Shown here piece after piece: positions 1 through 58,506 of a DNA stretch of 58,506 nt. Positions within the stretch are counted from its first letter, which is position 1, and every line of letters starts with the position of its first letter. The stretch comes from Chromatiales bacterium. Lineage in GTDB: Bacteria > Pseudomonadota > Gammaproteobacteria > SZUA-152. Both the position numbers and the translations under genes were made by a program. The stretch covers positions 1 through 58,506 of the forward strand of contig JALSGT010000100.1 of assembly GCA_026982555.1 (NCBI GenBank), read 5' to 3'. The notes beneath the pieces are model-generated. The model was not told the DNA's origin, ran no database searches, and saw nothing but the letters and a program-made list of their open reading frames with translations.

Positions 1-2
1 TG

Positions 3-89
3 CAACTCAAAAAAGCGGGTTACGATGCCCGCGAAGAAATTTTTGATGCTGCCCGCGAATTGTATAATCTCAAAAGTCGTGACCTTTAG
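3..89 (+). CDS. C-terminal end of an unidentified protein (partial)
   Basis: An open frame enters from the left edge and ends at a TAG at 87-89. The 28 visible residues are charged and helix-forming, ending in ELYNLKSRDL, which reads like a genuine C-terminus rather than random sequence. No domain is recognisable in so short a piece. It lies on the same strand as the ATPase operon that follows, but almost 490 bases and an inverted repeat separate them, so co-transcription is doubtful. Confidence 0.5.
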   Translation, partial: QLKKAGYDAREEIFDAARELYNLKSRDL

Positions 90-577
90 CTTTGCTTATT
101 TTTTCCACCCAAGCTTTAGACTAACAACAAATAGTAATCTTCGAATGACCGATAAACTCAAAAAGCTATCTTTTATAACAAAACGAGTATTTCACAATAC
201 TATCCTGACACGGAGGGACGGCCCACAAGCTCCAACCTCATTCGCTCTCCATTGTCATTTGACCAATACACTATATTCCCAATAATTAAGGCACTTTTTT
301 CCACTCGCCTATATCTGGTTCTCCGTGCCTTTGTATAATAATTTTCATGAGCATCAGTCGAACAGGCCTTCACAATCACAAATCCGATCTTAACCGTTAA
401 TAAGCCTGGGCATACCTGATTTTACTTATATACCCATGGCGTTTGTGATTCAGGTGTCAATATGCGCCATATTTATTCCGTGGCACAGCGAAATATGGGT
501 ATACGGAACCCAGGATTATTAATTTTAACCCAGCTGGTAATGTTTCCCCAAAATAACTAGAATTGTAGGGGGAGCCC
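90..577. other. Intergenic region upstream of the ATPase operon
   Basis: This 488-base gap is AT-rich and has no convincing gene. A short open frame from 25 to 285 overlaps the tail of the upstream gene and has no family features. A TATAAT box occurs near 334 and could be a -10 element. The right half holds the nested inverted repeat described separately. A purine-rich GGGGGAG lies just before the ATG at 578. Confidence 0.5.
397..522. repeat. Nested inverted repeat, possible relative of the MITE-like family
   Basis: Outer arms at 397-410 and 509-522 match at 13 of 14 positions (TTAATAA-CCTGGG against its complement). Inside them TATACCCAT at 429-437 pairs with ATGGGTATA at 495-503, and ATGGCG at 436-441 pairs with CGCCAT at 465-470. 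Read on the minus strand, the right arm is ATAATCCTGGGTTCCG, which matches the hairpin arm at 30351 at 14 of 16 positions and resembles the ends of the element at 15416-15646. It lies upstream of the ATPase operon and could be an element remnant or a protein-binding region. Confidence 0.55.
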
Positions 578-2965
578 ATGAATGGATGCCTTGACCAATG
601 GAAAGCTCTCACAACGCGATGTAACCCTATAGAGGGAGGCGTGGAAACGAGGATGTACGAGTCATTTTACAGGCTGCGCAAAACCCCGTTTCGGCTGACA
701 CCCGATCCATCTTTTTTCTTTGAGAGTCGTACTCACAAGCGGGGAGCCGCTTACCTGTGCTATGCCATGCAGCAGGGTGAGGGGTTTGTCGTCATCACTG
801 GCAAGCCGGGAACGGGCAAGACCGAGCTGATGCTCAATCTTATCAGCGAGTTTGATGACCCCCACGTTGTATTTGCAAAAATAGTCTCAACCAATGTAAA
901 CGCTGACGATTTTTTGGCGTTAGTGGTGGCTTCCTTTGGGCTTTCCAGCGAAGGCCTGGGTAAGGGAATTTTGCTAAAAACGCTGGAGAATTTCTTCATC
1001 GCTTGCGCCCGTCAAGACAAGCAGGTGTTTTTGCTGATTGATGAGGCGCACAACCTGTCAACCACCTCGCTCACCGAGCTTTCCATGCTGTCCAATTTTC
1101 AACTGGGTGAAAAGGCGATACTGCGCTGCTTTCTGCTGGGGCAGGAATCACTGGCGAAAAAACTCGAAAAACCAAAGCTGGCCCACCTCAAACAGCGGGT
1201 CATTGCCTCCGCACACCTGGACCCCATGAATGAGGTCGAAACAACGGAATATATCAAACATCGTCTGACCCTGGCTGGCTGGCGGGATGATCCTCGATTT
1301 CACGATGACGCCTATCCGCTGATTTATAAATTCACGGGTGGAATCCCGCGACAAATTAACTTTTTTTGCCATCGTTTGTTGCTACAAGGCTATATTGATG
1401 AACTGCACAAAATTGATGCCGGTGTTGTACGTGGGGTCATCAAAGAATTACTGGAAGAGACCACGGTCGCCCATGCGCCCTGCAACCCTGATGAACATTT
1501 TACAGTTTCATTTCCGGATACCCGTACGTCTGTTCGCCAACGTAACCAACTTCGTGTGGCAAACACACAGGAACCTCGCACATCAGCCCCCTTCCTTAAG
1601 GTCGCTGCCAATCAGGCACTCGCCATAAAACCGGAATTCACGTTCCCTGCCACGGAAAAAAAATCAACGGGCAGCGCGTTGATTACCAGCCCCGCCAATC
1701 TGGCGGATGCTGATGTCCTCCAGGAATTAGCCTGCGATGGTGCCCGTCGGCTGCTGCGTATGTTAACGCAAGACAGTCAGGCTGACCGGGAGTTACGTGC
1801 CAGTGTCGCCTTTTATATCAGGACTGAGTCGGCACGTTTGATGTCCCCGGACAGCATACGACAACTCAATGCAACCATACCCGTTGCCGTTGCCCCGGCC
1901 CATTCCCCTCCTGTCAGAATAAGCCAGCGTCTTTCGTCTGCCGGAAAATGGGCCGCTGTTGCGAGTATCGCTGTCTTTGCTGCGATCCTATCACCTCAGC
2001 TTCAACACACTGATAAACCCGTCATTCCTGCAAACAGTGCAGACAGCAAAGCAACAAACCGGTTGACCGTTGCGACGCCCATGCCCATTGGAGAAAACCG
2101 CATATCGGCTTCTGACCCTGTAACGATAATCGATTCACCGCAAAGTAATAACAGCTTAACGACTCTCGGAATATCCCTCGCCGATATTGTCACCGAAACC
2201 AACCCGCCATTAACAACAAAAGCAACAGAGCAATTGACAGTGGAACAAAATAAACTGCCGGAAACAAACAACGCATTGCGCCAAAAGAAAGGGGAGAAAA
2301 AAGCTGAAAATATGCCGATACGCCTGGCAAACAATGACAAGACAACCATACTTCCGCAGACAGCAAAACCACCTTCCCAACCATTAAAAACCCGGCCACC
2401 ACCAGAACACAGGAAGCCTGTCGGGATCAGCAAGACTGCGGATGCAAACACACCCGCTGTTGTTTTTCCCTTGTCATCACCCCCCTCTTTGGCGCTCACA
2501 AAACCTGCCGAAGACCAATCCAAACCTGTCACACCTTCTGCCACGCCCAAGCAAACTCCCGTGACTGGCAACCCGGTAGAATCAACAACAACGGAAACAG
2601 ATATTCCGGCAGCCGATTTGAAAATATTACTATCAAGACTCACCTCCGCTTATGAGGCTGGAAACCTGAGAAAACTGGTCAGCGTTTTTGCTGAAAATGC
2701 CCACAGCAACAATAAAACCAGTCTTAATGCCATTGAGGATGACTATCGCAAGCTATTTGATGTAACTGACATGCGCAAAATGATGATCAGTAATATTCAA
2801 TGGGAAAAAGTTAAAAACCGAATGCGTGGCAAAGGAAATTTTCAGTTAGTCGTGCGTGAAAAAGGCGCAGGAAGAGTGACATCCTACGATGGCAGTATCG
2901 AGCTTGATGTCGCTCAAAGCACACGGGGCATCGTCATAACACAGCTTGATTATCGTTATGATTAA
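578..2965 (+). CDS. ExeA/XrtA-type AAA ATPase with membrane anchor and C-terminal NTF2-like domain
   Basis: The N-terminal third matches the ATPases that accompany type II secretion (ExeA/GspA) and exosortase XrtA polysaccharide loci: a YESFYRLRKTPFRLTPDP opening, Walker A GKPGTGKT at residues 75-82, and Walker B FLLIDEAHNL at 151-160. A single predicted membrane segment lies near residues 457-471. A long Pro/Thr/Lys-rich linker follows, and the last ~115 residues look like an NTF2/SnoaL-like fold, probably periplasmic. ExeA normally carries a peptidoglycan-binding domain in that place, so the architecture differs. The family start is probably the ATG at 653 (residue 26); the ATG at 578 has the better ribosome site, and a GTG at 641 is a third option. 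It is followed by a barrel protein and a lipoprotein in a tight operon, suggesting work at the cell envelope. The NTF2 call is by eye. Confidence 0.8.
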   Translation: MNGCLDQWKALTTRCNPIEGGVETRMYESFYRLRKTPFRLTPDPSFFFESRTHKRGAAYLCYAMQQGEGFVVITGKPGTGKTELMLNLISEFDDPHVVFAKIVSTNVNADDFLALVVASFGLSSEGLGKGILLKTLENFFIACARQDKQVFLLIDEAHNLSTTSLTELSMLSNFQLGEKAILRCFLLGQESLAKKLEKPKLAHLKQRVIASAHLDPMNEVETTEYIKHRLTLAGWRDDPRFHDDAYPLIYKFTGGIPRQINFFCHRLLLQGYIDELHKIDAGVVRGVIKELLEETTVAHAPCNPDEHFTVSFPDTRTSVRQRNQLRVANTQEPRTSAPFLKVAANQALAIKPEFTFPATEKKSTGSALITSPANLADADVLQELACDGARRLLRMLTQDSQADRELRASVAFYIRTESARLMSPDSIRQLNATIPVAVAPAHSPPVRISQRLSSAGKWAAVASIAVFAAILSPQLQHTDKPVIPANSADSKATNRLTVATPMPIGENRISASDPVTIIDSPQSNNSLTTLGISLADIVTETNPPLTTKATEQLTVEQNKLPETNNALRQKKGEKKAENMPIRLANNDKTTILPQTAKPPSQPLKTRPPPEHRKPVGISKTADANTPAVVFPLSSPPSLALTKPAEDQSKPVTPSATPKQTPVTGNPVESTTTETDIPAADLKILLSRLTSAYEAGNLRKLVSVFAENAHSNNKTSLNAIEDDYRKLFDVTDMRKMMISNIQWEKVKNRMRGKGNFQLVVREKGAGRVTSYDGSIELDVAQSTRGIVITQLDYRYD

Positions 2966-3575
2966 AACCAGCCTGATGAAGAGCCTTTATCTCATCGCTC
3001 TGATGTTGTTACCCGTGCTTGTTACCCATCCGGTATACGCAGCACTCGGCCTGCCAGAAAATACCGCGAAACTGGGATACGCCATAGGTAGCACTTATGT
3101 TTCAGTGGATGACCCCGCCGATAACACCGCAAAGGAATGGGCTCTGCTGCCACTGACATTGATCCACACCGACTGGCTGATTGGCGATATACGCTACTGG
3201 TCAGAGCTTTTTTATTACAAGACCGTGCTGAACCCCGCGGCAAACAATGTTGGCCAAAATGTGGAACAGTATGGTTTTCGTGCCTCTCTGCAAAAAAGCC
3301 TGCGGGTAACGCGCTTATGGGCACCCTGGTTTGGCGCAGGCATCGGGATCTCCCGGGTAACGTACACCACGCGTCACACCATAGACAGCGATGGTTTTTT
3401 GCTTGCCGCTTATCCTGACCGCGAGCAAACATCCATCGCATTACTACTCAACATCGCCAGTGAATGGCCCCTGGCCCGGAACTGGGACATTGGTGTAAAA
3501 CTTGAACAGGCCATTCCCGTTGACGGAGATATCAGCGAAAGCTCGGCCCTGATAATGCTGCTGTATCGCTACTGA
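2958..3575 (+). CDS. Small predicted outer-membrane beta-barrel protein
   Basis: The ATG at 2958 overlaps the last 8 bases of the ATPase gene, implying translational coupling; an in-frame TTG at 2946 and an ATG at 2976 are alternatives. A signal peptide ends near VYA-ALG. The mature ~180 residues alternate polar and aromatic residues, contain Gly-rich turns (WFGAGIGISRV) and end in LLYRY, with the terminal aromatic residue typical of barrels recognised by BamA. The size fits an 8-strand barrel. I recognise no specific family. Position between an inner-membrane ATPase and a large lipoprotein suggests a shared envelope function, which is inference only. Confidence 0.65.
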   Translation: MIKTSLMKSLYLIALMLLPVLVTHPVYAALGLPENTAKLGYAIGSTYVSVDDPADNTAKEWALLPLTLIHTDWLIGDIRYWSELFYYKTVLNPAANNVGQNVEQYGFRASLQKSLRVTRLWAPWFGAGIGISRVTYTTRHTIDSDGFLLAAYPDREQTSIALLLNIASEWPLARNWDIGVKLEQAIPVDGDISESSALIMLLYRY

Positions 3576-3587
3576 CCGGAGCACACC

Positions 3588-6575
3588 ATGCCAACACACA
3601 AACAATTACAATCATTGCTTTTATTATTCGTTCTGCTGCTTGTGGCGGTGTCTCTCCTGACGGGTTGCTCGCCCGGCGGCTCTCTGGATTTACCCGAAGA
3701 ACGTCCGTCCGGTATTGTACAAGGCAATGTTGTTGATGGCATTTTGGTGGGTTCCCGGGTCAACATTTATGGTTTTGAAAGCGGGACCCGGGGCATACTG
3801 CTGGGGACAGCCATCACCAATGAGCAGGGTGGCTATGCCATTGAATTACAAACCTCCAATCAACCGGTCCTGATTGAAATCAGCGGCGGCACCTATCTGG
3901 AAGATGCCAGTGGCAGTGCTGTCACTCTGACTGACGGACAGGTACTGCGCGCCGTCACACACTACAAATCAGGCAAACCGCTTGATGCCATGGTAACACC
4001 GCTGACCCACCTCGCCGTCGGTCTGGCGGAATACCACATTAACAATGGCGTACCTGTGGATCGGGCAATCCGTGAAGCAAACGCAGACATTAACCGTTTC
4101 TTCGCCATCGATACCGGCACAACACCGCCTCTGGCGATTGTTGATGAAAACAACACCCTCGCCGAACTCAACGACCCGGCATTGTATGGGTTTTATCTGG
4201 CCGGGTTGTCCAACTGGACATTATGGGCAAGTGACAAAAACGATGCACCACACAGCATTTATTCATCAATTGCCCTGACACAGATTCTCTACAACGATAT
4301 CCGTTCCGATGGTGTCTTTAACGGCGTGGGTGACAACCGGGAAGGTACAGCACTAATGCCATTAGCCTTTGGGCGGGTAGCACTTGATGAAAATACTTTT
4401 CGCATTGCATTTTCCCTGCACATGCTGGCTATCGCCAACAGCGATGAAAACAAAACCAACCTGAGTATCGACAAACTGCTCACCCCAGCCCAACAGATCG
4501 CCGCACAAACCGGCGCATTGCTTGGCACATCAGACCCGGTTAGCATTGATGAACAAATACCCGAAGTCACCATAACGCGATCAGCCGATAAATATCGCAG
4601 CGGACTTTTTAGTTTTGAAATCACCATTGGCGGACTTTTAGGCGCTGAACGCATTCGTATATTTATCAATGGTGACCTGGCAACCACTCTCACAGACACA
4701 ACAAATACCCTGGCCATCATCGACACCACAGATTATACGGATGGTGAGCATGAAATCCGCGTTACCGCCACCGATGCATTGAGCAATGAAGCAAGCAACA
4801 CCTTCACCATACAATTTGACAACACCGCACCGGTAGTCAATGTCAACTCCCCGCCAGCAAGCTCGCTGGCAACGGCATTGATCACGGGCACATACAGCGA
4901 TAATGTCTCCGGTGTTCAGGCCATCACCGTTCAAGGGCAAGCGGCCACCCTGTTCACCGACGGAACCTGGAACGTCACCGTCAACCTTGAGCCCGGCGAA
5001 AACATCATTCCCATCAGCGTCATCGATCAGGTCGGCAAGCGGCTGGACACCCAAACCATTTTGCACCTGGACCTCATCGCTCCCGTTATCACCTCGACCG
5101 GCATGCACAGCCTGGCGCGTTTTTCCAATAGTGATGGCAGCTACAGTGAAGCAGTCTTGCAGAATATAAACGACGCCCTGCCATTGTATTTTGAAACAAA
5201 TGCCGTTGATCTCAACGGTGTACTCATCGACCGCCTGGAACTGAACAACAACTCAATACCCTACTTTGCTTTCAGTATTACGGATGAAATGGGACCGGAT
5301 GCCATCACGGCACCGCAAGACATGCGGGTACGCATCCAGTACGAACGCAGCGGTGAAATTATCAACCCCTGGCGAACCGTTACCGCCATCAATAATGAAT
5401 ACCTGATTCCATTGGTATCCGAAATGCTGGCGCTAAACTGGCATCAAGCACCTCCCGCAGACGAGCATGTGATTCGGGTTGAAGTAAGCGATGCCGCCGG
5501 TAACCTGAGTAACCTGAGCTTTCTCTTCCGCGCGGATTTTTATGTGCCTGCGCTCAGCATGGATACCATCAGCGATCTTGGAGCCGATATCTTCACAAAC
5601 ACACTGTTTACAGACAGGGCAAACCTCAACGGGCTGGAATTCGCCAGTATCGCTTACACCTTTACCAATACCATCGGCAAATCCTTTTACCTGTCCCTTG
5701 CAGACGATTCAATGCACACCACGGCACAAACTGTCGATCAACTGGTGCGGGAACATCAGATCAGACTCAAAACAACCCCGGAATGGCGCATCGGGCTCAT
5801 GACACCTACCACGCAATGCCCGGAAATGACCCGTTGGACAGCCGTTTCCACGGTGCTGAATTTTACGGGTTCCGCCTGGGTGCCGGAACAGGTACCTGCC
5901 GCCCGTTTCAGCACAGAGAGCGCTATTTCCAGTGATGACTTGCCTGCGTCACCAACACCGTCAACCTGGAACGATGTGCCTGATTTCGACGAGCAATTTG
6001 AAGTGACCACCCTGGAAAGTTCATCCTCGGTCCTGACTTATCGTTATGACTACATCCTCGATGAAAGTACCCTTGTGTCACCATCCGCCTATATCCTTGC
6101 CTGGGCGCTAGTGGGCATCACAGACACCCAGACCTGCCCGCAAAAACGCTACTTTCAACAGCGCGACGTTTACGCCTATGAATCCGTTGCCGGTTATCCA
6201 AAACCAGTACTCTCGTCAGTATCCGTAGCAGGTACCGCTGATTTTTCAACAAGCCGCTTTACCGTGCTGAACAACAATACCGGATTGCCTGTCGAACCCG
6301 TTGACGGCTGGTATCAGATCCCCGCAGGACATTCCATCACCATTCGCAAATGGGTCACCATGCCCGAACTTGTATTCTACAATGATGATGTCTCGGACCT
6401 GAGTGGTTTCTCCAGCTACACACCAAGCTGGAATGACAACAACATCTCCTGGGCTGTTAACCGTCATTTGACAATATCCACCCTCCACGATGCGGGAAAC
6501 AGCAATATCTCCGTCATGCCTGTACGTAACGTTAATAATGGCACCGGTATATTGACCTACCAGATCAATAAATAG
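3588..6575 (+). CDS. Large Ig-like-domain lipoprotein, 995 residues
   Basis: The start has a CGGAG ribosome site, 12 bases after the barrel gene. A lipobox LLTGC puts the acylated cysteine at residue 27. After it come a carboxypeptidase-regulatory-like beta-sandwich (about residues 43-90), a helical stretch, and at least two bacterial Ig-like repeats (about 325-415 and 415-500). The second has the TAPVV...GTYSDNVSG form seen in glucodextranase-type domains. The C-terminal 450 residues are beta-rich and unassigned, with two cysteines (in QCPEM and TCPQK) that could form a disulfide. It is probably anchored in the outer membrane and acts at the surface or in the periplasm as a binding or structural protein. 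No catalytic motif is seen. Confidence 0.75.
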   Translation: MPTHKQLQSLLLLFVLLLVAVSLLTGCSPGGSLDLPEERPSGIVQGNVVDGILVGSRVNIYGFESGTRGILLGTAITNEQGGYAIELQTSNQPVLIEISGGTYLEDASGSAVTLTDGQVLRAVTHYKSGKPLDAMVTPLTHLAVGLAEYHINNGVPVDRAIREANADINRFFAIDTGTTPPLAIVDENNTLAELNDPALYGFYLAGLSNWTLWASDKNDAPHSIYSSIALTQILYNDIRSDGVFNGVGDNREGTALMPLAFGRVALDENTFRIAFSLHMLAIANSDENKTNLSIDKLLTPAQQIAAQTGALLGTSDPVSIDEQIPEVTITRSADKYRSGLFSFEITIGGLLGAERIRIFINGDLATTLTDTTNTLAIIDTTDYTDGEHEIRVTATDALSNEASNTFTIQFDNTAPVVNVNSPPASSLATALITGTYSDNVSGVQAITVQGQAATLFTDGTWNVTVNLEPGENIIPISVIDQVGKRLDTQTILHLDLIAPVITSTGMHSLARFSNSDGSYSEAVLQNINDALPLYFETNAVDLNGVLIDRLELNNNSIPYFAFSITDEMGPDAITAPQDMRVRIQYERSGEIINPWRTVTAINNEYLIPLVSEMLALNWHQAPPADEHVIRVEVSDAAGNLSNLSFLFRADFYVPALSMDTISDLGADIFTNTLFTDRANLNGLEFASIAYTFTNTIGKSFYLSLADDSMHTTAQTVDQLVREHQIRLKTTPEWRIGLMTPTTQCPEMTRWTAVSTVLNFTGSAWVPEQVPAARFSTESAISSDDLPASPTPSTWNDVPDFDEQFEVTTLESSSSVLTYRYDYILDESTLVSPSAYILAWALVGITDTQTCPQKRYFQQRDVYAYESVAGYPKPVLSSVSVAGTADFSTSRFTVLNNNTGLPVEPVDGWYQIPAGHSITIRKWVTMPELVFYNDDVSDLSGFSSYTPSWNDNNISWAVNRHLTISTLHDAGNSNISVMPVRNVNNGTGILTYQINK

Positions 6576-6910
6576 TTATCCGCATTTACGGCTGCCCCAT
6601 TCCAGATAGTAGAATCTGTTGACGTTTCCATCTCATTACTGTTGCATGCTGGAAAGCACCCACCAAGGCGAGAGACCCATGGTTTGGTTATTCCAAATAA
6701 GCAACGAGCACTAAGCCCTTTACTGTCTTGCCCGGTGAAAAAAGTATCTCTAGCAGTGACAAAAATGAAACGTCAACAGATTCCGGTGCTAGACTTGTTA
6801 CGGTTACTTTGCAATTGCAATTACTGACCAAATTAGCGGGATATTTGTTGTGCAGGAGTCATAAAAATTTCGTAGATTTTATAACGTACAAATAAAAGGA
6901 CATATTTAAA
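6576..6910. other. AT-rich intergenic region containing a bounded segment
   Basis: The gap has no convincing gene. The open frame at 6642-6827 has no ribosome site and low-complexity composition. The main feature is the pair of 17-bp inverted repeats at 6612-6628 and 6767-6783. An AAGGA site precedes the ATG at 6911. Confidence 0.45.
6612..6783. repeat. 172-bp segment bounded by perfect 17-bp inverted repeats
   Basis: GAATCTGTTGACGTTTC at 6612-6628 is repeated exactly in inverted orientation at 6767-6783. The 138 bp between the arms show no gene. No obvious target-site duplication flanks it. The arms do not match the CCTGGATTCCG family elsewhere in the window. It may be a MITE, a deleted insertion-sequence remnant, or paired operator sites; the sequence alone does not decide. 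Confidence 0.6.
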
Positions 6911-7366
6911 ATGGATACGATACGGAATGTGGTTTTTATCGCTGTCGGATTTTTATTCATGCTAATCACTCCCCTTGCAGGAGCTGATTCAGGTTATTCA
7001 TACACATACCCGGGTGACTCATATGCATATATGTACAAAAAACACCAAGTGGTAGTCACCGGTGCATATCGGTGTCCGGGTGATTTCCCAGGTTTTCAAC
7101 ATTCAATTACTTTTACTGCAAGTGAATTGGGAGATTTAAATATCGAAACAGAATTCGATAATTTGGATACAGGTGATTGTACACCAAGAGGTCAGGATGC
7201 TCTAAATCTGGCACAGGACCTGGGCTGTACAACCGGCCCGCTATATGCGTTTAAGAGAAATGGCAGTCCCGGGGCAGCCTTCGGCTTTGTGTGCAAAGGG
7301 AAACGAGACCGTATAGTTTCTGTCATTGAAAAGCTTAGTGGTGAAATACTAAGGTATGCTCAATAA
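6911..7366 (+). CDS. Secreted protein of unknown function
   Basis: The 151-residue product has a clear signal peptide (hydrophobic FIAVGFLFMLITPLAGA) followed by a Tyr-rich stretch YSYTYPGDSYAYMYKK. The mature part contains four cysteines, consistent with disulfides in the periplasm or outside the cell. I recognise no family. The gene stands alone between the inverted-repeat segment and a strong terminator, and base composition is more AT-rich than the flanking core genes, suggesting an accessory gene. Confidence 0.6.
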   Translation: MDTIRNVVFIAVGFLFMLITPLAGADSGYSYTYPGDSYAYMYKKHQVVVTGAYRCPGDFPGFQHSITFTASELGDLNIETEFDNLDTGDCTPRGQDALNLAQDLGCTTGPLYAFKRNGSPGAAFGFVCKGKRDRIVSVIEKLSGEILRYAQ

Positions 7367-7377
7367 TCAAGCGAAGC

Positions 7378-7405
7378 AAATCTCCCGGCTGTGCCGGGAG
7401 ATTTT
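7378..7405 (+). terminator. Rho-independent terminator after the secreted orphan gene
   Basis: A perfect 12-bp stem (AAATCTCCCGGC with its complement, loop TGT) is followed by one more T. It begins 11 bases after the stop at 7366. The A/T ends of the stem let it work on either strand. Confidence 0.8.
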
Positions 7406-7490
7406 CAAAGATTTGACCCTCCCAGCAACCTGTCTGGCCTTGCTGCCCCGACCAAAAGCAGCGAAGAAAACAGGTTCAATATTAACTGAT

Positions 7491-7967
7491 TTAATTCCCC
7501 GAATAATTTTTAGCATAATGCAACAATTGCAATACGCGGCTCCTTATGATGGCACAGCGGTAACTGCCTCGTGACATATTCGCCGAACTACCAAATTCCT
7601 GGCGAGTCCAGGTATTTTCTATCAGCTCAAACTCAGCATCGCGAAATTTTATCCAGTTACATTGTGAATGAATTAATTTCTGTTGCTGCTCCGCCAACAA
7701 CCTGGATTTAACAAGATGATAAGCTTTATTCACTTCATCATCTAAAAATTTTTGATAATTGTCATATGCGATCAAATAATCTCTTGAGCCATTGCGCGGA
7801 TTATTGATTTTTTTTAAAAATGTCTGTTCGCGCAATTCAAACTCACCAATCAAATCAGGTGCATCAGGATTGTCTATCGCAAGAACCGGATTGATTAACA
7901 AACTGAAAAAAACCAGAGAAAAAACCTGCATCCATTCGGGCATATTTTTTGTGTTTATTTTCACCAT
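7491..7967 (-). CDS. LprI-like (DUF1311) secreted protein, putative lysozyme inhibitor
   Basis: A signal peptide (VFSLVFFSLLINPVLA) precedes a mature domain of the DUF1311/LprI type: two helical halves with conserved LLAEQQQKLIHSQ, NWIKFRDAE and a Cys pair (QCNW and YRCA). LprI of Mycobacterium inhibits lysozyme, and the family acts in the periplasm. The start overlaps the 3' end of the lysozyme gene by 7 bases, so the two are translated together. This pairing suggests the product protects the producer against its own lysozyme, which is inference from adjacency. Confidence 0.8.
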   Translation of the reverse strand: MVKINTKNMPEWMQVFSLVFFSLLINPVLAIDNPDAPDLIGEFELREQTFLKKINNPRNGSRDYLIAYDNYQKFLDDEVNKAYHLVKSRLLAEQQQKLIHSQCNWIKFRDAEFELIENTWTRQEFGSSANMSRGSYRCAIIRSRVLQLLHYAKNYSGN

Positions 7968-8731
7968 TGTTTATATATTCCCTTGCTGTATATATCCCAC
8001 TCGGCCTGCCTTCTGTTAATTAAACCGTTATTAATAATGCCCTGAGATTTATTCCAGGCTTTCCAGGCATCTTCCAGATTTTTATACGTGGTTTTAAGGT
8101 TAGGGTTATTCACCATTTTCAGAACTGATGAATGGGTAAAAGCCCTTTGCCCGATATTAAATGCAAGAATCACCATAGCATCAAATTCATTTTGCAGAAT
8201 ACTGGCAGTCACTTTCGTTTTAACCGTATTAACATATGGACTCAGATCCTCATTAAACAGGCTGATCGCCTGCTCCCGGGTAATACCATCTTTATATTTT
8301 GGCCACTCAGCACTGGAAATAAGGTGCCCATAACCGATAGTGGCACCTTCCACCCATGCGGTTATGTCTTTACCTGTTTGATCATCATAAGGTGTGGTGG
8401 ATAATTTCTCTATGGACTTTAACAAATCTATACCATTATCACTAAAATCAAAGGCACTGGCGGATTTTTCATCCAGCCTGACTGCACCACTCACCAGTTT
8501 TTTGAAGGTTTTCCCATCAGGGTCTATATGACCATCAGGATGCGTCATATTCAAAATATCTTTTTGAAAGTGCTCGATCCGGAGTATTGTTTTGTTACCG
8601 ATGACGCCATCCTCTTTCAGTGGTGTGATTTCTCCCGGGATTTTCTGAGCATTTAAAAGTTTTTGAACAAGAACAACATCTGCTGAATGATTCGTGCCAT
8701 TACGGCCTACGGATGCAATTATTTTATTCAC
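7961..8731 (-). CDS. Peptidoglycan-binding and GH24-type lysozyme
   Basis: The first ~80 residues form a peptidoglycan-binding-like domain (helical, with DGVIGNKTILRIEHFQ). A T4-type lysozyme (glycoside hydrolase 24) domain follows, cutting the glycan MurNAc-GlcNAc bond. The catalytic triad is visible as E108, D117 and T131 (in TIGYGH); a short insertion between D117 and T131 is like that of some phage and secreted effector lysozymes. No signal peptide or SAR anchor is seen, so export must use another route, such as holin or type VI secretion, if it acts on other cells. No phage structural or holin genes are nearby. Confidence 0.85.
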   Translation of the reverse strand: MNKIIASVGRNGTNHSADVVLVQKLLNAQKIPGEITPLKEDGVIGNKTILRIEHFQKDILNMTHPDGHIDPDGKTFKKLVSGAVRLDEKSASAFDFSDNGIDLLKSIEKLSTTPYDDQTGKDITAWVEGATIGYGHLISSAEWPKYKDGITREQAISLFNEDLSPYVNTVKTKVTASILQNEFDAMVILAFNIGQRAFTHSSVLKMVNNPNLKTTYKNLEDAWKAWNKSQGIINNGLINRRQAEWDIYSKGIYKQW

Positions 8732-8933
8732 GCCTTATATCCTCACATTTAGATGAAAATGAATTGATTAAACCAACCAGTACACAGTACAGGGAGAATG
8801 TTTTACAATGAATTTTCCCGCACCATTTTCTACCTCCCTATTGATGACCAGTCCTTCAATCATGTAACGCATTTATGAGCAGAAATGGCGCTATTATTTT
8901 TTATCCCGTCCTTTTCCTTTATACTCTGCCATC

Positions 8934-9785
8934 ATGAACATCGTCTACCTCAACAATGAATTCCTGCCTGCTGATCAGGCCTGTGTGCCAGTACTGGATC
9001 GCGGCTTTATTTTTGGCGACGGCGTGTACGAAGTCATCCCCGCCTACGGCAGCAGGCTGTTTCGACTCGATGAGCATTTACAACGTCTGCAAAACAGCCT
9101 CGATGCCGTGCGCATTCCCAACCCATTGAGCCACACAGAATGGGAAACAATGTTAAATACGCTCATCACACAAAATGACGGTGACGAGCAATCGCTTTAC
9201 CTGCAAGTCACCCGAGGCAGTGCGCAACGTGACCACGCCATGCCGGATAATCCCGTACCGACCATATTTGCCATGAGCAACCCGCTGCATCCCGTCAGCC
9301 AGCACATTCGCGAACACGGTGTTGCTGCCATCACGCTTGATGATATTCGCTGGCAACGGTGCCACATCAAAGCTATCAGCCTGTTGCCGAATATTCTGTT
9401 ACGCCAGGAAGCACTGGATCAGAATGCCGCCGAGGCTATTTTGATCCGTGACGGCTTTGCCACCGAAGGCGCTGCCAGCAATTTATTTATTGTTTGTGGC
9501 GGCAAGCTTGTCACCCCGCCCACCGGGCCATTTCTGCTGCCGGGTATTACCCGTGATCTGATTCTGGAACTGGCCGGGGCAAATAATATCCCCTGTTTTG
9601 AAAAAAATATCAGCCGTGATGAGCTGCGAAATGCCGATGAAATCTGGCTCACCTCATCCACCAAAGAAATTCTGCCGGTTACCCGACTGGACAATACTCC
9701 CGTTGCCAGCGGCCAGCCCGGCCCCTTGTTTCAACGCATGCTGGCCTTATATCAAGACTACAAACGACAACTGCGCAATCCGTAA
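8934..9785 (+). CDS. dat: D-amino-acid transaminase (class IV PLP enzyme)
   Basis: This 283-residue product is a full-length class IV aminotransferase. It shows the LDRGFIFGDGVYEV opening, catalytic lysine K146 in HIKAISLLPN and E178 in TEGAASNLF. The family transfers amino groups between D-alanine and 2-oxoacids to give D-glutamate for peptidoglycan. Branched-chain transaminases share the fold, but the length and the neighbours (ybeD, lipB one base and then 4 bases of overlap away) match the gammaproteobacterial dat-ybeD-lipB group. Confidence 0.85.
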   Translation: MNIVYLNNEFLPADQACVPVLDRGFIFGDGVYEVIPAYGSRLFRLDEHLQRLQNSLDAVRIPNPLSHTEWETMLNTLITQNDGDEQSLYLQVTRGSAQRDHAMPDNPVPTIFAMSNPLHPVSQHIREHGVAAITLDDIRWQRCHIKAISLLPNILLRQEALDQNAAEAILIRDGFATEGAASNLFIVCGGKLVTPPTGPFLLPGITRDLILELAGANNIPCFEKNISRDELRNADEIWLTSSTKEILPVTRLDNTPVASGQPGPLFQRMLALYQDYKRQLRNP

Positions 9786-9786
9786 A

Positions 9787-10062
9787 ATGGACACACCAGA
9801 CAACAACAAACCAGTTATGGAATTCCCCTGCGAATTCCCTATCAAAGCTATGGGGCTTGCCTCGGAAACCTTGCACAGTGTGGTACTGGACATTGTGCAA
9901 CGTCATGCTCCCGAAACCGGTAAACACGCACTGAAAAGCCGTCCCAGCAGCAACGGGAAATATGTGTCCGTCACCATCACTATCAACGCAAAAAGCCGCG
10001 CACAACTGGATGCCATTTATCTGGACCTTACCGCCTGCAAACAGGTGCTCATGGCCTTGTGA
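9787..10062 (+). CDS. ybeD: YbeD/DUF493 family protein
   Basis: This small cytosolic protein (91 residues) of the DUF493 ferredoxin-like fold has the usual [11 protein letters not shown] and [13 protein letters not shown] segments. The fold resembles ACT-like regulatory domains; the function is not established, but it lies next to lipB across gammaproteobacteria. The ATG at 9787 follows the dat stop by one base. Its TGA overlaps the GTG start of lipB. Confidence 0.88.
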
Positions 10063-10694
10063 GTCTTTCTGATGTTTCAGACAAAGATATCATTGTCCGC
10101 CACCTCGGCCTGCGGGATTACCCGGGCGTGTGGCACGACATGCAGCATTTTACGGACACTCGCACATCCGATACTACCGACGAAATCTGGTTACTGGAGC
10201 ATTTTCCGGTATTCACCCTCGGCCTTAACGGCAAACCGGAACATGTTCTCACCGCCGGTGATACCCCCGTGGTGAAATGTGACCGTGGCGGACAGGTGAC
10301 TTATCACGGCCCCGGCCAGCTGATAATCTACTTGTTATTAGACTTGCGCCGCCGCGAAATGGGCGTAAAAACACTGGTACATAAAATTGAACAAGCCATC
10401 ATTGATCTGCTGCGGGACAGCAACATCCATGGCCAACGCCGAGAAGGTGCGCCCGGCATTTATGTCGATGATGCAAAAATCGCCGCTCTCGGTTTACGCA
10501 TACGCCGTGGCTGCTGTTACCACGGCCTCAGCCTCAATGTGAATATGGATCTGGAGCCCTTTTCCCGCATCAACCCCTGCGGTTACGCAGGACTTAAAAC
10601 TGTTCAGCTACACGACCTATTGCCTAAAACCAATTTTGAACATGTCAGCGACATTTTACTGCAACAATTGCAACAGCAGCTTGCAGCCGGGTAA
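10059..10694 (+). CDS. lipB: Octanoyl-ACP:protein N-octanoyltransferase
   Basis: LipB moves octanoyl groups from acyl carrier protein to lipoyl domains, the first step of lipoate synthesis. Visible motifs are [14 protein letters not shown], the catalytic C174 in [11 protein letters not shown] and K140 in [12 protein letters not shown]. The start is GTG at 10059, overlapping the ybeD stop by 4 bases. The length of 211 residues is normal. The partner lipA lies 2.2 kb downstream beyond two unrelated genes. Confidence 0.95.
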
Positions 10695-11033
10695 GGTTTT
10701 TCAACTCAAAATATGAATATTTTACGATGACTTGCATGCAACACTAAAACAAGCAACTTCGTCCCAGGTTATCCAGATGTAGCGATGCCACTGCAATGTC
10801 TTTTCCCCCTGAAGATAAGCTAACGATACTAAACAAGCCGAGTATAAATAATCGTTACGGTATTTTTACCTGGACATTGAAATCAAAACAACTTTTACTA
10901 CACCTCATATAGTCAGAGCCTTCGGTTAATCCTCCCCTTTTAGATAACTGCATTTTTCAGGGTTTGCTGATGGCTTGTATCAAGCATGCCTCAAAAGGGC
11001 TGTCCTAATTCTTACATCAAAGGAGTAAATTGA
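10695..11033. other. AT-rich intergenic region, nothing recognised
   Basis: No gene, RNA or strong terminator is seen in these 339 bases. An AAAGGAGT ribosome site ends the gap before the ATG at 11034. The composition is more AT-rich than lipB, in keeping with an insertion between lipB and lipA. Confidence 0.4.
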
Positions 11034-12131
11034 ATGAGAAAAACAGGATTAACCATAGCTGCCGTATTGCTGACAGGGTGTGCGGCTCAACCGGAAAAAA
11101 AGGTTGACACCACCCCTAAAAACCCAACCGTCGTTCTGAAGGCCAGCGGTGTTATCAGAGGCATGATATTGCCTGATTCTACATTTGAGCAACTCGTCTA
11201 CACACGCCATGACAAAAGACGCATTTCCAATAAACATAAATATGATTCCTGGATGGCCAGGAAATTCTTGGGAGGCGGCGACGATACCGTTATATTTCGT
11301 ATGGATAAAAACCTGAGCTGGGCTTTGTCGGATAAAAAATATCTGGAATGTCCTCTAAGCGGGTGTAGCACCAATATACTCGCGTTATTTGGCACCAAGA
11401 ATGAAGACAAGGTTGAGCATGGGGATGAAAGTGAGTTTCAATACGACCCTGCTGACGATGCCGGATGCCCGTTGACTGTCAGTAAAAACAACTTCACCGT
11501 CACTGAAACAGGAAAAACCCGTGTTATTTCCGGGTACGAAACAAAAGAGTATCAGGCAATATGGAAAACTGAGTATAAAGATGAAAATAACAGGAAAGAT
11601 ACAAATACTTTAAAAATCGTCTTCTGGAACACGACACCAACCACCACTATGGAAGAAGCCTGGAAGATACAAGACGAAGCGACGCAAGCTTACCGAAAAG
11701 CCGTAAAGAAAGATAACAACCCCCTGTCCTTACTGCTTTCGGATGAAATTTTTGATGCCTTGTCTGCTTTTTCCGGTGACACATCAAAAGAAAACAAGGA
11801 ATGGAATAATTCTGTTAGCCAAAAACTGGCAACCGCCAAAGGCTACCCGATATCGATTAAAGTGGACTGGTACATCGATAGAAAAGCCTGCCCGGAAGCA
11901 CAAATGGCAGAAAAACCTGAAAAAAAGGGATTTGACTGGACCAATCCAGTGGGATCACTTCAAGATAGTGTGGGAAAAATTGCCAGTAAAAAAGTAAAAA
12001 GTATGTTTGCCCCTGATCCTAATGAGCCGGTATTTCATTATGTTTACGAAATAAATAACATTGCCATTGAGCCTGTACATGACAGTGTTTTTGAAATCCC
12101 CGAAGATTACACATTAACAACCAGGGAATAA
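11034..12131 (+). CDS. Lipoprotein of unknown function
   Basis: A strong AAAGGAGT site 8 bases ahead supports the start. The N-terminus is a short lipoprotein signal with lipobox LLTGC (acylated cysteine at residue 16). The 365-residue product is polar and charged. It has a central beta-rich part resembling DUF4412-like periplasmic proteins (VISGYETKEYQAIW) and several cysteines. No catalytic motif or firm family is seen. It is flanked downstream by a long hairpin and sits alone between lipB and lipA. Confidence 0.65.
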   Translation: MRKTGLTIAAVLLTGCAAQPEKKVDTTPKNPTVVLKASGVIRGMILPDSTFEQLVYTRHDKRRISNKHKYDSWMARKFLGGGDDTVIFRMDKNLSWALSDKKYLECPLSGCSTNILALFGTKNEDKVEHGDESEFQYDPADDAGCPLTVSKNNFTVTETGKTRVISGYETKEYQAIWKTEYKDENNRKDTNTLKIVFWNTTPTTTMEEAWKIQDEATQAYRKAVKKDNNPLSLLLSDEIFDALSAFSGDTSKENKEWNNSVSQKLATAKGYPISIKVDWYIDRKACPEAQMAEKPEKKGFDWTNPVGSLQDSVGKIASKKVKSMFAPDPNEPVFHYVYEINNIAIEPVHDSVFEIPEDYTLTTRE

Positions 12132-12140
12132 TGTGTCGTA

Positions 12141-12187
12141 GTTCAGATGTAGTAGCTCAGACTTAACCTGAACTACTACATCTGAAC
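12141..12187. terminator. Long hairpin, probable terminator
   Basis: A 20-bp stem (12141-12160 with 12168-12187) has one G-U pair and a 7-base loop. It starts 10 bases after the lipoprotein stop. No T-run follows on the plus strand, so it may act in 3'-end protection or as a repeat rather than as a classic terminator. Confidence 0.6.
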
Positions 12188-12239
12188 GGATATGGGGTGC
12201 CTGGAGCACGCATAGTCATTCTATTCATGAAATACCCGA

Positions 12240-12587
12240 TTAAACGTACATTTCCTTACCACCATTCAAACACAACCATCCTTTGGCGATGCGATAAATT
12301 ATCCAAACAACATTTGCAAGCAATACAAAATAACCGATGATAAAAAACAATCCGATAAGCCCTGTTATTGACCATAAAAGAGAAAACCAGAATGTTCGTA
12401 TCTGCCATCGAAAATGAGATTCCAGCCAGGTACCAGCGACATCATTTTTTTTAACATAATTGATGATCACGGCAATAATGAATGTAATTCCAAACAAAAA
12501 GGATGCAGCCTGTAATGCATATACCACGGTGGCTATGGTTTTTTGTGAATTATCATTTCCCATCGTGGTTGTCATTTCATCGGTCAT
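12240..12587 (-). CDS. DUF4870-type small membrane protein
   Basis: The ATG at 12587 is preceded by AGAGGAAAAA and gives a 115-residue protein. It has three or four hydrophobic segments (about 20-45, 65-85 and 85-105). A WLESHFRWQIRTFW motif is typical of the DUF4870/YtzL-like family. These proteins sit in the inner membrane; the function is unknown. An in-frame extension to 12662 is less hydrophobic and lacks a ribosome site. Confidence 0.75.
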   Translation of the reverse strand: MTDEMTTTMGNDNSQKTIATVVYALQAASFLFGITFIIAVIINYVKKNDVAGTWLESHFRWQIRTFWFSLLWSITGLIGLFFIIGYFVLLANVVWIIYRIAKGWLCLNGGKEMYV

Positions 12588-12774
12588 TCTTTTTTTCCTC
12601 TTGTGATTAATCCGCGAATAACAGGCGCTACCTGTCTCGCATACCACCAGCCTATAGAGCATGACATTATTAGCAAGTGAAAAAAGTCACAAAATATTGT
12701 CGTTGTCAGCATTCCCCGGAATAGAAGCAACCCATTAACATGCTATCTGACAATTCGACCCTGTGACACCATAA

Positions 12775-12821
12775 CCCTGCCCTCTATCCGGGCAGGGTGG
12801 AACAAGCGTAGCGTTTCCACC
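12775..12821. repeat. Tandem hairpins, REP-like dispersed repeat
   Basis: CCCTGCCC at 12775-12782 pairs with GGGCAGGG at 12790-12797. GGTGGAA at 12796-12802 pairs with TTCCACC at 12815-12821, around an AGCGTAGCG core. The pattern resembles the GGGTGG(G/A)A...AGCGTAGCG...TTCCACC repeats common between genes in many proteobacteria. It lies 80 bases ahead of lipA and may be a leftover repeat or an upstream terminator. Confidence 0.6.
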
Positions 12822-12901
12822 AAAACTGGAAAAGAATATCTTCGCTTCGCACTATAAATTCAGTGTATTATTGTCGTCATCCCAGTTCCCCAGGCTTTCT
12901 C

Positions 12902-13861
12902 ATGACAGATTCCCCGAAAAAAATACAACAAGGCATTCCTCTGCGTGGCGCAGAAAAAGTCGCACGCATCCCGATCAAGGTGGAACCCAGCACCTCTGTG
13001 CAACGCAAACCTCAATGGATTCGCGCCAGGGCGCCCACCAGCACCGAAGCCCAACGGGTAAAAAAACTCCTGCGCGAACACCAGTTGCACACCGTTTGCG
13101 AAGAAGCCGCCTGCCCTAATCTGGGAGAATGCTTCAGCCACGGTACCGCGACATTCATGATCATGGGCGACATCTGTACCCGGCGCTGTCCATTCTGCGA
13201 TGTGGCTCATGGCCGCCCGAATCCGCTGGATGTCAACGAACCCGCCAATCTCGCCAAAACCCTGGGCATCCTCAAACTGAAATACGTGGTCATCACCTCG
13301 GTGGATCGCGATGACCTGCGTGACGGTGGTGCCGGACATTTCGTCGATTGCATCCGTGCCGTGCGCGAGACGTCGCCACAAACCCGGATCGAAATTCTGG
13401 TGCCGGATTTCCGTGGCCGCATGGACATCGCCCTGTCCATCATGGAACAGGCACCGCCAGACGTATTCAATCACAACCTGGAAAACGTGCCGCGCCTGTA
13501 CAAAAAAATTCGCCCCGGTGCAGATTACGCCTGGTCACTGAAACTCATCCGGCGTTTCAAGGAAATGTACCCGGGTGTGCCCACCAAATCCGGGCTGATG
13601 CTGGGTCTGGGCGAACGTTTCGATGAAGTAGTCGAGGTACTCACAGACCTGCGTGCCCACAACTGCGACATGCTGACCCTGGGTCAATATCTACAACCCA
13701 GCCTCAGTCATCTGGCAGTGGATCGTTTTGTGCCCCCGGAAGAATTTGACCAGCTCGCCGAAGTCGCCCGTGAACTGGGATTCAGCAATGTCGCCAGCGG
13801 TCCCATGGTGCGCTCTTCGTATCATGCTGATCAACAGGCTGCTGGTGAAACCGTAAAATAA
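12902..13861 (+). CDS. lipA: Lipoyl synthase (radical SAM)
   Basis: LipA inserts two sulfur atoms into octanoyl-lipoyl domains. Both iron-sulfur clusters are accounted for, counting from the ATG at 12902. The auxiliary cluster cysteines are C66, C71 and C77 ([12 protein letters not shown]), and the radical SAM CX3CX2C cysteines are C92, C96 and C99 (CTRRCPFC). The C-terminal RSSYHA serine ligand is also present. The ATG at 12902 matches the usual family N-terminus; an in-frame ATG lies at 12863. The 319-residue length is normal. Confidence 0.95.
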
Positions 13862-14060
13862 CACAGCAGCCTGCTGCGACATAGCGCGGAGAACAACCTT
13901 GAGAATGCCGCCAAATACTCCGTAAACAGCAAACAAGCAACAAAGCGGTTCTATACAAAGAACAATAAAATCTATTTTTTCGGCATGACAAAAGAGGCTG
14001 ATGAGACCTAAAAAATATAGAATTACCTGTTCCGCAACACAACAATTAGAGAAGAACACT

Positions 14061-15278
14061 ATGTCTAATCTGGTAAAACCCCACGGTGGCGGGGAACTCA
14101 AGCCTCTGCTACTTGAAAGCCCGGCACTGGATGCCGAAAAAACACGCGCAGAAACTTTACCCAAAGTAACTATTTCTTCCAGAGAAGCGGGCGATTTGAT
14201 CATGATGGGCATTGGTGGTTTCACACCTCTCGATGGGTTTATGACCCATGCGGACTGGCAAGGTGTCTGTGATGGCATGAAGACCACAGCGGGGCTGTTC
14301 TGGCCTATCCCGATCACTCTTTCTACTGACACCTCTGCTGCAAACGACCTTTCTGAAGGCGACGATATTGCTCTTTACGATGCGGAGCGCGACACCATTA
14401 TCGCCACCATGACCATTACCGAAAAATACAGCATCGATAAAGCCCACGAGTGCATGCAGGTCTACAAAACCACCGATGCCGAGCACCCTGGCGTGAAGAT
14501 GGTCATGGAACAGGGTGATGTGAATCTGGCCGGCCCGGTGAAAGTGCTGTCACAGGGCGGCTTCCCTGAAGAATACGGCAAGCAGTTTATGACCCCCGCC
14601 GAAACCCGTGCCGAATTCGACAAACGCGGCTGGAATACCATTGCGGCCTTCCAGACCCGTAACCCCATGCACCGCTCCCATGAATATCTGGCGAAAATCG
14701 CCATCGAGTTACTGGACGGCGTGCTGGTGCATTCGCTGCTGGGCAAACTCAAGCCCGGCGATATCCCGGCTAATGTACGCTCCAATGCCATCGGCACATT
14801 GATCGACAAATACTTTGTGGAAAACTCGGTCATTCAGGCCGGTTACCCGCTGGACATGCGTTACGCCGGGCCACGCGAAGCTTTGTTACACGCGCTGTTT
14901 CGCCAGAATTATGGTTGCTCCCATCTCATAGTAGGGCGCGACCATGCCGGTGTGGGTGACTATTACGGGCCGTTTGATGCCCATCATATTTTCGATGAAA
15001 TTCCTGCTGATGCACTGGAAACCCAACCGATGAAAATCGACTGGACGTTCTGGTGCGACAAATGCGATGGCATGGCTTCCATGAAGACCTGCCCGCATGA
15101 TGCGGCAGATCGAATGCTGCTGTCCGGCACCAAATTACGCAAGGCACTGTCGGAAGGTGAACCGGTATCCGAGAAATTTTCACGTCCTGAGGTGTTAAAA
15201 ATACTGCGTGAATATTACGCCAGCCTGAAGGATGATGAAAAAGTCGAGATCAAACTGTCGGGACATTCAGCCAAATAA
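14061..15278 (+). CDS. sat: ATP sulfurylase (sulfate adenylyltransferase, homo-oligomeric type)
   Basis: Sat interconverts sulfate + ATP with adenosine 5'-phosphosulfate + PPi. The product shows the nucleotide-binding [11 protein letters not shown] (about residue 200), [17 protein letters not shown] (about 292) and the C-terminal cysteines of the Zn-binding CDKC...C type ([17 protein letters not shown]). It is the single-subunit sat form, not CysDN. In sulfur-oxidising gammaproteobacteria it runs in the ATP-forming direction, and other bacteria use it for assimilation. No aprAB or cysC gene is in the window to decide. The ATG at 14061 has a GAGAAG site; upstream in-frame codons to 14001 are not family-like. 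Confidence 0.93.
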
Positions 15279-15351
15279 CCGAAAAACACCGTTATTCCGG
15301 TGTGTTAAACGGTTATGTGTTTTAGTGGTACTGACAAAGCAGGGTGCTATA

Positions 15352-15417
15352 AACGCAGAGGTCGCAGAAACGCAAAGGACGCAGAGAAAAACACTAAAAA
15401 CTCTGTACCTCTGCGTT
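15352..15417. repeat. CGCAGAG-type repeat with inverted ends
   Basis: AACGCAGAGGT at 15352-15362 is inverted at 15407-15417. Between and including the left arm are four 8-10-base units of the form CGCAGAG/CGCAAAG. This kind of CGCAGAG hairpin repeat is widespread in environmental bacterial genomes. It abuts the MITE-like element starting at 15416. Confidence 0.65.
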
Positions 15418-15646
15418 AAACCTGGATTCCGCAATTGAACGGCCTGTAGAGTGCGCTAAATGTTGGGGCTGGCAAGGCGCGATGAGGAATCATAGCCCGC
15501 TATTGCGACGATGCGCAACACGGCCAGACGCAAAAGGTGACGTGCTGTGCCGGTCGTAGCGACTCACTCAACCAGTGAATCCGCCACGCTATTGATCAAA
15601 ATGTGAATACATCCTCGAAGCAGTCAACGGCGGAATCCAGGTTAAA
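15416..15646. repeat. MITE-like element, copy A
   Basis: The ends are 17-bp inverted repeats with one mismatch: TTAAACCTGGATTCCGC at 15416-15432 and its complement at 15630-15646. The GC-rich core (about 15435-15562) matches the core of the element at 24552-24717, sharing GTAGAGTGCG, GGCAAGGCG, ATAGCCC, GATGCG and CGCAAAAGG in the same order. Copy A has about 65 extra bases near its right end. No coding capacity is seen. It lies between sat and the FGE-like gene. Confidence 0.8.
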
Positions 15647-15704
15647 TACTCGGCGATTTTTAAACAAAGTATTTTTCGCGCTTAATTCACATAATAAGAA
15701 ACAT

Positions 15705-16682
15705 TCAGCGCCCGGCGTCCCATGCACACCGAAACCCCACATCGCCACTTTGTGCGTTAGGCAACGCACTTCCCCGCATGGCACTGCGGAAAAAGAATGA
15801 CAGTGAATAGTGTCCCACACCACCACCACCGCCACGAATCACTTTGTGTGTTTCACCAAAATCCTTGGCGGCATAATCACTGTTCGCATAGGGTTTATAC
15901 CAGTCGGCGGTCCATTCCCACACATTACCTGCCATATCATAAACGCCATATGGCGACTGGTTGTTTTCATAGGAACCTACCGGTGCAATCCCCTCTTCCC
16001 AGTCGGCGTCATCGCCTACATTGGTCTGCCCCGTATCCCATTCATTGCCCCAGGGAAATTCACGCCCATCCTCACCGCGTGCGGCTTTTTCCCATTCAGC
16101 CTCACTGGGCAGACGCTTTCCCGCCCACTGACAATAGGCGCTGGCGTCATACCAGCTGACGCCAGTCACCGGCAAACGGTCTTTCATCGCTTGATCCTCC
16201 CGCATCAGTCGCATTAATTGCTTTTTACTTGCTGTGCGGGTGTCAATATCAAACTTGAAATATTCTGTCGCGATCCAGCGCAATGTCTCCAGATCAGATG
16301 CCTGCAATCGGGACTCGATTAAGTTAAAACCGTTCTGTGTCCAGGGAAACGGCTCTGCACGTCCTGTTTCACGCACAAACTTTTTGTACTGCGCATTGCT
16401 AACCTCGTAGCGGTCGATGTAATAAGCCGGTAATTCAACCCGGTGTGCCGGATGCTCATCCAAAAACAGCGGCTTTACCAAACCATATTCCTGCTGTTTA
16501 CCGGAGGTGTCCACTTTGTCGCTACCCATAAGAAAAGCACCCGCAGGGACTAACTGCCCATCGTCGACAGTCACGGCCGGCAGCGGATCTGTGGGTAACT
16601 CACAAGCGCTTAGCATCACTAAAACAATGCCGATCAGTATCAATTCATATTTTGCCGGATACATGGATATGTCTTTTTTCAT
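15705..16682 (-). CDS. FGE-sulfatase-fold lipoprotein lacking the catalytic cysteines
   Basis: A lipobox LSAC puts the acylated cysteine at residue 27, so the protein is probably anchored in the envelope. The rest is a full formylglycine-generating-enzyme/SUMF1 domain: VPAGAFLMGS, RYEVSNAQYKKF, VTGVSWYDASAYCQWAGKRLPS, AGNVWEWTADW and GFRCAWD. Aligned back from GFRCA, the two active-site cysteines of human FGE (C336, C341) correspond to S295 and S300 here. It should therefore not oxidise sulfatase cysteines. Such divergent members often act as binding or structural modules. No sulfatase gene is in the window. Confidence 0.82.
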   Translation of the reverse strand: MKKDISMYPAKYELILIGIVLVMLSACELPTDPLPAVTVDDGQLVPAGAFLMGSDKVDTSGKQQEYGLVKPLFLDEHPAHRVELPAYYIDRYEVSNAQYKKFVRETGRAEPFPWTQNGFNLIESRLQASDLETLRWIATEYFKFDIDTRTASKKQLMRLMREDQAMKDRLPVTGVSWYDASAYCQWAGKRLPSEAEWEKAARGEDGREFPWGNEWDTGQTNVGDDADWEEGIAPVGSYENNQSPYGVYDMAGNVWEWTADWYKPYANSDYAAKDFGETHKVIRGGGGGVGHYSLSFFFRSAMRGSALPNAQSGDVGFRCAWDAGR

Positions 16683-17029
16683 TCTGGCCTAAAACCATAT
16701 ATTATATTTTGCTAATATTTAAGAAGTCAATTTAAATGACGCTATATCCATAGTGCTTGGGGTTTAAGCCCTAACTGTGCATCTATTAATTTCATCGCCG
16801 GGCAAAATAGCATGGAATAGTTATTCTGTTGCAAGACATTTTAACGCCACTACGGAATCAACAGGGTACGCCGTCAGGCCGGAGTTTCAATCACTATGGG
16901 CATATTATACAGAGTAATAAACAGGGGTTGCGCACAAATTGTCATCCGCATTTTTGCGGCAACGTAAAAGAGCGTAAAAAAATTGCCACAATAACAAACG
17001 ACCTGGAACATTAAGTGATGAGGGAACCT
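16683..17029. other. Intergenic region between divergent FGE-like and HDOD genes
   Basis: No gene is recognised. The left part is very AT-rich, consistent with promoters for both directions. GGGCAAAAT near 16800 and GTCAGGCCGGAG near 16870 faintly recall parts of a riboswitch, but the pattern does not complete (see rejected items). AGGGA before 17030 serves as the HDOD ribosome site. Confidence 0.4.
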
Positions 17030-17914
17030 ATGGAAGTACATGACAAACCGATCCTGCTGGCCAGTTTACGACAGAGAATTGAGTCCACCACAAACCTTCC
17101 CGCCATGCCAGAGGTGGCACAGGCGCTACTGCGCTTAAACTCTGACCCCAATGGCAACATCAACGATGTGGTCGAAATCATCGAAACCGATCCCAGTATT
17201 GCCGCACAAATACTGCGATATGCACGATCTGCCTTTTTCGGTTTTCGTGGTGAAATTAATTCGATACACCAAGCGGTAACAACAGTGTTGGGCTACGGCC
17301 TCACCATCGATATCGCCTTGGGCCTGTCATTGGGTAAAGCCTTCTCTATTCCCGCCCACGGCCCCATGGGCTTGTATTCTTTTTGGCAACACAGCATTTA
17401 TAGCGCCGCACTCATTGAACGCATAATACAAATCATGCCCAGACAACATCGCCCTCTGCCAGGGTTGGGTTTTCTCTGCGGCTTATTGCATAACTTTGGT
17501 GTATTACTGATCGCTCATCTCTTCAAAAAAGAGGCCACGATGTTACAACAGATCATTCTCGCCAACAAAGACAAACCGGTACTCGAACTCGAACGTCAGG
17601 TACTTGGTACTGATCATATGGAAATTGGTACATGGTTGATGCGCAGCTGGAACTTACAAACAGAAATTCAGGTTGCCGTCGCCGAACATCACCACGAGCA
17701 ATACAACGATAAACACGCCTCGTACTCCAGACTTGCATTATTGGCCGACCGTTTATTACAGCGACACAATATTGGCGACGCAGAATCCACTGAACTGCCA
17801 GAGTCCATTCTTTCCAGTCTCGGCATCAATGCACAACAAGCTGAGGAACAACTGGAAAATATCATCAGCGCCTCACAAGACCTTGACCAGCTGGCTCAAC
17901 AGTTTGCTGCATAA
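17030..17914 (+). CDS. HDOD-domain signalling protein
   Basis: The product is a single HDOD domain (a catalytically inactive HD relative): LPAMPEVAQALLRL, DPSIAAQILRYARSAFFG, HQAVTTVLGY, CGLLHNFGVLLIAHLF and VAEHHHEQ. HDOD proteins take part in signalling and stress responses, often with c-di-GMP or chemotaxis circuits. No partner domain is fused here. The ATG at 17030 has an AGGGA site; GTG 17015 and ATG 17018 are alternatives adding 4-5 residues. A strong palindrome terminator follows. Confidence 0.85.
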   Translation: MEVHDKPILLASLRQRIESTTNLPAMPEVAQALLRLNSDPNGNINDVVEIIETDPSIAAQILRYARSAFFGFRGEINSIHQAVTTVLGYGLTIDIALGLSLGKAFSIPAHGPMGLYSFWQHSIYSAALIERIIQIMPRQHRPLPGLGFLCGLLHNFGVLLIAHLFKKEATMLQQIILANKDKPVLELERQVLGTDHMEIGTWLMRSWNLQTEIQVAVAEHHHEQYNDKHASYSRLALLADRLLQRHNIGDAESTELPESILSSLGINAQQAEEQLENIISASQDLDQLAQQFAA

Positions 17915-17918
17915 AGGA

Positions 17919-17956
17919 TGGACATTAAATAACTTATATAAGTTATTTAATGTCCA
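17919..17956. terminator. Bidirectional terminator (38-bp perfect palindrome)
   Basis: The 38 bases are a perfect palindrome, centred between 17937 and 17938. It sits between the convergent HDOD and glk genes and ends 4 bases before the glk stop codon. Confidence 0.75.
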
Positions 17957-17959
17957 CCT

Positions 17960-19018
17960 CTAAGACTGTCGGCTAGCCACCAGCGCAGCTCCTTTTAACC
18001 CCACTTGCGGATTCAACACCAACCTCACCGGTATCGTTTTCATTATTTGTTGCATTGGGCCTTTATCTTGAAAGGCCGCAAGAAATGTCCCGCGGGAAAA
18101 ACAATCCTGAATTTTAACTGCTATCCCGCCCGCAATATAAACACCACCCGTTGCCAAACAGGTCAAAGCAACGTTACCCGCCTGGGTGCCATAAACCGCC
18201 ACGAACAAATCCAAAGCACGCCCGGCCAATGAATCTGTAACAGATATCCCTGCTTCGCCCACTACCGCCGCTGCATCACCCGCAACCATTGCAGCGTTTA
18301 ATGTTTCACTCACATCCGCTGGATATTTATCCGCAAGATAATGATAAATATTCACCAGCCCCCGGCCGGAAAGCACATCTTCCACACTCACACGCGCCTG
18401 TTGTTTTGCTAAAAAAGACAATAAACCCCGTTGCTCATCACTACCGGGTGCAAAGTCAGCATGCCCGCCTTCTGAAGAAATAACGTTATAGTGGCCATCA
18501 TTTATTTCTCCACACCATACCAGTAAAGCCTGACCAAGCCCGGTGCCAGCACCAATGACAACTCTTGGCGCCATCATTTCACCGGTCGGCATATCACCTT
18601 TCTGAAGTAACAAAGTTTCATCATCAGCCAGCATTTCAAGGCCAAATGCAATGGCTTGAAAATCATTGATTAAATACAGGTGACGCAACTGATGCTGTCT
18701 CGCCAACTGTTGTGCATCCAGCCTCCAGGGAAGATTGGTCACCTTGGCCGTATCATTCCCGGTTAAACTATTTTCCACCGGGCCAGCCACACCGATACAA
18801 CCCTGCATGACCGGGGGTAGTTTTTCCTGTTGTGCTGCCTGTAAAAATTCTTGCAATAAAATATCAAAACAAGTGTATTGCGCACTAACATAACGTCGCT
18901 CAAATAAAACGGTGAAGCGATCTTTTGTTGCATAACGCTTCGCATGATGCGAGGGAGAATAGTCAGCGATTTGCAACCAGGTTTTGGTACCGCCAATATC
19001 ACCAGCCAAAATTATCAT
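17960..19018 (-). CDS. glk: Glucokinase
   Basis: Glk phosphorylates glucose with ATP. The N-terminus carries the phosphate-binding DIGGTKT (residues 7-13). Also visible are LINDFQAIAFGL, VIGAGTGLGQALLVW and SSEGGHADFAP, the glucose-site motifs of the proteobacterial glucokinase family. At 352 residues it is slightly longer than E. coli Glk (321). The start lies 2 bases after the pgl stop, so the two genes form an operon for entry into the pentose phosphate or Entner-Doudoroff route. Confidence 0.9.
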   Translation of the reverse strand: MIILAGDIGGTKTWLQIADYSPSHHAKRYATKDRFTVLFERRYVSAQYTCFDILLQEFLQAAQQEKLPPVMQGCIGVAGPVENSLTGNDTAKVTNLPWRLDAQQLARQHQLRHLYLINDFQAIAFGLEMLADDETLLLQKGDMPTGEMMAPRVVIGAGTGLGQALLVWCGEINDGHYNVISSEGGHADFAPGSDEQRGLLSFLAKQQARVSVEDVLSGRGLVNIYHYLADKYPADVSETLNAAMVAGDAAAVVGEAGISVTDSLAGRALDLFVAVYGTQAGNVALTCLATGGVYIAGGIAVKIQDCFSRGTFLAAFQDKGPMQQIMKTIPVRLVLNPQVGLKGAALVASRQS

Positions 19019-19020
19019 CG

Positions 19021-19776
19021 TTAATCCTGAATGCTTAACAGGTGTGCAGCAGCAGTATCCAAATACCAGTCCAGCTGCCCTGCCGGGTCAACCTGTTCAA
19101 TGGGGTAACACGCAACCGCATTTTTTTCTGCTGAAAAAATATCTGCCAGAATTTTTGCCTTGGCATTACCTGCCACCAATATGGCAACATGATTCGCCGC
19201 ATTGATTGCCGGGAAAGTAAGGCTTATGCGCCACGCATCCAATTTCTGCACAAACTGCGCAGCCACGGGCTTTATCAATTCATGCAGAATTTCCGTATCG
19301 GGAAACAACGATGCCGTGTGGCCATCTTCCCCCATACCCAGTAATACAAGATCAAATACCGGACAATCGTTAACATCCCGGGGTACTGTATCGTGAAGCA
19401 ATGACTCATATCGCGCCACATTTTGTTCCACAGAAAAGTCCGCGGAAAACATGGCATGTATATGTTCAGGCATCAGCGGCACTGCGGACAACAGCGTCTC
19501 TTTAGCCATACGATAATTACTCTCTGAATGATCCTGCGGCACGCAGCGCTCATCGCCAAAATATATGTGCGTGTTGTGCCAGCAGCGCTCATCAACAACT
19601 GATTGTTGCGCCAGTTTTTTATAAAAATTTCGGGGAGTGCTGCCACCAGCCAGTGCTACATGAAAAGCACCATGATCAGCAATGGCCGCATGCGCGATCA
19701 ATTGCCACTGTTTTTCAAGAGCGGCATAAAGCGCGTCAATATTTTCAAATATGTGTGAGCTTCCATTCATCGGCAT
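19021..19776 (-). CDS. pgl: 6-phosphogluconolactonase
   Basis: Pgl (DevB type) hydrolyses 6-phosphogluconolactone. Typical motifs are FHVALAGGSTPRNFYKKLA, IYFGDERCVPQDHSESNYRMA and LVLLGMGEDGHTASLFP. Starts at 19776 (ATG after GAGGGACAGGG) and 19770 are both possible; an upstream frame runs to 19791. It is the first gene of the pgl-glk operon. zwf, which usually precedes it, is not adjacent. Confidence 0.9.
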   Translation of the reverse strand: MPMNGSSHIFENIDALYAALEKQWQLIAHAAIADHGAFHVALAGGSTPRNFYKKLAQQSVVDERCWHNTHIYFGDERCVPQDHSESNYRMAKETLLSAVPLMPEHIHAMFSADFSVEQNVARYESLLHDTVPRDVNDCPVFDLVLLGMGEDGHTASLFPDTEILHELIKPVAAQFVQKLDAWRISLTFPAINAANHVAILVAGNAKAKILADIFSAEKNAVACYPIEQVDPAGQLDWYLDTAAAHLLSIQD

Positions 19777-19923
19777 TACCCTGTCCCTCAAAGAAACCAG
19801 CGTTGAAATGAATCAGCCGATACTACCAAACCAAGTCGGTTGTATTCTGGAAAAGAATATTTCATGCCATGTCCTGACCGTCACATAAACCAAGACTATT
19901 GTATCGACAGAACTAACTGAAAA

Positions 19924-20634
19924 TTAATGTCCGGGAGGAGGCTCTCTTTGAGCACGAGAGGAATTGGGTTTTGGTGCAAAAGGCCGCACATATTGCACAA
20001 AATAATCACGCGCCCGCTTTTTGAGTGCTTCAAGCACTGCCACACCTTCCTCGCCTTGCTCTTTCAGAGCGGTCTCGATCACCAGACGATTTTCAAACCC
20101 TGCCCGGTAACCTTGTGCCGCTGCCACATGAAACCACAAATAGGCCTGTTCAATATTCTGTGGAATACTGATGCCATCGGCATACATCACCCCCAGGTTG
20201 ATTTGTGCCAGACCCTGTCCTTGTTTCGCCGCCTTTTTATACCACTCAAAAGCCTTTGGCAGATCTTTCGTGACCGACTCACCGCTATCATACATATGCG
20301 CCAGATAATACTGTGCATCCGGTATTCCCTGCTCCGCAGCTTGCTGAAACCACTTGAAACTGGCACCCATGTCTTTTTCCACACCTTTGCCGGTGCGATA
20401 CAGCATGGCCAGATTATATTGTGCCTCTGCGTTTCCCGCTTCTGCCAAACGTGAAAATATGGTAAATGCCTCGGCATAATCGCCATTATCCACAGCCGTA
20501 ACTCCAGCATCTATCGGGGAATCACTTGCGGCATCGACCGAAGTAGCAGCATGCACTGCAAGCACCGGAGAAATAACAAGTACGCAGCCCAGTAAAAACC
20601 GGGCTACACAATAACGTCGTTGAAAATACTGCAT
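19924..20634 (-). CDS. Secreted Sel1-repeat protein
   Basis: The ATG at 20634 with a GGAAG site gives a signal peptide (FLLGCVLVISPVLAVHA); the frame extends to a TTG at 20658 that is less likely. Three to four Sel1 (TPR-like) repeats of about 36 residues follow, such as AEAQYNLAMLYRTGKGVEKD and DAQYYLAHMYDSGESVTKD. The fold is a helical solenoid for protein contacts, here in the periplasm. The partner is unknown. The C-terminus is Pro/Arg-rich. Confidence 0.85.
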   Translation of the reverse strand: MQYFQRRYCVARFLLGCVLVISPVLAVHAATSVDAASDSPIDAGVTAVDNGDYAEAFTIFSRLAEAGNAEAQYNLAMLYRTGKGVEKDMGASFKWFQQAAEQGIPDAQYYLAHMYDSGESVTKDLPKAFEWYKKAAKQGQGLAQINLGVMYADGISIPQNIEQAYLWFHVAAAQGYRAGFENRLVIETALKEQGEEGVAVLEALKKRARDYFVQYVRPFAPKPNSSRAQREPPPGH

Positions 20635-20704
20635 AAATAATCTTCCGTAGATAGCCAAATACCCACGTTAACCGTTTTACACAAAAATTCAAGAAAAACC
20701 TGAA

Positions 20705-21247
20705 TCAAACCCCCACAGATTTCATCCATTTTTTCAGCGATAGATTGGGGGCAGGAGGTTTAAGCCCACGAGGAAGCCGGGTGCCAATGGCATCACAGCG
20801 CACACGTATGGCCTTGCGGAAAGCGCCTTCATAACCGTACTTGCGCACTGAAAAAGAAACATTGCGCTGTTTGCCTTTTTCCATAAATCGCGCACTCCAG
20901 TGTACACGTAAACTGCCTGCCTTATCTGCCATGGAAAGTGTTACACCTACCAAGCCGCTGGTACTGCGACAGTCCACACTATGTTCGCGGGTTTTGCGCA
21001 TATGCACCGGAACAATTTTATTTTTCTTCACAACTTTATCACGATGAGCCTGAGCTTCAAGCTTCGCCTTGGTTTTGCTGCCATACACACCATCAGAAAA
21101 TAATTTTGATTCAACGGGCTTTGAATCTTTGTAAACACGCACCCACCAGCCATGGGTATTACCGTGATCCATGCGCGTTATATAGGTCAGGCCAAGTCCT
21201 TTTGATTTTTTTCTTACGGTTTTTTTACTGGATTTTTTAATAGCCAC
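20705..21247 (-). CDS. AP2-like domain protein with basic N-terminus
   Basis: The start is GTG at 21247 with AGAGGAA 9 bases before. The first 16 residues are Lys/Arg-rich. Two AP2/ERF-like units follow: about 17-75 (HGNTHGWWVRVYKD) and about 95-160 (SGLVGVTLS, then NVSFSVRKYGYEGAFRKAI). In bacteria AP2 domains are mostly DNA-binding parts of homing endonucleases or phage proteins, but no nuclease domain is fused here. The protein probably binds nucleic acid in the cytoplasm. The domain call is by eye. Confidence 0.65.
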   Translation of the reverse strand: MAIKKSSKKTVRKKSKGLGLTYITRMDHGNTHGWWVRVYKDSKPVESKLFSDGVYGSKTKAKLEAQAHRDKVVKKNKIVPVHMRKTREHSVDCRSTSGLVGVTLSMADKAGSLRVHWSARFMEKGKQRNVSFSVRKYGYEGAFRKAIRVRCDAIGTRLPRGLKPPAPNLSLKKWMKSVGV

Positions 21248-21481
21248 TGTAGAATTCCTCTATACGCTGTCATGATTTCGCCAGCAGTTTTGTGTTGTAG
21301 TTGTAGTATGCAACCCATAACGACTGAGGCCAGACTGTACGCCCTATTGATTCTGTGGCAGCATTAAAATGTCTTGCAATGGAGTAACTATTCCACGTCA
21401 TTTTGACTGGCCACGAAATAAATACGACACACATTCAAACCTGAATTCCAAACACGAATGGGTTTATGTAGTTGAGGCTTG

Positions 21482-21739
21482 TTATTTTTCATCCGCGGAT
21501 TCACCGGCTTTTTCCATTTTTTTCCAATATGCGTCACTGACTTTACAGTCCAGCAACGCCATCGCGGCCACGGCCACGATGGAAATAATCACCAGATAAT
21601 GCGTTATGCTCAGATCACCCACATTAAAATAGATATATGCCGAGCATGCTGCCAATACCGAATAAATACCTAACCGTATCGGCACAATCCACGCCTTAGG
21701 CAAAGCACTGCTCTTCTCTTCTTCCTTTTTTATATTCAA
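21482..21739 (-). CDS. Small two-helix membrane protein, unknown
   Basis: The protein has two hydrophobic segments (IRLGIYSVLAACSAYIYF and YLVIISIVAVAAMALL), a short loop and a charged tail, YWKKMEKAGESADEK. I recognise no family. No ATG is available: TTG 21739 has GGAGG 11 bases ahead, and TTG 21757 lies just over that site. The gene stands alone between the AP2-like and DUF1631 genes. Confidence 0.5.
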   Translation of the reverse strand: MNIKKEEEKSSALPKAWIVPIRLGIYSVLAACSAYIYFNVGDLSITHYLVIISIVAVAAMALLDCKVSDAYWKKMEKAGESADEK

Positions 21740-22152
21740 CGTTCTGCAAGCCTCCAAGTTCCAGTTATTGCAGTAACGTTGTTAGCAAAAAACGGCATAA
21801 CAGCCGCCGTGCTTTGAATAATAGAACATAAGTAACAAGGTGCAAGCACTTTAGTAATCTTTTTGTAGTTGGCTCTGTAGCTGGCGCTAATTAGCCCTGG
21901 TTACGCATATTTTATTAAAAGCGGTCAACGTTAACTGATTTTGGCAAAGTGTAACATAGGTCATATTTACAGGGTAAAAAACACCATTTGACTTGCATAT
22001 TTATCCTTTTTTTGTTCAATAACAGAACTGTGATTCTCATCACGACAACAGTGCGCAAACAATCACACCACTTGGCCGATAACCACAATAGAATATGGAG
22101 TGTCAGTAATAGCATCGTAGCGGATAACCAAACCCACCGGCCAGGCGACATT
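21740..22152. other. Intergenic region upstream of the DUF1631 gene
   Basis: No gene is recognised. The plus-strand frame of the DUF1631 gene stays open back to 21988, but the extension has no family features and starts with a hydrophobic, low-quality stretch. The region is AT-rich up to about 22010 and probably holds promoters for both flanking genes. Confidence 0.4.
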
Positions 22153-24555
22153 ATGAACAAGCAACGCAACATCATTGACTTTACTTCCACTACTCGCCGC
22201 TCCACCAGTAGCGAACCCGGCATTACCCTGCCTCAATTAGTGATCTCCGCCCAGCGATCCATAAAACATCAGTTGCGCCAACTATTACCAGCTTTTTTTT
22301 CCCGGATCGACGACAGCCTGTTTGATATGGCTGACAAAGCGGAAAGCAACCAGCAGCAAACCCTGTATTTTGACGCCATGCGTGAAGTACGCTTGCAAAA
22401 AAATGCTATGCAGGATGCTTATTTTAAAGCGCTTGCGGAAACATTCCAACATTCGCTAAGCCACAACACCATACCGCAAATAAAAGCAGCGGACTCATTA
22501 GACCAGGCCGGACTTATGCAAGATGAACAGCTGGAAGAATCACTGGCTATCACCAATATGGTCACCAATGCTGAAAGTCGCTACAAAGAAGCATTATTTG
22601 GACTTACTGCAAGACTGAATTTCCTGATTGAAGATATTGAAATCACCAAAGATAATAACCCTCTGCGTCCAGAAGCTTTATTTAATGCCTTCGTACCCGC
22701 TGTGAAACTCATGGATGCGGATATTAAGGTGCGTTTAGTCATTTACAAATTATTCGATAAATTTGTCGCACAAAAAATAGGCCCAATGTACGACAACGTC
22801 AACGCCGACTTGATTGCTTCTGGTGTACTGCCGCGCATCAAAAGCACTGTGCGCAAATCGGAAGACGACTACAGCAATCCCCATACTGCTATTCCTGCAA
22901 ATGCTGCACAACCTATGAACAACATAGCATCAGAGGCAGGCACACCCCAGAACATGCCAGTGTTCGATCCTAATCAACCGGAAGGCATATTCAATTCATT
23001 ACAACAACTCCTCTCCATGACCCGTGCAGCCCCGACCGCTGGCACGGTAACAACGGAAATGGCAACAGGAGGTGTGACTGGTGGCACAGGCACAGCACCC
23101 ACCACAGGCGATGAAATCACTAACGGCAATGCAGTGACTTACGCGCCTCAACAAGTATTAACCGCACTCAGTCAGATTCAGGCTTCCGGTGATTCAGTAT
23201 TGCAGCAATCACAACAACAGCAACCCAGCGCCAACATTATTAAATCCACAGTAATCGAAACCATTGCCGCAACCCAGGCAGGTGATGGTAAAGAAATCGC
23301 CCAGGCTGATACTGATGCGATTGATATCGTTAGCATGCTGTTTGATTTCATCCTTGATGACCCCAGTCTGCCAGACAATCTCAAGGCTCAAATTGCCCGC
23401 TTACAAATCCCCTTGCTCAAGGTTGCCATTATTGACAAGGACTTTTTCGCCAAAAAGGCTCATCCGGCCCGGCAACTATTGAATGAACTGGCTTACGCTG
23501 GCAGTGGCCTGGAAGAAATGGACCCGGAAGAAGATGCGGTCTTTCAAATGGTCAGTTATGTCGTTGATTCCATTCTTGCGGAATTTGAAGAAAATACTGA
23601 AATTTTTTCCACCCTGCACGATGAATTTGTGGATTTCATTGAAAAAGAACGTGAATCCAACAAGCTGGCGGGTGAGATGCTGGAAAATGCCAAAGACCGG
23701 GTGGCCGGCGAAATCCAACGCCGTATCACCGATAATAGTGTGCCACCGCTGGTTAGCATTATTTTGATTGATGCCTGGAAAGATGTACTCATCCACCTTT
23801 ATTTACGTGATGGCGATGAAAGTACTGGCTGGAATACTGCGCTACAGGTAGCCGATGATCTGATCTGGAGTGTGCAACCCAAGCTATCACTGAACGAGCG
23901 CCAACGCCTTGTCAAAATTATCCCTCGGGTACTTAATGGTTTGCGTGATGGCTTGACCCTGATTCAATTTGATCACGAAGCTACCGAGAAATTGTTTACC
24001 GGTCTCGAAGACTTGCACCTGGCCAGCTTGCGTGGCGGATTGAGCGCACAAACCCCAGAGACTAAACCAGCCACAGCAACGCCAAGCAATCTCGACGATG
24101 ATGATTTTGGTATCGATATGTCCACCCTGCCGGAGGCTGACAATACAAACACTGCACAAACCGGGGAAAACAGTTTTATCGAAGAAATTATTCTCGCCTC
24201 GACCCAGCCTCTACCCTGGGATAACGAAGACCTCAATGCCAGCCCGTACGCAGAAGAAATTAAAGACATGGCGCTAGGCACCTGGGTGGAATTTACCAAC
24301 GCTGAAACCAACGTCTGTAGCCGGGGAAAACTGGCCTGGAAATGTGACTTTACCGGCGAATATACTTTTGTAGATCGCAAATACAAAGTGGTGGCCGACC
24401 TCTCCAACCGTAAACTTATCGAGGAATTTGAATCAGGCCGCGCCAGCTTTGTGGATGACGTGCCACTGTTTGATCGGGCACTGGATTCGGTTATTGGTGG
24501 CATTAAACGCGCGCTGAATAATAAAAATTCTGCCGAAGATGCCGTCCTTCATTAA
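22153..24555 (+). CDS. DUF1631 family protein
   Basis: The ATG at 22153 begins an 800-residue protein typical of DUF1631, a large family found mainly in beta- and gammaproteobacteria and often mislabelled thymidine phosphorylase. Conserved features include SRIDDSLFDMADKAESNQQQ, LALLDFDEIE-like helical segments, and a C-terminal GTWVEFTN...RGKLAWK unit resembling a PilZ/SH3-like barrel. The centre (about 290-390) is a Gln/Ala/Thr-rich, low-complexity linker. No enzyme motif is seen. The stop codon lies inside the left end of a repeat element. Confidence 0.8.
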   Translation: MNKQRNIIDFTSTTRRSTSSEPGITLPQLVISAQRSIKHQLRQLLPAFFSRIDDSLFDMADKAESNQQQTLYFDAMREVRLQKNAMQDAYFKALAETFQHSLSHNTIPQIKAADSLDQAGLMQDEQLEESLAITNMVTNAESRYKEALFGLTARLNFLIEDIEITKDNNPLRPEALFNAFVPAVKLMDADIKVRLVIYKLFDKFVAQKIGPMYDNVNADLIASGVLPRIKSTVRKSEDDYSNPHTAIPANAAQPMNNIASEAGTPQNMPVFDPNQPEGIFNSLQQLLSMTRAAPTAGTVTTEMATGGVTGGTGTAPTTGDEITNGNAVTYAPQQVLTALSQIQASGDSVLQQSQQQQPSANIIKSTVIETIAATQAGDGKEIAQADTDAIDIVSMLFDFILDDPSLPDNLKAQIARLQIPLLKVAIIDKDFFAKKAHPARQLLNELAYAGSGLEEMDPEEDAVFQMVSYVVDSILAEFEENTEIFSTLHDEFVDFIEKERESNKLAGEMLENAKDRVAGEIQRRITDNSVPPLVSIILIDAWKDVLIHLYLRDGDESTGWNTALQVADDLIWSVQPKLSLNERQRLVKIIPRVLNGLRDGLTLIQFDHEATEKLFTGLEDLHLASLRGGLSAQTPETKPATATPSNLDDDDFGIDMSTLPEADNTNTAQTGENSFIEEIILASTQPLPWDNEDLNASPYAEEIKDMALGTWVEFTNAETNVCSRGKLAWKCDFTGEYTFVDRKYKVVADLSNRKLIEEFESGRASFVDDVPLFDRALDSVIGGIKRALNNKNSAEDAVLH

Positions 24556-24717
24556 ACCTAAAGTCCGCCGTTGAACGGGCGGTAGAGTGCGTTGAGTTTT
24601 GTGGCGGGCAAGGCGTAACGAGAAGTAATAGCCCCTGCTATCGCGATGATGCGAACGCAGCCAGGCGCAAAAGGCAACGTGCTATACCGACCGGTCAACT
24701 GTGAAATCCAGGTTAAA
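24552..24717. repeat. MITE-like element, copy B
   Basis: This second copy fills the gap between the DUF1631 gene and cysG exactly. The ends are degenerate inverted repeats (TTAAACCTAAAGTCCGCC on the left, GAAATCCAGGTTAAAC on the right). The TAA stops of both convergent genes lie in these ends (24553-24555 and, on the minus strand, 24713-24715). The core shares the ordered blocks listed for copy A; GTAGAGTGCG is at 24582-24591. It may also act as a terminator through its imperfect palindromic core. Confidence 0.8.
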
Positions 24718-26116
24718 CATTACCTACCGTTTTTGCACCACCAAACCAGGCCAGTTTTTTATGCAATGCCACCACTTCACCAACAATAATCAATGTCGGC
24801 GGTTTGATGGTAGTGCTATCAATTAATCCCGGCATACTGCCCAGCGTACCCGACAACACCTTTTGTTCGCGTGTTGTGGCTTTTTGCACCAATGCTATGG
24901 GTGTATCCATCGACAGGCCGTGCTCGACTAATTTTTCACACAGGGTTTTCACACCCAACAGGCCCATATATACCACCAGGGTTTGATGCGGTTGCGCCAG
25001 AGCGGGCCAATTGAGATTCATGCTGCCATCTTTGAGGTGACCGGTAACAAAAGTAACAGATTGCGCATAGTCACGATGGGTCAACGGAATACCAGCATAG
25101 GAGGCTGCGCCCGCAGCTGCCGTAATACCCGGCACAATCTGGAAACGGACACCTTCCTGCATCAGCGTTTCAATTTCTTCTCCACCACGACCGAAAATAA
25201 ATGGATCACCTCCCTTCAGGCGTAATACACGCTTACCTTTTTTGGCAATGCGAGCTAACAGTAAATTGATGTCTTCCTGCGGCAGTGTATGTTGGTCACG
25301 TTTTTTACCCACATAAATCAGATCAGCATCACGACGTGCCATATCAAGAATTTCAGCAGAAACCAGACGGTCGTAAACAATCACATCAGCCTGCTGCAAT
25401 AAACGCAGCGCACGAAAAGTCAGTAAATCAGGATCACCTGGCCCGGCACCCACCAGATACACTTCACCTCGTTCTTCTGCAACCTGCGCAGCATCCACGG
25501 CAGTATGCATGGCTTCGCGTGCGGCGGCTTCTTTACCCGCAAAAATCAGTTCGGCAATGGAGCCCTGTGCCACCTCTTCCCAAAAATGCCGACGCTTTCC
25601 TTCATCTGTCAGCTTATCTTTCACTTTGCCACGAAATTCATTCATCAGTGCTGCCAGGCGACCGTAAGCAGATGGAATCAATGTTTCCAGACGTGCGCGT
25701 AACAGCCGTGCTAGAACAGGTGATGCTCCTCCGGTAGACACAGCTACCTGTACTGGTGAGCGATCAATAATCGATGGCACAATAAAACTGCTCAGTTTGG
25801 GCTGATCCACCACGTTAACGGGGATGCAACGGGCATGTGCCAAATCAGAAACATGTTTATTCACAGCATGATCATCGGTGCCTGCAACAATCAATGCGCA
25901 AGTTTCAATGTCCGCATCTTCGAAATCACGCGCTACGTGAAAAACTTCGTTGTTGACAACACGATTTTTCAGGCTCTCACACAATTCCGGCGACACCACT
26001 TTTACTTCAGCACCGGCACGAAACAATAACGACACTTTGCGTGCCGCCACATCACCGCCACCGACGACCAGACAACGTTTGCCATGAAGATCAAAAAAAA
26101 CGGGGAAATATTGCAT
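24713..26116 (-). CDS. cysG: Sirohaem synthase (uroporphyrinogen methyltransferase / dehydrogenase / ferrochelatase)
   Basis: The product has both halves of CysG. The N-terminal dehydrogenase/chelatase part shows FPVFFDLHGKRCLVVGGGDVAARK. The C-terminal methyltransferase part shows VYLVGAGPGDPDLLTFRA, VYDRLVS, RLKGGDPFIFGRGGEE, PGITAAAGAASYAGIPLTHR and FVTGH. It makes sirohaem for sulfite or nitrite reductase. The length (467) matches E. coli CysG (457). It is next to serS, as in several gammaproteobacteria. Its last codons run into the repeat element, so the C-terminus may have been altered by the insertion. Confidence 0.95.
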   Translation of the reverse strand: MQYFPVFFDLHGKRCLVVGGGDVAARKVSLLFRAGAEVKVVSPELCESLKNRVVNNEVFHVARDFEDADIETCALIVAGTDDHAVNKHVSDLAHARCIPVNVVDQPKLSSFIVPSIIDRSPVQVAVSTGGASPVLARLLRARLETLIPSAYGRLAALMNEFRGKVKDKLTDEGKRRHFWEEVAQGSIAELIFAGKEAAAREAMHTAVDAAQVAEERGEVYLVGAGPGDPDLLTFRALRLLQQADVIVYDRLVSAEILDMARRDADLIYVGKKRDQHTLPQEDINLLLARIAKKGKRVLRLKGGDPFIFGRGGEEIETLMQEGVRFQIVPGITAAAGAASYAGIPLTHRDYAQSVTFVTGHLKDGSMNLNWPALAQPHQTLVVYMGLLGVKTLCEKLVEHGLSMDTPIALVQKATTREQKVLSGTLGSMPGLIDSTTIKPPTLIIVGEVVALHKKLAWFGGAKTVGNV

Positions 26117-26187
26117 GAAAACCCTTTTACGACTTTTAGTGTTATATTTTATCCAGGCGATTCAGATGAGCGATGCCCACCCTGCGA

Positions 26188-27495
<1,308 letters not shown>

Positions 27496-27514
27496 TTAAA
27501 GAATCTGTTTATCG

Positions 27515-27850
27515 TTATTTTGCATTTTTAGCGACATTCAGCGTTGCAGACCAACTCACAATATGTCCTGGCCCCACCACTTGGTAAAGATAGTCAATCA
27601 TTTCACTGGCTTTGTCCGGTTCATCAAAAAATTCAATAACGACAGGCAAGTCCAGAGACAAATCCATTAAAGATGAGGAATGAATAGTCCCTGACTGACC
27701 AAACCCGGCAATGCCGCGAAATACGGTGACACCACGCACCTTTCCCCAGTCGTTGAGTCGCTTAAGCAGAGTCTGCAAGTGCGCTTCAGCTTCAGTAAGG
27801 TAAACACGCACCACCGTCACTTCAACACCCGTCATTTCAATATCAGTCAT
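27515..27850 (-). CDS. DUF190 protein, companion of the fluoride channel
   Basis: The ATG at 27850 overlaps the crcB stop by 4 bases and has a GGGGAGG site. The 111-residue product has the PII-like fold of DUF190: VRVYLTEAEAHLQTLLKRL, FRGIAGFG and LPVVIEFFDEPDKASEMI. It is often found beside crcB and may bind a small ligand. It probably supports fluoride export, which is inferred from linkage only. Confidence 0.88.
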   Translation of the reverse strand: MTDIEMTGVEVTVVRVYLTEAEAHLQTLLKRLNDWGKVRGVTVFRGIAGFGQSGTIHSSSLMDLSLDLPVVIEFFDEPDKASEMIDYLYQVVGPGHIVSWSATLNVAKNAK

Positions 27851-28218
27851 AATGACCTCCCCGCCAGTATGCCAACCCAGGCAGCGCCAAGACACAACAC
27901 CACACTGAGCAACACATTCAATAACGCTTTAATAAGTTCACCCTCTTCTATCAGATTAAGTGTCTCGATAGAAAATGTGGAAAAGGTGGTAAAAGCCCCC
28001 AGCAAACCCACCAACAATGCTGCTCGCCAGTGTGCCCCCAACGCCAGTTTGTCCACCAGCAAGACATATAACAGCCCCATCAATAAAGAGCCCAGCACAT
28101 TGACAGCCAATGTCCCATAGGGAAAAGTACGCCCCACCAGGGTATAAATGCCGTTAGACATCCAGAAGCGCAACAACGCGCCAACCGCACCACCCGCCGC
28201 AATAGCTAGCGCCTGCAC
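27847..28218 (-). CDS. crcB: Fluoride channel CrcB/Fluc
   Basis: This small four-helix membrane protein (123 residues) forms a dual-topology dimer that exports fluoride. Signature motifs are GGAVGALLRFW, TLAVNVLGSLLMG (with the conserved Asn) and GLLGAFTTFSTFSIE, holding the Phe residues that line the path. It has no fluoride riboswitch of its own; it is 34 bases from rarA and seems to be in the same transcript. Confidence 0.93.
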   Translation of the reverse strand: MQALAIAAGGAVGALLRFWMSNGIYTLVGRTFPYGTLAVNVLGSLLMGLLYVLLVDKLALGAHWRAALLVGLLGAFTTFSTFSIETLNLIEEGELIKALLNVLLSVVLCLGAAWVGILAGRSL

Positions 28219-28252
28219 GAGTGTAAAAACCCCTGTATATCAATAGTTGATT

Positions 28253-29590
28253 TCATCCGTCTGCTGCTTCCCGATTCAACTTGCGTAAATAACCCAGACG
28301 TTCACTGATTTTTATTTCCAGCCCGCGCTCTACAGGATGATAGTATATTCTCTCTCCCAAAGCCTCCGGGAAGTATTTCTCGCCTGCGGAAAAGCCATCA
28401 GCCTCATCATGGGAGTAACGATATTCCTTACCATAATCCAGCTCCTTCATTAATTTTGTCGGCGCGTTACGCAGGTGCAATGGCACCTCCTGCGATCCTT
28501 CATTGCGGGCATCACGCATGGCGGTATTAAAAGCCGTATACACGGCATTGCTTTTGGGTGCGCAGGCGAGATACACCACGGCCTGTGCCAGCGCCAACTC
28601 ACCTTCAGGACTGCCCAGCCGCTCTTGCGTATCCCAGGCATTAAGCGCCAGTTGCAAACCACGCGGGTCGGCATTACCAATGTCTTCCGAAGCCATGCGC
28701 ACAATGCGGCGTGCAACGTACAAAGGATCACAGCCGCCATCCAGCATGCGGGTCATCCAGTACAATGCAGCATCCGGATTGGAGCCACGTACCGATTTAT
28801 GCATCGCGGAAATCTGGTCGTAAAAAGCCTCGCCACCTTTATCGAAACGCCGCAGTCCACCCGCAAGCACCTCAGTCAACAAGGTTTGTGTGATGCGTTC
28901 TTCACCCTGTTCATCAGGCTCGGTCAAATCAGCGGCGATCTCCAATAAATTGAGCGCGCGTCGTGCATCACCATCGGCGGCCTGCGCCAGCAAGTCGCGC
29001 ATCGCATCATCCACCTGCAAATCACGCTCGCCCAGGCCACGCTCCGTATTTGCTAACGCACGATTAACCACCTCACGGATTTCTTCGACACTCAGGGATT
29101 TGAGTACATACACCCGTGCCCGCGATAGCAATGCATTGTTTAATTCAAACGAGGGGTTTTCTGTGGTGGCACCGATAAAAGTGACGGTGCCATCTTCCAC
29201 AAAGGGCAAAAAAGCATCCTGCTGGGATTTGTTAAAACGATGTACTTCATCCACAAACAACACTGTGGCCCGGCCTTGTTCGTTGCGTAAACGTTGTGCC
29301 ATATCGATAGCGGCACGGATATCTTTCACACCCGAAAGCACCGCTGAAAGGCTGATAAATTCTGCCGCAGCACGCCGTGCAATCATCCGTGCCAGCGTTG
29401 TTTTTCCAGTACCTGGTGGCCCCCAGAACACCATGGAATGCAGCTTGTCTGATTCAATAGCCAATCGTAACGGCTTACCTTCAGCTAACAGGTGTGATTG
29501 TCCGCAATACTCCGACAACTCACGCGGACGCATGCGGTCAGCCAGCGGGTGACTCAATGGATCATCAGATTGGGAAAAGAGGTCATGCAT
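28253..29590 (-). CDS. rarA: Replication-associated recombination ATPase RarA (MgsA)
   Basis: RarA is a clamp-loader-like AAA+ protein acting at stalled replication forks. From the ATG at 29590 the first residues are the family's [20 protein letters not shown]. Walker A GPPGTGKT is at 57-64 and Walker [12 protein letters not shown] follows. The C-terminal [23 protein letters not shown] helices are also typical. The open frame extends upstream to 29809, but that part covers the gap and the 3' end of lolA and is not conserved. Confidence 0.93.
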
Positions 29591-29642
29591 AAATAACTGG
29601 AAATGGGAAGTGCAATTAAAGGAGACATTGTACCTCCCTCCT

Positions 29643-30314
29643 TTACCTTCCCCCTGCCTTTCCGCCGATGACATCGACACCCTTGGGCGGCACAAAGTCG
29701 AAACTATCGGCGGGTAACTTAACCCCGGTTTCCACATGACTAAAAGCCAGTTTTGTGACCTGTTCAAAACCGTCCACCAGCTCCATGCTGCGCAGGTGAT
29801 GTTTATCAAAGCCGAGTTTTACAGTGGTAAAGCCGGTATCTGCCTGCCTGGGTAACAACTGCACCCATAACAGACCATCATCCCTATCCGGCAACTCTTT
29901 GATGTCAAAGCGCTGTTTCACCCCGCCATCACCACTCAGCAATAACGCCGGCGTATCCCCCAGTGCCTCGTCCAGCGGTTTGACGATGACCTGCTCCAGA
30001 TCCACGTCATAAATCCATAGCTGCTTGCCATCGGCAATAATTTGTTGCTCATAGGGCAGGCGATAGTCCCAGCGAAATTTTCCCGGACGCTGCATCAACA
30101 ACGTACCCCGTGATTCTTCCGGCTGAACAAAAGCTGCACCCTGCACTGTTTGTACAAAATCGGCACGCATGGCACCTTTTGTGGCAAAAAAAGCATTGAG
30201 GCGATCAGTGGCCGGACCGGCAAATGCCGAAACCGCACCAACAAATAATAAGCCAGCAACAAATAGACGTACCAGGCCATCACGGTAAAAATATAAAAAT
30301 TTGAAAGAGAGCAC
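29643..30314 (-). CDS. lolA: Outer-membrane lipoprotein carrier LolA
   Basis: The 223-residue protein starts with a GTG and a signal peptide ending VSAFA. It then shows the LolA sequence pattern: [52 protein letters not shown]. It carries lipoproteins across the periplasm from LolCDE to LolB. The ftsK-lolA-rarA order is conserved, although a PEP-CTERM gene is inserted between ftsK and lolA here. Confidence 0.93.
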
Positions 30315-30350
30315 GTTCAGAATCCCAACAGAGTGTAATCACTAATATTC

Positions 30351-30393
30351 ATAATCCTAGATTCCGCCGTTCAACGACGGAACCTAGGATTAT
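30351..30393. repeat. Hairpin related to the MITE-like element ends
   Basis: ATAATCCTAG at 30351-30360 pairs with CTAGGATTAT at 30384-30393. The inner arms TTCCGCCGT and ACGACGGAA pair with one mismatch around a 3-base loop. The ATTCCGCCGTT arm is the same motif as the right end of copy A read on the minus strand. It looks like two element ends joined without the core. Confidence 0.65.
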
Positions 30394-30570
30394 CAAGCAA
30401 AAATTCATCTTACACATTCCCGTGCGTCCTGTCCCTTGGGATCAACATTCTCGGCACACTTGCTGAATCCAACCCCAGGTTTCCGTTTGCTGTCGAAAAA
30501 CTTTACAAATAACCGCAGTAACCATTGCACAAAAAGTGTAACCCCTTGATAAACATCACACATATTATTA

Positions 30571-30586
30571 TGGAGCATTTCTTGCT
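30571..30586 (+). promoter_or_regulatory. Sigma-54-type (-24/-12) promoter of the PEP-CTERM gene
   Basis: TGGAGCATTTCTTGCT fits the TGGCAC-N5-TTGCW pattern with GG and GC at the exact 10-base spacing; two bases of the -24 box differ. It lies about 150 bases before the start codon. PEP-CTERM genes in XrtA systems are known to be under sigma-54 control (PrsK/PrsR). Confidence 0.6.
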
Positions 30587-30737
30587 GCTTTTTTAGGTAT
30601 AGGGAAGAACCGTCATTTGTTGAGCACACTGATTGTGCCGCTTTTTCAGGCCGCTTTCATCAGCTTAAAGCTCCACCGGAAGCATGGTTTGAGAAAATCA
30701 ATGACAACCTACAAACAGTGCGGACAGGAGAAACACT

Positions 30738-31445
30738 ATGAACATAAAACATCTCACTCACTCGTCCCTTCTCTTTGCTGCTATTGCCTGGTCCTTTTCA
30801 GCCCAGGCTGTTCCGCTCTCTCTAACGTCGTTAACGGGGTTGGTCGGCGGTTCCCCGGCCGAAACTGCCATCTATCGAGCAGACTTTTCTTCGGTAGGCA
30901 TTTTTGATCTGGCTTCAATCACCATCATGGATAACAGTTCAAGGCTGGGGGGGGCACCAGGTCGATTCAGTGGCTTCGACCTGGATGCCATCATTTTATC
31001 CGACATAAGCTGCACCACGGCTAGCTGTGTTGCAGGTCTAAGCGGCTTCAGTCTGTTTGATTACTCATTGAGCGGCACCTTCTTTACCCCCGGCACTCAA
31101 CGCACGCCCATGGACCCCCGACTCTTTGGCACCGATGCCGGGGGTATGAATGTCGATAATGCTGTTGCCACATTGGGTAATTTCGATGGCAATTCAACAA
31201 CGGGACCAGGTGCCAATGGCTTTGTTAGCATGGGAGACAACGGTATTCTGTCCTTCAACCTGACATCGCGGATTTCCACCGATGGCCTGTTCATGTATTT
31301 GGGTGAAGTAGGAAACAATGGCGAGGTGGCTGCCTCATCTATCGAAGTGTCAGACAGACCTGTCAGTGTACCCGAACCCGCAACTCTCGCCCTGATGGGG
31401 CTCGGCCTTCTCGGGCTGGGATTTTTAAGCCAGCGACACCGCTAA
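30738..31445 (+). CDS. PEP-CTERM sorting-domain protein
   Basis: The 235-residue product has a signal peptide (SLLFAAIAWSFSAQA) and ends with a classic PEP-CTERM tail: VPEPATLALMGLGLLGLGF then RHR. The tail is recognised and removed by an exosortase, releasing or anchoring the protein during export, usually linked to exopolysaccharide. The body is beta-rich with one Cys pair (SCTTASC), with no catalytic motif. No exosortase is in the window. A -24/-12 promoter lies upstream and a terminator downstream, so the gene is monocistronic. Confidence 0.9.
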   Translation: MNIKHLTHSSLLFAAIAWSFSAQAVPLSLTSLTGLVGGSPAETAIYRADFSSVGIFDLASITIMDNSSRLGGAPGRFSGFDLDAIILSDISCTTASCVAGLSGFSLFDYSLSGTFFTPGTQRTPMDPRLFGTDAGGMNVDNAVATLGNFDGNSTTGPGANGFVSMGDNGILSFNLTSRISTDGLFMYLGEVGNNGEVAASSIEVSDRPVSVPEPATLALMGLGLLGLGFLSQRHR

Positions 31446-31465
31446 ACAACCACAGCGCACCCAGC

Positions 31466-31500
31466 AAGGCTCCGTCACCCCGCAGGTGACAGAGCCTTTG
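31466..31500. terminator. Terminator between PEP-CTERM gene and ftsK
   Basis: AAGGCTC-GTCACC pairs with GGTGAC-GAGCCTT with a single internal mismatch and a short loop, followed by TTT. It sits between convergent genes and can serve both directions. Confidence 0.75.
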
Positions 31501-31529
31501 GTAAAAGCGAAAGCGTGTTGGCGGAAAAA

Positions 31530-33845
31530 TTAATCCGCAGGCGGTGGTGGCGCAATCACCTCGCGTGAACCATTTGTTTGCACCGGACCTACTACACCGG
31601 CACGTTCCATTTCCTCCACCATGCGTGCGGCACGGTTGTAGCCAATGCGTAAACGGCGCTGCACACTGGAAATAGAAGCCTTGCGGGTCTCCGTGACAAT
31701 GCGTACGGCTTCATCGTAAAGGGCATCCATCTCGGCATTTTCATCAATTTCGCCCGGCATTCCCCCCATGTCGGTCCCCAAGGCCGGACCTTCCAGCACT
31801 TCGTCGATATATTGGGGTTCACCCCGGCTTCGCCAGTCAGCCACAACACGATGCACTTCGGCATCCGATACAAACGCACCATGCACCCGGGTAGGAATGC
31901 TGGTGCCCGGTGGCAGATAAAGCATGTCACCATGACCCAGCAACTGCTCGGCACCACCTTGATCAAGAATAGTGCGCGAATCTACCTTGGCCGATACCTG
32001 AAAAGCCATGCGAGTGGGTATATTGGCTTTAATCAGTCCGGTGAGCACGTCAACGGAGGGACGTTGCGTCGCCAGGATCAGATGCATACTGGCAGCACGG
32101 GCTTTTTGCGCAAGCCGGGCGATAAGCTCTTCCACTTTTTTGCCCACAGTCATCATCATGTCGGCCAGCTCATCCACCACCACGACAATCTGCGGCATGG
32201 TTTCCAGGAGTTTTTCATCGCCTTCCATAATGGGCTTGAAGAAGGGATCTTTGAGCGGCTCACCTGCTTCGATAGCATCGTTCACCTTACGATTGAAACC
32301 AGCCACATTACGCACACCCATGTGCGCCATAAGTTTGTAACGGCGCTCCATTTCTGCCACACACCAGCGCAGCGCATTGGCAGCCTCTTTCATATCAGTC
32401 ACTACAGGGGCTAACAGATGCGGAATACCTTCGTATACCGACAGTTCCAGCATCTTGGGATCAATCATGATCATGCGCACTTCACCGGGCGTGGCGTTGT
32501 ACAACACACTCAGCACCATGGCATTGAGGCCCACAGATTTGCCCGAGCCCGTGGTACCTGCCACCAGCAGGTGGGGCATTCTGGCCAAATCCGCTACCAC
32601 GGCAGTACCGGAGATATCCACACCCAGAGCCAGGGTCAGCGGTGAATTCGCTTTTTCGTATTGTTCGGATTTAATGATTTCCGACAAACGCACAATTTCG
32701 CGGTGTTCATTGGGCAACTCCAAACCGATGGTGGATTTACCCGGAATCACCTCCACCACACGCACGCTGATGGCCGATAACGAGCGTGCCAGATCCTTGG
32801 CCAAATTCGTGATTTTGCTCACCTTGAGGCCCGGCGCAAGATCCAGCTCATAACGTGTCACCACCGGGCCGGGATGCACTTCCACCACTTGCGCTTCCAC
32901 ACCGAAATCTGCCAGCTTCAATTCCACTTGCCGGGAAATGGCCTCCAGCGCCGAGGTGGACACATCAGCCTTGCGTGCCTCGGCCGGGTCCAGCAGGGAC
33001 AACGCAGGCAAACCGCCTTCCACAGGCATATCAAACAGCGGTACCTGACGTTCCTTTTCTTCCCGCGCCGACACCTTGGCCACCGGTTTAATCACCGGTT
33101 CAATGCGCAAGGGCTTACGCACAGCGATCTTGCTCTGATCAATTTTGATGGAGGCTTCGCGTTTTTGGCGTGCGCGGCGACCGGCAATTTCATCACGCAG
33201 ATTGAGGAATCCTTCACGCACCCGGGCAATGACATTCAGAGTGGCCCGCCCGATGACATCCATCAACCATAACCACGACAGACTGGTCAACAAAGTCACC
33301 CCCGTGAGAAACAACGCCAACAAAAACAACGTGCCCCCCAGAGGATTAACGATACTCACCAATCCCGAGCCCACCACGTTGCCCAGCACGCCGCCCGGGC
33401 CTTCCGGCAAATGTGCAAAATCAGCAAAATGCAGTTCGGCCAGCCCCGTGCCTGCCCCTAAAGTGAGGAAAAACCCTGCCGTACGCAACGCACCATGGCG
33501 CAAATCAAACGCCGCTTCCGGCTGCTTGCGTCCTGTGAACAGTAACCAGCCCAGATAAGCCACTCCCACCGGTACCAGATAAGAGAGATAACCAAACAAA
33601 AGGAGGAAAATATCCGCGAACCACGCACCCACCATACCCCCCGCATTAACGATGGTATTGCCCGTTTCGCTGTGCGACCAGCCGGGATCCTGCACATCAT
33701 AGGTACCGAGTGAGGCCAACAGATACAAGGCCGTAGTGCCAAAAATGATCAACGCACCCTCGCGCAGGCCACGAATCATATGCGCCGCGAGGGGGGTGCT
33801 GTTTTTTTGCTTATTTTTTGAAATCGATGTTTTTACGTGTGCCAC
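31530..33845 (-). CDS. ftsK: DNA translocase FtsK
   Basis: FtsK couples division to chromosome segregation. The 771-residue product has four membrane helices in the first ~200 residues, a short linker, an alpha/beta RecA-like motor with Walker A GTTGSGKS (about residue 430) and IVVVVDELADMMM, and a C-terminal winged-helix gamma domain for KOPS reading (SSVQRRLRIGYNRAARMVEEME). The linker is much shorter than in E. coli (1329 residues) but usual for other bacteria. The start is a GTG at 33845. Confidence 0.96.
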   Translation of the reverse strand: MAHVKTSISKNKQKNSTPLAAHMIRGLREGALIIFGTTALYLLASLGTYDVQDPGWSHSETGNTIVNAGGMVGAWFADIFLLLFGYLSYLVPVGVAYLGWLLFTGRKQPEAAFDLRHGALRTAGFFLTLGAGTGLAELHFADFAHLPEGPGGVLGNVVGSGLVSIVNPLGGTLFLLALFLTGVTLLTSLSWLWLMDVIGRATLNVIARVREGFLNLRDEIAGRRARQKREASIKIDQSKIAVRKPLRIEPVIKPVAKVSAREEKERQVPLFDMPVEGGLPALSLLDPAEARKADVSTSALEAISRQVELKLADFGVEAQVVEVHPGPVVTRYELDLAPGLKVSKITNLAKDLARSLSAISVRVVEVIPGKSTIGLELPNEHREIVRLSEIIKSEQYEKANSPLTLALGVDISGTAVVADLARMPHLLVAGTTGSGKSVGLNAMVLSVLYNATPGEVRMIMIDPKMLELSVYEGIPHLLAPVVTDMKEAANALRWCVAEMERRYKLMAHMGVRNVAGFNRKVNDAIEAGEPLKDPFFKPIMEGDEKLLETMPQIVVVVDELADMMMTVGKKVEELIARLAQKARAASMHLILATQRPSVDVLTGLIKANIPTRMAFQVSAKVDSRTILDQGGAEQLLGHGDMLYLPPGTSIPTRVHGAFVSDAEVHRVVADWRSRGEPQYIDEVLEGPALGTDMGGMPGEIDENAEMDALYDEAVRIVTETRKASISSVQRRLRIGYNRAARMVEEMERAGVVGPVQTNGSREVIAPPPPAD

Positions 33846-33876
33846 GGTCGCCGTCCACTGATAAATCCGGGAAGCG

Positions 33877-34941
33877 TTATGTTACCTGTTTCAGCGCTGG
33901 ATGCACTACTTCTCCGCTTTGTACATTGATACCACGCGCCAACGCTGGGTTTTGTTGCCAATCTGCCTGCGCCAGACGGGAAACCCAGGGCGTTAATGCC
34001 GCCGACAGCGCCTGCGACGCCGTGCGCGGTACTGCGCCGGGCATATTGGTGACACCAAAATGGACCACTCCGTCCACCACAAACACGGGATCAGTGTAGT
34101 CCGTGGGCTTTGTGGTTTCGATACAACCACCCTGATCCACAGAAATGTCAATAATCACACTCCCCTCACGCATTCCCGTCACAGTATCCGCACTCACCAA
34201 ATGCGGTGCGCGCTCCCCCGTCACCAGTACAGCACCAATCAGCAAATCGGCATTCAGCGCCGCCTCGTGCAATGCATCCGGATAAGGATGCAGCCCCGTC
34301 ACGTTGTCACCCAGTGCGCGCATTTGCAACAGTTTGTCACGATTGAGATCAAACACCGTCACCTCCGCGCCCATGGCCGCTGCCAGCAACGCCGCATTGC
34401 CACCAGCCACTCCCGCACCCAGTATTACCACACTGCCACGCTCCGCCGCAGGCACACCGCCCAGCAAAACACCGCGGCCGCCCTGAGGCTGGTGCAGCAG
34501 ATGCGTGCCCACTTGCACCGCCACCCGCCCGGCAATATCACTCATGGGTGCCAGCAAAGGTAATTGCTGTTGATCGGTTTCCACCGTTTCAAACGCCACA
34601 GCAGTGGCTCCGCTTTTTTGCAAACCCCGCATCAATTCCGGCTCAGCGGCGAGATGCAAATACGAGAACAACAACTGTCCTTCGCGCAACATTGCCACCT
34701 CTTCCGGTTGCGGCTCTTTTACCTTAACCACCAGTTTCGCCTGGCTGTAAATCTCAACAGCATCTTGCACCAGCGTCACGCCCACAGCCCGGTAAGCATC
34801 ATCAGAATAACCACTTAGCACACCGGCATCCTCTTCTACCAACACTTTGTGGCCTTGTCTCACCAGTTGACCGGCTGCTGCGGGGGTCAACCCGACACGG
34901 CCTTCCAATGCTCTTATTTCGCGTGGTATGCCAATCACCAT
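33877..34941 (-). CDS. ald: Alanine dehydrogenase
   Basis: Ald converts L-alanine + NAD to pyruvate and ammonia. Features are MVIGIPREIRALEGRVGLTP, VKVKEPQPEE with the pyruvate-binding Lys, the His of SYLHLAAEPEL, the NAD-binding VVILGAGVAGGNAA and VDQGGCIETTKPT. The ATG at 34941 gives the family N-terminus (354 residues); an upstream ATG at 34974 is less likely. It follows ftsK on the opposite side of the division locus, upstream in the transcript direction. Confidence 0.93.
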   Translation of the reverse strand: MVIGIPREIRALEGRVGLTPAAAGQLVRQGHKVLVEEDAGVLSGYSDDAYRAVGVTLVQDAVEIYSQAKLVVKVKEPQPEEVAMLREGQLLFSYLHLAAEPELMRGLQKSGATAVAFETVETDQQQLPLLAPMSDIAGRVAVQVGTHLLHQPQGGRGVLLGGVPAAERGSVVILGAGVAGGNAALLAAAMGAEVTVFDLNRDKLLQMRALGDNVTGLHPYPDALHEAALNADLLIGAVLVTGERAPHLVSADTVTGMREGSVIIDISVDQGGCIETTKPTDYTDPVFVVDGVVHFGVTNMPGAVPRTASQALSAALTPWVSRLAQADWQQNPALARGINVQSGEVVHPALKQVT

Positions 34942-35213
34942 AATAAAAATGTCCGCTATATTGTTAATTAACATCTGTCAGAAAATATTTTGCCGCATGT
35001 TAGCACCAACACCTTCAATAAAACATGACCGGCACCAAACCAAAACTGTTTTTCACTTCGCACACATCGCTATCAACATAGTTAATGGGGAAATAACAGA
35101 TAAGTCATTAAATTTTTATTCCGCTGGCCGATAGTTGTAGCTCGATGGCCTGGCAATGAAAATCTCCTGATAATTTTTTGCGGTCACGTAACCATTAACA
35201 TTACGAGGAAATC

Positions 35214-35897
35214 ATGAAGCAGCATTTCAGCGGTGTACTAAATGGACTTGTCGGGCTTATTCTTGCTCTGCAAGTAATGTACCCGGCTCATGATGTATCA
35301 GCGATGACAGCGTCCGCCCAGGATGTTCATGAAATCGCTGATATCTGCATGTACTCCCAACGCCTGTTAAAAGACTACGCACTCATTGGTATGAAAGTGA
35401 TGTACCACGACCCCGCTGCCGATCTAATAAAAAACACGAACGTTATCGATCAATATATCACCAATTTGAAAAACCGCCATCTTAAAAAAATATTGGATAA
35501 CGGCATTCATGAGCTTGAAAACCTCTGGAGGAAAGTCAAACCAAAACTACTGGCAAGCCCCACCCAAAAACATATGACTCAACTGCATAAAGAAGTGGAA
35601 ACATTTTCCCGTCGTTGCGAAAAGCTCGCAGAAGACTTGGCCAAAGACTCTAAAATAGAGAGTGAACATAATATGGTGCTAATCGCTGAATTGGGTATGG
35701 AATCCCAACGACTGGCGGCACTTTATATGATGAAGGCCTGGGATGTTGCTGATAACAATTATTACGAAGAAGTCCAAAAAATAGTGGGTGAATACAAAAA
35801 TATTTACCGCGACCTGATGAAAGAAAATAACACCTTCGTTTCTCCCGAAATTAAAACCAAATTAAAAGCCACCCAAAAATACTTTCAAGTATTTTAG
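35214..35897 (+). CDS. Secreted helical protein, PilJ/NarX-type sensor-domain-like
   Basis: A GAGGAAATC site precedes the ATG. A signal peptide (VGLILALQVMYPAHDVSA) leads to an all-helical mature domain with AQDVHEIADICMYSQRLLKDYALIGM and, 150 residues later, a repeat of that pattern (AELGMESQRLAALYMMKAW). This resembles the paired-helix PilJ/NarX-type periplasmic sensor domain (PF13675), but without membrane helices or a signalling module. It is probably a free periplasmic protein. It is the first of a three-gene coupled operon. The family assignment is moderate. Confidence 0.6.
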   Translation: MKQHFSGVLNGLVGLILALQVMYPAHDVSAMTASAQDVHEIADICMYSQRLLKDYALIGMKVMYHDPAADLIKNTNVIDQYITNLKNRHLKKILDNGIHELENLWRKVKPKLLASPTQKHMTQLHKEVETFSRRCEKLAEDLAKDSKIESEHNMVLIAELGMESQRLAALYMMKAWDVADNNYYEEVQKIVGEYKNIYRDLMKENNTFVSPEIKTKLKATQKYFQVF

Positions 35898-35900
35898 TTT

Positions 35901-36014
35901 ATGACGGCAAGTGAATCTGGTCGTTTTGTACCAACCATGGCCGAAAAAAATGCAAGCAAAATATTTCATGAAATTCGTAAAATATTAAAATTGAAACAGG
36001 AGCTGATTGAGTGA
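35901..36014 (+). CDS. 37-codon ORF between the two helical secreted proteins
   Basis: ATG 35901 lies 3 bases after the previous stop. The ORF ends in TGA at 36012-36014, overlapping the GTG start of the next gene by 4 bases. The product is a charged helix (ASKIFHEIRKILKLKQELIE) without a signal peptide. It has no own ribosome site, so translation would rely on coupling from upstream. It may be a real small protein or only a device that carries ribosomes across the gap. Confidence 0.4.
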   Translation: MTASESGRFVPTMAEKNASKIFHEIRKILKLKQELIE

Positions 36015-36784
36015 AAAAGCAAACATTATTCACCCCGAAAGAATTTTTAGTAACATTTATTTTTCTGTTTTTCTCAAGCCAGGCTGCGGCCGATATCCGC
36101 AGCCTGCAACAATTAGAGGCTGCTGAAGACATTGAAATGGCCAGCCAGAAAATCACCAAGGCTTACTTTTACCTACACCAGGAGATTCGTATCGAACAAT
36201 CTGAACGCGACTTGGAAAACGGACTGGATTCAATAGAAAAAAATATCAACACCCTCGCCAACACCAAAGACAAAAAACAACAACGCATGGTGAAGTTCAT
36301 GTCCTTCACCCTGGATGAAATCAAAGAAATCATTGAAAAACCTTATACCAGCGAGCATGGCGCTTTGATGCTGGATTACAGCGAAACCTTACTGGAAGGC
36401 GCAGAATCGTTAGCCAAGAATCACACCCATAAAAAAGAAAAAATGCTCATTACCACCAAAAAAATGATTTTTCTTCTTGAACGTGCAACGAAATACTATA
36501 TTGCCTTTCGAGATGGGTTTTCTGACCACAATAATGTCAAACAACTGGAAAAGGCCATCAAAGAGTTCGAAGCCCACTTAAAAATTATCCGGGCCTATAA
36601 ATACCCAGCCGAGCCCCAAAGGGCTGTGAGCAGACTCATTGAATACTGGCCTATTGCCAAAAACTTTTATCTTGGCATTGAAAAAAACGACCTGCCGTTA
36701 ATCGTATCGGTAACAACCAACCATCTGGAAAAGTCGCTGGCCGTATTGGAAAACTATCACCATAATTTGGCTGAAGGAAAATAA
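36011..36784 (+). CDS. Secreted helical protein related to the upstream gene
   Basis: The start is GTG at 36011, after ACAGGAGC. A signal peptide (FLVTFIFLFFSSQAAA) is followed by a long helical domain with EDIEMASQKITKAYFYLHQEI and, later, KKMIFLLERATKYYIAFRDG. This is the same two-helix-pair pattern as the gene at 35214, so the two are probably distant paralogues of a PilJ/NarX-type sensor domain. No output domain is present. A ligand-binding or buffering role in the periplasm is possible. Confidence 0.6.
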   Translation: MKKQTLFTPKEFLVTFIFLFFSSQAAADIRSLQQLEAAEDIEMASQKITKAYFYLHQEIRIEQSERDLENGLDSIEKNINTLANTKDKKQQRMVKFMSFTLDEIKEIIEKPYTSEHGALMLDYSETLLEGAESLAKNHTHKKEKMLITTKKMIFLLERATKYYIAFRDGFSDHNNVKQLEKAIKEFEAHLKIIRAYKYPAEPQRAVSRLIEYWPIAKNFYLGIEKNDLPLIVSVTTNHLEKSLAVLENYHHNLAEGK

Positions 36785-36879
36785 CATCAAATGCAAACTC
36801 CGAAGAACTGACCGCCCTGACAATACTATACTGTGTGACGGGGGGGTAATCTACGACAATCAAAGGGAACTACCGCACA

Positions 36880-37713
36880 TTATATTCCCCCATCCTTTAA
36901 ATACCTGGCAAGACCATCCAGGTCCGGAAAAAGAGTTTTTTCGTGTATTTGTAACTTTTCAAGATCTTGCTTTATTTGGCCTTTATTAGCAGCCGGAACT
37001 TCAAACCAGTCTAATTCCTCCCACGGTCTCATTTCATCCTCGATATCCTCAAGCCCTTCGTTGATATATTTCCGGCCACTGTAAGTGAATCTTGCATGTT
37101 GGGATTCGATTCTTTTGTTGAAGACCCATGGCACAATAATTCTTGGCACATCAATTTTATTCACAAACAGGCCATCGCTGTCTTTTTTTTCATCGGCCAA
37201 AAGAATTCTGTTTTTAATTCCACTTCTATCCCGAAACCTAACCGTGTTTTCTTTTCTGTTTTTCCTGTTTTTTAACTTCAAATACCAAAACCTGCCAGGC
37301 CTGTCGTGCATTGCAACATCTCTCACAGAAAAGTACAGACCAATCAGCGGCTGGAGGGACCAGTCGATAAGCAATGTTGGCAGTCCGTGATGTTGAGCTA
37401 TGCAAAGCCATTCGTCCAGAGTCGGTGATTCACCTGTTGAAGAAAGAAAAGCATTACCAATATTCTGACTGGAAGCGTATCGTCGAAACCTCTCCAACAG
37501 AGCATATTGTAATTCAACAATACAATCCGTCGAACAGGAATAAAGCTTGCTGTACGACTCTATCACATCCTTGTTCCGCATGAGGCGAGGCTGCAACTTG
37601 TGCCCCTGTTCAGATTCACCTCTGTAAAAATATCGTATGTGGGGATGAGTTTTCTTTTTTGAAAACTCCTCAAGCAACCACGCAACCGACTTTATTTCTC
37701 TTCTTGGTTTCAT
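36880..37713 (-). CDS. FRG-domain protein
   Basis: The ATG at 37713 has an AAGGACG site. The 277-residue product carries the FRG domain, named for its (F/Y)RG signature: YFYRGESEQGHKLQPRLMR (residues 28-46), AQHHGLPTLLIDWSLQPLIGLYFSV and a basic C-terminal half. The domain occurs in accessory regions of many bacteria, often near toxin or defence genes; its biochemical activity is not settled. AT-rich composition and isolation between ald and trxB suggest transfer. No partner gene is beside it. Confidence 0.8.
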   Translation of the reverse strand: MKPRREIKSVAWLLEEFSKKKTHPHIRYFYRGESEQGHKLQPRLMRNKDVIESYSKLYSCSTDCIVELQYALLERFRRYASSQNIGNAFLSSTGESPTLDEWLCIAQHHGLPTLLIDWSLQPLIGLYFSVRDVAMHDRPGRFWYLKLKNRKNRKENTVRFRDRSGIKNRILLADEKKDSDGLFVNKIDVPRIIVPWVFNKRIESQHARFTYSGRKYINEGLEDIEDEMRPWEELDWFEVPAANKGQIKQDLEKLQIHEKTLFPDLDGLARYLKDGGI

Positions 37714-38987
<1,274 letters not shown>

Positions 38988-39665
38988 TCAGGCTTCCCCG
39001 CGGGCGATACACTGATACACAAACGCATGCACCAGTATCGACTGCGCACGATCCACTACCCGTAATTCAACACCGTGGTGAAAGTGGCGCTGCCCCGCCT
39101 TTTCGCCACGTTCGGTGCGGATATTACGCACGATGGCGGGCAGCAAAATGTCTTCAGTGTTCTCCGCCACGTCCAGTCGCAAGGCAATGGAAATATACTG
39201 TCCTTCTTCAGCCAGCGGTTTGTCCGCAATCAGCAAAGCACCGCTGGTACTCATGTCCTGTATGGTCACCGCCCGCGACGCCAATGCAGGATCAACCTCG
39301 GCTGAGTCGAGCAAACAGGGGCGCACCGAAGCGGTCATGTTAAGCATGACCCGCAATGCCTTGCGCACAGTGACAGCCTGTACATTTTGTGGAAAACTCA
39401 AATGCAAATGCGCGTAAGGACGCACGCTGACCATAATTACCCTGACATTGAAACCAACAATTTTATTGCCCGACATCAAGCGCACAACCACTTTTTTGCC
39501 TTCACTGACGGGTATCGTATGCCCGTCCACTTTCGGCGTACTGACAACCAGACTCTGCCCGGGCAAATACCCGATCACTCTGGCGAAATAACGGGTTTCG
39601 TCATCACCCGCAAACTGTAATTGCATATTATCACCGATCTCTAACGCCAGCTCTTTTGCCGCCAT
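38988..39665 (-). CDS. YcgR-like PilZ-domain c-di-GMP effector
   Basis: The N-terminal ~95 residues match the YcgR-N (PilZN) barrel and the rest a PilZ domain. The c-di-GMP-binding residues are present as R101xxxR105 and D137xSxxG142. The family slows flagella or regulates surface behaviour when c-di-GMP is high. The ATG at 39665 has an AGGTGAG site; the longer frame to 39725 overlaps the next gene's start region. It diverges from the FemAB-like gene. Confidence 0.87.
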   Translation of the reverse strand: MAAKELALEIGDNMQLQFAGDDETRYFARVIGYLPGQSLVVSTPKVDGHTIPVSEGKKVVVRLMSGNKIVGFNVRVIMVSVRPYAHLHLSFPQNVQAVTVRKALRVMLNMTASVRPCLLDSAEVDPALASRAVTIQDMSTSGALLIADKPLAEEGQYISIALRLDVAENTEDILLPAIVRNIRTERGEKAGQRHFHHGVELRVVDRAQSILVHAFVYQCIARGEA

Positions 39666-39714
39666 TGTCTCACCTGTTATCCATAAATGATTTAGTCTCA
39701 TGTACAGTACAGCC

Positions 39715-40854
39715 ATGCACAGCACTATTATCGGCAGCCTAAACGAAGTTTCCAGTAACGAATGGAATGCATTGCACGGAACACAAGTGCCTTTTTTGCG
39801 TCACGAATTTCTCAATGCCCTGGAAAAACACCATTGCGTCGGCAAAGCAACGGGCTGGATTCCGCAACACATTTTGCTTTACGAAGATAAAACACTGCTC
39901 GGCGCGGTACCGCAATATTTAAAAACCAACGCTTACGGCGAACTGGTTTTTGACTGGGCCTGGGCCGAGGCTTACCAGCGTAACGGGCTGGATTATTACC
40001 CCAAGCTGGTCGTTGCCATTCCTTACACACCCGCCAGCGGGCCACGCTTGCTAATCGCACCCCACACAGATCGTGACAACATTTCTGCGCAATTGATTCA
40101 GTGTACGCTGGAATATGCCAGACAACACAAGGTGTCCTCCCTGCATTACCTGTTTCCACATCAGGATGATTTACACCAACTCACCCAACAAGGACTACTG
40201 CCACGACTCGGCTGCCAGTTTCACTGGCATAATCTTCCCGGCACTGAAAATTACCGTGATTTTGATGATTACCTTGACTGTTTCACCTCCCGTAAACGCA
40301 AAAAAATTCGCCGTGAACGACGAGCAGTGACAGAAGCTGGCATCACTTTACAACGTTTGTATGGCAATGAACTCAGCGACGAGCAATGGCAAGCTGTACA
40401 TAGGCATTATTGCTCTACCTTTGACCGGCTCAGCGGTTACGCCACATTAAGCCTAGGGTTTTTTCGTGAAATCAGCCGCACGTTGCCACGACAAATTATC
40501 GTTATTCTCGCCGAACATCAGGACAATACGGTGGCCAGTGCCATTTGTTTTCGTGATGACACTACACTTTATGGACGCCACTGGGGCTGTGATGCACATT
40601 TTCAGAATCTGCATTTTGAAGCCTGTTATTATCAAGGACTGGAATATTGCATTGAGCATCACTTGCAATGCTTTGATCCCGGCGCCCAGGGCGAACATAA
40701 AATCAGTCGTGGCTTTCTGCCCACCGCCACCTGGTCGGCCCATTGGATCGCCGAGCCTCAATTTCGGGCAGCCATCGCGGATTTTTTACAGAAAGAAACC
40801 GAGGGTATTCAAAATTATATTGACGGCTTGCACAAACACTCGCCTTTCAAATGA
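39715..40854 (+). CDS. FemAB-like/GNAT acyltransferase (DUF482)
   Basis: The ~380-residue product belongs to the DUF482/FemAB-like group with a double GNAT fold: PFLRHEFLNALEKHHCVGKATGW, VPQYLKTNAYGELVFDWAWAEAY, CFTSRKRKKIRRERRAV and FDPGAQGEHKISRGF. Members are proposed to add amino acids to peptidoglycan or related acceptors using aminoacyl-tRNA; the substrate is unknown. It sits directly before aat and bpt, two other aminoacyl-tRNA transferases, with which it shares the fold. ATG 39700 is an alternative start. Confidence 0.82.
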   Translation: MHSTIIGSLNEVSSNEWNALHGTQVPFLRHEFLNALEKHHCVGKATGWIPQHILLYEDKTLLGAVPQYLKTNAYGELVFDWAWAEAYQRNGLDYYPKLVVAIPYTPASGPRLLIAPHTDRDNISAQLIQCTLEYARQHKVSSLHYLFPHQDDLHQLTQQGLLPRLGCQFHWHNLPGTENYRDFDDYLDCFTSRKRKKIRRERRAVTEAGITLQRLYGNELSDEQWQAVHRHYCSTFDRLSGYATLSLGFFREISRTLPRQIIVILAEHQDNTVASAICFRDDTTLYGRHWGCDAHFQNLHFEACYYQGLEYCIEHHLQCFDPGAQGEHKISRGFLPTATWSAHWIAEPQFRAAIADFLQKETEGIQNYIDGLHKHSPFK

Positions 40855-40940
40855 CTCGGCAATGGAACAACAACAAGCTACACTCTGTCTCACAATTCCG
40901 TCCCACATAAAGTCTCGTCAACAAATAACAAGGAGCAATC

Positions 40941-41666
40941 ATGCGCGGTCTGGCCCCCTACTGGATCGACTCCCGAAGCAACAAGCTTGATTTTCCGGAC
41001 GTTAGCCTCGCGCTGGATGAGCCCGATGGCCTGCTCGCCATTGGCGGAGACCTCAAACCCCAACGATTGCTCGCAGCCTACCGGATGGGTATTTTCCCCT
41101 GGTACAATGAAGGGCAGCCTATTTTATGGTGGGCACCCAACCCGCGTGCGGTCCTGTTTCCACAACACCTCAAGATTTCCCGCAGCCTGCGTAAAACACT
41201 GCGCAAACAATCCTTCACCATCACTCTCGACCAGGCCTTTGCCGATGTCATCAAAGCCTGTAGCCATCCGCGCGACTATGAAACACAACCCGGCACCTGG
41301 ATCACCCGCGACATGAAACAGGCCTATCAACAGTTACATAATCAAGGGCATGCGCACTCTGTAGAATGCTGGCATGAGGGACGATTAGTGGGCGGCCTGT
41401 ATGGTGTCGCCATTGGCCGGGTATTTTTTGGTGAATCCATGTTCACACGCCGCAGTGATGCCTCCAAAGTTGCCTTTATTACGTTGACGCAACAATTAGC
41501 ACACTGGGAATTTGGTGTTATCGATTGTCAAATCCACTCCCGGCATCTCGAAAGCCTGGGGGCAGAAACCATCCAGCGTGACCGGTTTACAGATCTGCTC
41601 AACACATTTTGTCACCAGCCAGGACCAACATGGCAGTTTGAGCCGACAAACAACACTCAAACATGA
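40941..41666 (+). CDS. aat: Leucyl/phenylalanyl-tRNA-protein transferase
   Basis: Aat adds Leu or Phe to proteins with N-terminal Arg or Lys, marking them for ClpAP. Typical motifs are GLLAIGGDLKPQRLLAAYRMGIFPWY, WWAPNPRAVLFP, THSVE-like HSVECW, and GGLYGVAIGRVFFGESMF. An AAGGAGC site precedes the ATG. It overlaps bpt by 4 bases. Confidence 0.95.
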   Translation: MRGLAPYWIDSRSNKLDFPDVSLALDEPDGLLAIGGDLKPQRLLAAYRMGIFPWYNEGQPILWWAPNPRAVLFPQHLKISRSLRKTLRKQSFTITLDQAFADVIKACSHPRDYETQPGTWITRDMKQAYQQLHNQGHAHSVECWHEGRLVGGLYGVAIGRVFFGESMFTRRSDASKVAFITLTQQLAHWEFGVIDCQIHSRHLESLGAETIQRDRFTDLLNTFCHQPGPTWQFEPTNNTQT

Positions 41667-42436
41667 ACGCCGATAAATCCGCTCAAACAGCCCCTTTATC
41701 ACCTCCGCAACCTCCTGCCGACCTGACCTTTTTTGCCAGCATCGCACACGATTGTGCGTATCTCAGCGGACAATCAGCAATTACCGTGTTCGCTGACCCC
41801 GAAGCAGCCATGGATGTCAGCACCTATAGTGCGCTGGCAGAAATCGGCTTTCGTCGTAACGGCAGTCACGTCTACACCCCACATTGCCCTGCCTGCCAGG
41901 CCTGTGTGCCGACACGATTGCCAGTGGCATCTTTTCAGCCCAATCGCAATCAGCGTCGCACCCTGAACAAAGCAATGGATTTCTCCATCGACATCGGGGA
42001 AGTTGTTTTTAATGATGAGGCTTTCTCGCTATACCAAAAATACATCAACCACCGTCACCCTAATGGTGGCATGGATAATCTCAGCCCGGAAAAATACCTG
42101 GAATTTCTCAGTTGTGATTGGTCGCACACTGAGTTTGTGCAATTCCGCTGGCAAGACCAGCTCATCGCTGTCGCTGTGCAGGATGTACTCACTCGCGGTC
42201 TGTCCTCGGTGTACACTTTTTTTGATCCGGACTTTTCCAGCGTCAGCCTCGGACGCTACGCCCTGCTGTGGCAAATAGCGGAAACCCGACGTCGGCAACT
42301 GCCCTGGTTATTTCTCGGTTACTGGATCGCCGACTGTCAAAAAATGTTGTATAAACAGGAATACCGGCCTATCGAACTCTTCCAAAGGGGATGCTGGCAG
42401 CGTTATGACAAATCACAGACACTGCCTTCCTCGTAA
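41663..42436 (+). CDS. bpt: Aspartate/glutamate leucyltransferase
   Basis: Bpt adds Leu to N-terminal Asp or Glu. Recognisable parts are GFRRNGSHVYTPHCPACQACVPTRLPV, YQKYINHRHPNGGMD, SSVYTFFDPDFSSVSLGRYALL and GYWIADCQKMLYKQEYRPIE. The length (257) is normal. The ATG overlaps the aat stop (ATGA), so both N-degron taggers are translated together. Confidence 0.93.
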   Translation: MNADKSAQTAPLSPPQPPADLTFFASIAHDCAYLSGQSAITVFADPEAAMDVSTYSALAEIGFRRNGSHVYTPHCPACQACVPTRLPVASFQPNRNQRRTLNKAMDFSIDIGEVVFNDEAFSLYQKYINHRHPNGGMDNLSPEKYLEFLSCDWSHTEFVQFRWQDQLIAVAVQDVLTRGLSSVYTFFDPDFSSVSLGRYALLWQIAETRRRQLPWLFLGYWIADCQKMLYKQEYRPIELFQRGCWQRYDKSQTLPSS

Positions 42437-42614
42437 TTTTTCCTCCCACCCTCCACCTTAAATCCTCGACACAAATAAACTATTCAGCGATTCTGATGCT
42501 GGACGATAACCCCAATTAAGAGCAGCCGCTGTGTAAAAACACTTTTTTACTCACACAGAGGCCAATAAAATCGGGGCTAGTCGTAGCGGTTCCTTAAACA
42601 AAAAGGGGCACATC

Positions 42615-42851
42615 ATGTTGAGCTTCATCTATAACGTCAGCCAGCAATTTGAAAAAGAACACGGATACAGCCCAAATACTCTGTATATGAATTACGCCCA
42701 CCTTGAATGCTTGAAACAACAACTGGACAATCCCAATGACTTCGAAGCCGTCACCTCCCTGCTGGGTATGGAGCTGGTGATTTCGCAAGATGCTGTCCAC
42801 CCATCGGTAGCCTGGTTCTCCGAGCCCTGGAAACAAGCCGTTAACTCCTGA
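42615..42851 (+). CDS. Small conserved-looking protein, unknown
   Basis: The 78-residue protein is preceded by AAAAGGGG and followed by a terminator, so it is likely a real monocistronic gene. It is soluble, acidic, and has FEKEHGYSPNTLYMNYAHLECLK and WFSEPWKQ segments. No known fold or motif is visible. It lies between bpt and infA. Confidence 0.6.
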   Translation: MLSFIYNVSQQFEKEHGYSPNTLYMNYAHLECLKQQLDNPNDFEAVTSLLGMELVISQDAVHPSVAWFSEPWKQAVNS

Positions 42852-42873
42852 ACAACAAAGACGAAAGATAAAT

Positions 42874-42907
42874 AAAAAAGCAGGGGCAATATGACCTCTG
42901 CTTTTTT
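42874..42907 (+). terminator. Rho-independent terminator
   Basis: AAAAAAGCAGGGG pairs with CCTCTGCTTTTTT (one G-U pair), giving a stem with a T-run on the plus strand. It follows the small protein gene by 22 bases. Confidence 0.85.
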
Positions 42908-43046
42908 ATGTCCATCATACCGCGTTTATTTTTGAAACTTGGTGCGTTTTAGGGCATTATGCCGCGTGGATTTGGCGTACCTTGGCATCTTGCCTTCCTA
43001 ATCCATCGACTCAACCCGTAAGTTCATCAAGAGTATTGCAACAAAA

Positions 43047-43265
43047 ATGGCAAAAGAAGAAAGCATTGAAATGGAAGGCACGGTAACGGAGACCTTACCC
43101 AATACCATGTTCCGCGTGGAATTAGAGAACGGCCACGTAGTCACCGCACACATCTCCGGAAAAATGCGTAAGCACTATATTCGCATCCTCACTGGCGACA
43201 AGGTCACTGTGCAGCTGACCCCTTACGATTTATCCAAGGGACGCATCACTTTCCGCGCCCGCTAA
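43047..43265 (+). CDS. infA: Translation initiation factor IF-1
   Basis: IF-1 (72 residues, OB fold) binds the 30S A site. [39 protein letters not shown] and [19 protein letters not shown] match the family throughout. It is in the conserved aat-bpt-infA-clpA order. It converges on clpA. Confidence 0.97.
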
Positions 43266-43343
43266 ACCCCGCAGCAACAAAACCGCAGTGATCCAAGCAG
43301 CAATAAGGGACGCACACAAAACGATGCGCCCCGTTGAACTGTT

Positions 43344-45611
43344 TTACAACACCTCTTCGGTAACAGGCTCGTCTTCGTTGATAGTAAAAGTCAGACCTTT
43401 TTCGTCTGTCGAGACCTTGACCAGCCCGCCATTGGCCAGACGACCAAATAACAGCTCTTCGGCCAGCGGCTTTTTGATGCGCTCCTGAATCACCCGAGCC
43501 ATAGGCCGGGCACCCATTTTTTCGTCGTAACCATTTTCAGCCAACCAGACACGCGCGGCAGAATCCACCACCAGCTCCACTTTTTTATCTTCCAGCTGGG
43601 TTTCCAGCTCAAACAAGAACTTATCGACCACATGTGAAATAGTCACATGATCCAGCGGTTTGAAAGGAATGACTGCGTCCAGCCTGTTGCGGAACTCCGG
43701 TGTAAATGTGCGCTTAATCGCTTCCAGGCTATCCGTGGAATGATCCTGTTGCGTAAAACCAATACTCGGCCGGCTCATGGCATCGGCACCAGCGTTAGTG
43801 GTCATAATCAAAATCACGTTACGGAAATCCGCCTTGCGACCGTTGGTATCCGTCAACGAACCGTGATCCATCACTTGCAACAACAGATTAAACACATCGG
43901 GATGCGCTTTTTCGATTTCGTCCAGTAACACCACTGCATGGGGGTGTTTGTTAATTTCTTCCGTCAACAGACCGCCCTGATCAAAACCCACATAACCGGG
44001 AGGCGCACCAATGAGCCTCGACACCGTGTGTCGCTCCATGTATTCGGACATGTCGAAACGAAGCAGCTCGATACCCATAATCTTTGCCAACTGACGGGTG
44101 ACTTCCGTTTTACCCACACCGGTAGGCCCGGCAAACAGAAAACTGCCGATGGGTTTATCTTCTGTGCCCAAACCGGCACGCGACATTTTGATGGCCGCTG
44201 CGAGTGTGTCCACAGCATCATTCTGTCCGTAGACCACCAGTTTGAGATCACGATCCAGATTACGCAAACCTTCTTTATCTGAACTGGAAACCTGTTTAGG
44301 AGGAATGCGTGCCATTTTTGCTACCACCGCTTCAATATCTTTTACACCCACAGTTTTTTTGCGTCTGGACGGCGGGTTTAAACGTTGAATAGCACCGGCC
44401 TCATCAATAACGTCAATGGCCTTGTCAGGCAGATGACGTTCGTTAATGTAGCGTGTTGCCAATTCTGAAGCCGTACGTAGCGCCTGATGCGTAAAGCGCA
44501 CTTCATGGTGCTCTTCAAAACGGGATTTGAGCCCTTCGAGAATCTGTACGGTTTCTTCCATGGAAGGCTCGGGCAAATCGATTTTCTGAAAACGCCGCGC
44601 CAAGGCACGGTCTTTTTCGAAAATGCCACGATATTCCTGATAGGTCGTGGAACCGATGCATTTCAACTCACCTGAGGCCAATACCGGCTTGATCAGGTTT
44701 GAGGCATCCATGGCACCCCCGGAAGCGGCACCAGCACCAATAATGGTATGAATTTCATCGATGAAAAGGATTGCGCCTTCTTCTTTTTTCAATTGTGCCA
44801 ACACCGACTTCAGGCGCTTTTCAAAATCACCCCGGTATTTGGTACCCGCCAGCAGCGCGCCTAAATCCAGCGCATAAATAACACCATTGGCCAGTATCTC
44901 CGGCACATCACCATCGACAATCTGTTTGGCCAGACCTTCCGCCAGCGCCGTTTTGCCAACACCTGCTTCACCCACAAACAATGGGTTGTTTTTGCGACGA
45001 CGACACAGGACTTGCAAAGTACGTTGAATTTCATCCTTGCGGCCAATCAGGGGATCAATTTTTCCCTGTATGGCCAACTGATTCAAGTTAGTCGCATAAT
45101 TTTCCAGGGGGCTTTTGGCGGGTGCTTCACCATCATGCTCATCATCGGGGCCAGAAAGAGATTCGGTATCACCCTCGTCTATTTTAGAAATACCATGGGC
45201 AATGTAATTCACCACATCGAGTCGCGCGACATTTTGCTTGCTGAGAAAATAAACAGCCTGGGACTCCTGCTCGCTATAAATAGCCACCAGTACGTTGGCG
45301 CCAGTCACTTCTTTGCTGCCAGAAGACTGCACCTGAAAAACCGCGCGTTGCAGTACTCGCTGAAAGCCCAGTGTTGGTTGAATTTCACGTTCATCGCCCT
45401 CGGGTAATAATGGCGTGGTCTCGTGCAAAAACTCAGTAAGGTCGCGTTTCAGCTCGTCGATATCAGCACCGCAGGCCTGCAAAGCACTATTGCTGGTGGG
45501 GTTGTCAATCAAGGCAAGCAGCAGGTGTTCAACCGTCATAAATTCATGACGCAGATCACGCGCTTCTTTAAAAGCGAGATTGAGGGTTACTTCCAGTTCG
45601 TGGCTTAACAT
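43344..45611 (-). CDS. clpA: ATP-dependent Clp protease ATP-binding subunit ClpA
   Basis: ClpA unfolds substrates for ClpP. The 755-residue product has the N-domain (binding ClpS), Walker A of AAA1 GEAGVGKT (about 212), GPTGVGKT of AAA2 (about 493), and an IGF/IGFTQQ-like ClpP-binding loop near 617. clpS lies 80 bases upstream on the same strand. Confidence 0.97.
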
Positions 45612-45691
45612 AAGCTACCTCAAATTTGCGGGTGGGGGAATACAGCCCTATCTCTCTCTTCGGTCTAAATCAGGCTCACTTTAGGGCCATT

Positions 45692-46012
45692 TTAACCGGT
45701 TTGTTCCATCTCGCACAGAAGGGGATGATTATTGCTGCGCGCATACTCATTAACCTGCGCTACTTTGGTTTCGGCGATCTCCCGCACAAAGACACCGCAC
45801 AGCCCTTTGCCGTTGGTATGTACCTGCAACATGATGCGCGTGGCCTGGGCACGATCTTTGGAAAAAAATCGTTCCAGCACCAGCACCACAAATTCCATCG
45901 GCGTAAAATCGTCATTCATCAACACCACCTGGTACATAGGGGGCTTTTTCAGTTTTGGACGTGATTCCTGTACTGCCAGGCCATCGTCACGATGTATTTC
46001 CTTGTTTCCCAT
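45692..46012 (-). CDS. clpS: ClpS adaptor of ClpA
   Basis: The 106-residue adaptor binds N-terminal Leu, Phe, Tyr or Trp. The core [20 protein letters not shown] holds the NDDxTP motif with the Asn/Asp pair binding the N-degron amino group, and [11 protein letters not shown] and EIAETKV follow. Together with aat and bpt it completes the N-degron pathway here. Confidence 0.96.
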
Positions 46013-46112
46013 AGATTCAATTCCAGCTCAGGCAAAAAATAACCCTTTTCCCAACATGAGGGCAAAAACACCTTAAAACAAGCCCTCAACATCCATTCAA
46101 CAACTGGACCCG

Positions 46113-47366
46113 TTACATGTTTTCCACTACAGCGTCAGCAAAACCGGAGCAACTCACCAGCGTCGCACCACTCATCAGGCGCTCCAGGTCGTAGGTCACT
46201 GTCCCAGCCTGAATCGCACCAGACACTCCCTTGATAATCAAGTCGGCCGCCTCAAGCCAACCCATATGACGCAACATCATTTCCGCAGAAAGAATCAGTG
46301 AACCGGGGTTTACCTGATCCTTACCAGCATATTTGGGTGCCGTGCCATGAGTGGCTTCAAACATTGCCACGGTATCCGAAAGATTGGCCCCCGGAGCAAT
46401 GCCAATACCCCCTACCTGGGCCGCCAAAGCATCGGACACATAATCACCATTGAGGTTCAGTGTGGCAATCACATCGTATTCAGCAGGACGCAGCAAAATC
46501 TGCTGTAAAAAAGCGTCGGCAATAACATCCTTAACCACAATTTCTTTACCCGTATTGGGATTTTTGAAGCTGCACCACGGCCCGCCATCTACCTCCTCTG
46601 CACCGAATTCAGACTTGGCCAGTTCGTAACCCCACTCCTTGAAAGCACCCTCGGTAAACTTCATGATGTTGCCTTTATGCACCAGGGTCAACGAGGCCCG
46701 ATCATTATCGATGGTATACTGAACAGCTTTGCGCACTAAGCGCCGGGTGCCGTCACGGGATACGGGTTTGATACCAATACCCGAACATTCCGGAAAACGA
46801 ATTTTAGTGACACCCATATCATTTTGCAGGAAATCAATGAGTTTTTTTACCTCAGGCGTACCCTCGGCATATTCGATGCCTGCGTAAATATCCTCGGAAT
46901 TTTCACGAAAGATGACCATGTCGGTCAGTTCCGGCTGCTTCAAGGGACTGGGCGTCCCCTCGTAATAGCGCACCGGACGCAGGCACACATACAAATCCAG
47001 TTGTTGGCGCAAAGCCACGTTCAATGAGCGAATACCACCCCCTACCGGTGTGGTCAACGGCCCCTTAATGGAAACCACGTAGTCTTTCACGGCCTGCAAG
47101 GTTTCCTCTGGCAGCCACACATCACCACCGTAGAGATTATTGGCTTTCTCGCCCGCAAACACCTCCATCCATGCAATGGATTTATCCCCGCCGTAAGCTT
47201 TATTCACCGCCGCATCCACCACAGTTTTCATCGCTGGCGTCACATCCACGCCAATACCGTCCCCTTCGATGAAGGGTACTACCGGCCGATTGGGCACATT
47301 CAGGCTATTGTCGGCATTAACGGTGATTTTATCGCCAGCAGGGACAGTGATTTTATCGAAACTCAT
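46113..47366 (-). CDS. icd: Isocitrate dehydrogenase (NADP)
   Basis: The 417-residue product is the E. coli-type enzyme: [36 protein letters not shown] (with the regulatory Ser of the AceK site), [19 protein letters not shown] and [13 protein letters not shown]. It converts isocitrate to 2-oxoglutarate in the TCA cycle. The ATG at 47366 has a CTGGAG site; the frame extends to 47399. An imperfect stem (46057-46088) separates it from clpS. Confidence 0.96.
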
Positions 47367-47500
47367 GAAAACTCCAGTGTGTGTAGTGATTGACATCAAT
47401 GTGCGGACGGAACCAACAAAACAGGCCCGGCGCGCTGTCAGAAAGCGCTAAAAAATAAAGGTAATATTAGCATATTGTGAATTTGACGGTGTACCAAAGA

Positions 47501-48319
47501 CTACCCTCCCGCTGCCAGACCCAGACTCGCCAGACTACCCGAGTGCTTGAGTGTGATCCGGCCATCCGCTCCGGGCCTGCCCAGGGAAATCAAGGCTTTT
47601 TCAAGATCTGGCGCATTGCGGGCGGCAAGGCTGCCGCTGAATTCATATTGGCCTTCGGAGTCCAGGGTCAGCAATCCGTCCAGAGACAACGGGCCACCAC
47701 CATCACTCAGCACACCCTTTACGCCATCGTCACTGGTTTCAAGTGCAATCGCCTGATCACCCAGCGAAATGGGCTTGAGCAGACTAATACCTGCACCATT
47801 CCAGACTATTCGTCCCTCTGCCGAGCGCAGACTTTGTCCATCCCATAGCACATCATGCAGATTCAAGCCTACCGACCCCGTGGGCCGTAAGGCATCCGCC
47901 TTGGCAATACGGGCGACCACGCTGGCCGGCAGACGTGCTTCCAGTGTTGAAAAAGCCACACTGCCATCCAGCCCCAGTGCGGTACTGCCCTGTCCATAAC
48001 CACCCTGGCCTTTTTCTTCATTTTCCGGCGGCAGCTGAAAATGCCAATTCAAGCCCACCTGACCAAACAGCAATGACCAGGGCCGCAGTGACCATTCCAC
48101 CTTTTCCAACGGCTGGCCTTGAATCATTGCCATAGCGGCTTTGCCAGACCAGACACTGCCGCTGATGCCAGACAAAGCAATATTGCTGGAGGCACTTTTA
48201 CCGGCCTGCCAGTGTGAATAGGCGCGCTCGGCGGGAAAACTGAGCACCAGCGCCACAAGATAGGCCAGCAGGCCGAATGCCAGCAAAGGTAAATATTGAA
48301 AACGGGCAATAAATTTCAT
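47501..48319 (-). CDS. gspN: Type II secretion protein N
   Basis: The 272-residue product has an N-terminal membrane anchor (LPLLAFGLLAYLVALVLSFPAE). It then has a periplasmic beta-rich domain with SGSVWSGKA, VEWSLRPWSLLFG and ARNAPDLEKALISLGRPGADGRITL, typical of GspN. It is a non-essential part of the type II secretion machine. It is last in the gspL-M-N group. Confidence 0.87.
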   Translation of the reverse strand: MKFIARFQYLPLLAFGLLAYLVALVLSFPAERAYSHWQAGKSASSNIALSGISGSVWSGKAAMAMIQGQPLEKVEWSLRPWSLLFGQVGLNWHFQLPPENEEKGQGGYGQGSTALGLDGSVAFSTLEARLPASVVARIAKADALRPTGSVGLNLHDVLWDGQSLRSAEGRIVWNGAGISLLKPISLGDQAIALETSDDGVKGVLSDGGGPLSLDGLLTLDSEGQYEFSGSLAARNAPDLEKALISLGRPGADGRITLKHSGSLASLGLAAGG

Positions 48320-48411
48320 AACCGGAACATCATACTCAAAGTCAAATATTGGACGGAAAGTGCCTGCTGTTGATGTGCTGAGTGCGTGCGCTTGCAGAAT
48401 TCAGGTACAAC

Positions 48412-48900
48412 TCACGCACCCGCTGCAAAAACCAGTCGCGCATCCACACGCCCAGAGGTTTCCAGTGCCTGAAACACACTGCTCACCACACGCACACTAT
48501 GACGGGTTTCCAACACGGCAAGCCAGCGCACCAGGTCATCAAAGTTTGCTGCCTCCAACCACACACCCACCTTTTCGCTGCCATCGGGCTGCACACGCTT
48601 GAGTGCTGCACCCAGGCGGCCGGATTTGGCAGTACGATCCACCAAAGTCAATAATGATTGACCGCTGGCAGGTTTCACCTGCTGACTGCCGCGACCGCGC
48701 AATTGTTTGACTTCTTGCGCTGCGCTGCGCATCCAGGTCAGCAGGGCGGTCTGTTCGGTGGTACTGACCCGTAGCGTTTCAACCTTGTTGGTCAGCGGCT
48801 CCCAGATACCGATATACAACAACATGATCAGCAATAATCCGCCGCCAACAATCAGCATGCGACGCTCATTAACTTCGAGACCATTAAACCAGGCCTTCAT
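48412..48900 (-). CDS. gspM: Type II secretion protein M
   Basis: A short cytoplasmic start, one membrane helix (MLIVGGGLLLIMLLYIGIW) and a periplasmic ferredoxin-like domain match GspM. GspM binds GspL in the inner-membrane platform. The ATG overlaps the gspL stop by 4 bases. Confidence 0.9.
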   Translation of the reverse strand: MKAWFNGLEVNERRMLIVGGGLLLIMLLYIGIWEPLTNKVETLRVSTTEQTALLTWMRSAAQEVKQLRGRGSQQVKPASGQSLLTLVDRTAKSGRLGAALKRVQPDGSEKVGVWLEAANFDDLVRWLAVLETRHSVRVVSSVFQALETSGRVDARLVFAAGA

Positions 48901-50204
48901 TGACCACCCCCGGCCGCTTGCAGTGACAGACGGCTTTCCACTTTGCCATCACGCGATGAAGCGGAAACAATTTCAACGTTGAGCTTAGCTTCCTCACTCA
49001 GGCGCTGCTTAAGTTTATCCAGGCTTTGCAGGTCTGGCATATTCACGTCCACATCCAGTTTATTACCCTTAAAACGCAACGTACGCAACGAAGCTCCCGG
49101 AGTATCTTTCAGTACAGCCCCTGCTTTCGCCAGAAGTACCAGCAGGCCGTCACTTTGACCACCACCACCCCGCAATTTTTCCAGGCCTCGCTGCATTTGT
49201 ACTTTGGGATTCACAATATTACGCGACTCTGGAAAAGCTTCACGATATACCGTTTCAATTTGTTCTTTCAATTCACCGCTCTGCGTTGCCAGGCGGTTGT
49301 ACTCCATAACAAATACCCCCGCTTGCAACAACAACAACAATCCACCCAGCATCAGCGCCGGGCGCCACGGACGCAGCAGCTTCTCAAATTGTTGCTTGCG
49401 GCTGTAATCACCCTGCAACAGGTTGATAGCACGTTGTTCATCAAAACCTTGTGCCAACATCACGCTGCGGACTTCACTTTTTGTCTCTAACGATAATTCG
49501 ATACCCTGCTCAGCACACGATGCAGACAGCACACGATATTCATTGGAATCAGCAAAAGCATCATCCCCGCAAACCGTTAACTGCAAACTCGCTGGTGGTG
49601 TATCACCTGCATCATCGACACAGGCCTGTAACACAGGCAGCAAACTATCCGTTTCAAAAGCCAGCCCGGTTTGCGCGCCTGTGCGCAGCAAGCCGACCCG
49701 GCCGTCGATGAGCATAGACCAACGGTTGTGTCCCGGCGCATCTTCAGCCTCCCACTGGAGACCAAACATTTCAGGTGTCATCACATCCGCTTGCAAGCCA
49801 ACGGCCTTGAGCTGTTCCAACCAGTCATCCAGTCGCTGACGCGAGACCACGGCATTAGCCACCCGGCCCTGTGCATCACGCTGACCAATAGCCACATGCA
49901 AATCATCCACATCTCCGGCCAACTGCTCTTCCAGTGCAAAAGGCACAGCCCTGGCCAGGCGTTGCGCCTTCATCGCGGGCAGCTCAACCTGCGCCAGCAC
50001 CACATCGACCCCGGGCACCAACACACTGACCCGCGCCCCGGCAGCCTGCGCAGCAGCCTCTTGCAGATTACCGTGAAACAACACACCAGCGGGTCGCTGC
50101 TCATCACGCAGCACCCAACTGGCAGGCAACACAGCGGCCTCGCCACCTTCACTGACTTGCCCTGCCTGCTGTTCAAAGAGTTGAATAAAGAGTTGTTTAC
50201 GCAC
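48897..50204 (-). CDS. gspL: Type II secretion protein L
   Basis: GspL has a cytoplasmic actin-like half that binds the GspE ATPase, a membrane helix (about 280-300, LMLGGLLLLLQAGVFV) and a periplasmic ferredoxin-like domain. LDDWLEQLKAVGLQADVMTPEMFGL and AINLLQGDYS are typical. The start is a GTG at 50204. Genes gspC-K, normally just upstream, are missing; obgE is there instead. Confidence 0.92.
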   Translation of the reverse strand: MRKQLFIQLFEQQAGQVSEGGEAAVLPASWVLRDEQRPAGVLFHGNLQEAAAQAAGARVSVLVPGVDVVLAQVELPAMKAQRLARAVPFALEEQLAGDVDDLHVAIGQRDAQGRVANAVVSRQRLDDWLEQLKAVGLQADVMTPEMFGLQWEAEDAPGHNRWSMLIDGRVGLLRTGAQTGLAFETDSLLPVLQACVDDAGDTPPASLQLTVCGDDAFADSNEYRVLSASCAEQGIELSLETKSEVRSVMLAQGFDEQRAINLLQGDYSRKQQFEKLLRPWRPALMLGGLLLLLQAGVFVMEYNRLATQSGELKEQIETVYREAFPESRNIVNPKVQMQRGLEKLRGGGGQSDGLLVLLAKAGAVLKDTPGASLRTLRFKGNKLDVDVNMPDLQSLDKLKQRLSEEAKLNVEIVSASSRDGKVESRLSLQAAGGGQ

Positions 50205-50345
50205 GATTGTATTTCACGATGTCATGTTCCGTTCATTTTAAACTGACTGTCCAATGCCATTAAGTCAAGCCAAAACCTCTGCCTGGTACCTGTTAACAAA
50301 ATCCGGAGTAATATCTAAAGACTGACGAACCTTCCTGCGGACCAT

Positions 50346-51503
<1,158 letters not shown>

Positions 51504-51517
51504 TTAGGGGGTGACAT

Positions 51518-51545
51518 AAAAAAGGCCTCGATCTACGAGGCCTTT
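51518..51545 (-). terminator. Terminator of the rplU-rpmA operon
   Basis: AAAGGCCTCG and CGAGGCCTTT form a perfect 10-bp stem with a 5-base loop. On the minus strand it is followed by a six-T run, placing it 41 bases after the rpmA stop. Confidence 0.88.
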
Positions 51546-51585
51546 CCACAATCCTTCCATAACGCTGTTTTCCCAACGAAAGACC

Positions 51586-51843
51586 TTACGCAGGCACCAC
51601 GTTGATGAAAGTGCGATTCTTTGGCCCCTTCACCGCAAAAAGCACTTTACCATCCATCTTGGCAAACAGCGTGTGGTCCTTACCGCAACCCACATTGTTT
51701 CCAGGGTGAAATTTGGTACCACGCTGGCGCACGAGAATGTTGCCCGCCCTAACCACTTCACCGCCATAGCGCTTGACGCCCAGACGTTTGGATTCTGAAT
51801 CGCGACCGTTGCGGGTACTACCCGCTGCCTTTTTATGTGCCAT
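51586..51843 (-). CDS. rpmA: 50S ribosomal protein L27
   Basis: The 85-residue product matches L27 throughout: [42 protein letters not shown] and [16 protein letters not shown]. The N-terminus reaches the peptidyl-transferase centre. It follows rplU by 32 bases. Confidence 0.98.
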
Positions 51844-51875
51844 TTTTCTGTTCCTCTGACGTTTATCTCAGATAA

Positions 51876-52187
51876 TCAGGCCTGAATGCCCGTAATCTGT
51901 AATTCGGTATAGCTCTGACGATGCCCCATTTGCTTACGATGGTGCTTGCGGCGCCGGAATTTAATGATTTCAATTTTTTTGCCGCGGCCATGAGACGTGA
52001 CGGTTGCTGTCACTTTCCCGCCAGCCACCAACGGTGAGCCCACATTAACATTGTCCCCGTCAACCACCATCAGCACCTGGTCAAGTTCGACTGTGGCACC
52101 CTCATCGGCATCAATCTTTTCGACCTTGAGGGTCGCGCCTTCTGAAACTTTGTATTGCTTGCCACCGGTTTTAATTACCGCGTACAT
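51876..52187 (-). CDS. rplU: 50S ribosomal protein L21
   Basis: The ATG at 52187 (GGAGA site) gives the usual 103 residues: [32 protein letters not shown] and [19 protein letters not shown]. The open frame extends 5 residues upstream. It is the first gene of rplU-rpmA and has a strong promoter at 52323-52351. Confidence 0.97.
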
Positions 52188-52322
52188 GGCTGTATTCTCC
52201 AAATAATTGCTACGCTAAAAATTCGTTTTTATTCCCGTCGCCCCGCTCACACACCGGGCACGAAACCTGTCGAACACAGCACATCCCGAGCGGGATTGGC
52301 TCTGACCAGACAAAGGCCGCGA

Positions 52323-52351
52323 ATTTTAGCGTTTACAGAACGGCACGTCAA
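52323..52351 (-). promoter_or_regulatory. Sigma-70 promoter of rplU-rpmA
   Basis: On the minus strand, TTGACG (52346-52351) and TAAAAT (52323-52328) are separated by 17 bases, close to consensus. The predicted start of transcription is about 130 bases upstream of the rplU ATG. Confidence 0.75.
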
Positions 52352-52412
52352 ACTCCATAATGGTCAACTTTTCTGCCATTATAGAGGTTCGTCCACTGAC
52401 CGTCGTATTGCC

Positions 52413-53450
52413 ATGCTCAGTTCTACATTTAACAACAATGCCGAAACCCTGACCGAAACACCGGCCGGGATATCAGCACCGCAAACCATCGAACACGTCA
52501 ACGGGCTTGTGGCTGCCGATATGGCCGCCGTAAACCAGCTCATCGAAAAAAGGCTGCAATCCGACGTGGTTTTGGTCAATCAGGTCAGTGGTTACATTAT
52601 TCACAGTGGCGGTAAGCGCCTGCGACCGGTGCTGGTGCTGCTCTCGGCACGCACCTTTGGCTATACCGGTGAGCAGCATTTTAACCTGGCCGCCATCGTG
52701 GAATTCATCCACACCGCCACCTTGCTGCATGATGATGTCGTCGATGCCTCCGACCGTCGTCGTGGCCGGGAAACAGCCAACGCCCTGTGGGGCAACGAAG
52801 CTGCGGTTCTGGTGGGGGACTTTCTCTATTCCCGCGCCTTCCAGATGATGGTGGGTGTCCAGCGCATGCGAGTGATGGAAATTCTCGCCCACGCCACCAA
52901 CGTGATCGCTGAAGGCGAAGTGTTGCAACTCCTCAACTGCAATGACCCGGACACCACCGAACAGCGCTACCTCGATGTCATCCATTGCAAAACCGCCAAA
53001 CTGTTTGAAGCCGCTGCACAACTGGGCGCAATACTCTGCGATGCAGCACCTGAACAAGAACAAGCTATGGCCAAATACGGAATGCACCTGGGTACCGCAT
53101 TTCAGCTGGTAGACGATGTGCTGGACTACAGCGCCTCGTCAGAGACCATGGGCAAAAATGTCGGCGACGATCTCGCCGAGGGCAAGCCGACCTTACCGCT
53201 GATTCGTGCCATGCGCCAAGGAACAAAAGCGCAATCAGCATTGATCCGCAAGGCCATCGAAACCGGTGGGCTCGACAATATTTCCGAGGTTATGACCGCC
53301 ATTGAATCCACCGATGCCATCGCGTACACTGCCCGCAAAGCACGGGAGGAGGCCGATTTGGCCATTGCGCAGCTGCAAAATATCCCCGCTTCCAATTACA
53401 CTGACGCCTTGAAAACCCTCGCAGATTTCTCCGTCAGTCGCACCTACTGA
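52413..53450 (+). CDS. ispB: Octaprenyl diphosphate synthase
   Basis: This trans-prenyltransferase makes the ubiquinone side chain. The two Asp-rich motifs are visible: D107DVVD111 in [15 protein letters not shown] and D234DVLD238. Also present is [14 protein letters not shown]. The ATG at 52413 begins a 345-residue product; the family core starts near [17 protein letters not shown], so the first ~25 residues may be an extension. It diverges from rplU as in most gammaproteobacteria. Confidence 0.94.
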
Positions 53451-53495
53451 TAATTACCGTTAGCGTACGTAATGACCAACAACAACATTATTATT

Positions 53496-53572
<77 letters not shown>

Positions 53573-53577
53573 CTGCT

Positions 53578-54759
53578 TCACTGGTTATTTTCCTGCAATG
53601 GACAAGTGACACCGATCACACTCACATCATCCTGCGCACGCTCATTTTTCAGGTAATCACGTAGCGCATCAGCCACAGCAGTACATACTGTTTTATCCGG
53701 CCAACGGGAAATAGATTGTTCCAGTCGCTCTTCACCGAAAGGTTCTCCATCCTCATTTAACGCATCAATGGCACCGTCAGAACACGCCAGCAATTCCCCG
53801 GCAACCTGCCACTGGTAAACTTGTGTATACGGCTCAAATTCTTCATCTGAAACAATACCCAAAGGAGCAGCGTTGGACTCGAAACGATGCACAATATTGC
53901 GCTGCTCATCCACAAACAGAGCCTCGGGACCACCACCATTCCAAACCTCAATCAACTGATTGCGTACATCCACCATAATCAGCGTAGCGGCGACAAAGCG
54001 GTCACGCGGCACCAGCACCCGCAGTTGGCTGTTCATGGATCTAACGATACGACTCAGTGAATAATCCCGGTTGATCATGTGATAAAAAGTCTGAGACACG
54101 GGGATTTGCATCATCGCGGCCAGCAACCCATGGCCGGTGGCATCAGCCACCATCACATAAAAACGATCATCACCACCACGACACGCAGCCACCAGATCAC
54201 CACTCATATGCTCTGCGGGCAACAACCAGCTATCCAGCAATTCATCTGACATTTTGCCCGCACGAGTCATGCGTTCCATTAACGCATTACCAAGGTATTT
54301 TTCCTCTTCTGCGGCGACACGGTATTTTTCCAGCTCGTTGGTCTGTGAATTCAGCGCATCACTCATGTCGGCAATACGCTGCATGGCTTTGATTTTGGCC
54401 TCAAAAATGCGCATGTTAACGGGCTTGGTAAGATAATCATCACCGCCTGCATCCAGGCCAGCCACCTGATCTTCAACCGCAACCTTGGCGCTCATAAAAA
54501 TAATCGGGATCCATTTTTCACCACTGCGCTGGCGAATTTCTCGAGTGGCTTCGTAGCCATCCATCACCGGCATCATCACATCCATCAGAATCAAGTCCGG
54601 CTGCTCGCTTTCAAAACGCTCAATGGCTTCCTGCCCATTGGTAGCAGTGATCATTTCATGGCCTTTTCTGCTGAAAAAACGCGCCAGCAAATTGAGGTTC
54701 ATTTCCGTATCATCCACCGCAAGAATTTTTAGTGTTTTTTCACTCACCGTTTTTTCCAC
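53578..54759 (-). CDS. Response regulator with PP2C (RsbU/SpoIIE) phosphatase output
   Basis: An N-terminal receiver domain (phosphoacceptor D60, conserved K112) and a short coiled coil (about 130-160) lead to a PP2C-type SpoIIE domain with [15 protein letters not shown] and [21 protein letters not shown]. Such proteins dephosphorylate anti-sigma-factor antagonists in partner-switching circuits. No partner (STAS or anti-sigma kinase) is in the window. The stop is 6 bases after the tRNA. It diverges from pilS. Confidence 0.92.
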
Positions 54760-54977
54760 CTTTCAATGCAGCAACCCCGTATACTTTGCCGACTGACATA
54801 CGCATCAGGACACCGCAACACCTGTCGGCACAGCTATCAAAAAACTGAAACCATTCGCAGAATGGCCGCTATTTTTAGCGGTGATACCCTCATTCACAAA
54901 CATGATTCACAAATGACAATCATCGCACCCTCTGCTATTTAAAGAACACACCAAAAAATACGGTAAAAACCTGAAAC

Positions 54978-56645
54978 GTGCCCTCATCCACCTTTTCCAA
55001 TGCTGAAACCAATACTTTGCCAAGCCTCACCAGCAAACGAGCATGGCGACCACTGCACTTCCTGAATCTCTACCGCATTACGCTGGCAGCATTATTTGTC
55101 AGTGCCATTTTTTTTAAAGGTAATCTGCCGGTATTAGGCAGTCACAATGCCAGTCTTTTTCAGGTAATCAGTTTCATTTATCTGGGTATCGCACTGATCA
55201 CCAGTTTTGTCATTCATTTTCGATGGCTGAATTTTCGTTTACTGACTTACAGTCTGGTGATACTGGACATCCTCGCATTGACGTTAATTATGCGTGCCAG
55301 TGGCGGCATCGAAACCGGCCTGGGCATGTTGCTGGTTGTCGCTATTGCAGGCAACAGCCTGTTACTCTCCAGTCGGGCGGCCAACTTATTTGCCGCCATT
55401 GCCGCCATTGCCGTTCTCACCGAACAGGTTTTTGCACAACAAGACCCCGGATTAACCGCCAACTTTACCCAGGCCGGTATTTTGGGTGCCGCCCTGTTTG
55501 CCACCGCCTTTCTCGCTCACGTATTGTCCACGCGAGTACGCGAAAGTGAAGCCCTTGCCGCGCAACGCGGCGTGGATCTGGCCAATCTGGCACAGCTCAA
55601 TCAACATGTATTACAACGTATGCAGTCCGGTATCATGGTGGTGGATGCCGACCAGCACATACGCCTGATGAATGAATCTGCGTGGTACATGCTGGGTCTG
55701 CCGTCATTGGGCAACACGCAAAACAAAAACCTCAAACTGATTTCCCCGGAACTGGCCGAACAACTGCTCGACTGGCGTCGTGGCGGACTCTCTGAACCTC
55801 GCATGTTTCGCCCCGGTGGCAGCAATGTGGAATTACTGCCAAACATGACAGCCCTGGGCAGTGAAGCGCGTGCCGGTACACTGATTTTTCTCGAAGACAC
55901 CGCACGCATGGCACAGCAGGCTCAACAACTGAAGCTGGCCTCACTGGGCCGGCTCACCGCCAGCATCGCCCACGAGATCCGTAATCCACTGGGTGCTATC
56001 AGCCACGCCGAGCAACTGCTGGCCGAAGGGAACACAAATAATGCCGCCGACAACCGCCTGCTGGAAATCATTCACACCAACACTGCACGCGTGAATGATA
56101 TTATTGAAAACGTATTGCAGCTGAGTCGGCGCGACCGCTCCATGCCTGAAGACTTGCCTCTAAAAGACTGGCTGGAGAATTTTCTCCAGGAATTTGTGCA
56201 AAGCCAAAACTGTGACCCGGCCGACATCAGCCTGCACATCTCACCTGACAACACCACGGTACACATGGATGCCACCCAACTGCATCAGGTGCTGTGGAAT
56301 CTGTGCCAGAACGGCCTGCGCCATAGCCGGGATTATCCCGGACAACCCAAACTGGAACTGCATGGCGGTATTGAAGATGACTCACGCAACCCCTTTCTGG
56401 ACGTCATCGATCACGGGCCAGGCGTACCGCCCGATACGATAGGCACTATTTTTGAGCCTTTTTTCACCACTGAAAGCAAAGGTTCCGGACTGGGTCTGTA
56501 TATCGCCCGTGAACTATGTGAAGGCAACCGGGCCCGACTCAGTTATGTGGCCATCCCCACCGGTGGAGCCTGTTTTCGGGTAGACTTTGCCGAACAGAAA
56601 CCAAAACACAGTAAACAAACCCACAATACACCCGAGACTCCATGA
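54978..56645 (+). CDS. pilS: Sensor histidine kinase PilS
   Basis: The protein starts at GTG 54978. Six membrane helices fill about residues 30-190 as in PilS. A PAS domain (MQSGIMVVDADQHIRLMNESAW), a HisKA domain with phospho-acceptor H332 (SIAHEIRNPLGAISHAEQLL) and an HATPase domain (WNLCQNGLRHS, EPFFTTESKGSGLGLY) follow. It phosphorylates PilR to control pilin transcription. It overlaps pilR by 4 bases. Confidence 0.93.
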   Translation: MPSSTFSNAETNTLPSLTSKRAWRPLHFLNLYRITLAALFVSAIFFKGNLPVLGSHNASLFQVISFIYLGIALITSFVIHFRWLNFRLLTYSLVILDILALTLIMRASGGIETGLGMLLVVAIAGNSLLLSSRAANLFAAIAAIAVLTEQVFAQQDPGLTANFTQAGILGAALFATAFLAHVLSTRVRESEALAAQRGVDLANLAQLNQHVLQRMQSGIMVVDADQHIRLMNESAWYMLGLPSLGNTQNKNLKLISPELAEQLLDWRRGGLSEPRMFRPGGSNVELLPNMTALGSEARAGTLIFLEDTARMAQQAQQLKLASLGRLTASIAHEIRNPLGAISHAEQLLAEGNTNNAADNRLLEIIHTNTARVNDIIENVLQLSRRDRSMPEDLPLKDWLENFLQEFVQSQNCDPADISLHISPDNTTVHMDATQLHQVLWNLCQNGLRHSRDYPGQPKLELHGGIEDDSRNPFLDVIDHGPGVPPDTIGTIFEPFFTTESKGSGLGLYIARELCEGNRARLSYVAIPTGGACFRVDFAEQKPKHSKQTHNTPETP

Positions 56646-57994
56646 CACCCCCTTCCCACGCCCTCATTGTTGACGACGAACCCGACATCTGCGAACTGTT
56701 GGAGCTGACTCTGGGACGCATGAATATCGAAACCCGTGCCGCCACAGACCTGGCTCAAGCGCGTGAATTACTGGCACAGTACCGCTTCGACCTCTGCCTC
56801 ACCGACATGAAACTGCCTGATGGCAACGGCGTGGAACTGGTGGAACACATCCAGCAACACTACCCCAAAACCCCTGTCGCCATGATCACCGCCCACGGCA
56901 GCATGGAATGGGCCATCAAAGCCCTTAAAGCCGGTGCTTTTGATTTCGTCTCCAAACCCGTGGACCTGAACATTCTGCGCAACCTGGTCAATACCGCGCT
57001 GCGCGTTTCAGAAAACAGCCCACGACTGGACCGGCGCTCACGAGACGAATTACTCGGCGACTCCAAACTCATGCGGCATACCCGCGCCACCATCGCCAAA
57101 GTGGCGCGGAGCCAGGCACCCATTTACATCAGCGGTGAATCCGGCACTGGCAAAGAACTGGTGGCCAAACTCATTCACAACAAAGGGCCACGGGCCAACG
57201 GCCCTTTCGTACCCGTGAACTGCGGCGCCATTCCTGACGAACTCATGGAAAGCGAGTTTTTCGGCCACAAAAAAGGCAGCTTCACCGGAGCCATAGCCGA
57301 TAAAAAAGGCCTGTTTCAGGCCGCCGACGGGGGCACCCTGTTCCTCGACGAAGTCGCTGACCTGCCGCTGCACATGCAAGTTAAACTGCTGCGTGCCATC
57401 CAGGAAAAGGCCATCCGCCCCGTAGGAGAGGCCAGGGAAATCAGCATCGACGTACGCATCCTCAGCGCCACCCACAAAAACCTGAGCAAACTGGTGGAAA
57501 ACGGACGCTTCCGGCAGGACTTGTTTTATCGCATCAACGTCATCCAGCTACCCATACCTTCCCTGCGTGAACGCAGCGAAGACATCCCTCAGCTCACCAA
57601 ACACACCTTGAGCAAACTTGCTCAACAAATGTCCCAGGAAAAACCCAGCCTCGCCCCTGATGCTGCCAGCGCCCTCAATCGCTACCCCTTCCCCGGCAAT
57701 GTGCGCGAACTGGAAAACATCCTTGAACGTGCCATGACTTTGTGCGAAGGCAACACCATTCGTGCCCATGATTTGCATCTGCCTCAAGAGAGTGACAACT
57801 CCCTGATCCCACCTATACCCGGACCACTGGACTCTGGCAAAATCCACCTTGAATCACACCTTGGCGAAATCGAAAAAACAGCCATCCTGCAAGCTTTGGA
57901 GCAAACCAGATACAATAAAACCGCCGCCGCAAAATTATTAGGCCTGAGTTTTCGGGCACTACGATATCGCTTGAAAAAGCTGGGGTTGGAATAG
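56642..57994 (+). CDS. pilR: Sigma-54-dependent response regulator PilR
   Basis: Domains in order are: a receiver (phosphoacceptor D55), a sigma-54-activating AAA+ domain with Walker A GESGTGKE (165-172) and the sigma-54-contact loop GSFTGA (212-217), and a C-terminal Fis-type helix-turn-helix (TAAAKLLGLSFRALRYRLKKL). It activates pilA with RpoN. The near-consensus -24/-12 promoter downstream is its expected target. Confidence 0.95.
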   Translation: MTPPSHALIVDDEPDICELLELTLGRMNIETRAATDLAQARELLAQYRFDLCLTDMKLPDGNGVELVEHIQQHYPKTPVAMITAHGSMEWAIKALKAGAFDFVSKPVDLNILRNLVNTALRVSENSPRLDRRSRDELLGDSKLMRHTRATIAKVARSQAPIYISGESGTGKELVAKLIHNKGPRANGPFVPVNCGAIPDELMESEFFGHKKGSFTGAIADKKGLFQAADGGTLFLDEVADLPLHMQVKLLRAIQEKAIRPVGEAREISIDVRILSATHKNLSKLVENGRFRQDLFYRINVIQLPIPSLRERSEDIPQLTKHTLSKLAQQMSQEKPSLAPDAASALNRYPFPGNVRELENILERAMTLCEGNTIRAHDLHLPQESDNSLIPPIPGPLDSGKIHLESHLGEIEKTAILQALEQTRYNKTAAAKLLGLSFRALRYRLKKLGLE

Positions 57995-58417
57995 CAAAAC
58001 AGCCTCTTTTCTCATTGTTCGATCAACCTGCAAAGCGACCAAAATTGTCACTTTGTGACTCAGTTTGAAACCACCAAATCGTCAAAAATGCTTCTGAATA
58101 AGAAACTGTTCACAAACTTTACAGGAACCAAGCACGACACAAGATATTAACCTACTGTTAGTTATGTGTTTTTATATCCTGCCAGATTTAAAAACTGAAT
58201 ATGCCGGAAACGCTATCATTGTTGGCACGTCTCGTGCTTTCATCCAAAGTAAGTACGGATTTCCCCGTTTTGACCGGCCAGCACAGAAACTAAAGCATCT
58301 GTAGCAACGACCGAAAAAGGTGGAGACGTTACCCAACGGCATCACGGCTTTTGACAACAAACGGTCAAAACCGGGAAATGCGCAATAACTTTAATTAACA
58401 TTGTGGAGGATTTATCC
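57995..58417. other. Intergenic region between pilR and pilA
   Basis: It holds the -24/-12 promoter at 58223-58238, and upstream TTGTCAC...GTGAC at about 58046-58060, a possible PilR (TGTC-type) binding area. The leader from the promoter to the pilin ATG is about 170 bases. No gene is seen. Confidence 0.5.
58223..58238 (+). promoter_or_regulatory. Sigma-54 promoter of pilA
   Basis: TGGCACGTCTCGTGCT matches TGGCACG-N4-TTGCW with a single mismatch and the exact GG-N10-GC spacing. It lies 180 bases before the pilin start and follows pilSR, as in Pseudomonas. Confidence 0.88.
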
Positions 58418-58506
58418 ATGCAACACGTTAAAACACTACAAAAGGGCTTCACGCTCATCGAACTGATGATCGTAGTTGCCATCATCGGCATTTTGGCTGC
58501 TATCGC
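58418..58506 (+). CDS. pilA: Type IV pilin (partial, N-terminus only)
   Basis: The first 29 residues are a short leader ending KG, then F11TLIELMIVVAIIGILAAI. G10/F11 is the prepilin peptidase site, and E at +5 of the mature protein is the assembly residue. A GGAGG site lies 9 bases before the ATG. The C-terminal part lies outside the window, so major or minor pilin cannot be separated by sequence, but the sigma-54 promoter and pilSR suggest the major pilin. Confidence 0.92.
   Translation, partial: MQHVKTLQKGFTLIELMIVVAIIGILAAI

What the first reader, a model, noticed from the sequence alone, without database searches (positions are those of the whole stretch)
578..6575. Operon of ExeA/XrtA-type ATPase with NTF2-like tail, small barrel and 995-residue Ig-like lipoprotein
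ExeA-like ATPases normally end in a peptidoglycan-binding domain. Here the ATPase is followed by a membrane helix, a 200-residue Pro/Thr linker and an apparent NTF2-like domain. It is coupled by an 8-base overlap to a predicted outer-membrane barrel, then 12 bases later to a large lipoprotein. The three together could form an envelope-spanning complex with an inner ATPase motor, an outer barrel and a surface lipoprotein. I know no named system with this composition.
Basis: partly seen in the sequence, partly recalled or inferred. Interest (0 to 1): 0.6.

Follow-up and report, generated by a model that had tools for sequence, protein, structure and literature searches.

The report
Barrel–adhesin pair with swappable inner-membrane partner
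Some environmental bacteria carry a conserved gene pair for a small outer-membrane barrel and a very large surface-type lipoprotein, run together with an inner-membrane ATPase that ends in an unusual periplasmic domain; relatives of the same pair sit inside DNA- or protein-transfer (type IV secretion) gene clusters, which points to a role in contact between cells.

Summary
Window 578-6575 encodes an XrtA/ExeA-type P-loop ATPase with a weak membrane helix, a 203-residue Pro/Thr linker and an NTF2-like tail; an 8-stranded outer-membrane barrel (8-base overlap); and a 995-residue Ig-array lipoprotein (12 bases later). It is not a chance neighbourhood. Of 37 barrel loci examined, 30 have the lipoprotein directly downstream and 18 have an NTF2-tailed inner-membrane protein directly upstream. 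The cytosolic domain varies: AAA in 13 loci, none in one, DnaJ in one; three are cut by a contig end. In 8 of 37 loci the partner is type IV secretion genes instead: VirB type, Dot/Icm-like, and a divergent type that includes the Candidatus Tenderia electrophaga plasmid. Nine loci have neither; two are at a contig edge.

The constant unit is the barrel-lipoprotein pair; the ATPase is one of several partners. NTF2-like tails also occur, often in tandem, on other proteins, including ATPases beside polysaccharide-export genes. Most likely the lipoprotein is a surface adhesin, the barrel its outer-membrane partner, and the tailed ATPase an ExeA-like assembly or anchoring factor. Families, fold and synteny are supported; the complex, surface exposure and function are inferred.

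The parts
578..2965 (+). XrtA/ExeA-type ATPase with membrane helix, Pro/Thr linker and NTF2-like tail (795 aa; alternative start 653, 770 aa)
   Evidence: AAA_22 4.1e-21; TIGR03015 1e-93
653..1507 (+). AAA/P-loop domain, Walker A and B intact
1931..1993 (+). weak membrane helix (residues 427-447 of the 770-aa form)
   Evidence: clearer helix in relatives
1994..2602 (+). 203-residue Pro/Thr-rich linker
2603..2962 (+). NTF2-like (SnoaL/DUF4440-related) tail domain
2958..3575 (+). 8-stranded outer-membrane beta-barrel with signal peptide
   Evidence: (OmpA/OmpW/NspA fold, Z 15-17.5)
3588..6575 (+). 995-aa lipoprotein (lipobox Cys27, Ser at +2); N-terminal beta-sandwich, helical domain, Ig-like array, conserved C-terminal half
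4563..5087 (+). Ig-like domains (Big_13, Glucodextran_B)

Best explanation
The core is a two-gene outer-surface unit: a large Ig-array lipoprotein that acts as an adhesin or contact protein, and a dedicated 8-stranded outer-membrane barrel that holds or helps display it. In this chromosomal version the pair is coupled to an inner-membrane protein made of a cytosolic P-loop ATPase, a membrane helix, a long flexible linker and a periplasmic NTF2-like domain. The linker lets the NTF2-like domain cross the periplasm and dock on the barrel or lipoprotein, and the ATPase times or powers assembly of the pair, as ExeA helps to assemble a secretin. In conjugation-type clusters the type IV secretion machine takes the place of the tailed ATPase. 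Shown: sequence families, predicted barrel fold, gene order, replaceable partner. Inferred: surface exposure, adhesion, docking and the role of ATP.
For: 30 of 37 barrel loci have the lipoprotein directly downstream; 18 of 37 have an NTF2-tailed protein within 250 bases upstream. The cytosolic domain varies while the tail stays: AAA (12 loci plus one in split frames), none (G014:C57, 414 aa, tail 53% identical to the window's), DnaJ (G059:C66, Pfam 1.1e-6; NCBIfam 2.4e-8). T4SS context in 8 of 37: VirB4 1.7e-210 and VirB10 in G016:C36; DotH/IcmK 3.7e-52 and DotI/IcmL 4.4e-35 in G016:C35; a TrbI-like gene 87 bases before the barrel on plasmid CP013100.1. The fold list for the lipoprotein includes adhesin stalks such as SiiE and an ice adhesin. 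The barrel matches Legionella Dot/Icm porin III (Z 15.8), and a review says that porin rings surround that T4SS channel, with role undetermined (PMC12857230, passages). Comparators: Ig-domain proteins encoded in plasmid transfer regions promote conjugation (PMC8730810, abstract); ExeA with ExeB is needed for secretin assembly (PMC4098917, abstract).
Against: 9 of 37 loci have the barrel with neither tailed protein directly upstream nor T4SS, so no partner is needed everywhere. Operon ATPases are not resolved as one clade apart from the polysaccharide-locus ATPases. The lipoprotein model is only moderate (pLDDT 74, pTM 0.38), and adhesin matches are shared with many other Ig-array proteins. Relatives of the lipoprotein N-terminus also occur away from any known barrel. 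No binding between the parts was tested.
Confidence: 0.4

Rival explanations
1. The operon serves an exopolysaccharide or capsule: the ATPase is a copy of the polysaccharide-export ATPase, and barrel plus lipoprotein bind or anchor the polymer at the surface.
For: ATPase paralogs in the same genomes (1089-1375 aa, two tail domains) lie before YjbH, Wza-like SLBB and Wzz genes (all three by Pfam in G002:C21, SLBB in G014:C57). TIGR03015 is named for the exosortase system. XrtA is over cut-off in 10 of the 12 family genomes that have the barrel and in 4 of the 12 without it.
Against: G002 (99% complete) and G018 have barrel and tailed ATPase and no XrtA hit; XrtA lies on another contig in the window's genome. 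T4SS copies of the pair have no such ATPase directly upstream. The XrtA association is confounded by kinship.
Confidence: 0.25
2. The unit is an inner membrane-to-outer membrane tether or envelope-stress module: the NTF2 domain and the linker link the membranes and the lipoprotein stays inside.
For: Long linker and NTF2 domain on several kinds of inner-membrane protein, including DnaJ fusions.
Against: Does not explain a 995-residue Ig-array protein or its place in conjugation-type operons.
Confidence: 0.15
3. The chromosomal copies block incoming conjugation by mimicking the contact proteins of mobile elements (surface exclusion).
For: Ca. Tenderia electrophaga (G263, matched by its plasmid coordinates) has a copy with the ATPase on the large contig and a copy in a T4SS operon on the plasmid.
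Against: No direct evidence; no hit of note in the defence library.
Confidence: 0.08
4. The three genes are neighbours by chance.
For: ATPase missing in some relatives.
Against: Gene order held at 33-38% protein identity in other families.
Confidence: 0.01

Closest known systems
ExeA/GspA of type II secretion
   Same: AAA ATPase, membrane helix, periplasmic domain; in published work ExeA with ExeB serves assembly of an outer-membrane protein (PMC4098917, abstract)
   Different: NTF2-like tail instead of a peptidoglycan-binding domain; no secretin or ExeB in the operon; the target would be a single 8-stranded barrel and a lipoprotein
XrtA/PEP-CTERM-associated ATPase (TIGR03015)
   Same: Same ATPase family, 269 of 269 profile positions matched
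   Different: Added membrane helix, linker and tail; score just under the curated cut-off; not beside XrtA
Ig-domain (Big) proteins of conjugative plasmids, RSP/RSP2
   Same: Large Ig-like proteins; homologs of our pair also sit in transfer-type operons
   Different: Ours are lipoproteins with a dedicated barrel; the RSP proteins are described as exported to the medium and binding flagella and pili (PMC8730810, abstract)
Porin rings around the Legionella Dot/Icm channel
   Same: 8-stranded barrel fold like porin III (9nh2, Z 15.8); one family member is encoded inside a Dot/Icm-like cluster
   Different: 10% identity; homology not shown; no Ig lipoprotein is mentioned in the passages read
OmpA/OmpX/OmpW small barrels
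   Same: 8-stranded fold, signal peptide
   Different: No sequence match in PDB by profile; OMP_b-brl in 4 of 13 members only

Membership tests
ExeA/GspA | P-loop ATPase domain with Walker A and B | tested here: met
   AAA_22 4.1e-21; motifs
ExeA/GspA | Peptidoglycan-binding periplasmic domain | tested here: not met
   No PG_binding hit in the window ATPase or in 18 tails; SnoaL_2 in 11 of 18 tails
ExeA/GspA | ExeB partner and secretin in the same operon | tested here: not met
   The operon holds only barrel and lipoprotein; elsewhere in the genome not tested
TIGR03015 XrtA-associated ATPase | Score over the curated cut-off | tested here: not met
   313.6 against 324.5 bits; the G358 operon relative reaches 327.3
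TIGR03015 XrtA-associated ATPase | Lies beside XrtA | tested here: not met
   XrtA is on C62, the window is C100
NTF2-like superfamily (SnoaL/DUF4440) | Profile match of the tail family | tested here: met
   11 of 18 tails match SnoaL_2, best 1.6e-7; the window tail alone has no such hit
NTF2-like superfamily (SnoaL/DUF4440) | NTF2 fold of the tail by structure prediction | not tested
Small 8-stranded outer-membrane barrels | Signal peptide and eight membrane-spanning strands | tested here: met
Outer-membrane lipoproteins | Lipobox with Cys and no Asp at +2 | tested here: met
   Window LTGC-S; lipobox in 31 of 31, Asp at +2 in two (L045, L156); the +2 rule is recalled
Type IV secretion system | VirB/Dot genes beside the pair | tested here: not met
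   Absent from the three-gene operon and from the four other window genes scanned; present at 8 of 37 relatives
Plasmid Big proteins (RSP type) | Export to the medium, binding to pili and flagella | not testable with these tools
   Needs experiments

The most novel reading that the evidence does not exclude
The barrel-lipoprotein pair is a portable outer-membrane contact cap that plugs into different trans-envelope machines: NTF2-tailed ATPases, NTF2-tailed DnaJ proteins, and three kinds of type IV secretion system. The barrel would be a dedicated, genetically encoded counterpart of the porins seen around the Dot/Icm channel, and the lipoprotein the contact protein of the transfer systems that carry it.
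Probability: 0.25. Interest if true: 0.8.

Novelty: new variant of a known kind. Interest (0 to 1): 0.58.

Why it matters
If true, one surface protein pair is served either by an ExeA-like ATPase or by a type IV secretion machine. That would give a genetic handle on two open points: what XrtA/ExeA-type ATPases with periplasmic tails do, and why outer-membrane barrels gather round type IV secretion channels (role called undetermined in PMC12857230, passages).

Tried and rejected
Chance neighbourhood: rejected by synteny. Peptidoglycan-binding tail: no such hit. Tail as a signature of this operon: rejected; it is widespread and often tandem. XrtA dependence: G002 and G018 have the genes without XrtA. 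Defence system: only weak P-loop hits for the ATPase, none for the others. Tail tree, to see whether the DnaJ-type tail was recruited separately: unresolved, few supported forks; its 56 rows held duplicate loci labelled 'other'. ATPase tree: two duplicate rows (L038, L040) of 39 were dropped; polysaccharide-locus ATPases form one clade (100/99), operon ATPases need three changes and several long branches meet. Barrel tree: T4SS copies need one change but with 49/82 support and long branches; in the lipoprotein tree they need four changes and eight of 33 rows are under half filled. Promoter and terminator scan: promoter-like sites not above shuffles, no clear terminator after the lipoprotein gene. 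Phylum-wide sample: only the window's own genome matched, 1 of 398. PDB profile searches with lipoprotein and barrel: no hit. Paper searches for this combination: none found for NTF2-like with ExeA or for TIGR03015 under four names; others gave comparators only. That the own-genome paralog on C149 is MshM is recalled from gene layout, not tested; likewise the name ExeA for the 522-523-aa ATPases used as outgroup.

Full report
What is there. The three genes lie as described. The first, 578-2965, is an AAA_22 ATPase (4.1e-21) that matches all of TIGR03015, the XrtA/PEP-CTERM ATPase, at 313.6 bits against a cut-off of 324.5. Walker motifs are intact. After it come a weakly hydrophobic helix, a 203-residue linker with 29 Pro and 29 Thr, and a 120-residue tail. 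The start codon is open: 578 has a strong ribosome-binding site, 653 is where the family begins. The second gene overlaps by 8 bases and the third follows 12 bases later.

The tail. Alone, the window tail hits no NTF2 model. Its family does: 11 of 18 tails match SnoaL_2 (best 1.6e-7), 7 match SnoaL_4, 7 match DUF4440 and 3 Cds6_C. A profile of the same 18 finds the N-terminal domain of enterococcal PBP5 (5.5e-4), ketosteroid isomerase (0.011) and designed NTF2 proteins. It is thus NTF2-like at family level. The tail is not private to this operon: it is found, usually twice, at the end of 1089-1375-residue ATPases. In G002:C21 such an ATPase lies before YjbH, SLBB/Poly_export and Wzz genes by Pfam; in G014:C57 a second one lies near an SLBB/Poly_export gene. 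It also occurs on other proteins, including a DnaJ protein.

The barrel. AlphaFold2 with 11 sequences gives a signal helix and eight strands, mean pLDDT 86, pTM 0.74. Best PDB matches are a Thermus barrel, OmpA, NspA and OmpW, Z 16-17.5, with Legionella Dot/Icm porin III at Z 15.8 over 165 residues, rmsd 3.6. By sequence 4 of 13 members match OMP_b-brl, best 9.9e-7; the window member does not.

The lipoprotein. A lipobox is present in 31 of 31 lipoproteins read. Ten aligned homologs keep two cysteines besides the lipobox one, and many aromatic and charged positions along the whole length. Pfam passes only Glucodextran_B and Big_13. The model is moderate (pLDDT 74, pTM 0.38): beta-sandwich, helical domain, Ig-like domains, and a C-terminal half of mostly strands. 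Fold matches cover mainly residues 320-651, and include fibronectin-type, glycosidase-linked and adhesin stalk domains.

Distribution. The barrel was found in 12 of 24 genomes of the window's order, which holds one family, in 19 of 369 sampled genomes of the class and in 1 of 398 of the phylum sample, the window's own. The lipoprotein scan of species genomes gave 12 loci, all from gammaproteobacterial MAGs.

Gene order. I examined 37 non-redundant barrel loci. The lipoprotein is directly downstream (under 120 bases, same strand) in 30 of 37, and at 157 bases in one more (G307). The other six: one contig end (G018), two G016 loci where lipoprotein relatives lie in or beside the same cluster, G026, G201, and G059:C135 where a lipoprotein-like gene lies 1.3 kb upstream. 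Upstream, 18 of 37 have an NTF2-tailed protein within 250 bases: 12 with an AAA domain in one frame, one with AAA and tail in split frames (L070), three cut by a contig end (G007, G103, G150), one without AAA (G014:C57) and one with DnaJ (G059:C66). Eight of 37 have T4SS genes. Nine have neither: G010, G013, G014:C66, G307, G045:C46, G192, G331, G059:C8, G059:C135. Two are at a contig edge (G015, G201).

T4SS contexts. G016:C36 has VirB4 (701 bits, over its cut-off), VirB10, VirB11-type and VirD4-type genes. G016:C35 has DotI/IcmL, DotH/IcmK, a TrbI match and a T2SSE ATPase. The Ca. Tenderia electrophaga plasmid CP013100.1 (mobilizable, MOBP by PLSDB) has a TraC/VirB4-like ATPase (7.3e-21, under the curated score), a TrbI-like gene (5.2e-7, under the curated score), then barrel and lipoprotein. 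G045:C53, G045:C62 and G227:C17 share that gene order; G228 and G026 share some of those genes. In G026 the five neighbours scanned gave no Pfam match, so its T4SS label rests on similarity to two small genes of the plasmid. Distant relatives of the lipoprotein N-terminus lie near a TraC-family gene on a Myxococcus plasmid and near pilin and secretion ATPase genes on a Burkholderia contaminans plasmid; other such relatives on Vibrio and Photobacterium replicons have no context known here (the one looked at has no annotation).

Trees. ATPases of the polysaccharide loci are one clade; operon ATPases form several lineages with no resolved order. In the barrel tree ATPase-linked copies mostly group, with 'neither' copies nested among them, which reads as repeated loss of the ATPase; T4SS copies sit outside with weak support. 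The direction, from mobile element to chromosome or back, is not settled.

Link with exosortase. XrtA is over cut-off in 16 of 40 genomes. Among the 24 genomes of the family, 10 of 12 with the barrel and 4 of 12 without have it. Two with the tailed ATPase and barrel lack it, so it is not required.

Reading. The constant part is the barrel-lipoprotein pair. The inner-membrane partner changes: NTF2-tailed ATPase, NTF2-tailed DnaJ, tail alone, T4SS, or none. The common thread among the non-T4SS partners is the periplasmic tail, which I take to be the docking part. Together with the conjugation-type contexts, an adhesin or contact role of the lipoprotein is the simplest account. The role of ATP is by analogy with ExeA (PMC4098917, abstract) and untested.

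Novelty. Neither Pfam nor NCBIfam names the window's barrel, and the papers found did not describe the combination; most subscription papers are not covered, and only listings, two abstracts and the passages of one review were read. Each part belongs to a known superfamily, so I rate it a new variant of a known kind.

Noticed in passing
L056 8147-18192 (G002:C21); also L057, L059, L046: XrtA-type ATPases of 1089-1375 aa with two NTF2-like tails lie before YjbH, Wza-like SLBB and Wzz genes (Pfam run in full for L056, in part for L046): an ATPase-linked polysaccharide export locus.
   Followed up: partly
L084 794-2578; L153 7326-9044; L154 10896-12998: DnaJ domain and NTF2-like tail in one protein; in L153 it replaces the ATPase before the barrel, in L154 it lies near a barrel on the other strand.
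   Followed up: partly
L105/L052 (G016:C36) and L106/L107 (G016:C35): One genome has a VirB-type and a Dot/Icm-like cluster, each with a member of the barrel family and with lipoprotein relatives, some with repeated N-terminal modules.
   Followed up: partly
L070 4881-9325: Two AAA-domain ORFs in a row before the tail ORF, the second AAA and the tail in different overlapping frames: duplication plus a frame break or assembly error.
   Followed up: no
L139 8924-13105 (G075): 1393-aa lipoprotein with the N-terminal module duplicated.
   Followed up: no
window 7961-8731 (-): Phage-type lysozyme with a weak peptidoglycan-binding match downstream of the operon on the other strand; a relative also lies beside the lipoprotein end in G006:C9 (L048).
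   Followed up: no

Follow-up and report, generated by a model that had tools for sequence, protein, structure and literature searches.

A co-conserved pair of predicted periplasmic tandem PilJ/NIT-like proteins, the first of which is split by one stop codon in a Chromatiales bacterium

Nitrate receptors of the PilJ/NarX group hold nitrate by means of a G-x-x-R motif (PMC8199190), and the R61A replacement in one of them, McpN, abolishes nitrate binding (PMC6381276). The PilJ-type ligand-binding domains (PF13675) found in McpN, PilJ, NarX and NarQ are anchored by membrane helices to a kinase or chemotaxis output, and the nitrate sensors among them keep the GxxR residues. A related architecture is that of NasR, the nitrate receptor of Klebsiella oxytoca (PDB code 4akk), whose NIT domain has eight helices (PMC7496416) grouped into a pair of four-helix bundles within a single chain; NasR is a cytoplasmic protein that has both nitrate arginines and an ANTAR output domain. 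In the literature searched, no description of free-standing or tandem PilJ proteins was found. The two genes considered here, referred to as A and B, apparently encode a conserved pair of free periplasmic-type proteins which that literature does not describe.

Both genes occur in a stretch of 58,506 nucleotides from a Chromatiales bacterium (contig JALSGT010000100.1), hereafter the window. The original prediction, made from the letters of the window, recognized there a coupled trio consisting of two PilJ/NarX-like free periplasmic proteins around a 37-codon open reading frame (ORF), with a gap of three bases on one side of the small ORF and a GTGA overlap on the other. All three ORFs, the gap and the overlap are present where predicted (Table 1), no ribosome site precedes the small ORF, and the region does form an AT-rich patch between ald and trxB, with a GC content of 0.36–0.44 versus about 0.5–0.6 around it. 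The A-B region is present as a single copy in the source genome. The interval between B and trxB contains a minus-strand gene (36880-37794) whose product has an FRG domain (PF08867, E 3.4e-18). This gene is open in the window, while G006 (locus L052) and G009 (locus L051) have remnants of it, broken by in-frame stops, at the corresponding place.

Table 1. Positions of the features of the A-B locus within the window.
Feature	Position	Strand	Basis
Gene A according to its relatives, 266 codons + TGA; tandem PilJ/NIT-like protein, predicted periplasmic	35214..36014	+	nine open related loci; profile match 1-266
ORF A as read, 227 aa	35214-35897	+	confirmed where predicted
A repeat 1, nitrate-motif position, residues 42-50, ADICMYSQR (GxxR replaced by A..C)	35337..35363	+	alignment
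Cys45 of A	35346-35348	+	alignment, repeat-1 motif position
Cys135 of A (helix 4), invariant among A proteins, may form a disulfide with Cys45	35616..35618	+	alignment
A repeat 2, nitrate-motif position, residues 158-166, AELGMESQR (GxxR replaced by A..G)	35685..35711	+	alignment
In-frame TAG, codon 228 of A	35895..35897	+	comparison with nine relatives
Small ORF, 37 aa, in-frame C-terminal remainder of A	35901-36014	+	35/37 identities with the tail of G006 A
Helix 8 of A, removed by the TAG (residues 240-265 in the intact orthologue)	35931..36008	+	AlphaFold2 model of L051 A
Gene B, 257 aa, GTG start; second tandem PilJ/NIT-like protein, predicted periplasmic	36011-36784	+	behind A in 9/10 A loci
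B repeat 1, nitrate-motif position (GxxR replaced by E..E)	36125..36151	+	alignment

As judged from comparison with related loci, the three ORFs are two genes, the first of which is interrupted. The 37-codon ORF continues A in frame to its true end, and supplies helix 8 of the double four-helix bundle that A is predicted to form. Between A and the small ORF there is a single TAG and a single TTT, followed by the ATG, and the frame is identical to that of A. In nine related loci A is open as one frame of 266–298 codons, with Glu at codon 228 in 6/9 and Lys, Ser or Gly in one each. Five A genes from four genomes of the same genus, 266–269 codons in length, exhibit GAG or GAA at this codon, and four more distant A genes, likewise open, have Lys, Ser, Gly and Glu. 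A profile of A comprising 266 positions matches the window at 1-266 with "1 TAG" inside. The start-like Met of the small ORF corresponds to an internal residue in the nine relatives (Leu in L057), and the 38-codon tail displays four synonymous and two nonsynonymous differences from the A gene of G006. The GTGA motif represents the true stop of A overlapping the start of B; in the relatives, the junction is ATGA or GTGA, or the two genes overlap by a few bases. Apart from C-terminal helices within longer A proteins, the small ORF has no relatives, which leaves no third gene for co-conservation: the small ORF is never separate from A in the relatives, and neither the trio nor its "tiny charged protein" survives. 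A false small-protein candidate is thus removed, and the case illustrates how one stop codon can masquerade as a new gene.

As far as sequence comparison indicates, the stop itself either arose recently, by nonsense mutation, or reflects a wrong base or a minority allele in the draft genome: on the branch leading to the window, the substitution counts of A (15.5 nonsynonymous to 26.5 synonymous, versus 9 to 11 on the G006 branch) do not clearly point to a relaxation of constraint. The dN/dS values of 0.11 for the tail of A, 0.13 for its body and 0.08 for B indicate purifying selection over all three. General recoding of TAG is ruled out, TAG being a normal stop in the window, where it terminates 6 of the 43 ORFs of at least 150 aa, A included. 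That the TAG results from a base-calling or assembly error, or belongs to a minority allele, and that the living organism has an unbroken A, deserves serious consideration at somewhat less than even odds: the source assembly is a draft of 162 contigs, 73% complete, the TAG is one base away from GAG, and neither the tail nor the body of A shows clear relaxation of selection. However, when 16 genes of G009 were compared with their counterparts in the window, this TAG was the sole in-frame stop, which points to a low local error rate. If the stop were such an error or allele, the 37-codon ORF would be all the more the tail of A.

With respect to their export and domains, A and B both possess a hydrophobic N-terminus, and no membrane-like stretch follows it in either protein on the Kyte-Doolittle scale, the maxima over 19 residues past residue 35 being 0.92 and 1.01 for the two larger proteins. 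No Pfam match to a HAMP, kinase or chemotaxis output domain was obtained for A or B. The prediction of free periplasmic-type proteins lacking membrane helix, HAMP and output domain is therefore supported, export being itself predicted. The doubled PilJ/NarX-like sensor pattern that had been noticed in both larger proteins is likewise supported, with a sub-threshold Pfam match: in a PF13675 profile search the pattern is present, but A reaches 17.9 and B 21.4 bits, below the cut-off of 26.6. The A protein of G009 scores 25.7 bits against the same cut-off, and free tandem PilJ proteins with an intact nitrate motif score 78 and 84. The NIT profile of Pfam gave no match up to E 10, either for B or for A in its interrupted form, and a search of NCBIfam returned no useful match.

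AlphaFold2 models of intact orthologues of A and B, with mean pLDDT values of 85 and 86, respectively, consist of eight main helices; helix 8 of the L051 A model has a pLDDT of about 92 over most of its length. NasR (4akk) is the best full-length PDB match to both A (Z 21.4, rmsd 4.2, 250 residues) and B (Z 15.2, rmsd 4.1, 239 residues), with Foldseek TM values of 0.57–0.60 for the two models. For A, the NasR match stands far above the next row (Z 12.0). For B, a single bundle of the XylFII-LytS complex (Z 14.8) ties with NasR, but over half the length. McpN (6gcv) was matched over 115 residues by A (Z 10.8, rmsd 2.0) and over 112 residues by B (Z 13.2, rmsd 2.2), values to be read bearing in mind that helical bundles reach middling Z easily. 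A and B are each predicted to be exported and to contain two four-helix bundles in one chain, resembling the NIT domain of NasR; in effect, each is predicted to be the single-polypeptide counterpart of a NarX-type sensor dimer. Each bundle shares the fold of the PilJ-type domains, albeit with a weak Pfam match. Unlike NasR, A and B are predicted to be exported and lack the output domain, the arginines and a match to the NIT profile; unlike McpN, PilJ, NarX and NarQ, they are free and devoid of GxxR.

The loss of the nitrate motif was established by alignment, in which the motif of McpN falls on the repeat-1 column scored for A and B. G-x-x-R is absent from both repeats of A and B of the window. 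Among the A loci, the motif positions read A/S/D..C in repeat 1 and A/S..G/D in repeat 2. The B loci mostly exhibit E..E in repeat 1 and replace the arginine of repeat 2 by Thr, Ser, Leu or Ile, the window B having E..E and K..I; among B proteins, G..R in repeat 1 is retained only by the diverged B of G262. In bundle 1 of A, the motif arginine is replaced by Cys45, which is invariant in A, as is Cys135. The two cysteines occur together only in A, a single Cys at the Cys135 column being found in L066. Because helix positions would place both residues at similar heights in an up-down bundle, a Cys45–Cys135 disulfide is plausible. The sensor fold has been kept and the nitrate grip lost in a co-conserved pair of free NIT/PilJ-type proteins, predicted to be periplasmic, that occurs in Gammaproteobacteria and in a cable bacterium.

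B is located directly behind A in nine of the ten A loci (window counted), with overlapping stop and start, which shows that the two genes are conserved together. The nine loci are those of the window, G006 (L052), G009 (L051), G003 (L053), G011 contig 228 (L055), L056, L057, L058 and G262 (L059); in L054, the exception, A is an additional copy in a genome whose A-B pair lies elsewhere. The pair ranges over Gammaproteobacteria and Desulfobulbaceae, the latter represented by a metagenome-assembled genome (L057) and by the cable bacterium Ca. Electronema (L058). In the scan of viral contigs, no relatives of A were found. In the window, the neighbours are ald, trxB and the FRG gene; in G009 the pair similarly lies between trxB and ald, and G003 and G006 retain the adjoining trxB. 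Elsewhere the neighbours comprise PspA and a LuxR-type regulator (L056), a chemoreceptor, a binding protein and a multicopper oxidase (L058), or an AraC-type regulator (G011). The neighbour genes thus differ between lineages, and in the loci read they indicate no single function or partner. Since A of the window is closer to the Electronema and Desulfobulbaceae copies (49–51% identity) than to that of G262 from the same class (29%), the few loci known suggest horizontal transfer.

A second group of proteins throws light on the origin of this pair. Free tandem PilJ proteins with an intact motif (L030-L033, L035, L060-L066) agree with A and B in length, double repeat, full-length alignment and signal-like N-terminus; they differ in having GxxR in both repeats, in lacking the A-type Cys pair and in being mostly single. 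The motif occurs in both repeats of all 13 such relatives, a count partly due to selection, these proteins having been gathered via part of the GxxR motif. They are likely to represent the ancestors of both A and B. In the tree, the A proteins and the B proteins each group in a clade of their own among those with an intact motif, on long branches which leave the deep placement uncertain. In G370, two neighbouring intact-motif proteins are encoded on one strand (L064, 6001-6825 and 7209-8051, minus strand); the second branches as sister of the B clade, and this arrangement may be an ancestral form of the A-B pair. The simplest reading of this history would be a duplicated nitrate-binding pair whose motifs were lost later.

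Another free tandem PilJ protein, in which both repeats retain GxxR (L031 4288-5112, minus strand; L034 10956-11783), adjoins a nap-type nitrate reductase cluster and is a candidate free periplasmic nitrate-binding protein. In L031, its gene is divergent to the cluster, whose large protein contains molybdopterin oxidoreductase domains and a TAT signal. The two contigs, L031 (G017 contig 22) and L034 (G003 contig 57), of about 16 kb each, encode nearly identical proteins in the same order, although assigned to different genera; this likeness may reflect a stray contig in one draft or the transfer of the stretch.

Taken together, the locus is explained best, and with good confidence, as a two-gene operon, A then B, which codes for a NIT-like pair predicted to be exported and in which A is split here by one stop. 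What the pair does is a more tentative matter. A and B would be exported to the periplasm and pair there, forming a receptor or accessory module which senses a non-nitrate ligand or a redox signal and passes it to a membrane receptor; we consider this function possible, at rather less than an even chance. In bundle 1 of A, Cys45 in place of the motif arginine would probably be disulfide-bonded to Cys135. A still more speculative proposal, which we regard as doubtful in its entirety, is that A and B are subunits of a soluble periplasmic receptor derived from single-chain nitrate-binding proteins, in which the nitrate site gave way to a new ligand or to a redox switch based on a disulfide, and that the two-gene unit moved between Gammaproteobacteria and Desulfobulbaceae, cable bacteria included. 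The sensing or buffering role originally imagined for the set is conceivable for the pair, but the arginines that mark nitrate sensors are missing from both repeats of both proteins. Binding of nitrate or nitrite via other residues, the proteins serving as a nitrate buffer or sensor, would fit a fold class common to NasR, NarX, NarQ and McpN and the vicinity of intact-motif relatives to a nap-type cluster; it is nevertheless improbable, the gripping arginine being replaced by Cys or Gly in A and, among the B proteins of the window group, by Glu or Thr/Ile, and the R61A replacement being sufficient to abolish binding in McpN. Both the ligand and the partner of the A-B pair are directly testable.

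In the source genome, removal of helix 8 by the TAG should cause bundle 2 of A to misfold. A programmed stop, in which regulated readthrough of the TAG would yield full-length A beside a short form, agrees with the in-frame preservation of the downstream tail; it is very improbable, given that all nine relatives have a sense codon at this position, hence no conserved stop, and that TAG serves as an ordinary terminator of long ORFs in the window. The remaining idea, a real small protein made by reinitiation at the ATG three bases past the stop, in a frame ending at the start of B, and acting with A and B, can be ruled out for practical purposes, since in none of the relatives does the frame occur apart from A, its residues correspond to the final helix of A, and it lacks a signal peptide whereas its supposed partners are predicted to be exported. 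For want of a signal peptide, the 37-residue product, if made at all, would be cytoplasmic; the only use of the frame would be that reinitiation at its ATG could carry ribosomes into B.

Two minor observations concern the surrounding sequence. A near-perfect palindrome (AAAATACTT-TC-AAGTATTTT) occupies positions 35876-35896, with the TAG at its end; the G-to-T change lengthens it by one base, as a template-switch mutation would do, although this may be chance. Upstream, positions 30738-31445 encode an exported protein with VPEPATLALMGLGLLGLGFLSQRHR at its end, which resembles a PEP-CTERM sorting signal.
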